Part shown: positions 1 through 41,008 of the stretch, piece after piece | How positions within the stretch are numbered: the first letter of the stretch is position 1 | Layout of the letters: each line of letters starts with the position of its first letter | NCBI GenBank assembly: GCA_945869955.1 | Contig: CAMBQP010000024.1 | Coordinates: 1-41,008 of the forward strand | Direction of reading: 5' to 3' | DNA from: Schlesneria paludicola DSM 18645 | GTDB taxonomy: Bacteria; Planctomycetota; Planctomycetia; Planctomycetales; Planctomycetaceae | Length of the DNA: 41,008 nt | Translations under genes and position numbers: made by a program | Notes under the pieces: model-generated | Databases searched by the model: none | What the model saw: the letters and a program-made list of their open reading frames with translations, nothing else | Told to the model about the DNA's origin: nothing

Positions 1-431
1 TCGGACCCATCAGTCCTATTCTTCTCATCAGTCCAACCAGTCCCATCAATATCCAAATCATTTGAGCGCTCCGTAAGATTCACCAACAAGTGACTGATCA
101 GGCAGGATTCCGCTGCCATAAGAGTATACCCTCGCAGAACAGCACGGTACACAACCGAACCGCCATAGGCCAAACCACTGCCGTCGCAAAAAAGACCTTT
201 CGCAGCAGTAGGCAGCACTATGAGATCCCGATTCCCCAACCCACCCCAGTCAGCGTGGTCGCTGCCATCGCTCACGTCTTTCCCTCGTTTTTGATAACAA
301 AAAAACACCGGCGCTAAAAAAACACCGTATGGGTCTCATTGAAATCAAGCTACCGAACGCGAACGATCCGAATCTGACCTTCCTCAGTCCGAACGGACTG
401 TTTCAGCCAGACGTTGGTCGTCAGTCAAAGT
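1..431. other. gap without a convincing gene
   Basis: No open frame here has a recognisable domain. The first 50 bases contain imperfect repeats of a motif like catcagtcc (about positions 8-50). A 75-residue frame at 90-317 has a low-complexity, basic, Ser/Thr/Gln-rich translation with no family signature and I do not call it. Confidence 0.5.
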
Positions 432-687
432 TCATTCAATTTCCGGTTTTTGGCTGAGCGGGCTGGAGCGGATGGATTCGGGTCGCTCTGGGGTTGTTTG
501 ACAGCAGCAGGCTTCAGTCCGTCCAATTCCGTATTCGTCATTTTTAATGATTTCAACACTTTTCTCAATTGCCTGACTCTTATTACTTAAAATTTCTTCC
601 TGCAATTTTGAATTGCTGCGCCTGATTGAGGATATCGCCTTCGACCTTACTGAGCCTGTCGTTGATCAATTGCTCTCTCTGATCCAT
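432..687 (-). pseudogene. frameshifted remnant of a small coiled-coil protein
   Basis: Reading the minus strand from an ATG at 687 gives 34 residues, beginning MDQREQLINDRLSKVEGDIL, before TAA at 585-583. Shifting frame by one base near 608 gives a continuation rich in Glu, Lys, Ile and Gln (for example EEILSNKSQAIEKSVEIIKN) that runs to TGA at 434-432. Both halves look amphipathic and coiled-coil-like, and the section is more AT-rich than its surroundings. The simplest inference is one gene of about 80 residues broken by a frameshift. The family is unknown. Alternatively only the 34-residue frame is used, or nothing is. Confidence 0.35.
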
Positions 688-991
688 TTTTTCGTTGCCC
701 CCGTCCGTTGCGGTTGAGTGATTTTACAAACAAACGACTGTACCGCGAGACCAAACATCCAAACGTTTAGAAAGAATTTTCAAAACTGTCGCCCCCAGAG
801 CCGGCGGAGAAATCAACGAGGTCAAGACTCGCTACCATCGATCGGCTGAAAAAGTCCCTCGACGACAGAAAATCCTCATTTCTTGGACTTTTCCTCTTTT
901 ATTTTATCGATCTCGCGTCGCCAGAGTAGACCTAAAAGACGAAGAGTACCGCTTCACTGAGGAATCCGAAGCAGTGCCACTCGAGCGATTC

Positions 992-1165
992 TTAGCTGGC
1001 CAGTCGTTGCTTCCACCGACACTGGGTCGGTGCAGAGCTGGGGTTTCCGTGCATTTTCTTAGCTTGATACTCAGTAAAAGTAACGGCGGCAACACAAACA
1101 CAGCCCTGGATAAATTCGCTCTCCATCGACCCCGCGTCGGTGGAGAGCAACGACTGTCAAGCTAA
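992..1165. repeat. imperfect foldback (inverted repeat) element
   Basis: The left arm, 992-1020, begins ttagctggccagtcgttgct. The right arm, 1136-1165, is nearly its reverse complement and ends caacgactgtcaagctaa. Similarity continues inward, with gggtcggtgcagagc at about 1024-1038 matching the complement of 1118-1134. Each arm also contains its own small hairpin (1014-1033; 1118-1148, stem gctctcc with ggagagc). About 80 bp of unrelated sequence lies in the middle. The outer ends ttag and ctaa are complementary. I see no clear target-site duplication. This resembles a small MITE-like or REP-like element. Confidence 0.5.
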
Positions 1166-1212
1166 TCGCCACATCCCCACTAAAGACTCTTAAGCTTCGA
1201 CCCGCAACCACA

Positions 1213-1558
1213 GGAGAAACACGTAGGACACGAAAATAATTTTGATTTGCCGAGTGAGTGAGGCTCATGGCGGCGGGAGCGGGAAGGGGCAAAAGTATCT
1301 CAAGGGGCAAGAAATTACAGGATTTTCGTGATCTGACTGCCGCAAAACGCAAAACAACGCGATGAAGACGCCGCGAGGCTGGCGAAAAACCCTGCCTCAT
1401 TATTTTTTTTGACCAGCGAGGGGATTGTTCAATTGCCTCCGTCCGATTTTCTCGAATCGTTGCTACTGAGAAGTGGGCAATAGACGGAGCCAGTCCCTTT
1501 CCGCCAGATCCCCCGCCAAATTCTTTCGCACCGGTCAAATCAACAACCACCGCCGAGC
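1213..1558. repeat. degenerate repeat block, copy 1 (bipartite)
   Basis: Segment 1213-1303 matches 2008-2096, sharing for example aataatt, gccgagt, ggctcatg.cggcg and atctca. Segment 1483-1558 matches 2121-2197, sharing gatcccccgcc, attctttcgcaccg and the 20-base run caaatcaacaaccaccgccg. In this copy about 180 bp separate the two segments, but only about 24 bp in the other copy. The unequal spacing points to an insertion here or a deletion in copy 2. Confidence 0.6.
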
Positions 1559-1639
1559 CGGGGGGACGCACAAAGGGAACGGCGATTGAAACCTGTGTGG
1601 TTTCTCACAGTGTGAGAAAGCCGCAAGCGGCTTCCCCAA

Positions 1640-1672
1640 CGTGGCCATCATCGCTCTATGATGTGGCTACGT
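1640..1672. repeat. palindromic intergenic repeat, copy 1
   Basis: The sequence gtggccatcatcgctctatg followed by atgtggctac is partly self-complementary (gccatcat pairs with atgatgtggc) and recurs inverted at 1872-1903. It behaves like a REP-type intergenic repeat. Confidence 0.45.
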
Positions 1673-1871
1673 CGTGAACCAATCAATCGTTCAAAACCGC
1701 CGACTTCACCATCAATGAGTCTAAATCTACGCGAGTACCCCGGCAAAACGAGACCATTCGCGGTTCTCATAACGCCGAATTTTTCTGATTAATTTTCTAT
1801 CCGAATCCACCAAACAAAGAGGATCGGAATTTGTTGGACGCGAACTCGAAACGATCATCGTCTTGTGATCG

Positions 1872-1903
1872 AGCCACATCACGCGGAGCGATGATGGCTA
1901 CGT
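1872..1903. repeat. palindromic intergenic repeat, copy 2 (inverted)
   Basis: agccacatcacgcggagcga followed by tgatggctacgt is the inverted partner of 1640-1672, differing in the loop. The two copies are about 200 bp apart and face each other. Confidence 0.45.
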
Positions 1904-2007
1904 TGGCAAATTCGCTGCCGGAACTAACCATACACCAAGTTTAATTCAACGCATTATTTATATCAATTGATTTTAGCCGATAGTGTGTCGCCAATGACGG
2001 AGTGGCG

Positions 2008-2197
2008 GGAGAGAACGTAAGGGACACAAGAATAATTGCGTTTGGCCGAGTCAGTACGGCTCATGACGGCGAAGCGGGAGGGGCGAAAGCATCTCAGGCG
2101 GAAAGCGGTCAGGTACCGCGGACGGAGCCAATCCCCTCTCCGCCTGATCCCCCGCCGAATTCTTTCGCACCGAACAAATCAACAACCACCGCCGAGC
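2008..2197. repeat. degenerate repeat block, copy 2 (compact)
   Basis: Direct-orientation partner of 1213-1558, with the two conserved segments (2008-2096 and 2121-2197) almost adjacent. Conservation is patchy and includes single-base indels, so it is not evidently selected as protein-coding in any one frame. Confidence 0.6.
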
Positions 2198-2603
2198 GAC
2201 CTCGGTATCATCCCAAGTCGAGACAACATTCGGACGAGACCTCAGAATCAAATCCAATGAAAATGATTCGACATGATGGCAAACCCCAACAGGCCGATGC
2301 CGAACGCGCCGGCCAAGCGCTGTCACTGATTTTTAATCATCACTTTGCGGTGATCCTAGTTCTTGCCACTCACAGAATCGTCGCTAAAGAGATACCAGCA
2401 ACGAACCACGCGATGCATCACATGCACAGCCGCAACAGACGCAAGCACTTCCGCTCATGCCATCCTCGCCATCATTCCGCTCCAAATCAAAACTGGTCAA
2501 AATCGCTGACACAGATAGCTTGAGCGAAATCGCAACACATTTTTAATTCAGCTCAGTGTCCCCATGGTCCTCCGCAGTCTTCTGGTTGCCTGCCAAGCCC
2601 CAT

Positions 2604-2765
2604 GGAGGCGTTCGCTTCAACTCCAACGGAAATCGAATCCTCGTTCAGGCTGGAAGCCTCACGCAGTTGTGGGATGTCAGTTTAGAGAAACGTCGCTCAG
2701 CCGAGATCGAAGAACTCCGCGAGACGTGGGAGGCCATCGAGCAGTCGGCAGAGCCTGTGAAAATG
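2604..2765 (+). pseudogene. WD40-repeat fragment
   Basis: The plus-strand frame contains VRFNSNGNRILVQAG followed by TQLWDV, which fits the end of a WD40 blade (V-x-F-S-x-D-G-x-R-I-L ... T-x-L-W-D-V). A charged helix-like stretch follows (EKRRSAEIEELRETWEAIEQ). No second blade, kinase domain or credible start is present. The frame then continues into Arg-rich sequence with no features. I read it as the leftover of a larger WD40 protein of the kind common in Planctomycetota. A chance match is possible because only one blade is visible. Confidence 0.35.
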
Positions 2766-2831
2766 ACCGGAACTTGCTGGCTCGCAAGGTGGAGGCGGCG
2801 CACGCAGAGAGGTGAGGCGGGCTCGTCGGGT

Positions 2832-2905
2832 GCCGAGGATATTTTGATAGAGTGTCGTACGTTTGTATGCCGGGGGTATTTTGATAGATTGTCTCTCGAT
2901 TGTGT
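2832..2905. repeat. two tandem copies of a 37-bp unit upstream of vapB remnant
   Basis: Copy 1 is 2832-2868 and copy 2 is 2869-2905. Both start gccg-ggtattttgatag (copy 1 has gaggatattttgatag) and share most of the first 25 positions. The pair ends 28 bp before the antitoxin ATG. Such paired sites upstream of an AbrB-type antitoxin could be autoregulatory operator sites, but that role is inference. Confidence 0.5.
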
Positions 2906-2932
2906 GCGGGGAGAGTTCCGGGGGGCGCGTCC

Positions 2933-3136
2933 ATGAACGTCGCGAAGGTTTTTCAGAGCGGTTCCGATCGAGCGATCCGGCTGCCGGATGAGTTTCGAGT
3001 GAATGTCGATGAGGTACAGCTTCGACCGATCCCAGAAGGTTTTTTGGCCATCCCGCACGATCCATGGAAAGTCTTCTACGGTGGGGGCTAAGAATTGTCT
3101 GACGGGTTCTTCTGCAAAATGCCGCGTACAACCTCG
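2933..3136 (+). pseudogene. vapB: VapB/VagC-type antitoxin gene interrupted by an in-frame stop
   Basis: The ATG at 2933 opens an AbrB/SpoVT-fold antitoxin N-terminus, MNVAKVFQSGSDRAIRLPDE, matching the VapB signature (KVFQSGNSQAVRLPKEF). The frame reaches DPWKVFYGGG and stops at TAA (3089-3091) after 52 residues. After that stop the same frame reads E-L-S-D-G-F-F-C-K-M-P-R-T-T-S. That resembles the usual VapB tail, in which an F-x-x-G-x-x-E-L-S-D-x-F segment contacts the toxin. The gene therefore appears to carry a nonsense mutation rather than a natural end. No VapC PIN-domain toxin follows. The 52-residue product could still bind DNA, because the AbrB part is intact. Confidence 0.65.
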
Positions 3137-3187
3137 GGTCGAGCAACGGGATTGGAAGCCATGAGCGATCTGCGCGATGCTGGCACG

Positions 3188-4477
3188 ATGATCTTCATAA
3201 TCCGCGTGCTCAAATGCGTTCTTCTGAGCCTTGGGTTTGCGGCACGGCTGTCATTCGGTGGCGAAGACAAACCTATCGTGAGCGAGGCCACGCAGCGGGT
3301 AACTTTGACCGCCGGGCAGGCTCGTGCGATTGCATTGCTCTGCCAGTCGCGTCCTGAGAAGCCTGCTCCGTTGTTTCTGTTTACGGATCCGAACAAGGAC
3401 CCAGATGATTTGAGTGTTCTGATCGAAACGAGATACCTTCAGCAACAAGGGTTTGTCGACCTTCGGTGTGCAGTGACGACCCTCGGCAACCGCGAAGTGC
3501 GGACGATTCGCGCGAAGTTTACTCGAAGCGTGCTGGACGACCTGGGCCTGCACAGCGCGCAAGTGGGTGTCGGCGTGGACTATGAATTGGAAGTCAAAGA
3601 CGGCAGTGGTGCGGTCGATGTCAAGGGGACTGCCGGCCGGGAAAAAGATCACCGGGTGTTCGTCGAAACGCCACTGCTCAGGCCGCTCGCAGTGGTTGAA
3701 CCGGATGGGCTCGCTTTACTCGAAAGAGAATTGGACCGTGTTGCCGATCGTTCAGCGGTTCTCGTCGTCAACGCGGGCATGGTGGATCTGGCCGAACTCT
3801 TGCGGAGCGATCCTGAACTCGTGCAACGCAAAGTCGCCAAGATTGTGATCATGGGGGGCGTGGAACCTCGTCTGGATCCCAGGGGGTTCGCCATCGCCGA
3901 CAAGCGTGCTTATAACAACAGTACGCATCAGCCTTCCGCCGACTACGTCTATTTTCGTGTGCAGGAACTTGGTCTGCCGCTGGTCATCGTGAACAAGGAG
4001 GCAACATACTCTGCGGCGGCCCCGCGCAGCTTTTATGATGGCATCGCCGCGACCGGGCATCCGGTCGGCGTCTACCTCAAAGAGCAGCAGAAACAGTCCC
4101 TGAAGCTGTTGTGGGAAGGGATCCACCAGGGGCATCTGCCTCCGGCACTGACTCCCGCCTGGTTCTTTCGGACATTCACTGACGTCGATCTCGACATTCC
4201 TGCGGGTAAAACTGCACTGACCCAGGCGACGTCGCACGCAGAGAATTTTGAGGAGATCTGGAGCCATGTCAGCAAGTTCAACTTGTATGACCCTCTTGCG
4301 CTGCTGGCGGCAACCCCGGGGGCTGCTGAGTTATTGTTCGAGAGCGAAGCTCCCGCCGGGGCCAAATCCCGTGTGCGGATCATCGGCAAGGACTCGATCA
4401 AGGATGCGACGCTGATGAAAGATCTCCTCGCTGCGCTCGGGATTGAAAGCCTGAACCCGGCGCTGCCTCGAAATTGA
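3188..4477 (+). CDS. exported inosine-uridine nucleoside hydrolase-like protein
   Basis: A 429-residue protein with a likely signal peptide (MIFIIRVLKCVLLSLGFAAR, cleavage somewhere after residue 23). The mature part has FLFTDPNKDPDD at residues 63-74, a variant of the DTDPGxDD calcium- and ribose-binding motif of nucleoside N-ribohydrolases. VVNAGMVDLAELL and KIVIMGGVEP follow, as in that fold. Family members hydrolyse the N-glycosidic bond of nucleosides. The substrate is unknown here and the altered motif makes activity uncertain. I chose the ATG at 3188 because it puts the signal peptide at the N-terminus. Frames opening at TTG 3095 or ATG 3161 would fuse antitoxin debris to it. It is flanked by gene-poor DNA and has no operon partner. 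Confidence 0.7.
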   Translation: MIFIIRVLKCVLLSLGFAARLSFGGEDKPIVSEATQRVTLTAGQARAIALLCQSRPEKPAPLFLFTDPNKDPDDLSVLIETRYLQQQGFVDLRCAVTTLGNREVRTIRAKFTRSVLDDLGLHSAQVGVGVDYELEVKDGSGAVDVKGTAGREKDHRVFVETPLLRPLAVVEPDGLALLERELDRVADRSAVLVVNAGMVDLAELLRSDPELVQRKVAKIVIMGGVEPRLDPRGFAIADKRAYNNSTHQPSADYVYFRVQELGLPLVIVNKEATYSAAAPRSFYDGIAATGHPVGVYLKEQQKQSLKLLWEGIHQGHLPPALTPAWFFRTFTDVDLDIPAGKTALTQATSHAENFEEIWSHVSKFNLYDPLALLAATPGAAELLFESEAPAGAKSRVRIIGKDSIKDATLMKDLLAALGIESLNPALPRN

Positions 4478-4770
4478 GATCGCGGCACGATTCATCGCAA
4501 TGTGCCATTGTTTAAGTTGCGGATCAGGCAATAGTGAACCCCACACGCGGGTTTGATTCTCATAGCGATCTCAGCCGGAACGCGCTTTTCAGGTGGCGTT
4601 ACAACAGCTAATTTTCATCGCCCGCACTTGTCAATCGTCAAATCCGCGATGACCCCTCGGATGTTTCATCGGCACCGATTAACGCGATTCTCTTCGAGGC
4701 GCGGTGAAACTGTGCGGTCAAACGGACTGGTCGCATCATGATCGTTTGACCCGTAGCCAGCGTCGCAGGC

Positions 4771-4828
4771 GGGTCGGCACTGCTTCGGTGTCTTTGGCGA
4801 AGCGGTGCTCGTCCGATTTTGCGGAGTG
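4771..4828 (+). repeat. dispersed repeat A, copy 1
   Basis: Contains cactgcttcggtgtctttgg followed by cgaagcggtg, whose ends pair into a stem (cactgcttcg with cgaagcggtg, one wobble). It aligns with 23868-23928 over about 58 bases, sharing the pattern cttcggtgtctt...gaagcggtgctc.tc.gattttgc. Confidence 0.5.
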
Positions 4829-4884
4829 TCTGGCGACTCGATATCGTCCAACTGGGGTCGTTGAATTGGTGGTGGCATGCATCG

Positions 4885-4920
4885 CGAGGTTCGGCACTGT
4901 TTGTCCCGGAGCGGACAAGC
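4885..4920 (+). repeat. dispersed repeat B, copy 1
   Basis: ttcggcactgtttgtcccgg and the following agcggacaagc match the reverse complement of 23950-23982. The core forms a small hairpin (ttgtcc with ggacaa). Confidence 0.5.
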
Positions 4921-5325
4921 ATCAGAATCTGTCGTGGGGTGGTGGTAGTTCGCTGTCAGTTGTTGCGTCCGACCGACGCGGGGGGTGTCGACAGGACGCA
5001 AGAGTGCCGCAGGGGGGTCACGACCCCACGGTTACCTCGGATCGCAGTTCTTCGTCATTGCTTGTTGTCTTATCCTTCTTTCTACATTTTCCTCTCTCTG
5101 TGATTTACCACGCGGACGCTGATGATTCGATTGCGATCCCCGCGATCCTTATCGGAAACACTCAGCAACCGACCCTCCGTAACAGAGCGTGGATCGTGGC
5201 TTGTACGAAAAAATCAATTGCACGATTGGAGAGCACCGCTCAGCAAGCAATCATGAATCCATGTCCGATTCGTGATCCGCGTAACGCGGCATGTTGCTGA
5301 CTCCGACAAAATCTCATAGTATTCC

Positions 5326-6228
5326 ATGGTTTTAAATTCGCGTTTTTTTGATTTGAGGCAATCAGTGAATGTGATGATCAATGAGATTCAAACGCAGTGC
5401 ATTTCTCGACGGGGGTGGAACCAACCGATTGGCGTCTTGGGCGTGAGATACGCTGATCTTTTCGGGCCGCGTTTCCTGCGAATCCGTATTTGGTTCACTG
5501 CCGCCATCTCGTTATTTGGTGTTGGTTTCGTGGACGCGAACGAAGAGGACGTACTGGAGTTGCCGGTTCGATTCCATCTTGTGAGGGGTGTCACACAGAT
5601 TGTCGAGGGGGAAAAACTCGAGAATTGGGTGACGAAAGACCAAGTGGAACAGGTCCTGCTTCCCGAGGTCAACCGGATCTGGATGCAGGCGAAGATTCGT
5701 TTCCTCTGCGAAAGCGTGTCCGAGGAGACCATTTCCCAATCCCCAGAGCGAGATCAGATCGTCAAACAACTCACGAATATTAAACGGGGAGAAGATTCCG
5801 AATCCTCGATTCGCCTCTGCGAAAAACTGGTTGATCCAACCAAGTTTGATCGGTATTCCATGAATCTCTATTTCTTGCCTTACGTAGGCCGGACGTTTCA
5901 GGGTATTGCGGACTTCGGCGGTAATCGCGTCGTGGTGGGGGAATGGTCGGATAAAGCGACGGGAGGAAGAGAAGCACCCGAGAAGGTATTGCTGACCGAG
6001 CCGGAACCTTTTATGAAAGGCTCGCTCGGGCGAACCCTCTCCCACGAACTGGGGCACAACCTCCGCTTAAAGCACCCGGCAAAAGACGCAACGCCCATGG
6101 GAAGAATCATGGGGGGCGGGAAGCATGGTTATCTCCTCACGCCGGAAGAAATCGCAATCGCTCGCGAATCTGCACAGAAACATCTTAAAAATTGGTTGAT
6201 GAAAAAACGCGAGCTCGATCGAAATTGA
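5326..6228 (+). CDS. exported metzincin-like zinc metalloprotease
   Basis: A 300-residue frame with HELGHNLRLKH at residues 240-250 and an M-G-G-G Met-turn candidate at 262. This is the metzincin layout HExxHxxGxxH plus Met-turn. The position normally occupied by Gly (or Asn) is Arg247, which is unusual. A hydrophobic segment at residues 54-69 (IWFTAAISLFGVGFVD) looks like a signal peptide or anchor. From the ATG at 5326 it lies about 50 residues in, so the GTG at 5443 in the same frame (N-terminus RYADLFGPRFLRIRIWF) may be the true start. The domain after it begins with a typical pappalysin/reprolysin-like edge (LPVRFHLV). It probably cleaves protein in the periplasm or outside the cell. Substrate unknown. 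No operon partner. Confidence 0.65.
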   Translation: MVLNSRFFDLRQSVNVMINEIQTQCISRRGWNQPIGVLGVRYADLFGPRFLRIRIWFTAAISLFGVGFVDANEEDVLELPVRFHLVRGVTQIVEGEKLENWVTKDQVEQVLLPEVNRIWMQAKIRFLCESVSEETISQSPERDQIVKQLTNIKRGEDSESSIRLCEKLVDPTKFDRYSMNLYFLPYVGRTFQGIADFGGNRVVVGEWSDKATGGREAPEKVLLTEPEPFMKGSLGRTLSHELGHNLRLKHPAKDATPMGRIMGGGKHGYLLTPEEIAIARESAQKHLKNWLMKKRELDRN

Positions 6229-6733
6229 TAAGTGGTAGCGGCGATGTGACGCGCAATCTTTGCAGGTTAGCCATATCGAGGATCGATCGCAAATCTATGC
6301 GACGATCACCCCGTTGGGGTTGTGGATTGTGGTCGTGACTGTTTCCAGGGGCTTACGCCCAATGGCTATTTCCAGGGGCTTACGCCGCCTGGCTATTTAC
6401 TTTCGTCCCGTTGGGACTGAGACACGGACCTCTGGGACCGGGAGACTGAATATGCTGGAATCCGTCGTCGGAGACGCCAACACCGCGTACCCTCCGAATG
6501 GGACCTTTACGAGGCACCTTTTTGTGTGACCCATTTCCCAGAACTTCAGGATTGGATGTGCGTTAAATCGACGGCCATTCAAAAGTCCTGCTCAAAAACT
6601 TTCCTGTTTGCCGACGATCGACGAACACTCAATTGGCGGGCTGCCGGAAACTGACTCTTTTGGAACTTCGGCGGGGCGAATATACTACTGGTCGAGTTGC
6701 CTCCACAATTTTGCGTCTCTGGGAATCCTGTTC
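6229..6733. other. gap carrying a tandem intergenic repeat
   Basis: About 500 bp upstream of the dioxygenase gene. It holds the 27-bp tandem repeat at 6342-6395 and, just after it, ctttcgtcccgttgggactg (6400-6419). An in-frame TTG at 6608 could lengthen the following gene by 42 residues, but that extension has no family similarity I can see. Confidence 0.5.
6342..6395. repeat. 27-bp tandem repeat, two copies
   Basis: Copies 6342-6368 and 6369-6395 both begin tttccaggggcttacgcc and end tggcta, differing in the middle (caa versus gcc). An unrelated GC-rich block follows, with its own partial palindrome (gtcccgttgggac). Confidence 0.65.
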
Positions 6734-7576
6734 ATGACTGCACCTGCACCGACCGAATTCAAAGCGGTTCTGGATCCGAACGATCTCTCGAATATTCCCC
6801 GTGATCTCAGCTTTCATCCCGTTCAAAATCCGTCACCCCGTGTGCTGACGGTGGAACAGGTGGCTCAGTTCAATCGTGACGGTTATATCAAGGGAATTCG
6901 GGTCTATGATGCGGACGAGATCGCCAGCATTCGCCACTATTTTGATGAACTGCTGGCCAAAGTGGTGGCGGCAGGGGGGGACAGCTACTCGATCAGTTCC
7001 GCTCATTTGAAGTATGGCCGGGTCTGGGACATCCTCACGAATGCTAAAATTGCCGCTTGCATGCGTGATCTGCTGGGTGAAAACGTGATCGGCTGGGGGT
7101 CGCATTTCTTCTGCAAAATGCCTCATGATGGGAAGAAGGTCGCCTGGCATCAGGATTCGAGTTACTGGCCATTGACCCCGTCAAAAGCGGTCACCGCGTG
7201 GCTGGCTGTGGATGATGCCGATGTCGAAAATGCCTGTATGCGATTCGTTTCAGGCTCACATCACTTCGGTGCCATGACGTTTCGACCGAGTGATCCGGCG
7301 GAACATAATGTGTTGAACCAGACGATCGAAAATGTCGAACAGTATGGTCAGTTCGTTGATGACTGCCTCAAGGCAGGGGAAATCTCGTTGCATTCAGACC
7401 TGCTGTTGCATGGCTCTGAAGCGAATGGGTCGTCCCGCCGCCGCTGTGGACTGACGCTCCGCTATGCTCCTGCTGATGTTCATGCCTACATGGACTGGAA
7501 TCAGAAGGGGGTCTGGGTCAGTGGAGCGGATGCTTCAGGGCATTGGACGAATCGTTCGCGGCCGGCCCAAGAGTGA
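6734..7576 (+). CDS. phytanoyl-CoA dioxygenase (PhyH) family protein
   Basis: A 280-residue Fe(II)/2-oxoglutarate oxygenase of the PhyH family. The iron triad is visible as H139-x-D141 in VAWHQDSSYW and a distal H226 in LLLHGSEANGSS, with downstream arginines (235-237, 243) suited to 2-oxoglutarate. The N-terminal helix region with LTVEQVAQFNRDGYIKGIRV is typical of the family. Members hydroxylate diverse small molecules, and the substrate cannot be told from sequence. I use the ATG at 6734, where a weak ggga motif lies about 10 bases upstream. It appears to be a single-gene unit, convergent with the helicase gene downstream. Confidence 0.85.
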   Translation: MTAPAPTEFKAVLDPNDLSNIPRDLSFHPVQNPSPRVLTVEQVAQFNRDGYIKGIRVYDADEIASIRHYFDELLAKVVAAGGDSYSISSAHLKYGRVWDILTNAKIAACMRDLLGENVIGWGSHFFCKMPHDGKKVAWHQDSSYWPLTPSKAVTAWLAVDDADVENACMRFVSGSHHFGAMTFRPSDPAEHNVLNQTIENVEQYGQFVDDCLKAGEISLHSDLLLHGSEANGSSRRRCGLTLRYAPADVHAYMDWNQKGVWVSGADASGHWTNRSRPAQE

Positions 7577-7604
7577 TCCCGCAAACGACCTGAAAGCGAT
7601 CCGT

Positions 7605-7642
7605 AAAAAAACGGACCAGGCTTGATGAGTAAGCCGGTCCGT
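7605..7642 (-). terminator. rho-independent terminator for the DEAD-box gene
   Basis: Stem acggacc-a-ggctt (7611-7623) pairs with aagccggtccgt (7631-7642), with loop gatgagt. On the minus strand the stem is followed by seven T (7611-7605 read in reverse). It lies about 110 bp past the helicase stop codon. Confidence 0.75.
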
Positions 7643-7752
7643 GACGGATTGCTAATGCGGCACGCGCGATTGCCGATCGAGACGCCGATGTCGTTCCAAC
7701 CCTGGTTGTCTTTTATCCCCTGGTTCTTGTTCAGCTCCAGGTTTGTTCGCGT

Positions 7753-8991
7753 TCAGGCCCCCGACCAGAAATCGTCTTCGTTCGTTTCATGCTTACGCGA
7801 AATGGGTGGGGGTGAATCATCGACGTGTCGGATCTTGCGGCGGGATTCGATCGGATCAATCCCGGTCAGCGGATACGCTTCGAGGATTTTGTTGATCCGC
7901 ATTTCGATGCTGGTCAGTTGCTGGCCTTCATCGGGAGCAACAAAGGTGATTGCCGCCCCGTGTCCTTCGGTCGAGGAAAGTCGGCCTGTTCGTCCGACCC
8001 GATGCACATAGTCATCGCAGTCTTCAGGGATATCGTAGTTAATAATGTGAGAGATGCCGCTGACATCGATCCCGCGTCCCATCACATCGGTGGCGATTAA
8101 TAGGCGAATTGCACCATCGCGAAACTGCCGCATTACCCGGTCGCGGGCACTTTGTGCCAGATCACCGTGAATAAAGGCCATCTGCGGCAGTCGCCCGGCA
8201 AACCTGCGGTGCACCTCTTCGGCACCTCGCTTGGTTCGCGTGAAGACGATCGCCTGTTGCGGTCGCTCTTGCACAAGCAATCGGACCAGCGTCCCAAATT
8301 TTCGCTGGTGGTCGACCGTGACGTAATACTGGTCAATCGTTTCATGGGCGACATTCGAGGCCGAAACATCGATCCGCTCGGGGTCACGCATGTAGCGTCG
8401 CGCCAGTCGCTCGACGGGTGGGGGGAGTGTCGCCGATAACAATAACGTCTGGCGGCTTTCTGGGCACTGTCGCAAGATCTTTTCGATATCAGGCCGAAAG
8501 CCGATATCGAGCATTCGGTCCGCTTCGTCCATCACCACGATTTTTAAATCGGGCATCTTGAGTAACTGGCGACCCATCAAATCGATCACTCGACCAGGGG
8601 TGCCAATCACAATCTGGGCCCCTTCCTGCAAGCGACGGATTTGCTGATGGATCGGTCGACCACCGACACAACAAGCGGTTGTCACTTCGCATTTGAAGGC
8701 GAGTCGTTCCACTTCATCAGCCACTTGTTGGCTGAGTTCTCGGGTCGGTGTCAGCACCAGGGCCTGAGTACGTGGGTCTCTGAGATCAATCAGATCCAGA
8801 ATTGGCAGCACAAACGCTGCGGTTTTGCCGGTACCTGTGCGTGCTTGTCCGATACAATCGCGACCAGACAGGGCAATGGGGATAAAAGCGGCCTGAATGG
8901 CACTCGGTGCAGTAAATCCGGCTCTCTTAATCGAGAACAACGAATCCTGACTGAGCCCCAAATCATCAAACCGGGAGGGAGCCTGCTCCAT
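7753..8991 (-). CDS. DEAD-box ATP-dependent RNA helicase
   Basis: A 412-residue helicase with all core motifs in order: F8/Q-motif region (FDDLGLSQDSL...PSAIQ), motif I ARTGTGKT at 50-57, PTREL at 82-86, TPGR at 131-134, DEAD at 155-158, SAT at 186-188, then HRVGRTGR in the C-terminal RecA domain. It unwinds short RNA duplexes using ATP, in roles such as ribosome assembly, RNA decay or cold adaptation. It is the short RhlE-like type. The C-terminal extension after the helicase core is only about 50 residues (ending EDDFWSGA), without an RNA-binding domain. The ribosome-binding site upstream of 8991 is weak. The gene ends before a strong terminator at 7605-7642. Confidence 0.93.
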   Translation of the reverse strand: MEQAPSRFDDLGLSQDSLFSIKRAGFTAPSAIQAAFIPIALSGRDCIGQARTGTGKTAAFVLPILDLIDLRDPRTQALVLTPTRELSQQVADEVERLAFKCEVTTACCVGGRPIHQQIRRLQEGAQIVIGTPGRVIDLMGRQLLKMPDLKIVVMDEADRMLDIGFRPDIEKILRQCPESRQTLLLSATLPPPVERLARRYMRDPERIDVSASNVAHETIDQYYVTVDHQRKFGTLVRLLVQERPQQAIVFTRTKRGAEEVHRRFAGRLPQMAFIHGDLAQSARDRVMRQFRDGAIRLLIATDVMGRGIDVSGISHIINYDIPEDCDDYVHRVGRTGRLSSTEGHGAAITFVAPDEGQQLTSIEMRINKILEAYPLTGIDPIESRRKIRHVDDSPPPISRKHETNEDDFWSGA

Positions 8992-9555
8992 AACTGCGAT
9001 CTACCGATCAATTCCTTTCCCAAATCAAGCACCGTGGCGGCAAACCGATTTTGGCCAACCCGGCTTTCGATCATCAACCGCTTGCGCGGGACCTTGGGAC
9101 TTCTCCCAACATCAGGGAACCTTCGAAACCGATTTCGGAGTTCATGCTCCCCATGAAAACAAACCTTTACACCACAATAGAGTAGGACGCACCGGGACCG
9201 TGGTCAATCGTTATTTGTCGCAACTCGAATTTCCCCATCGCGGAAGTTGCGGAATTTTGCCACGGGAAGGGTTTGTAACGTCACCGCAGCCCGTAACCGC
9301 TCACAGCGAAGTGAGGGGAACAGGGACCGTTTTTCCGGCAAAACGTTGAGTGAATGGTTTGAGCGATTTGGCGGATCTTCACTTGGTCGCGGGAAACATG
9401 AGCCAGTCCCCGAGCTGTGAACGATTACCCGCAGCCCGTTGTTCACAACACGATTTATTTTCGGCAGCCTGTTGCGATCGGGAAAATTCGTGATGATATC
9501 AAGATGATAAGGGTCCAAAACCGTTCTACGTCCCCTGCAGCGCTATCGGTTCCCC
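8992..9555. other. divergent intergenic region, helicase / hypF
   Basis: About 560 bp between divergently read genes, so promoters for both should lie here. I see no convincing -35/-10 pair. A short inverted pair ctcacagcgaagtgag occurs at 9300-9315. A 104-residue minus-strand frame (9204-9518) has no recognisable features and I leave it out. Confidence 0.45.
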
Positions 9556-11898
9556 ATGAACGACGCACACCCTGCTCATGAACTCGTCGCTCGCCGGATT
9601 TCGATCCAGGGGGTTGTTCAAGGGGTCGGATTTCGCCCGTTTGTCTACCAATTGGCGGCCCAGCATCACGTCCGGGGCTGGGTGCTCAATGGCGAAGCGG
9701 GGGTCGAAATCCATGCGGAAGGGTCTGCGGCAGCACTCGCATCGTTTCTGACTCAGTTGCAGGCGACTCCCCCCGCAGCGGCTTGCATTCGTCAAACCAA
9801 CATCCGCACCGTCGCCCCGGAAGGGTTTGCCGATTTTCAAATTCGTCCAAGCCATCGTCATCAGGCCCCAACGACGGGAATCGCTCCTGACTTATCGATC
9901 TGTGCCGAGTGTACGCGGGAACTGAGCGACCCCACAGACCGCCGCTATCACTATCCGTATCTGAATTGTGCCCACTGTGGACCACGTTATTCCTTGATCG
10001 AAGGGCTTCCCTACGACCGCGCACGGACCACCATGCAGGCCTGGCCATTGTGTCAAAAATGTCAGCAAGATTACGACAATCCCGGCGATCGTCGGCATCA
10101 TGCCCAACCCGTGGCCTGTGCCGATTGCGGACCTGGCTATTCGTTGATCGAGGAAGATCGTTGCCTCGATCAGAGCGACCGCGCCATTCATCGGGCCGCA
10201 GAATTATTGCGACAAGGGAAAATTGTCGCCTTGAAAGGGCTGGGGGGTTATCATCTGGCCTGCGATGCCTGTAACTCGGCGGCGGTGACGGAACTGCGGA
10301 AACGGAAATTCCGCAAAGCGCGTCCTTTTGCTTTATTAGCCTGCGATCTGACCGAGGTTCGTCGTTACGTGATGCTGACGGGCCTGCACGAGTATTGGCT
10401 GCAGCACGTGGCGCGACCGATTGTGATCGCTCCCGCCCGGATCGAACTGACAGCAGTCTCACCAGCAGTCTCACCAGCAATCTCACCAGCAATCTCACCA
10501 GCAATCTCACCAGCAATCTCACCAGGAAACGGGTCGCTCGGGGTGATGCTCCCCTCCTCACCGCTGCACCTCTTGCTATTCGCGGCAGGAGCACCCAGTC
10601 CTTTGGTGCTGACGAGTGGTAATCGTGCGAGCGAACCGATCCCGTTTCGCGACGATGACGCCATTGACCAATTGGAAGGACTGGCTGATGCGCTGCTGAT
10701 TGGTCAGCGTCCGATTGCCCGGCGTGTGGATGATTCGGTGATCACCGTGCGGGGAAACCGTCCGCTGATGATTCGCCGTGGTCGTGGTTTTGCACCGGCT
10801 GCCGTTTGCCAGTTGCCTGCAACGCAACCAATCCTCGCCTTGGGGAGTGACCTGAAGAATGCGATTGCCCTGGTGGTTGATGGTCAGGTCCTGGTCAGTC
10901 AGCATCTGGGCGACCTTGATGACCTCGAGACCGAACGATCGTTTGTCGAGACCGTTCATGACCTGCTCGACATGTATCAGGTCCCGCAGGAGGACCTCAT
11001 TGTCGTGCATGATTTGCACCCACAATTTCGCTCGACCCACTTTGCGGGCCGATTTCCGCTGGCACAGCGGAGGGGCATCCAGCACCACCACGCGCATCTG
11101 GCCAGCGTGCTGGCGGAACACCAGTTGTTGGACGAACGAGTGGTTGGGGTCGCTTTTGATGGAATGGGGTATGGGACGGATGGCACGATCTGGGGTGGTG
11201 AATTTTTTGTGGGGAGCGTTCGCCAGGGGTTTACTCGGTGTGGCTCGTTGCGGCCCGTTCGCATTCCCGGTGGCGACGCCGCAGCGAAATTTCCGGCTCA
11301 GGCCGCTGCGGGCTTTCTGGCCGAACTCGACAATCTTCCAGAGATGCAGGCCGCTCCCTTTTTTTTCCCGCAGCGCTACACCGACGCCGTTCAGTTGGTG
11401 AAGAAAAACGTGCGTTGTTACACGTCAACCTCGGTGGGGCGGCTATTCGATGCGGTCGCAGCGCTGGTCGGTTTTGTGGGTGAAATGAGCTTTGAAGGTC
11501 AGGCAGCGATCTGGCTGGAAAATCTGGCTCGCCCTGCGACGCCGCAGTGTCCCTATCCTTTCCCCCATCTGGATCCTCGACCGCTGCTACAGGCTTTGAT
11601 TTCCGATCGCATCGCTGGCCGACCGATTGCGGAAATGGCCGCTGCATTCCACGCAGCGCTGGCGCTTGCGACGGTGGATCAAGTCCGCAAATTCTGCGTA
11701 GAGAACAAAACAAAAACCGTCGTCTTCTCAGGGGGTGTCTTTCAGAACGAACTGTTACTCGAAGCCATCACCGAAGGCTTGGGACTGGTGCCTGGCATCC
11801 GCCTGCTGATGAATCAACTCGTCCCAGCCAACGACGGCGGAATCTGCGTGGGTCAAGCGGCCCTGGTCGCCGCATCACTCCCCGGATCGCAACACTGA
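9556..11898 (+). CDS. hypF: carbamoyltransferase HypF, [NiFe]-hydrogenase maturation
   Basis: 780 residues, near full family length, with the complete HypF domain order. An acylphosphatase domain covers residues 13-100 (VQGVGFRPFVY at 21-31). Paired zinc fingers cover about 115-195 (CAEC ... CAHCG, CQKC ... CADCG). A YrdC-like domain covers about 205-400 and a Kae1-like domain about 415-775 (HHHAH metal site, FSGGVFQNELL, NDGGICVGQ). HypF makes carbamoyl-AMP from carbamoyl phosphate and ATP and passes the carbamoyl group to HypE, giving the cyanide ligands of the nickel-iron site. No hydrogenase or other hyp gene is in this window, so partners must lie elsewhere. Oddity: an in-frame 72-bp tandem repeat lies inside the YrdC domain (10453-10524). 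The ribosome-binding site is weak. Confidence 0.95.
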   Translation: MNDAHPAHELVARRISIQGVVQGVGFRPFVYQLAAQHHVRGWVLNGEAGVEIHAEGSAAALASFLTQLQATPPAAACIRQTNIRTVAPEGFADFQIRPSHRHQAPTTGIAPDLSICAECTRELSDPTDRRYHYPYLNCAHCGPRYSLIEGLPYDRARTTMQAWPLCQKCQQDYDNPGDRRHHAQPVACADCGPGYSLIEEDRCLDQSDRAIHRAAELLRQGKIVALKGLGGYHLACDACNSAAVTELRKRKFRKARPFALLACDLTEVRRYVMLTGLHEYWLQHVARPIVIAPARIELTAVSPAVSPAISPAISPAISPAISPGNGSLGVMLPSSPLHLLLFAAGAPSPLVLTSGNRASEPIPFRDDDAIDQLEGLADALLIGQRPIARRVDDSVITVRGNRPLMIRRGRGFAPAAVCQLPATQPILALGSDLKNAIALVVDGQVLVSQHLGDLDDLETERSFVETVHDLLDMYQVPQEDLIVVHDLHPQFRSTHFAGRFPLAQRRGIQHHHAHLASVLAEHQLLDERVVGVAFDGMGYGTDGTIWGGEFFVGSVRQGFTRCGSLRPVRIPGGDAAAKFPAQAAAGFLAELDNLPEMQAAPFFFPQRYTDAVQLVKKNVRCYTSTSVGRLFDAVAALVGFVGEMSFEGQAAIWLENLARPATPQCPYPFPHLDPRPLLQALISDRIAGRPIAEMAAAFHAALALATVDQVRKFCVENKTKTVVFSGGVFQNELLLEAITEGLGLVPGIRLLMNQLVPANDGGICVGQAALVAASLPGSQH
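10453..10524 (+). repeat. six 12-bp tandem repeats inside hypF
   Basis: Six perfect-length units (two of gcagtctcacca, four of gcaatctcacca) encode AVSPAVSP and then four AISP repeats, around residues 300-323. The unit is a multiple of three, so the frame is kept. The repeat sits just before the conserved G-x-LGVMLP-x-SPLH motif of the YrdC domain, where the family normally has a short loop. Confidence 0.9.
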
Positions 11899-11921
11899 AA
11901 ACTGAAAACTGAAAACTGAAA
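11894..11921. repeat. four 7-bp tandem repeats between hypF and the redoxin gene
   Basis: Four copies of actgaaa followed by actaatt. The hypF stop codon TGA (11896-11898) lies in the first copy. The stop codon of the convergent redoxin gene (complement of cta, 11923-11925) lies just after the last. Confidence 0.85.
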
Positions 11922-11922
11922 A

Positions 11923-12537
11923 CTAATTCCGTTCTTTCGCATAACGAACTCGACACCCTCGTCCGATGGTCTCTTTCACCGCAGGGGTTTCCCCCTTCAG
12001 TGCGGCGATCAGTGCCGCTTCGACATACCGTTGTGTCACCTTTTCGGGGTCGGTCGCATCGTCCATGGCCCCCATGTAGACCACTTTTCGCTGTTGATTC
12101 AGGACAAAGAACTCGGGGGTGAACATGGCACCATAGTCTTTGGCGATTTTTTGAGATTCGTCATAGAGAATGGGGAACGCCAACTTTTGCTGATTGGCTC
12201 GCAGCGTTAATTTATCCAGGCGATCTGCGGCAACCTGATTCACGCAGACGGCGACAAAGCCGACTTTGGAATTGGTGCCGCCGTACTGTTTGGCCAGTTG
12301 CTGAAAACGGGCTTCGTAATCGACCGCAGTCGGGCAACTTAAGCAGGTAAAGGCCAGGACGATCGCTTCTTTGTCTTTCAGATCCTGGAACGAGTGCGGC
12401 TTGCCGTCGGTCCCTGGCAACCGTTCCCATCCTGGGGCCACGTTACCAATACTCAAGACCTGATTGAACTCACCCCCGTGCAGGGTGGAATTGACCGAAT
12501 CGCTGACGACGAGGGCCAACAGGATCAGAAATCGCAT
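11923..12537 (-). CDS. exported thioredoxin-fold (AhpC/TSA redoxin) protein
   Basis: 204 residues with an N-terminal signal sequence (MRFLILLALVVSDSVNS) and a peroxiredoxin/thioredoxin-like domain. The redox site reads FTCLSCPTA (C65-x-x-C68), placed after the strand EAIVLAFT as in AhpC/TSA-type redoxins. FPILYDESQKIAKDYGAMFTPEFFVL includes the cis-proline region (TP). It probably acts as a thiol oxidoreductase outside the cytoplasm. Whether it is a peroxidase, a disulfide reductase or an assembly factor is not clear. The short C-terminus ends GRGCRVRYAKERN, with one further cysteine. It converges on hypF and nearly touches it (24 bp). Confidence 0.75.
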   Translation of the reverse strand: MRFLILLALVVSDSVNSTLHGGEFNQVLSIGNVAPGWERLPGTDGKPHSFQDLKDKEAIVLAFTCLSCPTAVDYEARFQQLAKQYGGTNSKVGFVAVCVNQVAADRLDKLTLRANQQKLAFPILYDESQKIAKDYGAMFTPEFFVLNQQRKVVYMGAMDDATDPEKVTQRYVEAALIAALKGETPAVKETIGRGCRVRYAKERN

Positions 12538-12554
12538 CGCTTGGTAACTCCCTG

Positions 12555-12584
12555 AATCATGGTGATCAAAATCATGGTGATCAA
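12555..12584. repeat. 15-bp tandem duplication
   Basis: Two exact copies of aatcatggtgatcaa upstream of the redoxin gene (minus) and about 240 bp ahead of the uspA-like gene (plus). The rest of the 284-bp interval 12538-12821 shows nothing I can name. Confidence 0.8.
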
Positions 12585-12821
12585 ATCGTGCTCGCTGTTC
12601 AAACTTGTCTCTTAATCGCTATGTTGACGCTGTCACCGCTCTGTATCCATTGCATTCTACTGATTTCTGAGAAGGGGGTTCAATCGCGAGCCTGTTTTTC
12701 CCTCGCAAGATTGACCCGCTTGGCATCGATTCTGCAGTGAGTGCTGCGACACAGACATTTTTCGTGAAATCCGGATCCCAATTTCTCGTGACCTCCATTC
12801 TCCCGTGTTGAAGGCGACATC

Positions 12822-13817
12822 ATGACGCAAGGCTCGAATGAACATCCTCTGTATCAACACATTCTCGTCGCCACCGATTTTTCACCGCATGCCGAGGCGG
12901 CTTTCCGACAAGCCGTTTACCTGGCACGGCAGTCCGGTGCCAAAATCACCTTGCTGCATACCTTGCCGGACTTGCGGCAGCTCGTGGAATCGGCCTCGTA
13001 TCGGGCGAAAGTCGATTTTATGTATGGTGAGCGAAGTCTTTTCCATCGGGAAGTGACACAAGCGTCTGAAGCGAAATTGCATGCGATGGTGACGGCGGCC
13101 GAGGCTGCGGATCTGGAGATCCGGGTCATGACGACCTTGGGAACGCCCGCAATTGAGATTACGCACGAGGTACAGAAATCCGGTTGCGACCTGGTGCTGA
13201 CGGGGACCCGAGGAATGGCGGCCTGGCGGCAAATTTTCGTGGGAAGCACGGCAAAACGCCTGATTCGTACCTGTCCGACATCACTCTGGATCGTCAAACA
13301 CGAACAGCAAATCCCCCCAAAAGTGGTGCTCGCGGCAACGGATTTCTCTGAGGTCAGTCGCGAAGCCGTGCTTGAGGCTTTCTGGATTGCCAAACAATCT
13401 GCGGCAGAATTCCATTTGTTGCACGTGATTGACATTCAGGATGTCCCCGAAGAAATTCTGGCGGGAATTTCTGGGCAACTGTCTGTACGGGACCAGGTCA
13501 ATCAAGAGGCAAAACATCGACTCGACCACTTTATTGATTCGCTGCACGTCGATCCGGGCTTAATACGGTCGCACCTTTCGCTCGGAACACCCTGGCAGGA
13601 AATCAAGCAGCTGGCAAAACATCGACAGGCGGACCTGATCGCGATCGGTACGATCGGCCGCAGCGGAATCCAGGGACTGCTGCTCGGCAACACCGCAGAA
13701 AAGGTGCTTGATCACTGCGACTGCAGTATCTTGACCGTGAAGCCGGTCGGCTTTGTCTCGCCCATCCTGCCAACGCTCGAAACCATGGCTGCAGCTCTGC
13801 CGAGTAAGTCCAGCTGA
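12822..13817 (+). CDS. tandem universal stress protein (UspA family)
   Basis: 331 residues holding two Usp domains, about 8-150 and 165-305. Each ends with the nucleotide-binding loop: GTRGMAAWRQIFVGS in the first (GxxG-x9-GS) and GTIGRSGIQGLLLGN in the second (Ser/Thr replaced by Asn). Each opens with the ATDFS strand (VATDFSPHAE, AATDFSEVSRE). Such tandem proteins bind ATP and modulate stress responses, and some regulate ion transporters. The convergent neighbour is a P2A cation ATPase. A functional link to it is only a guess. The ATG at 12822 has aagg 8 bases upstream. The stop codon lies in a 23-bp duplicated segment. Confidence 0.9.
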   Translation: MTQGSNEHPLYQHILVATDFSPHAEAAFRQAVYLARQSGAKITLLHTLPDLRQLVESASYRAKVDFMYGERSLFHREVTQASEAKLHAMVTAAEAADLEIRVMTTLGTPAIEITHEVQKSGCDLVLTGTRGMAAWRQIFVGSTAKRLIRTCPTSLWIVKHEQQIPPKVVLAATDFSEVSREAVLEAFWIAKQSAAEFHLLHVIDIQDVPEEILAGISGQLSVRDQVNQEAKHRLDHFIDSLHVDPGLIRSHLSLGTPWQEIKQLAKHRQADLIAIGTIGRSGIQGLLLGNTAEKVLDHCDCSILTVKPVGFVSPILPTLETMAAALPSKSS

Positions 13818-13853
13818 TGCCGTCCAGCTCGTCCAGTTGATGCCGTCCAATTC
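13808..13853. repeat. 23-bp tandem duplication at the end of the Usp gene
   Basis: Copies 13808-13830 and 13831-13853 share gtccag(c/t)tgatgccgtcca. The Usp stop TGA (13815-13817) is in the first copy and the second copy carries the same tga in the same relative place. Confidence 0.75.
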
Positions 13854-13879
13854 ATGACGTGCATCGCATGTCGCAAAAC

Positions 13880-13908
13880 CGGGAATACCCCTCACCGGGG
13901 TGTTCCCG
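13880..13908 (-). terminator. stem-loop at the convergent ends of uspA and the ATPase gene
   Basis: cgggaatacccc (13880-13891) pairs with ggggtgttcccg (13897-13908) with one wobble and a 5-base loop. On the minus strand it is followed by gTTTTg, a short T tract. The ATPase stop codon lies in the loop. It is plausible as a terminator for the ATPase transcript and perhaps serves both genes. Confidence 0.45.
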
Positions 13909-16684
13909 ACGTCATACCCCAAAATTGCCGGATGATTTTCCCGACTTCAATCACGGTAACGGGTGTTAACGCGAGCAACGCCAGGATCGTCCATTCCCAC
14001 CACGAATGCGAGCTCGTCTGAAAAACGGGTTGGAACAGCGGTATCGAAACGATGGCGGCTTGTAAGAGTGCCGAAACGATGACCGCTCCGAACAGGGAGG
14101 GGTTTGTGAGTGGCCCCAGTTGCCAGAATGTCCAAGTCTGGCTGCGAGCGGCCAAAGCCCGAAACAACTCGCCATAGACCACGACGCAAAACGTCAGTCC
14201 ACGAGCGTGAGCAAGCTGCTGGGGTCCCTCGCCTTGGAACCACGAAAACGTGATCAGTCCGATTGTCGCCAACAGCATCCCCTGAAACAAAGCGGTGGCC
14301 GCTAAACCCCACGAGAGAATTTCTTGTCGAGCGGGGCGGGGTCGACGCTGCATGATACCGGGTTCCGGCGGCTCCATCGCTAATGCAAGTGCCGGCAGCC
14401 CGTCTGTGACCAAGTTGATCCAGAGTAACTGCACGGGCAAGAGCGGAATCGGCCAGCCCAGCACCGACGAGACCAGCATCAACAGCAATTCTCCCGCATT
14501 ACACGACAGGAGAAACAGCAGAAACTTTTGAATGTTGTCATAAATCGCACGGCCTTCCTCAACGGCATCCACAATCGAAGCGAAATTGTCATCCATCAGG
14601 ACCATCGACGAGGCGGCACGGGTGACATCGGTTCCGGTGACCCCCATCGCGATCCCGATATCCGCCGCATTGACCGCAGGAGCGTCATTCACCCCGTCAC
14701 CCGTCATGGCCACGATCGCACCGCACCGCTTCCATGCTTTCACAATCCGCAACTTGTGCTCAGGAGAGACACGCGCATAAACACGATAACCGGCGACGCG
14801 ATCGGTCAATTCCTCGTCAGACAGGGCTTCCAGTTCCTGGCCGGTCACGACGTGATCGGATGACAGGGCGATGCCGAGTTCTCTCGCAATCGCCCACGCA
14901 GTCCCTGGATGATCCCCTGTAATCATCACGGGCTGAATTCCTGCCGCATGGCACCGCGCGACCGCCTGCTTGACCTCATCACGGGGCGGATCAATCATCC
15001 CGACCAGCCCGACAAATGTGAGCTCGTTTTCGTCGATACGCGGGATGTGCCCGTCGTCCTGTCGACAGGCGAGCGCGAGGACTCGCAGCGCCCGTGACGA
15101 CATTTCGCTATTGGCCTCAAGCCATTCCTGACGCCGCTGATCCGTTAAGGGGATCCGCTGTTGCTGGCGCTGTTCGAATTGACAGCATGCCAGAATGTGC
15201 TCGGGTGCTCCCTTCGTCAATTGAATTCGCTGCTCGGAAAAGTCACGAATCAGTACCGACATCCGTTTACGGTCTGAATCAAAGGGGAGCTCTTCCAGAA
15301 TTTGCGGGGGGGGCTGGGTGGACATGAATTCCCCCTTCATGGCCAGCACGATCAGTGCCCCTTCCGTCGGATCACCGATGATTTTCCAGACCCCTTCGGA
15401 TTCTCCCGGCTGGACCTCGGCATGATTGCAGTAGGCTCCGATGCGCAGCGCCAGCAGCAAGCTTTCGTCCGCTTGTGGGTTCACAACCTGTTCGACCCCA
15501 TGCGTTACCGTTCGGAACTGACCGACAGGTTCATAGCCGGTCCCGCTGACCTGATAGGAAAATTCCGCAGTCAGAACTTCTCGCACGGTCATCTCGTTAC
15601 GCGTCAGTGTTCCGGTCTTGTCTGAACAGATCACCGACACACAACCGAGTGTTTCGACGCTGGGAAGTTTGCGAATCAGCGCATTGCGTCGCGCCATCCG
15701 CTGCAGTCCTAATGCCAAGGCCATGGTCACCACGGCGGGCAATCCTTCTGGCACCGCCGCCACAGCCAGACTGACTGACGAGAGCAAGGCTTCAAGCAAT
15801 GGGCGGCCCCGGACCAATCCCAGTCCAAAATTGAGGCCAACCAGAGCCAGGCAGACCGAGACGAGGACTCGACCCAGTTTCGCCAGTCGTTGTTGCAGGG
15901 GTGTCGGTTCACGCTGGGATGTCTGCAGCATTCCCGCAATCCGCCCGATCTCGGTCTGCATCCCGGTCGCCACCACCAGCCCCCGGCCCTGACCGTTGGC
16001 AACCACGGTGGTCATGTAAGCCATATTCCGCCGATCGGCGAGCGAAGTCTCTGCGGGTAAAACTACTTCTGCTGCTTTCTCAACGGGAAGACTCTCACCC
16101 GTGAGTGATGCTTCCTGGAGCCGGACCGCGAATGTGGTCAGTAATCGCAAATCGGCGGGAATCTGGTCCCCCGCCTCGAAGAGGACGAGATCTCCCGGCA
16201 CCAATTCCCGCGAGGGAACCACCATCAGCTGTCCTGCGCGAATGACCCTGGCCATCGGGGCGGCCAGTTGCTGCAAAGCAGCCAAAGCCCGTTCGGCCCG
16301 ATCTTCCTGGAGAAAGCCAAGCATGGCATTCAGCAGGATAATCGCGAGGATAACGAGCGCGTCGGTCCAGTCACCCGTCACCCCCGAAATCACTGCGGCG
16401 AAGATCAAAATCCAGACAACAACATCCTCGAACTGCCGGGCCAACCGCTTCCAGGCGGGTTCAAGCTCGGACTGTGCCAGCTCATTCCAGCCATGAGTCT
16501 GCCGGGCTGCCTCGACTGCCGCTGCCGGAAGCCCCGTTTGCGGATTGCTCTGAAGGGATTGGAGAACGGACTCGGAAGCAAGTGCATGAGCGGCCATCAC
16601 GTTCCTCGAACCGACTGTTCTCTTTTCAGGACGATTACGCATCCGCGCCGCCGACCCATCGTGATCCGAGCGAGAAATTGACAT
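13892..16684 (-). CDS. P2A-type cation-transporting ATPase
   Basis: 930 residues in the usual order. An N-terminal cation-ATPase region covers 30-85, TM1-2 about 86-125, and the actuator domain contains SLTGES (193-198). VPEGLPA (311-317) lies in TM4, the phosphorylation motif is DKTGTLT (D355), TGDGVNDAP is in the P domain, and a C-terminal membrane bundle follows. VPEGLPA and the overall length fit the SERCA/PMR1-like P2A group, which usually moves Ca2+ or Mn2+ across the cytoplasmic membrane. The exact ion is inferred. The ATG at 16684 is well supported by ggagg six bases upstream. Immediately upstream, in the 5' leader, are five 16-bp tandem repeats (16699-16778). The gene converges on the Usp gene. 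Confidence 0.9.
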   Translation of the reverse strand: MSISRSDHDGSAARMRNRPEKRTVGSRNVMAAHALASESVLQSLQSNPQTGLPAAAVEAARQTHGWNELAQSELEPAWKRLARQFEDVVVWILIFAAVISGVTGDWTDALVILAIILLNAMLGFLQEDRAERALAALQQLAAPMARVIRAGQLMVVPSRELVPGDLVLFEAGDQIPADLRLLTTFAVRLQEASLTGESLPVEKAAEVVLPAETSLADRRNMAYMTTVVANGQGRGLVVATGMQTEIGRIAGMLQTSQREPTPLQQRLAKLGRVLVSVCLALVGLNFGLGLVRGRPLLEALLSSVSLAVAAVPEGLPAVVTMALALGLQRMARRNALIRKLPSVETLGCVSVICSDKTGTLTRNEMTVREVLTAEFSYQVSGTGYEPVGQFRTVTHGVEQVVNPQADESLLLALRIGAYCNHAEVQPGESEGVWKIIGDPTEGALIVLAMKGEFMSTQPPPQILEELPFDSDRKRMSVLIRDFSEQRIQLTKGAPEHILACCQFEQRQQQRIPLTDQRRQEWLEANSEMSSRALRVLALACRQDDGHIPRIDENELTFVGLVGMIDPPRDEVKQAVARCHAAGIQPVMITGDHPGTAWAIARELGIALSSDHVVTGQELEALSDEELTDRVAGYRVYARVSPEHKLRIVKAWKRCGAIVAMTGDGVNDAPAVNAADIGIAMGVTGTDVTRAASSMVLMDDNFASIVDAVEEGRAIYDNIQKFLLFLLSCNAGELLLMLVSSVLGWPIPLLPVQLLWINLVTDGLPALALAMEPPEPGIMQRRPRPARQEILSWGLAATALFQGMLLATIGLITFSWFQGEGPQQLAHARGLTFCVVVYGELFRALAARSQTWTFWQLGPLTNPSLFGAVIVSALLQAAIVSIPLFQPVFQTSSHSWWEWTILALLALTPVTVIEVGKIIRQFWGMTSGTPR

Positions 16685-16698
16685 CAGGAACCTCCGTT

Positions 16699-16778
16699 TC
16701 AGCGGGAGAATACCTCAGCGGGAGGATACCTCAGCCAGAGTATACCTCAGCGGAAGGATACCTCAGCCAGAGTATACC
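16699..16778. repeat. five 16-bp tandem repeats in the ATPase 5' leader
   Basis: Units in order: tcagcgggagaatacc, tcagcgggaggatacc, tcagccagagtatacc, tcagcggaaggatacc, tcagccagagtatacc. Two unit types (cggRaggata and ccagagtata) partly alternate. The array ends 15 bp from the ATPase start codon, just outside its ribosome-binding site. Confidence 0.9.
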
Positions 16779-16978
16779 GAGCGAATCTCATTCCTGTTTT
16801 TCGCAAGATCGAGTCCTACAGTATTTTTTGCTCTGCAGTGTTTTTTGCTGGCGACGAAAGCTGATGTCAGTGAATGTCAAAATAATTGAGAGGCCAGCGA
16901 ATGGAGTGGATGGAAGGGGGTCACGCGCGCGGCGGAGTCAGGTCACCGGTTACGGCTGCACCCGAGGGGTGAAACGAA

Positions 16979-17019
16979 CCCAGGGAAGCAAGCGACTTGG
17001 AGCGGCCTGCTTCCCTGGG
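16979..17019 (-). terminator. perfect 12-bp inverted repeat downstream of the PqaA-like gene
   Basis: cccagggaagca (16979-16990) and tgcttccctggg (17008-17019) pair perfectly over a 17-base loop. It lies about 80 bp past the stop codon of the minus-strand gene. No real T tract follows, so it could be a weak terminator, an mRNA end-protecting stem or a protein site. Confidence 0.4.
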
Positions 17020-17098
17020 AGATGCTACCCGGGAAATCTTACCCGGGAAATCTTACAGCAGTCCGACGGCATTGTGTCGACGGACTCGTCTTACCGGT

Positions 17099-18424
17099 TT
17101 ACTCGCGGCGAATCTGCGTGGTGATCGAGTATTCATGTCCATAGGCATGAAACAAGACCTCGCCATACAGGGCGACATGGCCTTGGTCGGGTTTGGGAAC
17201 TTCGCCAACAAACGAGCCGCTTGTTTCCTTGATCGATGTCGAGTTCCATTTCGCTTCGCGAAAATCTTTGGTCGATGAGGATGCGGCCCAGAGCTTGACT
17301 GCGGCAGGGGGGAGATCGGATTTGATTTTCAGCTGGAACGTATTTCCATTCGTTTCATGCTTCCAATCGACCTCGGGCCCCGGCTTCCCTTCGACGACAT
17401 GCTGAAAGAAGACCGCCAGTGTGGTGAGTGCAGCTTCACGCCCCCCGCCAAGATTGTGTCCGGCATTCGGCACATAGCGAATGTATTTGGCCCCATTCAG
17501 ATCATCCCAATAGAGGTTCAGTGCATCGACTGCCCAGTAACGATCGTTGGTCCCGTTGATAATCAGCTTGGGAAGCGTCAATTGGGCACGATAGAACCAG
17601 GGATCGACCCAGCGCCAGAGCGGAAATTCGGGATCTTCCTTCAGGTGCTTGATCAGCCCTTTTCGCTCGTAGTCTTCGATCTGTTCACTGTAACGACCCC
17701 AAGTCTCCAGTTGGTATTCCATCTGCTTGGGGAAATTGAGGGTATCGATCACGATCGGGGCGATGCCGATAACGCGTTTATCGGTGGCACCCGTCAGCCA
17801 AGTGGTCCAGCCACGTTTTGAGGCACCGGTGACGACAAAACCTTTGACCGAAGAACCCCACTCTTTGACGGCGAGTTGTTCCACGCAATCCATTGCGCGT
17901 ACGGCGCTTTTCACCATCGGAAACAGCAAGGGCCAACGCTTGTCGCCGGTCGCCAGTTGAAACAGGAAGGTGTCGGTGATCAGGTCATCTTCGTTACGGC
18001 CACCCAGCAAAGGCTGATTGGGGACTTGATGCAACATGGCGACACGAGCGCCACAAAGTTGGGCCATCAACAGGCCCATCGTCCGGTCCCCCTGATTCGG
18101 TTTATTCAGGTGGCCACCCCCGGTAATAAACAGCAGAACGTGGTCTTTGTGCTTCAACTGCTTGGGCTCATAGACCATCATGACATGCTTCCACGTCATA
18201 TCCATCCAGGCTTGCGAAGTCAGCTCGATGTCGTAAATCGTGCCGAGCGGATTTTCGATCTTTTCAATCATCTTCCAGCCATAGACCGAATCGGGAATGG
18301 CGAGGTAATCATGTAACGGGGATGAAACCGCTGAGGGGAGTTGCTGGGCGAGCAGCGTCGAGGTCGATGACCCGACCAGAAACAGCGTGAGCAAACAAAC
18401 AAACCGAAGTGATCGGGGAATCAT
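17099..18424 (-). CDS. exported PhoPQ-activated pathogenicity-related (PqaA-like) alpha/beta hydrolase
   Basis: 441 residues with a signal peptide (MIPRSLRFVCLLTLFLVGSS, then STSTLLAQ) and the PhoPQ_related domain. Hallmarks are the repeated W/Y-rich segments (AWMDMTWKHVMMVYEP), a nucleophile elbow in VTGASKRGWTTWLTG, LPKLIINGTNDRYWAVD carrying the likely acid Asp, and VPNAGHNLGGG carrying the likely catalytic His. Founding members (PqaA of Salmonella) are PhoPQ-regulated and linked to peptide resistance. Planctomycetes hold many paralogues of unknown substrate. I chose the ATG at 18424, which has aggaa 10 bases upstream and puts the signal peptide first. A longer frame to 18502 exists. It lies 105 bp after the lipoprotein gene and may be co-transcribed. 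Confidence 0.85.
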   Translation of the reverse strand: MIPRSLRFVCLLTLFLVGSSTSTLLAQQLPSAVSSPLHDYLAIPDSVYGWKMIEKIENPLGTIYDIELTSQAWMDMTWKHVMMVYEPKQLKHKDHVLLFITGGGHLNKPNQGDRTMGLLMAQLCGARVAMLHQVPNQPLLGGRNEDDLITDTFLFQLATGDKRWPLLFPMVKSAVRAMDCVEQLAVKEWGSSVKGFVVTGASKRGWTTWLTGATDKRVIGIAPIVIDTLNFPKQMEYQLETWGRYSEQIEDYERKGLIKHLKEDPEFPLWRWVDPWFYRAQLTLPKLIINGTNDRYWAVDALNLYWDDLNGAKYIRYVPNAGHNLGGGREAALTTLAVFFQHVVEGKPGPEVDWKHETNGNTFQLKIKSDLPPAAVKLWAASSSTKDFREAKWNSTSIKETSGSFVGEVPKPDQGHVALYGEVLFHAYGHEYSITTQIRRE

Positions 18425-18529
18425 GTACGAGGGTTCCTGTGGGGGGATGAGAAAAATCAGCGGCCAGCTGACCACATTCGGAGAACGACGTTTGTAGAAC
18501 AAACCGGAATTCTGCTGCTGGCAATCGGA

Positions 18530-18994
18530 CTACTTGGTCTTGAGCTCGATCGTTCCCAGGTCAACGGATGCGTTGTCAACGGTGAACTCGATCGTTGTTT
18601 TCTTGGGATCACTATAACGACCGTTCAATTTATCGACCTTGCCGTAAGTCCGAGTGATGGGATTATAGTCCTTCCAGGTCACGGTAATGACGTAATCACC
18701 CTCCGGGACACCATCACCTTCCTTGTAGGTAATGAACTGAAACGTTCCTTCCAGTGTCGAGTTGCACGAGGGGAGAATTTCACCCGGTTCGGGGGTTCGG
18801 TCTTTGGGGTAGCAAGCCAGTTGCAATGGCGTTTCAGGAACGTTGTCATCCACGGTGAGATTTCCCGTCACCTTGAATGTTTTCTTCTGGGTTGGATCTT
18901 TCTTTTCGCCGCACCCGAGACAAAAGCCACACAATAGCAAGCCGAAAAGAATTGTTGTCCCCGAGAGTGTTCTCCCCGAGTGATACTGTCGCAT
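18530..18994 (-). CDS. putative lipoprotein, function unknown
   Basis: 154 residues with a lipoprotein signal: the hydrophobic stretch TTILFGLLLCGFCLGCGEKK has a lipobox (C-L-G-C), so the mature protein would start at Cys28. The rest is a predicted all-beta domain beginning FKVTGNLTVDD and containing PEGDYVITVTWKDYN. This resembles the carboxypeptidase-regulatory/transthyretin-like small lipoproteins that sit beside DUF1559 genes in Planctomycetes. A DUF1559 gene is indeed just upstream, separated by a terminator-like hairpin (19038-19075). The function is unknown, probably in the periplasm or cell envelope. Confidence 0.75.
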   Translation of the reverse strand: MRQYHSGRTLSGTTILFGLLLCGFCLGCGEKKDPTQKKTFKVTGNLTVDDNVPETPLQLACYPKDRTPEPGEILPSCNSTLEGTFQFITYKEGDGVPEGDYVITVTWKDYNPITRTYGKVDKLNGRYSDPKKTTIEFTVDNASVDLGTIELKTK

Positions 18995-19037
18995 GGAATT
19001 CCCTCTATGGTCATCGTTTGGGATGTTCGCACATCAT

Positions 19038-19075
19038 AAAAAACGAGCTCGCCCATCCGATTTTTTCGGATGGGC
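19038..19075 (-). terminator. rho-independent terminator after the DUF1559 gene
   Basis: The perfect 10-bp stem gcccatccga (19051-19060) / tcggatgggc (19066-19075) has a T5 loop (A5 on the minus strand). On the minus strand six T (19043-19038) follow seven bases after the stem. It separates the DUF1559 gene from the lipoprotein gene. Confidence 0.75.
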
Positions 19076-19115
19076 GATGCCCGTCACAAAACGTCAGGCA
19101 GCAAAGCAACTCGCA

Positions 19116-20192
19116 CTAATCCAGCTGGGATGTTTCGCCCTTGGCTGCAGTCAGTGCCCCACCAAAGTTGACAGGAGAAACGTTCTCACTGACAAACTTG
19201 ACCGAGCCATCGCACATCAGGAATGAAGCCCCACCGACGTGAAACGAGTGGAAGTTACCACGAGCATTCGAGCAATTGATCGCACAGGGGCCGCCACCGC
19301 CGCTCGTATTTCCGTTGACCGTTTGAGCCGACTGGGTTCCGTCCTGATTCGCACCATTGATCCAGTTTTCACCGATCAAAACATCTCCCCAGCCAATCCC
19401 GTTGGTGACAGCACCGTAGCCGGCCCCCAGGTACATTTCGCTGGCAATCACCGAGGCGGCGGTCATCGGCTTGGTTTTGTTGTACAGATTGGTGCTACCG
19501 GTTCGTTCACCGAAGATAATTGTATTCGAGGACCCATCGGTGATGTCGGCTAATCCCATGCACCCACCACCGTACGAGGCAACGGTGGTCGGTCCATTTC
19601 GCTGGCCACCCACGTTGCCGCTGAAGGTGTACATTGCGTAGCCGTCACGCACACCCGAATTGATCGAGTAGTCACCACGGGCCATGGGAACACTCCATGT
19701 TGCCGGTGGAAAGGCCCCAAAAACGCCTTGAAGATAGATCGCGGTGCTGATCGCCGGTGCAGGAACCGAAGGGCACTTCCACATCGTAAGTTGTGTCGCG
19801 AGGACAGACATGTTTGCCGCACAGGCAGCTGCATTGTAGTTCCCAGGAACATTGGTGGCAGGTACCGAGCTGTTCCATTGATTGTACAGATTGGCCTGAT
19901 CGAGGTACGGCAACAACTTGGTGCCGATCCCGGAAACGTTGTTGTCGACCGGAGTGCCGTTGATGACAGCGATGTAGGAATTGGGAAACTTATTATACAG
20001 GTCGTGGTAGTTATGCAGTGCCAACCCAAGTTGTTTCAGGTTGTTTTTGCACTGTGTTCGCCGGGCTGCTTCGCGGGCTTGCTGCACGGCGGGAAGCAGC
20101 AATGCAATCAGAACAGCGATGATGGCAATTACCACCAGCAGTTCAATCAACGTGAATCCTCTTTGCCGAATCCGACTTCGCTCGTTAACCAT
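19116..20192 (-). CDS. DUF1559 protein with pseudopilin-type N-terminus
   Basis: 358 residues. The N-terminus [20 protein letters not shown] is a type IV pilin-like signal: prepilin peptidase would cut after Gly12 and methylate Phe13, with Glu17 as the conserved acid. The [20 protein letters not shown] helix and NYHD follow, then the large DUF1559 domain (SBP_bac_10). The C-terminal H-x9-DG motif is present in [18 protein letters not shown]. This family is strongly expanded in Planctomycetota and is the clearest lineage marker in the window. It is presumably an envelope or pseudopilus component, but its role is unproven. A terminator follows the gene. Confidence 0.95.
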
Positions 20193-20502
20193 CTGAAATC
20201 TCCAAAAAACTACAACATTAAAACCGAAAATCCAACCGCGCCCCGTTGTGGCGACCGAAGCAGGCCTTCATGAAAATCTGATTTACAATCGATGAGAAAT
20301 TCGAGATGGGGATTGCCTTGGGACGAAGCTCGCGAATTATCCAATCGACCGAATCGTCTCGCAAGTCTCTTTGATCAAAAATTCTCGCCGTCACGGCAAT
20401 TTTCCCCTGAGCCAATTCGCGGAACACGCCGTGAGGCCCTCGACCAACTTCGTGCAAAACCATTATCCCCCTCCCTTTCCCGCCCAACACAGGATCACTA
20501 CC
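20193..20502. other. gap upstream of the DUF1559 gene
   Basis: About 310 bp between the zinc-ribbon gene end and the DUF1559 start (both minus), where the DUF1559 promoter must lie. A 90-residue minus frame (20218-20490) has no recognisable features and I do not call it. Confidence 0.4.
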
Positions 20503-20934
20503 TCAACCGGGAAACACGATATGAACTTTTCCCTGACAAAAACGACAAGCAACTTTTGAGCCAATATATTTGCTATCGAATCGCAGCGTTTCGTTGCAAT
20601 GCGGGCAGGTTCCATAAGAATCGGTGGATCTCACCTCCGGGCTGGTCGGATCAAGGCGAAAATCGGCTGCACAAAATTTACACTGAACTCGCTCACCCAG
20701 GTATTTGCGATGGATTTTCAGCTCTTTTCGACAGCTGCTGCACTCGATAAACCGTCCATTCGGTATCAGCTCCACCAGCGTATCGACCTCCTGCAAGGGG
20801 AAAAATGCAGGGATTTCCACGCTACTGCGTTCGAGCTCGGGATTCAATAAATGACGACATGTTCGGCAGTGAATCATATTCAGAGGCATATCGTCGCCAC
20901 ATTTCGGGCAGGGGCCACCAGGCCATGCGGGCAT
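20503..20934 (-). CDS. small protein with three zinc ribbons
   Basis: 143 residues with three Cys4 clusters: CPKCG at 9-13 with CRTC, ECSSCRKEL with CKFCAADF, and CPHCNETLRF with CRFCQGKVH. Clusters two and three share a pattern (C-x2-C ... KYLGE/KYIGS-x-V-x-C-x-F-C), so they look like internal duplicates separated by a short linker. It probably binds zinc and contacts nucleic acid or protein. No specific function is known to me. The start at 20934 is well supported (aaggag, 6-base spacing). The beta-propeller gene ends 43 bp upstream, so the two are probably one operon. Confidence 0.75.
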   Translation of the reverse strand: MPAWPGGPCPKCGDDMPLNMIHCRTCRHLLNPELERSSVEIPAFFPLQEVDTLVELIPNGRFIECSSCRKELKIHRKYLGERVQCKFCAADFRLDPTSPEVRSTDSYGTCPHCNETLRFDSKYIGSKVACRFCQGKVHIVFPG

Positions 20935-20977
20935 TTTTGCTCCTTCGTTTCAATTTGATCTAGTAAATCAACGCAGG

Positions 20978-22228
20978 TCACTCCGCCGATTTGGCTCGCA
21001 ATGAAGACAATCGATGATGGGATCGCAGGTACATTCTTCCGTTGGCGACCGCCGGGGTCGAATAACTCGGATCCCCAATCGGATTTTCGCCAAGCCGCTC
21101 AAACTTCGTCCCGGCACTCACCACGATGACTTTGCCAGACTCTTCAATACAGTAAAGTTTTCCGTCGACGCAAATCGGGGACCCACTGAAGTTTCCACCG
21201 ACACGTTCCTGCCAGCGCGTCTCTTGGGTTTTGGGATCCAGACAAATCACCACCCCGTTATCCGTCCAGAGAAAGACCGATTCGCCGGTGCCAACCACCG
21301 CTGGTACATAGGGAAGATCCTTTTCGCGGCGAAACTTCACGTGAGTCGCCTCGACATCCCCTTTTCCACTGGGGTCGACACCAATCATCCGCACCCCTTT
21401 TCCACCCTGCCCACAAATCGCATACAGCAATCCCGACGTATATGTCGGCGACGCCACCGTTCGAGCGGGCAAATCGGCGGTCGACCAGTTCAGTTCGCCC
21501 GACCAGGGGTCAAGACTGCTTAAACCACTGGCACCACTCAGACAGATCAGCTGGGGTTTTTGACCAGTCGGCTCGATGATCAGTGGAGTGGCATACGAGG
21601 CTTCGCGTGACGCTCGCAACGAGCTCCAGACCAGGCGTCCATCGCGACGATCATAGGCCGCGATCGAACTGGGGCCATCCTGATCATTGGGAATGATCAC
21701 CAGATCTTCGAAAACAATGGGCGAAGTCGCTTGGCCGTGGCGACTGAGATACGGGCCGAGCCAGTTTCGCCAGACGAGTTTCCCCTCGAAGTCATAAGCG
21801 GCCAGCCCGAATCGCTCTTCGTCCGCAAAGGTGACGTAGACCTGTTCCCCATCGGTCGCCGGAGTGCTCGAAGCAAAACTGTTTTTGCTATGTTTGGGGT
21901 TCGAGTTAAACCCTGAGGGACGCGTCCACAGCGGCTTTCCCGTGATCGCATCCAGACACATCAAATACCGTATTCGCCCTTCGTCTGTTGCGGTTGTCAC
22001 GAACAGATGACGATCCCAGATGACCGGGGACGAGTGCCCCTCGCCGGGGAGTTCCGTGACCCATTCATAATCTCCCTGACTCCACTCGGCTGGGAACCCG
22101 GTTTCCTGCGAGACTCCCGATCCATCGGCCCCCCGGTACCGCGGCCAGTTCTCCGCTTGGGCCGGTGTGACCACAATCAGCAGCAGCAGCAACAGCACGG
22201 GTAAGGGTAGCGAGGGCTGAAAAGACAA
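20978..22228 (-). CDS. exported PQQ-type beta-propeller protein
   Basis: 416 residues from TTG 22228, with a signal peptide containing the stretch PLPVLLLLLLIVVTPAQA. The following NWPRYRGADGSGVSQETGFP is the usual opening of planctomycete WD/PQQ-like (outer membrane BamB-like) propellers. Repeated blades carry motifs such as GKPLW, GKLVWRNW, GRLVWSS and QETRWQ. I see no dehydrogenase active site, so it is more likely a binding or scaffold protein in the envelope than a quinoprotein enzyme. The TTG at 22228 has gaggt six bases upstream and places the signal peptide at the N-terminus. Another TTG at 22297 would add 23 basic residues. Confidence 0.8.
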   Translation of the reverse strand: MSFQPSLPLPVLLLLLLIVVTPAQAENWPRYRGADGSGVSQETGFPAEWSQGDYEWVTELPGEGHSSPVIWDRHLFVTTATDEGRIRYLMCLDAITGKPLWTRPSGFNSNPKHSKNSFASSTPATDGEQVYVTFADEERFGLAAYDFEGKLVWRNWLGPYLSRHGQATSPIVFEDLVIIPNDQDGPSSIAAYDRRDGRLVWSSLRASREASYATPLIIEPTGQKPQLICLSGASGLSSLDPWSGELNWSTADLPARTVASPTYTSGLLYAICGQGGKGVRMIGVDPSGKGDVEATHVKFRREKDLPYVPAVVGTGESVFLWTDNGVVICLDPKTQETRWQERVGGNFSGSPICVDGKLYCIEESGKVIVVSAGTKFERLGENPIGDPSYSTPAVANGRMYLRSHHRLSSLRAKSAE

Positions 22229-22621
22229 GATGATACCTCGATACAGAAGAGTGAATCGACAGGAGCTTCCTGCCAAGAATGCCAATCGTCGACGCAAAGT
22301 GCAAGAATCTTATCCAGAAAATCCCACAACCGAATCCACTCGGCCTCCGTTTCTCAAATTTGCACGAGGGATGCGTTCCCAGGCTGCCTCAATTCCAACT
22401 TGTCGAGCGCTCGGTTAATCTACTTGCCGGAAAGCCATGGGTTTGGCGGGAGTGGTTTCAGGCGTAAAGGTGGCGACGGGCAATTCGGGTCGTGATTTCC
22501 GCTGGGATCATTCGTGATGAGCGATCAAAATGAGCGATCAAAAAAAGTGGCGTGCCACAGGTGTTTCCGTTCAATCGACCTGTCGTGACGCCCAGTGAAA
22601 TTTGCGAAGAGGGGATCTCTG
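22229..22621. other. divergent region, propeller gene / phosphofructokinase
   Basis: About 390 bp that must hold promoters for both genes. The only structure I see is a 13-bp tandem duplication (22517-22542). Confidence 0.45.
22517..22542. repeat. 13-bp tandem duplication upstream of pfk
   Basis: Two exact copies of atgagcgatcaaa about 80 bp before the phosphofructokinase start. Confidence 0.8.
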
Positions 22622-23833
22622 ATGTCAAAAGGCAACGTACTGGTCGGACAATCCGGAGGACCTACCTCCGTCATCAATTCCTCGTTAGCAGGTGTGATTG
22701 AGGGGGCTCTTTCGGCCCCGACGATCGGACGCGTTTTCGGGATGCGATACGGGATCGAAGGGGTGCTCAATGACTTTCTGGTCGATCTCGGCAGCGAGTC
22801 CCCCGCCGTCTTGAGCGGGCTTCGTTCGACACCGGGGAGTGCCCTGGGATCGAGTCGTCTCAAGCTGAAAGAGGAACATTTTCCCGCCGTGCTGAAACAA
22901 TTACAGAAGTACAACATTCGTTACTACTTCATGATTGGCGGTAACGACACGATGGACACGATCCATCGAGTGACGAAATATGCCAACGAGCATGGCCACG
23001 AGATGGTCGGGGTCGGTGTCCCGAAAACGGTCGACAATGACCTGCACGGGACCGACCATACTCCCGGCTACCCCAGTGCCGCCCGTTATGTGGCGTTGAG
23101 TGTGCTGCAAGCGGGGGTGTTGGCGAGAGACATGCAGAAGGTCGATCAGTTTGTCATCTTCCAGTCGATCGGTCGGAGCGCCGGTTGGCTCCCCGCCGCC
23201 GCCGGTTGTGCCCGTTTTGGCAACGACACACCTCCACACCTGATCCTCTTCCCCGAACGCCCCTTTAATCGAGATCGTTTCCTCAGGGCGGTTGCGGCCA
23301 CCCATGAAGAGCACGGTTTTGTGAGCATTGTTTGTGGTGAAGGGATTACCAACGCGGACGGCACGCCGGTCAGTGTTTCGCAGACGCGAGACAAGTTTGG
23401 CAATGTGGAATTTGGTGCGATGGGAGGGACCAGTGCGGCGATGATGCTGCACCGCATGATCGCCGACGAATTTGGCTGGCGAGGCGAATTCCAGGTCACG
23501 GAATCGCTCCCCATGTGTGCCGCAGACCGGGGTGTCAAACTCGACTTCGATGAAGCGTTTGCCTGTGGTCAAGAGGCCGTCCGGCTCGCCACACAGGGGG
23601 AGGGGGGGGTCATGGTCACCATGAATCGGCTGAATCCTACCCCTGAGCACTATGAAATCGGCTTCGGGACGATTTCGTTGAGTGAAGTCGCGAATCACGA
23701 GCGACCGATGCCCGACCACTTTATCTCGGACGATGGCTTTGGAGTGACCGAAGCGTTTCACAATTATGTCGCACCACTGATTGGCGAATTGCCGAAGTAT
23801 GAAAGATTGGTGGCGAAGCGGGCGAGTTTGTAG
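22622..23833 (+). CDS. pfp: 6-phosphofructokinase, probably PPi-dependent
   Basis: 403 residues of the phosphofructokinase fold. The phosphate-binding start GQSGGPTSVINSS is at 9-21, GGNDTMDT at 106-113 and PKTVDNDLHGTDHTPGYPSA from 134. In ATP-dependent enzymes the first catalytic loop reads GGDGS/T. A residue other than Gly at the fourth position and PKTxDND with Lys at 135 are features of PPi-using or mixed enzymes. The Asn-for-Asp change at the third position (GGND) is found in a subgroup. It phosphorylates fructose-6-phosphate in glycolysis, reversibly if PPi is used. I chose the ATG at 22622, with agagggga seven bases upstream, over a GTG at 22595. The donor preference is inferred. Confidence 0.88.
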   Translation: MSKGNVLVGQSGGPTSVINSSLAGVIEGALSAPTIGRVFGMRYGIEGVLNDFLVDLGSESPAVLSGLRSTPGSALGSSRLKLKEEHFPAVLKQLQKYNIRYYFMIGGNDTMDTIHRVTKYANEHGHEMVGVGVPKTVDNDLHGTDHTPGYPSAARYVALSVLQAGVLARDMQKVDQFVIFQSIGRSAGWLPAAAGCARFGNDTPPHLILFPERPFNRDRFLRAVAATHEEHGFVSIVCGEGITNADGTPVSVSQTRDKFGNVEFGAMGGTSAAMMLHRMIADEFGWRGEFQVTESLPMCAADRGVKLDFDEAFACGQEAVRLATQGEGGVMVTMNRLNPTPEHYEIGFGTISLSEVANHERPMPDHFISDDGFGVTEAFHNYVAPLIGELPKYERLVAKRASL

Positions 23834-23867
23834 CGAAGAGACTGTTCCTGTCCGGTACCGAACCTAG

Positions 23868-23928
23868 TCGGGTGCCACTTCTTCGGAGTCTTCGGAGAAG
23901 CAGTGCTCTTCGACTTTTGCAATTCGAG
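23868..23928 (+). repeat. dispersed repeat A, copy 2
   Basis: Same orientation as 4771-4828. It keeps the stem shape (cttcttcggagtcttcggag followed by aagcagtg) and the downstream ttcgacttttgc. It begins about 35 bp after the phosphofructokinase stop, a position where it might act as an RNA 3'-end structure. Confidence 0.5.
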
Positions 23929-23949
23929 CACGAGAAAATATGCCACCGC

Positions 23950-23982
23950 TTGGCCGCTTTGGGACAAACAGTGCTGAACCCG
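23950..23982 (-). repeat. dispersed repeat B, copy 2
   Basis: Reverse complement of 4885-4920 over about 30 bases (gttcagcactgtttgtccc on the minus strand). A and B thus lie in one relative orientation at 4.8 kb and the opposite one here. Confidence 0.5.
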
Positions 23983-24141
23983 GCCGGGTGATATTTCTCT
24001 GAAAGTCTGTTACTCGTAAAGCGAAAGCAAGTAGACAGGGGACACAGACCATCATGATACGAGAAGATTGAAGCAGCAAAACCCCGCAGATACCTCCTTC
24101 AAGCGGTCGCTGCAATAAAACCAAGTGGCAGAGCTGAGGCG

Positions 24142-24173
24142 CATCCTTTTTTACGGCAATCCTTTTTTACGGC
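24142..24173. repeat. 16-bp tandem duplication
   Basis: Two exact copies of atccttttttacggca. It forms the 3' end of the weak minus-strand frame 24151-24504. Because 16 is not a multiple of three, the second copy changes that frame and supplies its stop codon. Confidence 0.85.
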
Positions 24174-24504
24174 AAAGGCTACAGCAAATGGGTACGGCCG
24201 ATGGCGACGGCGGTTTCTGCCGAAAGCGATCGACGGCCAATTGCTCAGGATCGGCAGTCCAATTCATGATGCTGGCGTTTCCCCGCAGATGCTTTGCTTC
24301 CAGATTTGCCATCACCCCGCAAAAGTTTCGTAGACACCCCAATCCCTGCCAGTCGTGATCGCCATCGGACCAACTCCCCGACGACGATTCAACCCATTTC
24401 TCCTGATCGTCACGGCCCATCAAGTTCACGTAACCCAACAATACTGTAAGTCGGCTCGTTTTTTCGCCTGGTTTCCACTCAATTGGAAAGCTCATTTCAG
24501 TCAC
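24151..24504 (-). CDS. hypothetical protein or truncated gene
   Basis: A 117-residue minus-strand frame from GTG 24504, or 114 residues from ATG 24495. It begins MSFPIEWKPGEKTSRLTVLL and continues with Trp-rich, acidic sequence (SGSWSDGDHDWQGLGCL). Unlike nearby shadow frames it has a balanced composition and no gene lies opposite it. It is not a family I recognise. Its end (CRKKGLP then stop) falls in a 16-bp duplication. Without the second copy the frame would run about 13 residues further (GCASALPLGFIAATA). It may be a real small gene, a decaying gene or chance. Confidence 0.3.
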   Translation of the reverse strand: MTEMSFPIEWKPGEKTSRLTVLLGYVNLMGRDDQEKWVESSSGSWSDGDHDWQGLGCLRNFCGVMANLEAKHLRGNASIMNWTADPEQLAVDRFRQKPPSPSAVPICCSLCRKKGLP

Positions 24505-24701
24505 CTGATGGACCGCAAGGTAGAATATACGCGAAGAATCGAATTGAGGGACCTACGCCGGAATGTGTTCTATCCAGAATCCGTTCCAGGAATTGTTGGC
24601 CTGAATTCATTGGGTTTGGAGGCAAGGATGCTCGTGAAATGACGTGCCAAGACGGCGCGGCCGACCGGTTTTATCAACCCCATCGTGGAGACGAGGTGGC
24701 C

Positions 24702-26576
<1,875 letters not shown>

Positions 26577-26603
26577 ACCCGGACTCTTTTCCAGGAACTC
26601 AAG

Positions 26604-27668
26604 ATGTTGGAATCGCTGACAGATACGTATCGCATTCTCGATGCCGCTGGTAATCGAACACGGGAAGGGCTACGGGTCATTGAGGACTTTGTTCGCTTTG
26701 GAATGAATGACGCGCATCTTTCCCGTCGTCTCAAAGAGCATCGGCATGAACTGGCCGACATCAGTTTCGGCTTGCCTGCAGGCCATCTGCTGGCAAGCCG
26801 GGACACGCTGCAGGATGTGGGGACCGCGATTTCGACTCCGGCCGAAGCGATCCGAACTTCCCCGCGTCAGGTGGTGCAGGCGGCATTCAAGCGGGTGCAA
26901 GAGGCGCTCCGTACGCTCGAGGAATACAGCAAGATCCTCGATCCATCAGTCTCGCAACGGTACGAGCAACTGCGGTATCAACTGTACACGACGGAAAAGG
27001 GGGTCTTGCGCGAGGATTTGTCGTGCGAGCGATTGGCGAATCAGTCTCTGTATCTCTTGGTCACCTCAACCGACTGTCAAAACGGAATTGAGGCAACGGT
27101 TCAACAAGCGCTTGCTGCCGGTGTGCGGATCATTCAGTCGCGCGAGAAAGAGCTGGGCGACCGGGCGTGGTTGACGCTGGCGCGGTCCCTGCGGGAATGG
27201 ACCCGTGCCGCCGGTGCGCTATTGATCATGAACGATCGACCCGACTTGGCGCTGTTGTCAGGGGCGGATGGAGTGCATCTCGGTCAAGACGAAGTGACGG
27301 TCCAGGATGCACGGCGGATTTTGGGGCCGGATCGGTTGATTGGTCTCTCGACACATACGCTGGAACAGGGGCAGCAGGGGGTGCTGGAAGGGGCCGATTA
27401 TCTGGGCGTTGGCCCGACCTTTCCCACGACGACGAAATCCTTTCGCGAGTTTCCAGGACTCGAGTTTGTTCAGCAGATGGCGGCGGAAATTCGACTGCCG
27501 TGGTTTGCGATTGGTGGGATCAACGGGTCGAATTTGCGTGATGTGATGCAGGCAGGTGCCACGCGGGTGGCCGTCAGTAGTGCCATCTGCCGTAGTTCCA
27601 ACCCCGAGCAGGTCGCGCGGCAACTGCTGGGCGAGCTCTCAACCCCCGTCGATCAAAGGTCTTCGTGA
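26604..27668 (+). CDS. thiE: thiamine phosphate synthase with N-terminal ThiD2 domain
   Basis: 354 residues. Residues 1-125 match the ThiD2 domain (YRILDAAGNRTREGLRVIED at 9-28 is its signature). About 145-345 form the ThiE barrel, with the phosphate/pyrophosphate segments MNDRPDLALLSGADGVHLGQ, VGPTFPTTTKS and FAIGGING. ThiE joins HMP-PP and thiazole phosphate to make thiamine phosphate in the cytoplasm. ThiD2 supplies HMP-phosphate kinase-like activity in lineages lacking classical ThiD. The usual Q-L-R-x-K strand reads IQSREK here. The ribosome-binding site aggaa lies seven bases upstream. The stop codon shares one base with the sulfatase ATG (atga overlap type), indicating coupled translation, though the two functions are unrelated. 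Confidence 0.93.
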   Translation: MLESLTDTYRILDAAGNRTREGLRVIEDFVRFGMNDAHLSRRLKEHRHELADISFGLPAGHLLASRDTLQDVGTAISTPAEAIRTSPRQVVQAAFKRVQEALRTLEEYSKILDPSVSQRYEQLRYQLYTTEKGVLREDLSCERLANQSLYLLVTSTDCQNGIEATVQQALAAGVRIIQSREKELGDRAWLTLARSLREWTRAAGALLIMNDRPDLALLSGADGVHLGQDEVTVQDARRILGPDRLIGLSTHTLEQGQQGVLEGADYLGVGPTFPTTTKSFREFPGLEFVQQMAAEIRLPWFAIGGINGSNLRDVMQAGATRVAVSSAICRSSNPEQVARQLLGELSTPVDQRSS

Positions 27669-29149
27669 TGAAGTCATATTACCAATATTTATCCCTTGTG
27701 AACGTGGTATTGATCTCGCTGCTCGGCAGCATGACTTCGTCGCGAGCGGCCGAGGGACAACCGCCGAATATCGTCTGGATCATTGTCGACGATATGTCGG
27801 CCCATTTTTCTGCTTACGGTGAAACTCGCATAAAGACGCCCCATGTTGATCGTCTCGCACGAGAAGGGACACTGTTTCGAAAAGCCTTCGTGACCGCTCC
27901 GGTTTGTTCTGCCTGTCGATCAGCCTTGATTACCGGGATGTATCAGACCTCAATTGGAGCTCATCACCACCGCAGCGGCCGGGGGACGGAAAAGATTCAT
28001 TTACCTGTGGGGGTGGAACCAATCCCGGCGCGATTTCAACGAGCGGGGTATTATACGGCGATCGGCGGCCCGCTTGCCAAGGGGGATAAACTTGCCAAAA
28101 CGGACTACAATTTTGAATGGAATCCAGGAATTTATGCGGCCAATGACTGGTCAGGGCGTCAGCCGGGTCAACCATTCTTCATGCAGGTCCACTTGCACGG
28201 CGGAAAATATCGAGAAGGAAAAAACTGGTCCGAGACCGTTCGAGTCGCATTAGGTACCGCCACCTCGCCCGCTGTCGTGCAGCTGCCACCGTACTATCCG
28301 GATGATCAGGTGCTGCGTGAGGATTGGGCTCAATATCTCGATGCTGTTCGTTACACGGATCAGCAAGTCGGTCAGGTGATGGATCGACTCGAAAGCGAAG
28401 GTCTGCTGGATCAGACCGCAGTGTTTTTTACCACGGATCATGGGATCAGTCATGCCCGTGGCAAACAATTTTTGTACGATGAGGGGATCCATGTCCCTTT
28501 AATTATTCGTGGGCCTGGAATTCCGAGTGGCGTGATTCGCGAGGATCTCGTCCAGCAAATCGATCTGGCTGCGACGTCCCTGGCACTGGCAGGAATTGCG
28601 ATCCCCGAGACGATGCAGGGCCACGACCTCTTCCAGTCCGGCGATTTGCCTCGAGAGGCCGTCTTCTCGGCCCGTGATCGCTGTGATGAAACGGTCGAGC
28701 ATCTCCGCAGCGTTCGGACTGCGACGTACAAATACATTCGCAATGGCTATCCGCATCGACCTCACCTGCAACCGAATGCCTATAAGGACGGAAAACCGAT
28801 TGTCCAGCGCCTTCGTGAACTGCAAGCGCAACAGCAGTTGAATCCGCTCCAGGAACAGATACTGTTTGCGCAGAGTCGCCCTGAGGAAGAACTGTACGAC
28901 CTGCGGGTTGATCCCCATGAAATCCAAAACCTGGCCGAGGAACCCGCTCATCAGGCAACCTTGCTCGAAATGCGAAAACGACTCGATCGCTGGATGATCG
29001 AAACCAATGACCAAGGCCGTCACCCCGAATCGCTCGCCCGATACGATAGTGACATGCAGGTTTATCTCGACAGCAAAAACACGCAATTGAACGCAATTCT
29101 GCAGCAGAACATCGCGCAGATGAAACAATGGGCGGCTGAGGGAAAATAA
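27668..29149 (+). CDS. exported type I (formylglycine) sulfatase
   Basis: 493 residues with a signal peptide (segment LVNVVLISLLGSMTSSRAA) and the alkaline-phosphatase-like sulfatase fold: PPNIVWIIVDDM at 32-43 (metal Asp pair) and the active site C80-S-A-C-R84 (C-x-A-x-R), whose Cys must be turned to formylglycine by an FGE enzyme. FTTDHG and the KxFLYDEGIHVPLIIRGPG segment complete the metal site. It removes sulfate esters, likely from sulfated polysaccharides, outside the cytoplasm. Sulfatases are numerous in Planctomycetota. The start ATG overlaps the thiE stop by one base. No FGE gene is in the window. Substrate unknown. Confidence 0.92.
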   Translation: MKSYYQYLSLVNVVLISLLGSMTSSRAAEGQPPNIVWIIVDDMSAHFSAYGETRIKTPHVDRLAREGTLFRKAFVTAPVCSACRSALITGMYQTSIGAHHHRSGRGTEKIHLPVGVEPIPARFQRAGYYTAIGGPLAKGDKLAKTDYNFEWNPGIYAANDWSGRQPGQPFFMQVHLHGGKYREGKNWSETVRVALGTATSPAVVQLPPYYPDDQVLREDWAQYLDAVRYTDQQVGQVMDRLESEGLLDQTAVFFTTDHGISHARGKQFLYDEGIHVPLIIRGPGIPSGVIREDLVQQIDLAATSLALAGIAIPETMQGHDLFQSGDLPREAVFSARDRCDETVEHLRSVRTATYKYIRNGYPHRPHLQPNAYKDGKPIVQRLRELQAQQQLNPLQEQILFAQSRPEEELYDLRVDPHEIQNLAEEPAHQATLLEMRKRLDRWMIETNDQGRHPESLARYDSDMQVYLDSKNTQLNAILQQNIAQMKQWAAEGK

Positions 29150-29320
29150 AAAGGGACTGAAACTCGACCGCGGGTCCTTCTGATGCCATTATGGGTGACT
29201 TGCCGATAACGGGAAGGGTGACACGAAGGCGAAATGGCCTTTGGGGGCCGGATCCTTTCCTGAAACGCGATTACCTCGGCAAGAATGACCGGTCATCAGT
29301 TACCAAGAGGCAGCCAGCAT

Positions 29321-30805
29321 ATGCGGATCGTCATCACCAGTTCCGAAGTGGTCCCGTTTTCGAAAACGGGTGGACTTGCGGACGTTGCCGCTGCGTTACC
29401 CAAAGCCTTGTCGCTGGTGGGGCACGAAGTTTCCGTCATCGCGCCGTATTACCCACAGATTCTGCAGCAATATCGGGGTACGCTTCCTGCGATCGAGTCG
29501 ACTGGGTTATCCGTTTATGTCAGCGTGGGGCCCAAACAGGTTGAAGGCCGAATTTTGCGTTCGGTTTTGCCCGGCTCGAACGTTCAGGTTTACCTGATCG
29601 ATCAACCCATTTACTTTGACCGGTCCGGGCTGTACGTCGAGAATGATCAGGACTTTCGGGATAACAGCGAGCGATTTATTTTCTTCAGTCGGGCGGTGAT
29701 GGAAGCGACCCGAGTTCTGGGTCTGAATCCTGACATTCTCCATGCCAACGACTGGCAAACGGGACTGGTCCCGGCACTAACTCAGATTGAATACCGGGGG
29801 AAACCTGGTTTTGCGCAGACGGCCAGCGTTTTTACGATTCATAACATGGCCTTCCAGGGGCAGTTCTGGCATTGGGATATGCTGCTCACGGGACTCGACT
29901 GGAAGTATTTTAACTGGCGACAGATGGAATGTTACGGCCACTTGAATCTGCTGAAGACAGGAATCTCGTTCGCGGACATGGTGACCACCGTCAGTCCCAG
30001 CTATTCGCGAGAAATTCAAACACCAGAATTCGGCTGTGGGCTGAGCGGGGCGTTATCGTCCCGGCATGATGATTTGTTTGGGATCCTGAATGGGGTCGAC
30101 ACCGAAATCTGGAATCCGGCTACCGATCCGACTCTGGCCCGGAATTACTCGATCACCTCACGTGAGGAGGGTAAGCGCGCCTGCAAGGTCGCATTACAGC
30201 AGCGGATGGGTCTCCCCGTGCGACCTGAGGTGATGCTGATTGGCAGCATTTCCCGGATGACACATCAGAAGGGCTTTCAATTGCTGGAACAATGTTCCGG
30301 GATGTTGCTGGATCAAGAGATCCAACTGATTTTCCTGGGATCGGGCGAGCTTCGATTTGAAGAAATGCTGAAGAAAATGGCTCACGATCACCCGACAAAA
30401 GTGGCCACCACGATTGGATATGACGAACCCTTATCGCATCAGATCGAAGCAGGAGCCGACGCCTTTTTGATGCCGAGTGAATTCGAGCCATGTGGTTTGA
30501 ATCAAATGTACAGTCTGATTTACGGCACGGTCCCCATTGTTCGCGCCGTCGGGGGTCTGGCAGATACAGTGGTGGACGCCAGCGAAGAAAATTTGGCTCA
30601 TCGTTCGGCCAATGGTTTTTCGTTTCGCGAATTTCGCAGTGACGTGCTGTTCTGGAATATTTGCCGGGCGCGGGCCATGTTTGCCGATAAGCTCAAGTGG
30701 AGCCAGCTACAACAAACGGGGATGGGACAAGATTTGTCCTGGAAGCACAGCGCCAACCAGTACCTGCAGGTCTACGAACGGGCAATCCACAAACAGTCGG
30801 TTTGA
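29321..30805 (+). CDS. glgA: glycogen/starch synthase (GT5)
   Basis: 494 residues of the GT5 family. The N-terminus MRIVITSSEVVPFSKTGGLA carries the KTGGL motif (15-19), the ADP-glucose contact. HANDWQTGLVP, IHNMAFQG and the C-terminal FLMPSEFEPCGLNQMYSLIYGTVPIVRAVGGL (with E-x7-E retaining-GT acid pair) are all present. It extends alpha-1,4-glucan chains from ADP-glucose (or UDP-glucose). The ATG at 29321 is preferred, with agagg ten bases upstream. The frame could extend to 29285. A GalT-like enzyme starts 59 bp downstream and is probably co-transcribed. No glgB, glgC or glgP is in the window. Confidence 0.94.
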   Translation: MRIVITSSEVVPFSKTGGLADVAAALPKALSLVGHEVSVIAPYYPQILQQYRGTLPAIESTGLSVYVSVGPKQVEGRILRSVLPGSNVQVYLIDQPIYFDRSGLYVENDQDFRDNSERFIFFSRAVMEATRVLGLNPDILHANDWQTGLVPALTQIEYRGKPGFAQTASVFTIHNMAFQGQFWHWDMLLTGLDWKYFNWRQMECYGHLNLLKTGISFADMVTTVSPSYSREIQTPEFGCGLSGALSSRHDDLFGILNGVDTEIWNPATDPTLARNYSITSREEGKRACKVALQQRMGLPVRPEVMLIGSISRMTHQKGFQLLEQCSGMLLDQEIQLIFLGSGELRFEEMLKKMAHDHPTKVATTIGYDEPLSHQIEAGADAFLMPSEFEPCGLNQMYSLIYGTVPIVRAVGGLADTVVDASEENLAHRSANGFSFREFRSDVLFWNICRARAMFADKLKWSQLQQTGMGQDLSWKHSANQYLQVYERAIHKQSV

Positions 30806-30864
30806 GCGTTAAAAACGGTGACCGAGACGTAAGTCGTGAGACGCAATACCGAGATCTGAAAACG

Positions 30865-31902
30865 ATGCCTGAACTTCGCCTTGATCCGCTGCTCCAACGC
30901 TGGGTGGTGATTGCACCAGAACGCGCCAAGCGGCCGATGGAATTACACCAGGAAGGGAGACTCAACGAGGTCGGCTTTGATCCGTTTGCCGAAGGGAACG
31001 AAGCCCACACCCCTCCCGAGACCTTCGCCGTGCGAAATCCCGGCTCAGCACCGAATGGCCCTGGCTGGCGAGTCCGTGTGGTTCCGAACCGATACCCCGC
31101 GCTGCAGTTCGAAGATTCTCTCAAACCACCAGATGATCTCTTCGATCAACGATCAGAAAACCCCTTCTACCAGCAGCAAAGTGGCTGGGGTGTGCATGAA
31201 GTGATCATTGAATGCCCACACAACGAAGCGTCTCTTTGCCGGCTGAGTCGCGAAAATTTTTGCGAGATTATCGAAGCCTATCAGCAACGTTTACTGATGC
31301 TGAAACAAGACCCGCGTCTGGTGCATGTCACGATTTTCAAAAATAGCGGTTGGCAAGCCGGGGCCTCGGTGCGACATACGCATTCGCAACTGATTGCGAC
31401 GCCAGTCATTCCGATGACCGTGAACCAGGAAATCGAAGGGGGGGAACGGTACTTTCGGCAGCAGGGGCAATCGCTGTTTCACGAGTTGGTACGACAAGAG
31501 ACGGCGACGGGCTCAAGAATCGTGTTGGAAACCCATGATTTCCTCGTCTTTTGTCCTTACGCCAGCCGCTTTCCGTTTGAAACCTGCATTCTGCCCAAGC
31601 AGCAAAAGAGCCACTTTGAAATGGTTTCCCCGGCAGAAAAAGAAGAATTGGGTGGGGTTTTCAAGAACGTGCTGCAGAGACTGGAACGAGTCTTGAGCAA
31701 CCCCGCCTACAATTATGTGATCCATACCGCCCCGTTCACGGCACCCGAGTTACCCCATTTTCGCTGGCATATCGAAATCCTGCCACGAATCACGGGGGTC
31801 GCCGGTTTCGAATGGGGGAGTGGATTATTCATCAATCCCGTTCCCCCTGAGGAGGCCGCGCAGAGACTGCGGGATTCCATTTCCCATGGCGCGACTCAAT
31901 AG
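30865..31902 (+). CDS. galT: galactose-1-phosphate uridylyltransferase-like enzyme (GalT/ADP-glucose phosphorylase group)
   Basis: 345 residues of the HIT-superfamily GalT fold: RWVVIAPERAKRP at 12-24, GWRVRVVPNRYPAL, HEVIIECPHNE and the active site ASVRHTHSQLIAT with H171-T-H173-S-Q175. Classical GalT has H-P-H-G-Q. The H-x-H-S-Q variant occurs in the branch that includes plant ADP-glucose phosphorylase. Such enzymes transfer a nucleotidyl group through a covalent histidine intermediate. Next to glgA, a role with ADP-glucose or UDP-glucose in glycogen metabolism is plausible, but so is Leloir-type galactose use. The ATG at 30865 is chosen, since upstream frame overlaps glgA. The stop lies in a 15-16-bp duplication shared with the convergent rhodanese. 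Confidence 0.85.
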   Translation: MPELRLDPLLQRWVVIAPERAKRPMELHQEGRLNEVGFDPFAEGNEAHTPPETFAVRNPGSAPNGPGWRVRVVPNRYPALQFEDSLKPPDDLFDQRSENPFYQQQSGWGVHEVIIECPHNEASLCRLSRENFCEIIEAYQQRLLMLKQDPRLVHVTIFKNSGWQAGASVRHTHSQLIATPVIPMTVNQEIEGGERYFRQQGQSLFHELVRQETATGSRIVLETHDFLVFCPYASRFPFETCILPKQQKSHFEMVSPAEKEELGGVFKNVLQRLERVLSNPAYNYVIHTAPFTAPELPHFRWHIEILPRITGVAGFEWGSGLFINPVPPEEAAQRLRDSISHGATQ

Positions 31903-31926
31903 TGGGAACATCAATAGCGGGGAACA
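31896..31926. repeat. 15/16-bp tandem duplication carrying both stop codons
   Basis: tcaatagtgggaaca (31896-31910) and tcaatagcggggaaca (31911-31926). The tag of the first copy is the galT-like gene stop. The tca of the second copy is the stop of the convergent rhodanese gene on the minus strand. Confidence 0.8.
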
Positions 31927-32243
31927 GCCGGGTCAATTTGCTGAGACCAATCGTCAATTCCCCCGGCCATATTGGTCACCGCACTGAATCCCTGTTGTCG
32001 CAACCAATTGGTCACCCTCAAGCTACGACCGCCATGATGACAGTGCACCACGATGGGGGTCTCTCGATAGGGTTCCAGTTCGCTCACCCGTTGCGAGAGC
32101 GCGCTCATGGGAATCAGCGTTGTTCCGTCGATGTGGCAAGTCAGATGTTCATCAGCCTCGCGACAGTCAAGAAACAGGAAGGTTTTTCCGGCATCGATCC
32201 AAGACTTGACGGCACGACAATCGATTTCCAGTGGAGCGGTCAT
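31911..32243 (-). CDS. single-domain rhodanese
   Basis: 110 residues, one complete rhodanese domain: FLFLDCREADEH (CH2A motif region), then the active-site loop HCHHGGRS with C68, and GFSAVTNMAGGIDDW. The six-residue loop (C-H-H-G-G-R) is typical of GlpE-type sulfurtransferases, which carry sulfur as a persulfide on the Cys, probably in the cytoplasm since no signal peptide is present. It lies 11 bp downstream of a 69-residue gene, probably co-transcribed. Confidence 0.9.
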   Translation of the reverse strand: MTAPLEIDCRAVKSWIDAGKTFLFLDCREADEHLTCHIDGTTLIPMSALSQRVSELEPYRETPIVVHCHHGGRSLRVTNWLRQQGFSAVTNMAGGIDDWSQQIDPAVPRY

Positions 32244-32254
32244 CGAGGTCCCTT

Positions 32255-32464
32255 TTAGCGAGCAATTTGTTCACGGGCGAACTGTCGAGCCATTTTATAA
32301 GCGTGCCGGAGCGCAAAAATTCGCGTTTCCATCTGTTCTTCTGTGTAATACTTTCCAATGTCACTGGCTGGTAAGCCGGCGATCGAAATCATCAACGGCA
32401 TCAGATCCAGAAATTCACGATAACGACGCTGTTGTTCGGCAACCGAGGGATCGACAGTTGACAT
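32255..32464 (-). CDS. small conserved-looking protein, function unknown
   Basis: 69 residues beginning MSTVDPSVAEQQRRYREFLD. The start is supported by aggag eight bases upstream and the composition is balanced. Helical throughout, with a hydrophobic middle (LMPLMISIAGLPASDIG) and a basic amphipathic end (FALRHAYKMARQFAREQIAR). I do not recognise a family. The 11-bp gap to the rhodanese gene suggests shared expression. An in-frame extension to 32599 has no support. Confidence 0.65.
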   Translation of the reverse strand: MSTVDPSVAEQQRRYREFLDLMPLMISIAGLPASDIGKYYTEEQMETRIFALRHAYKMARQFAREQIAR

Positions 32465-32647
32465 AAAACGGCTCCTGAAAAATCGACTTCGTGCAGAAGA
32501 AAAGTCGGTTTTGTTTTTTTGGCGAAGACAAGACCCAATTTTTATGGTGCAGGCGAGACAACATTCCACCCTCGTCAGCGACGGGTCTCCGATTGACAAA
32601 TAAATCGAATGGCCAAGGGATGTCGAGTTTGATTTTTTGATCAGAAA

Positions 32648-33595
32648 TCAAGTCCGGCGATTCATATATTGTTTGATGATGTCTGCGGCCGTATTGGAAG
32701 GCTTTTCCTCTTTTTTCGCCCCACCGGCAGCTCCACCTTGCGGTGGTGTCGGCAATTTTGCCCCGGTTTCCTCGGGATTCGGCAACTTCACCGCGAGGAC
32801 CTCGGTCGTCTCAACCTCTGCCTCCACTTGAGCTTCGACAGGGGCAGGAACTGCCATCCCTGGATAACCCTGCTGCATCGGCATCATCTGCGGATAGGCC
32901 ATAGGATACCCCATTGGCGGTGCGTATCCAGGCATCTGCCCATAACCCGAAGGATATTGCGGATACTGCGGCGGTGCAAAGCCACCTGGCATGGGATAGC
33001 CAGAGGGAGGCATCTGCTGAGGATAACCCTGAGGATAACCCTGTGGGTAACCTGCAGGATACCCCTGCATCGGCTGCAGCGGATATTGCGGAGGGATACT
33101 TCCACTCAGGATCGCGGTATCGGGAGGAGCTTGAGGTGGGCCTTGCAGAGGATCGGAATACGCGGCCAACTCGTAACTTGTTTCGACTTCGTTCGTCTGA
33201 GGCGAGATCTCGATGGTGGAATAATTGGCATCATTCTCGGTCAGAGGGAGTGCATCGATTGGTGGTTGAACCGCGGTGGCTGCGGGTTTGGCAGCTGCCT
33301 GCCGGATCACCATTTCCAGATCTAGCTTGCCAATCGTGATCCGATCACCAGACTTTAAAATGACTTCGCCACGGAGATTACTGCCGTTGACGATGGTGCC
33401 GTTGGTACTTCCCAGATCTCTGAGACGGATCGCGTAGTCATCAATTGAAAACACACAATGATGACGACTGACGAGTTCACTGTTGGGACGAAGATGGCAA
33501 TCCTGCTCTCGTCCGACCAGGAATTTCTTGGTGTTAAGAGGAATCAGCTTTCCTTGGTGTTTTCCCCCAAGGATTTTCAACTCGGCCTGCAGCAT
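32648..33595 (-). CDS. FHA-domain protein with Pro/Gly/Tyr-rich tail
   Basis: 315 residues. The FHA domain occupies about 5-95, with the phosphothreonine-binding residues visible: G28-R29, the S43-R-H-H loop and the LGSTNGTIVNG strand (61-71). A long linker follows, of which residues 170-260 are rich in Pro, Gly, Tyr, Gln and Met (repeats such as GYPQGYPQGYPQQ). The C-terminus NTAADIIKQYMNRRT is a short helix that may be a docking motif. FHA domains read Ser/Thr kinase signals, common in Planctomycetes. No kinase gene is in the window. The linker looks prone to condensates or surface contact, which is inference. Ribosome-binding site aaggga at about ten bases. Confidence 0.88.
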   Translation of the reverse strand: MLQAELKILGGKHQGKLIPLNTKKFLVGREQDCHLRPNSELVSRHHCVFSIDDYAIRLRDLGSTNGTIVNGSNLRGEVILKSGDRITIGKLDLEMVIRQAAAKPAATAVQPPIDALPLTENDANYSTIEISPQTNEVETSYELAAYSDPLQGPPQAPPDTAILSGSIPPQYPLQPMQGYPAGYPQGYPQGYPQQMPPSGYPMPGGFAPPQYPQYPSGYGQMPGYAPPMGYPMAYPQMMPMQQGYPGMAVPAPVEAQVEAEVETTEVLAVKLPNPEETGAKLPTPPQGGAAGGAKKEEKPSNTAADIIKQYMNRRT

Positions 33596-33868
33596 AAGTC
33601 AGGCACTCCCTTGATCTATTTTGTTGAGGTTCAGGTCGAGGTGAACGAACGATTGAAATCCCAAAACAATTGACTATTTTCGTAGGCACTGGCGAACGAA
33701 ACCCCGATGACTTGCCTACAGTCGGTACATGTCGTTCATGGAGGATTATATCCATCCGAATAAAAATGACATCAAGCCGTCGGACCAAATTCCAACATGA
33801 ATCATCCCGTTACGCTACCACTGAACATTCAGACTGTCAACGAGTGAATCCCGGCAACAGCCTCACTT

Positions 33869-34606
33869 TTAACGGATTTGAACATGGGAATCGTTTTGTT
33901 CCATCAATTGTTGAGCAATTTCCCGCTCTTGATCGCTGAGTTCCCCGACATCCCACGATTCTGAAAGAGTTTTTGCCAGCCGCCCCCCCAAACTTTGGGC
34001 AAAATCTTTCGGGATTTTCAGCATACAGAGGTCAGCGAACCCCGAAATCTGTTTTGCCACTGACGAGCTCCTTTGAATTAAGCTGCCGTGCTGCAAGATT
34101 GCTCCGCGTCGACGTCTTTGGGCACTGCCAAGAATCTTGCAACCCGCCAAAACCAGATCATGCTCATCCTGCCGCTGAAAGCACAACAGCGGTTCCTCTG
34201 CTTTCTTCACGGTCTGGCCTCGAAATGAAACCGCAGCGCCGAGTTCTTGCAGCCCCTCGACCAGCGATTGATGCACGATGTCATACAACTCTGGCGGCTT
34301 CAGGAATAACCGTTGAGAGGCTGGCAACGCGAGGCTGTAGGTGAGTTCATCATCATGGATGATGGCCCCACCTCCGGAAAGTCGCCGCACGACGGGCAAT
34401 CGAGAAAGGACCGGGTCGTTCGACAAATCCGCAGACTTCTGAAAATACCCCAGCGAGACCGTTGCCTCTTCCCACTGATACCACCGCAATGTCGCCACAT
34501 TCGCCGAAATGGCCGTCTCGAGCAAAACCTCATCGACCGCCATATTCCAGGCCCCCGAACAGGGGGCCGTTTCAATGATCAGGCGCAAGTGCTGAAGCTG
34601 TGACAT
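33869..34606 (-). CDS. octanoyltransferase LipM-like / lipoate-protein ligase family
   Basis: 245 residues of the BPL/LplA/LipB fold. The RRLSGGGAIIHDDELTYS stretch (74-91) is the lipoyl/octanoyl binding loop. K157 in LAGCKILGSAQ is the conserved lysine, followed by RRRRGAILQHGS. Cys142 in LLCFQRQDEHDLV aligns with the acyl-enzyme cysteine of LipM, so octanoyl transfer from ACP to lipoyl domains is more likely than ATP-dependent ligation. No adenylation-type C-terminal domain (lipoate_A C-term) is seen, fitting LipM. The start is uncertain between ATG 34606 and ATG 34618, since both lack a good ribosome-binding site. Confidence 0.82.
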   Translation of the reverse strand: MSQLQHLRLIIETAPCSGAWNMAVDEVLLETAISANVATLRWYQWEEATVSLGYFQKSADLSNDPVLSRLPVVRRLSGGGAIIHDDELTYSLALPASQRLFLKPPELYDIVHQSLVEGLQELGAAVSFRGQTVKKAEEPLLCFQRQDEHDLVLAGCKILGSAQRRRRGAILQHGSLIQRSSSVAKQISGFADLCMLKIPKDFAQSLGGRLAKTLSESWDVGELSDQEREIAQQLMEQNDSHVQIR

Positions 34607-34626
34607 CTTGCCAACCATTCTCGAAA

Positions 34627-34654
34627 GTGATCGAGCCAATGTGATCGAGCCAAA
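34627..34654. repeat. 14-bp tandem duplication upstream of lipM-like gene
   Basis: gtgatcgagccaat followed by gtgatcgagccaaa, nine bases upstream of the earlier possible start codon (34618). Confidence 0.8.
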
Positions 34655-34768
34655 CTGAAACCCTCGGGAATCTCCGCAAGGGGGCAAATCTTGGAAGTCG
34701 GACTCCGAATCGCCCCCCTGTGGCTAACCTATCCACCTTCGCAGGAAGTTCAAGACACAGCAGGAACT

Positions 34769-36385
34769 TCATGATCGATCACGTCCCCGCTCTTTTTCCC
34801 GATGTTGCTTTTTCAGTTCCCGCCGCTGCTTTTTACTCAACCCTTTCATCTCATCCGCAGTCATCCCCGAATCTCGCTCAAACTGCTGATCCTCATCCAA
34901 TTCATGCGAAGATTCAGTAGCCGACTCGCCGTACTCTGCTGCAACTGCCGCGTCCCGCTCTGCTTCCCATGAGGGCTCTTCCTCTTCTTCCGCTGCTGCT
35001 GCGGCAAGGAAATGGGGTGCTGCTGGGCGTGGCGTATGAGCCTGATGAGTTTGAGTCGTTCGCCCATCCCCTTTCGACGGGGATTTCTGCCGGGAATCTC
35101 GTGGAGATTCCACGGGTTCTTCATGCCACTCGTCCTGCTCGGCTTCCGCCCCGCTTTCGTCCGATTCCTCCGGATTTTCCCATTCCGAGGCCTCATCAAC
35201 AGCCTCGTTTACCCGTTCGGAATTATCGTAGCCACTCTCGACTTCGTGCGAGGAAGACTCGTCAACAGTTTCTTCGTACCCCGATTCGGCGGACTCGTCC
35301 TCTTCGACAGGGGCCGGTTTCGGTCGAGTTCGCGTTCGCGTCGGCGTTGATGTCCGTCTGGTGGCTGGCTTTCGTTTTGGTTTGGCTGCGACTTCCTCGA
35401 CTTCCGCCTCCACCTTTTTTCGCCGTCGCTTCGGTTTGGCGGCCAACTCTGCTTCAGCATCCAGCAATGACTGCGTCTCTTTCGAAGTTTTCCATGTCCA
35501 ATTCCAATTCCGGACTCGGTAAACCAGCCACAAAAGAGCCGCCAGCGCCAGCGATGCCGCACTGCGCTGTTCGAGTTTGGGGGGATCAGGACAGACATAA
35601 GCGACGACTCTCGCGTGCAGCCACAAACCCAGAAATAACGCAAAGCTGGCGTAGAGCGGCAGAAGTTGCCGGACCGCCGCGTACCAGGCGTATGATTGCA
35701 ACTCGACCTGGTATAGCTGAACCAAGGCACAAGCCAACCAAAGTCCCCCGGCACACCGCAGCACGATCAAGCTGGATCGACCATTGCGGACATCTCGATC
35801 CAGCAGCAGCGAAATCGGCAAGCCCGCCAGACACCAAGGCAAGAGCCAGGCAACCGTTTCACCTCGCCAATTAAGCCACGGACCTTGTCCCAGGACCTCA
35901 CCAACAGTCTGCTGAAGCTGGGTGGCCGAGCAAAATGTCGCCACACCAAAGAGCCCAATTGCCCAAGGCCAGACACGATAGCGACCGGCAAAATCGAGCT
36001 TGCAACGAGATCGATACCAGCCGATCAACAGCCCCATCTGAGTCGAAAGGGCCAGCAGCAATGTTTGAATCACATTCAACAGCGGCGGGCGTGAACCCCG
36101 CAGCAAGTGCTCCGTAAAACGGTTGAGGCAAGGCAGAGAAACCAACGGAGAGACCATCGCGATGGTCAACGCAACCAGCAGTGACCCCATCACCGCCGCA
36201 TAGATCCAAATGCGCAATTCGGTTACGGGAACCCAGGGAGCCGCAGCGGCCGAAGCCACCAGCTCGGATTCAATCTCGGCTCCCTTTTCTTCGGGAGTCA
36301 CGCCATCACGACCGGTGTCGTCACCACTCACGGCGAGTCTTCGTCGCCGTCGGTCGCCTGTCGCACTCGCCCCGGCAAATTGCAT
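34769..36385 (-). CDS. membrane protein with long charged C-terminal region, function unknown
   Basis: 538 residues. The first half holds several hydrophobic segments (for example ELRIWIYAAVMGSLLVALTI near 57-76, and others to about residue 295), with Trp- and Leu-rich loops. The second half is disordered in character: basic (KPKRRRKK, TRTRTRPKPAP), then strongly acidic and Ser-rich, then Ala/Glu repeats (AAAAAEEEEE), ending with a basic tail (SKKQRRELKKQHREKERGRD). I recognise no family. The layout suggests an integral membrane protein with a cytoplasmic or periplasmic charged tail. A weak aagag precedes the ATG at 36385. Confidence 0.7.
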   Translation of the reverse strand: MQFAGASATGDRRRRRLAVSGDDTGRDGVTPEEKGAEIESELVASAAAAPWVPVTELRIWIYAAVMGSLLVALTIAMVSPLVSLPCLNRFTEHLLRGSRPPLLNVIQTLLLALSTQMGLLIGWYRSRCKLDFAGRYRVWPWAIGLFGVATFCSATQLQQTVGEVLGQGPWLNWRGETVAWLLPWCLAGLPISLLLDRDVRNGRSSLIVLRCAGGLWLACALVQLYQVELQSYAWYAAVRQLLPLYASFALFLGLWLHARVVAYVCPDPPKLEQRSAASLALAALLWLVYRVRNWNWTWKTSKETQSLLDAEAELAAKPKRRRKKVEAEVEEVAAKPKRKPATRRTSTPTRTRTRPKPAPVEEDESAESGYEETVDESSSHEVESGYDNSERVNEAVDEASEWENPEESDESGAEAEQDEWHEEPVESPRDSRQKSPSKGDGRTTQTHQAHTPRPAAPHFLAAAAAEEEEEPSWEAERDAAVAAEYGESATESSHELDEDQQFERDSGMTADEMKGLSKKQRRELKKQHREKERGRDRS

Positions 36386-36746
36386 GGATATTGCTCTTAT
36401 CTACTTGCAGTCATCAAACGGACTGTTTGAAACAACCGCCTCCCCGTCGAATTCGATTTCTCAAGGGAATACGAAGTTCGTCCAGTTCCTCCTCGGCCTG
36501 TTTCCACGCACGATCAGCGTCCGGAATGCAGAGCCTCAAAATTCAGGACGAAATCCCCTCCCACGAGTCACGCAGAATCCGAGCGCAGTCACGACCCATG
36601 CCGATGAAGCCTCGGACCGGCTTCGTCAATCATCGGAGACTCGCCTACCACGGGATGATCCGAAAACCGAGCCCTCACACCAACCCCCCAAATTACCTAG
36701 ACGACATCTCCGGTTTTTGGATTGGATCACGACGGGGACTCGCTCA
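36386..36746. other. gap between HlyD gene end and the membrane-protein gene
   Basis: 361 bp. It should hold the promoter of the minus-strand membrane protein and the 3' end of the secretion operon. I see no hairpin with a T tract. Plus-strand frames here are shadows that extend into neighbouring genes. Confidence 0.4.
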
Positions 36747-37880
36747 TCACTCGGCAACCGACATCGGTTCTCCGAGGCGTTCGAGCGGCTTCAGCAAAAA
36801 GCTGAGTAGATCCCGTTCTTCGACGACAATTTGTGCCTGTAATTGCAACCCCGACTTCACCTGAACGGCGACATGGGATTTCGTAAACTCGTCCGCATCA
36901 ATTGATAACCAAGCCCGGAAGAGCCCCTCAGTGGTTGCATCGGGATCGATTTCCAAAATCGTCCCTCTCAAATAACCGAAGTCCGCGTGAGGGAATGCGT
37001 CCAGCTCAAGCCGTGCCGTGAGTTGAGGTCGAAGTCGCCGCATCGAGGCATTCGGAATCTCGATACAAGCTCGAAGCGGCTGCCCATCGGGTTGTACGGT
37101 GACTGCGGGAGTTTCGGGGCTCAGAATATTGCCGGGATGGAGCACCGCCAGTTGGATCACGGTTCCCGATACAGGAGATCGCAACGAGGCTCGTCGGATC
37201 AGTTCATTCAGTTGTGCAATTCGAACTTCGTGGATCCTGAGACGTTCGTCCGCATCGGTCGCCTGCCGATCCCGCTCTGCTGCATCATGACGGGAACGAT
37301 TCAACTCGCCTGTCATCCGGGCCAGTCGCCCCAACAGTTCCAGATGCTGCTGCTCATGCTGCTCGACTTGCCCTTGAGTCACCACCCCCTTTTCCAACAG
37401 CTTCCGAGTCCGCTCACGCTGAACCGCCGACAGTTCAATCACCTTCTTCATCGCGTCGATCTCGTCCATGAGTGCCTGTTGCAGACGGGTGATCTCGAGA
37501 GCGCTTTCTCGACTTCGTTGCGCCTGCGCTTTCAGAATCTCCATTTCCGCAACGATTTTTTCCGCCTCATTACGATGTCCGAACGAATCGAGTTCGAGCA
37601 ACAGATCCCCCGCTGCAACGTGCTGACCAACCTCGACCGCCACCTGAACCACCAGTGCCGCTTCGGAAGCGGTGATCGGGACAGGTTCATCCTGCACGAT
37701 AATCCGGCCCCGCGCCTCGACAACGACATCGACTCGTGTCCACGCTCCCCAGACAACGCTGGAAGCGAGTAACCCCAGAACCAGATAGATTAATCCTCGC
37801 GATAATAAGATTCCTGGGCCTGGCAGCAATTTATCGAGAGGCCGAGATGAAAATGAGGATGCGAGTTGTGGAAGTGGCAT
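36747..37880 (-). CDS. HlyD-like periplasmic adaptor of the peptide exporter
   Basis: 377 residues with one N-terminal membrane segment (27-47, LSRGLIYLVLGLLASSVVWG). A biotinyl/lipoyl-like half (VEVGQHVAAGDLLLELDSFG near 80-99), a coiled-coil hairpin (about 105-235, many Glu, Gln and Arg), the second lipoyl half (IRRASLRSPVSGTVIQLAVL) and a beta-barrel region follow. In type I secretion such adaptors link an inner-membrane ABC exporter to an outer-membrane channel. The exporter gene lies 149 bp upstream on the same strand, and the GG-leader peptide gene before that. The ATG at 37880 has aggga nine bases upstream. No outer-membrane TolC-type gene is in the window. Confidence 0.88.
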   Translation of the reverse strand: MPLPQLASSFSSRPLDKLLPGPGILLSRGLIYLVLGLLASSVVWGAWTRVDVVVEARGRIIVQDEPVPITASEAALVVQVAVEVGQHVAAGDLLLELDSFGHRNEAEKIVAEMEILKAQAQRSRESALEITRLQQALMDEIDAMKKVIELSAVQRERTRKLLEKGVVTQGQVEQHEQQHLELLGRLARMTGELNRSRHDAAERDRQATDADERLRIHEVRIAQLNELIRRASLRSPVSGTVIQLAVLHPGNILSPETPAVTVQPDGQPLRACIEIPNASMRRLRPQLTARLELDAFPHADFGYLRGTILEIDPDATTEGLFRAWLSIDADEFTKSHVAVQVKSGLQLQAQIVVEERDLLSFLLKPLERLGEPMSVAE

Positions 37881-38029
37881 CGTAAAATTCCCTAATTTCC
37901 TGAGGTTATTGTGGCGTAAGGACAGAGTGCGTAGCAAATTCACGGATTCGGCGTTGCGGGCTCGATGCGCTGCGCCACGGCACAGGACCATTCATTCTTA
38001 TCATTCCGATGTTTTTTGCTTTTCGATCG

Positions 38030-40297
38030 TTATTCGCTCAGTTGCTGCCCGACGAGTTCGGTGTACAGCCCCCCCCGCAGCAACAGTTCTTCGTGTGTCC
38101 CCTGGTCGACGATTCGACCTTTATCCATCACGATGATGCGGTCAGCATCACGAACCGTCGACAAGCGATGGGCGATGATCACCACGGTTTTACTGCGACA
38201 GAACCGGGACAAATTACGCTGAATTGTCCGTTCGGCGGCACCATCGAGTGCCGAGGTTGGCTCGTCCAATAGCAGCACATCGGGATCGTGCAGTAAAGCA
38301 CGGGCCAGCGCGATTCGCTGTCGTTGTCCTCCCGAAAGCGATTGGCCACGTTCCCCGACTTTGGTTTCGTATCCCAGGCCAGTTTCGCAGATGAAATCAT
38401 GGGCACCGGCGAGCTTCGCCACTTCGATCACGCGAGACATCGGAAAATCGGGATCGGACATCGCAATGTTATCACGAATTGTACCCGAGAATAAAAAGAC
38501 ATCTTGCGGCAAGGCTCCCATGCGTCGGCGGAGTGACGCGTGCTGAATCGTACGCAGATCATGTCCATCGACAGTAATTCGCCCCCGATCGGGCAGGTAG
38601 AGTCCTTGAATCAATTTCATCAACGTCGACTTGCCCGAACCCGACGGCCCGACAACGGCAACGGTTTCGCCAGGCTGAATTTCGAGTGACACATTTTCCA
38701 GCGCGAGCTGATCGTCGTCGGCAAGATAGCTGTAACTTACGTCATCCAGGCAAATCTGCCCCGACAGTTGCCGCAAGGACAACAGCTGGTGGTCCGCCGA
38801 CTGTTCCGATTCGGCCTCAAACACATCATTCAGTCGGTCAATCGCATTACGGACTTCCTGCAGGCTTTGCCAGGCACCGACCAGTCCTAAAATCGGCCCA
38901 ATCACATTCCCTGCAATGGTAAAGAACCCCAGCAACTGCCCGGTGGTCATGGCGTTGGCCAGCACTTGTTGCGATCCAAACCACAGCAGAAAAACCGTAC
39001 TCCCCGTATGAAGCACCGTCGCCAGACCCGAGTGAATCATCGCCAGATGAGCACCGCGGCGACCGACGAGCATCGTATCGACAAACAGGGATTCGAGCTT
39101 CCAACGAACTTGCGTTTCTGCCGCCAGCGATTTGACCGTGCTCATCCCAGTGATACTTTCGATGACGAACGTCGAGGCTTCGCATTGCTTCTGGAAATAT
39201 TCTTTTTGATTGCGTCGGTAAAGCGGGGAAAACACCAGCATCATCACGATAAAGGCCGGTAACACCGCTAATACGGCCAGTGTGAGTGGAATATTATAGT
39301 AAGCGAGTAGCGCCAGATACGCGGTTGCTAATACCGAATCAAGGATAATCCCTGGGATTGTTCCTGCCATGGCAACACGGATCTTGGCGTTCTCGGCCAC
39401 GCGTGAGGTAATATCACCGACCCGCCGCAAATCGAAAAACCGCTGCGGCAACTGAAAGACGTGACGAAAAAAGTCACTCATGAGTCGCGCATCACACCGT
39501 GTGGAAAGGTGTACGAGTAATCCTTGCCGAACAGTCTGCATCAGAGCTTGGAAGAGGCTCAGGATCAACATGCCGATCAAGAGCATATTCAGCAATCCCA
39601 GGGATCGATGGACCAAAACTCGGTCCACAATCATCTGCGTGAATAACGGCACACCCAGACCGAGCACGCTGAGAATCAGCGAAGCGATCAGGACCTCAAT
39701 GAGCATCGTCCGATACGGTGTGATGATTGGCAGGAATCTTGCCAAGCTCGACTGGGCTGCTTTTTGCTGCGTCAGTTTTTTTTCCGGAACCAGCTCGAGG
39801 GCCAGTCCTGACCACCCTTTGAGAAATTCGTCCTTGGAGATCTTTCTGAGCCCCAGTCCTGGGTCGGCAACAAGAACGGACCGGCGGTGGACTTCGTACA
39901 ACACGACATAATGCATCCCTTCCCAGTGGATGATCGCGGGTAACTGCAGGTGCTGCAGATCGGCAAATTCGAGCCGCAGTCCGCGCGCATGAAACCCGAG
40001 TGATTCTGCGGCACGAGCCACCGACCAGAGGGTCGCTCCATTGGCATCCACGTTGGCCAGATCGCGTAGCCGAGCGACACTAACGGGCGCTCCATAAAAG
40101 CCTGTGACCATCGACAGACAGGCGGCAGCACAGTCTGACTGGTCGTGCTGTTGCACATGGGGATAACGCTTCAGCCAGCGTTTCAAACGAGAGCCGCGAA
40201 TAGCGGGCTGCAGCACCTCAACGGTCTCGTTGTTGTGCGGCTCAACAGAACCTTCCGTCTTGGAAATCGATTCAGGCAAATCAGCGAGTGCAATCAT
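38030..40297 (-). CDS. peptidase C39-domain ABC transporter (PCAT), bacteriocin-type exporter
   Basis: 755 residues with three parts. The N-terminal C39 peptidase domain (about 45-175) shows HVQQHDQSDCAAACLSMV with Q50 and C56, then GMHYVVLYEV (H129) and VADPG (D145): a complete Cys-His-Asp set. The ABC transmembrane domain (about 205-500) comes next. The nucleotide-binding domain (about 510-745) has Walker A GPSGSGKST, signature LSGGQRQRIALARAL, Walker B VLLLDEP and the H-loop IIAHRLS. PCATs cut double-glycine leaders and export the freed peptide. The start at ATG 40297 leaves about 45 residues before the peptidase. An ATG at 40402 would sit directly after the terminator T tract, which argues against it. 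The GG-leader peptide gene is 208 bp upstream. Confidence 0.93.
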   Translation of the reverse strand: MIALADLPESISKTEGSVEPHNNETVEVLQPAIRGSRLKRWLKRYPHVQQHDQSDCAAACLSMVTGFYGAPVSVARLRDLANVDANGATLWSVARAAESLGFHARGLRLEFADLQHLQLPAIIHWEGMHYVVLYEVHRRSVLVADPGLGLRKISKDEFLKGWSGLALELVPEKKLTQQKAAQSSLARFLPIITPYRTMLIEVLIASLILSVLGLGVPLFTQMIVDRVLVHRSLGLLNMLLIGMLILSLFQALMQTVRQGLLVHLSTRCDARLMSDFFRHVFQLPQRFFDLRRVGDITSRVAENAKIRVAMAGTIPGIILDSVLATAYLALLAYYNIPLTLAVLAVLPAFIVMMLVFSPLYRRNQKEYFQKQCEASTFVIESITGMSTVKSLAAETQVRWKLESLFVDTMLVGRRGAHLAMIHSGLATVLHTGSTVFLLWFGSQQVLANAMTTGQLLGFFTIAGNVIGPILGLVGAWQSLQEVRNAIDRLNDVFEAESEQSADHQLLSLRQLSGQICLDDVSYSYLADDDQLALENVSLEIQPGETVAVVGPSGSGKSTLMKLIQGLYLPDRGRITVDGHDLRTIQHASLRRRMGALPQDVFLFSGTIRDNIAMSDPDFPMSRVIEVAKLAGAHDFICETGLGYETKVGERGQSLSGGQRQRIALARALLHDPDVLLLDEPTSALDGAAERTIQRNLSRFCRSKTVVIIAHRLSTVRDADRIIVMDKGRIVDQGTHEELLLRGGLYTELVGQQLSE

Positions 40298-40406
40298 GGG
40301 AGGCACATCCTCAGAAAACGGAGAGCAGGGAATGCGTGATGAGCAGGGACAATCAGAACGCTCGATCAACGGAGAGCGGATCGTCGCGGGACAATTGTTC
40401 ATCCCG

Positions 40407-40450
40407 AAAAAAAACGAAGCCCGGCCCTCGATAGAGCTCGCCGGGCCTCG
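40407..40450 (-). terminator. hairpin plus T8 between precursor and exporter genes (terminator or attenuator)
   Basis: On the minus strand cgaggcccggc (40450-40440) pairs with gccgggcttcg (40425-40415) with one wobble. The loop includes a small inner palindrome (gagctctatcgag). Eight T follow directly (40414-40407). It lies 56 bp past the precursor stop codon and 110 bp before the exporter start. Confidence 0.85.
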
Positions 40451-40505
40451 TCCTGTTATGACCGTATGATTGATGATTCATACTGATGAATCACATCCGG
40501 TCGAA

Positions 40506-40742
40506 TCAGATACCAAAGGTAGGTCGGTCTGGGAAGCAGTTTTTGGTTGGACATTTGACGACATCGCCCTCTTCATCATACGTATAACCGCGGCCGGCCT
40601 TATTATCGCAAGGAGCTGGCTTGGGAGGTGGCGTTGGGGATGTCGTTGGGGGTGGCGTTTTGGGTGGGGCGGGTTCACCACCACCTTGAATTGCCTGCAT
40701 TTCGCTCTTGGTCAATTTTCGTGCCGTCATCAATTGAGTCAT
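40506..40742 (-). CDS. double-glycine leader peptide, putative secreted bacteriocin-like or RiPP-type precursor
   Basis: 78 residues. The leader (residues 1-21) ends LTKSEMQAIQGG. Relative to the cut after Gly21 it has Leu at -12, Glu at -8, Met at -7, Ile at -4 and Gly at -2/-1, the exact pattern read by C39 peptidases. A third Gly (22) follows. The 57-residue core is proline-rich at first (GEPAPPKTPPPTTSPTPPPK) and then carries three Cys (45, 64, 69), two Tyr and an acidic stretch, ending CFPDRPTFGI. I know no family for the core. The start has a strong ribosome-binding site (aggaga, six to seven bases). It stands first in a probable operon with the C39 exporter and HlyD adaptor. No modification enzyme is in the window. 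It may be an antimicrobial, signal or surface peptide. Confidence 0.8.
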   Translation of the reverse strand: MTQLMTARKLTKSEMQAIQGGGEPAPPKTPPPTTSPTPPPKPAPCDNKAGRGYTYDEEGDVVKCPTKNCFPDRPTFGI

Positions 40743-40761
40743 GGTCGTTCTCCTAATTTGC

Positions 40762-40779
40762 GACTGGTGGTTACCAGTC
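40762..40779 (-). promoter_or_regulatory. hairpin just upstream of the precursor ribosome-binding site
   Basis: gactggt (40762-40768) and accagtc (40773-40779) form a 7-bp stem with a 4-base loop. On the mRNA it ends about eight bases before the aggaga ribosome-binding site. It could influence translation or mRNA stability of the precursor. This role is inference. Confidence 0.4.
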
Positions 40780-40864
40780 TTTTTGGGGTTATTTCATTCA
40801 TCACTTGGCAGAACCGGCTCTGTAAAGATCTACCGCCACAGCCCCACAATCCTTTCAGAGAATT

Positions 40865-40895
40865 CTTGGTTTTTTTGTGTTCGACGAAAACCAAG
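40865..40895 (-). promoter_or_regulatory. 9-bp inverted repeat in the precursor upstream region
   Basis: cttggtttt (40865-40873) pairs with aaaaccaag (40887-40895) over a 13-base spacer. It lies about 120 bp upstream of the precursor ATG. It could be an operator or a leader-RNA hairpin. I cannot identify a promoter with confidence beside it. Confidence 0.35.
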
Positions 40896-40965
40896 CGCGC
40901 TGAATCGGCAGCGTACGAGTCGCCAGTGATTGCAAACGGCACGGTGTGAGAGTCTTCTGCTAACG

Positions 40966-41004
40966 AAAAAGGCCCGATCTTCGGTGAAGAAGATCGGGCC
41001 TTTT
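40966..41004. terminator. bidirectional terminator at the window end
   Basis: aaaaaggcccgatctt (40966-40981) pairs with aagatcgggcctttt (40990-41004) around a short loop. It has an A tract on one side and a T tract on the other, so it can end transcription in both directions. It isolates the peptide operon from whatever lies to the right. Confidence 0.85.
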
Positions 41005-41008
41005 CAAC

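Follow-up and report, generated by a model that had tools for sequence, protein, structure and literature searches.

We describe here a planctomycete locus that, judged by gene content and homology, is well supported as a C39/HlyD system for a peptide with a double-glycine (GG) leader and an undescribed core. The locus lies near one end of the window, the whole 41,008-nt stretch analyzed, which is an entire contig (G000:C24). Secretion of the peptide is probably regulated, under the control of an ECF sigma factor, and would operate in the manner of streptococcal Blp peptides or of cyanobacterial C39/HlyD bacteriocin clusters.

Precursor, exporter, and core

The precursor gene (40506 to 40742, minus strand; 78 aa) starts with ATG and has an AGGAG ribosome-binding site. 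It was identified from the frame list, from the recurrence of its leader in a congener (G137), and with a GG-leader scan in which, when a ribosome-binding site was required, its frame was the sole match in the window. Its coordinates, strand, and frame were correct on re-examination, and every position of the leader motif in the preliminary description (Leu at −12, Glu at −8, Met at −7, Ile at −4, Gly-Gly at −2/−1) was as claimed. The leader spans residues 1 to 21 (40680 to 40742, minus strand), and the cut is expected past Gly21, because the GG aligns at residues 20 and 21 in relatives; a peptide start after Gly22, offered earlier as the other option, was dropped. The residue right after the GG differs among the aligned precursors (G, G, D, V).

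The leader stayed below cut-off with TIGR01847 (13.2 bits versus 15.7), with the Mersacidin model (19.1 bits versus 27.6), and with the lichenicidin A2 family model (14.9 bits); one G137 precursor (C13) exceeded the TIGR01847 cut-off (16.3 bits versus 15.7). In a looser GG-leader scan, 213 kb of sequence from 20 planctomycete loci contained 13 matches (6.1 per 100 kb, versus 1.5 per 100 kb in block-shuffled sequence), a rate biased upward because those loci had been picked for exporters or leaders. A conserved GG motif before cores that diverge among paralogues marks the gene as a GG-leader precursor.

On the same strand are a C39 peptidase-containing ABC exporter (38030 to 40291, minus strand; 753 aa; domain and family models) and a HlyD-family adaptor (36747 to 37880, minus strand; 377 aa). 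The exporter matched Peptidase_C39, ABC_membrane, and ABC_tran, each far over cut-off, and the adaptor matched HlyD_3 over cut-off; with Cys54, His127, and Asp143 in place, and Gln48 six residues ahead of Cys54, these matches bore out the earlier report of an intact C39 triad and a same-strand adaptor. C39 with Gln, Cys, His, and Asp, together with ABC membrane and ATPase domains, gives the exporter the sequence features of a PCAT. A start at 40402 (790 aa) was discarded in favor of 40291, because the G137 exporter protein starts at the same place. The score was just above the cut-off for NCBIfam TIGR01193, “peptide cleavage/export ABC transporter” (529.4 bits; cut-off, 523.85), and under that of the NCBIfam HlyB model (627.6 bits; cut-off, 725.55), and the system did not fall within NHLP/NHLM (exporter model TIGR03796, 584.3 bits versus 853.3; HlyD model TIGR03794, 54.3 versus 156.2). 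Near full-length sequence matches were found to PDB 4ry2, 8hf4, and 7sgr. Those to 4ry2 (PCAT1) and 8hf4 (ComA) take in the C39 domain; HlyB (7sgr) was the top-scoring structure, but its match begins at exporter residue 57, past the catalytic Cys54.

A strong intrinsic terminator, predicted between the precursor and exporter genes (40411 to 40454, minus strand), parts the two in the window and weighs against a regulated secretion system. A hairpin in the 5′ untranslated region (GACTGGT-AACC-ACCAGTC; 40762 to 40779, minus strand) lies upstream of the ribosome-binding site.

The 57-aa core (40509 to 40679, minus strand) comprises a Pro/Thr/Lys spacer and then a Cys-bearing C-terminal part homologous to the core of G137 copy C70 (CDx5GYTx8KCPT; core-only E = 3e-8, a single comparison). 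Over 25 codons, the two differ by 7 synonymous and 12 nonsynonymous changes and are identical at 6; the homologous core stands behind a leader split across two frames, which also weighs against the system as proposed. The cores of the window, C70, C13, and C43 have 3, 2, 1, and 3 Cys, respectively, and three Cys as a class-wide trait was rejected. The preliminary description had drawn attention to an odd Cys number: the window core does have three Cys, and the significance of that number is weakened, since the sole homologous core has two and the third is thus not conserved. A likeness of GYTYDEEGDVVK in the core to a YD repeat was set aside, as GYTYDEEGDVVK is not retained in C70. The computed net charge of about −0.3 at pH 7 (pI, 6.3) places the core outside the cationic cores of class II bacteriocins. 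The computed average mass of the unmodified core is about 6039 Da, and one disulfide would lower it by about 2 Da. No immunity gene was recognized in the frame list of the window, whose contig stops 266 bp upstream of the precursor gene.

Distribution and the promoter-like element

Among 170 genomes of the order and a class sample of 397, the system was present in only two, the source genome (G000) and G137, and this narrow distribution was counted against the proposed system. The G137 exporter and HlyD adaptor are 84% and 79% identical to those of the window. The HlyD orthologue and the leader occurred in the same 2 of the 170 order genomes, a co-occurrence that may be mere descent, since both carriers are congeners. 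Weak leader-profile matches were obtained in 5 further genomes of the order and 3 of the class sample (E about 0.04 to 0.05), and a precursor search gave 11 weak matches in 10 other genomes, at places not returned by the leader profile over the 170 order genomes, and none in plasmids. A stricter pattern for GG-leader frames near named exporter relatives matched at 7 of 80 loci, two of which (L130 and L159) were judged convincing.

Precursor copies are dispersed in G137: C13 is intact, C101 runs off its contig end, C43 and C70 have leaders split over two frames, and C63 is degraded. Their leaders and that of the window are alike and their cores different. Over the 21 leader codons, the window differs from C13 by 5 synonymous and 4 nonsynonymous changes and from C101 by 7 and 5; C13 and C101 differ by 2 synonymous and 5 nonsynonymous codons, a ratio taken as adverse. 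Leader and core are both kept in this relative, in line with the conservation that the first reading had predicted; its description of the system as self-contained does not hold as far as G137 shows, where the family is dispersed and a promoter-like element is common to it.

That element, CTGAAAGG(A/T)TT..GCGGTAGAT (40828 to 40858, minus strand), stands before the window precursor and, in G137, before the precursors, the exporter, and a gene whose product has a TIGR00027 methyltransferase domain. Allowing up to 3 mismatches, the pattern occurred once in G000, at 5 distinct places in G137, and nowhere in the other 13 congeners, and a reversed-pattern control also gave 0 places. Because the pattern was written from four of the sites, those on C43 and C64 are independent finds.

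Divergent from the G137 exporter are an ECF sigma gene (TIGR02937, 64.8 bits; cut-off, 42.9) and an adjoining gene for a membrane Ser/Thr kinase (zf-HC2 plus Pkinase), in which zf-HC2 is an anti-sigma-like zinc finger; such an adjoining pair was found in G137 only. Contigs C101 and C31 of G137 adjoin, because a 149-nt end is common to both. The G137 system probably also includes this sigma factor and kinase. In G000, a homologue of the C-terminal half of the kinase lies at a contig end (51% identical to its G137 counterpart); in both genomes the protein has one hydrophobic stretch and then a large C-terminal part, which in G000 gave no Pfam, NCBIfam, or PDB match. An ECF orthologue was not found in G000 (best identity, 28%), which tells against ECF control. 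The sense strand of the stretch ahead of the ECF gene in G137 contained no TGAAA, and thus no sign that the factor controls its own gene via the element. Phospho-activated ECF43 and ECF59 factors have the DAED motif replaced by uncharged residues (PMC8103513); the G137 factor, which reads DAAD (aligned by eye), is not of this type.

Proposed mechanism and alternatives

The proposal builds on the gene anatomy, the leader and core homology, the common promoter-like element, and the ECF/kinase neighbors in G137, all evident in the DNA itself. The membrane Ser/Thr kinase, with its anti-sigma-like zinc finger, would hold an ECF-type sigma factor, presumably also present in G000, and this factor would turn on the common promoter, which stands before the precursor gene(s) and in the relative also before that of the exporter. 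Once docked to the C39 domain, the leader of 21 residues would be cut off behind Gly20-Gly21; the 57-residue core would exit via the ABC/HlyD channel and an outer-membrane partner of the TolC type encoded at another locus. The Pro-rich arm may present a small domain, in which the conserved Cys45 and Cys64 are probably joined in a single closing disulfide. In G137, the unit would have spread as scattered copies that retain promoter and leader while diverging or decaying. A common start and a common switch with different functional ends suggest a regulated family of secreted peptides; antagonism of competitors is the likeliest purpose, followed by signaling and then by others.

The core, once exported and cut, might instead be a pheromone that the kinase detects through its extracytoplasmic part; the ECF factor would thereby be freed or activated, and precursor and exporter expression raised. 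The shared kinase architecture, the G000 kinase part with no database match, the element common to exporter and precursors, the lack of a recognized immunity gene in the frame list, and a noncationic core all point this way, and such logic is known in pneumococcal BlpC/BlpH/BlpR (PMC5295010). We regard it as rather unlikely, the G137 paralogues with unrelated cores being better suited to effectors than to a single signal. The pheromone idea is a version of ECF-controlled secretion with a signaling purpose and is compatible with it. A planctomycete circuit in which the kinase senses secreted GG-leader peptides and releases or activates the ECF factor for the exporter, dispersed precursors, and recruited genes seems doubtful, as does its being Blp-type quorum sensing rebuilt from an ECF factor and a Ser/Thr kinase.

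Modification of the core as a RiPP by enzymes encoded elsewhere, with secretion by the C39 exporter, is equally improbable: the leader has the faint Mersacidin and lichenicidin scores given above, and the G137 methyltransferase-domain gene bears the same element, but that methyltransferase was detected in 1 of 15 congeners and not in G000, no synthetase was present among the scanned neighbors (window 34772 to 36385, exporter, HlyD, and the G137 ECF and kinase genes), and core Cys number varies. Least probable is a decaying relic that no longer produces or exports peptide. Of the 5 G137 copies recognized, 3 are broken or degraded, but in the window the genes for precursor, exporter, and HlyD all have open, intact frames, and the leader motif is retained against G137 through the 5 synonymous and 4 nonsynonymous changes.

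Relation to known systems and significance

Cyanobacterial group III clusters (PMC3140520) encode a short-type C39-ABC exporter, HlyD, and bacteriocin precursors. They resemble the present system in the short exporter with HlyD and in GG-leader precursors, mostly misannotated, with poorly conserved cores; their precursors (NHLP, N11P, and others) are densely arrayed, whereas here single copies are scattered, the leader differs, and G137 has a linked ECF/kinase pair. The streptococcal system of Blp peptides, BlpAB, and BlpRH (PMC5295010) likewise combines an exporter, GG-leader peptides, a common promoter element, and a sensor kinase, but control there is two-component, while here it would fall to an ECF factor and a Ser/Thr kinase, and a HlyD adaptor is present. 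Planctomycete C39 loci in G029 (L061) and G070 (L060) have exporters about 43% identical and GG-leader small frames alongside, and L061 has a Pkinase gene nearby; unlike the window, they have other leaders (LTAEEAAAVFGG and similar) and a Lys/Arg-rich RLKxGxYxVKY core, and HlyD precedes the exporter in L061. In the available parts of the open-license literature on planctomycete double-glycine, bacteriocin, and C39 leader peptides and on C39/GG mining, no account of this system was found; planctomycete bacteriocin clusters evidently receive mention there.

This locus offers a precursor, leader, cut site, exporter, and promoter-like element that are all definite, and maturation and control thereby become directly testable in Planctomycetota. 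If the ECF/kinase link is true, an ECF-kinase pair would be assigned a target regulon as well as a biological output.

Locus, leader and distribution

All three genes of the system described preliminarily lie on the minus strand, as proposed: the precursor gene (40506-40742, 78 codons), the C39-ABC exporter (38030-40291, with Peptidase_C39 and ABC domain matches) and the HlyD adaptor (36747-37880, identified by a domain match). The exporter's C39 domain was the sole C39 match in a whole-genome search of this 6.25-Mb, 394-contig draft (E≤0.001). The contig (G000:C24) is complete at 41,008 bases and stops 266 bp from the 5' side of the precursor, so the region preceding that gene was invisible to the preliminary description. 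DUF1559/prepilin-type proteins (PF07596) are typical of planctomycetes; judged by the one encoded at 19119-20267 (180 bits), the lineage looks planctomycete.

Against two curated libraries (Pfam and NCBIfam), the precursor matched, at its leader, the models Mersacidin (19.1 bits; cut-off, 27.6), leader_Chryseo (15.4 bits; cut-off, 23.5) and bacteriocin_sig (13.2 bits; cut-off, 15.7); none exceeded its cut-off, and the libraries therefore leave the gene unnamed. As a query, it matched 12 of 170 genomes of the family (E≤0.01), with an alignment starting at residue 1 only in the source genome and its congener G137 and weak matches at 11 places in the other 10 genomes. A leader profile (7/170 genomes of the order, E≤0.1) and a profile of all copies (5/397 genomes of the class, E≤0.05) were likewise strong in these two only, both being included in the latter by construction, since it was built from their copies.

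Precursor copies and the core

In G137, the copy at C13:73824 encodes MTQIKTVRKLTKNEMQAIQGGG and an unrelated core, and its leader exceeded the TIGR01847 cut-off (16.3 versus 15.7 bits). The C101 copy has a TTG start and a leader ending LTKNEMQAIQGG, followed by a Pro run interrupted by the contig end. Leaders of the C43 and C70 copies are split over two frames, with CG in place of GG in C43. C63 (locus L213, from 1498) has a degraded GG leader, LTKNEVPNVQRG, that continues in frame into a protein which looks secreted and has a stretch resembling a secretion signal, as though another gene had taken over the promoter-leader unit. The 5' untranslated regions of several units (40762-40779 in the window and G137 units) form hairpins 5' of the ribosome-binding site, with a CTGG/CCAG stem whose closing pair is A-T (window) or G-C (C101 and C70); the hairpin is weaker or different in C43 and C63. 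Over the 21 leader codons, synonymous and nonsynonymous differences numbered 5 and 4 (window versus C13), 7 and 5 (window versus C101) and 2 and 5 (C13 versus C101); the last comparison, taken alone, does not demonstrate constraint.

Past its GG, the C70 frame reads VDTPPPCDSNPSKGYTTIADGPVEKCPT..., with ...PAPCDNKAGRGYTYDEEGDVVKCPT... as its counterpart in the window core. The two share the motif CDx5GYTx8KCPT and, compared singly over the core alone, 13 of 25 residues (E=3e-8), with 6 identical, 7 synonymous and 12 nonsynonymous codons. The comparison with relatives suggested earlier thus found a leader that recurs and one homologous core. Of the three Cys in the proposed core with a Pro-rich spacer, two are kept in C70, which lacks the third (Cys69). 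Because C70 keeps two Cys and other G137 cores arrange theirs differently (one in C13, three in C43), the layout best supported by these alignments is an arm rich in Pro joined to a domain with two Cys, with a disulfide predicted between the kept Cys.

Shared promoter-like element and likely regulator

Allowing up to 3 mismatches, a search of 15 congeneric genomes found CTGAAAGGNTTNNGRGRCNGTNGCGGTAGAT in two: the source genome, with a single site, and G137, with six matches at five different sites, since overlapping contig ends carry one site twice. The reversed control pattern matched nowhere in these genomes. As the pattern was derived from four sites (window, C13, C101 and the G137 exporter), those at C43 and C64 are independent finds. 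A shorter pattern recovered these sites with no mismatch. When up to 2 mismatches were allowed, it matched less often in the real sequences (12 and 13) than in the controls (18 and 21, all mismatch classes together), and weaker matches are therefore distrusted; C70, whose site is followed by a leader, is the one exception. In unbroken genes, the four sites that differ from one another (window, C13, exporter and C64) keep CTGAAAGG and GCGGTA unchanged and vary mostly in between, a layout that fits a -35/-10 pair; once broken and recruited copies are added, making eight sites, far fewer positions remain invariant. Likeness between the G137 exporter and the window is confined to the element (53 nt at 81%), so whole-unit duplication, which accounts for part of the likeness among precursor units, does not explain the exporter's. 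The C64 site precedes a gene (locus L200, 6018-7607) for a 529-residue protein with a TIGR00027 methyltransferase domain, present in 1 of 15 congeners, whose N terminus may be a leader remnant. That protein also has a weak thioesterase-like match at its N terminus.

We regard the element as a putative ECF promoter. Divergent from the exporter on G137 C101, which adjoins C31 given 149 identical bases at their ends, are an ECF-type sigma gene (TIGR02937, 64.8 bits; cut-off, 42.9; Sigma70_r2 above and Sigma70_r4_2 just below the Pfam cut-off) and a 953-residue kinase gene, after which the C101 precursor comes. The kinase has zf-HC2 (26.2 bits; cut-off, 22.2) and Pkinase domains, a single hydrophobic stretch near residue 481 and no Pfam match in its C-terminal part. 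A review (PMC8103513) describes STPK genes near some ECF groups and phospho-activated ECFs without DAED. The G137 factor reads DAAD there, and for this reason the zinc finger may act as a brake in place of phospho-activation. In the source genome, contig C226 ends within a gene homologous to the C-terminal half of the kinase (51%), and the best match to the ECF factor reached only 28%; a natural guess places the missing parts between C226 and C24.

Exporter relatives and reading of the system

Orthologues in G137 are 84% (exporter) and 79% (HlyD) identical. HlyD matched 11 of 170 genomes (E≤1e-10), the nine others at 35% at most; the next-nearest exporters among the loci compared were planctomycete (~43%; G029, G166 and G070), followed by mostly proteobacterial ones at ~39% in a search by exact peptide patterns, which may omit near records. 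A loose scan covered 20 loci (three from G137 and one from each of 17 other genomes with C39 matches). Near C39 exporters of two other genera of the family, L061 (3944-4733) and L060 (1534-2706) carry a different GG-leader kind in pairs, with a Lys/Arg-rich core, RLKxGxYxVKY; L062 and L066 have lanthipeptide-type leaders (NF038153, 31.5 bits; cut-off, 22, for L062, the one tested), L070 has one more possible leader frame, and the few remaining matches look like chance. As several loci carry other leader kinds, GG-peptide export appears to recur across these genomes with unrelated precursors. The Hanks-kinase motif occurred in 3 of the 20 loci (C101 among them), in none of 80 named loci and in none of 17 short decoy loci (48 kb), a frequency that is suggestive only. 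Exporters at L059, L060 and L068 have ~300 additional N-terminal residues resembling, by eye, a cyclic-nucleotide-binding domain such as that of cyanobacterial long-type exporters. Three tandem GG-leader peptides, mostly MKELNRDELLKVKGGEDIVEPDET..., lie beside C39 exporters at about 9397-9701 in each of L130 and L159, from a Candidatus Edwardsbacteria MAG and another bacterial MAG.

Adjacency, leader conservation and co-occurrence agree, and on these grounds precursor and exporter belong together. A strong terminator follows the window precursor gene and would yield much precursor and, by read-through, little exporter; the G137 exporter is preceded by its own copy of the element. Caution applies to an effector role because the core is neutral and no immunity gene was recognised among the reading frames of the window, which extends just 266 bp beyond the start of the precursor gene; signalling may be the purpose instead. 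Judged by sequence, the scattered copies, with constant leaders and cores that change and often decay, look like a fast-evolving effector family.
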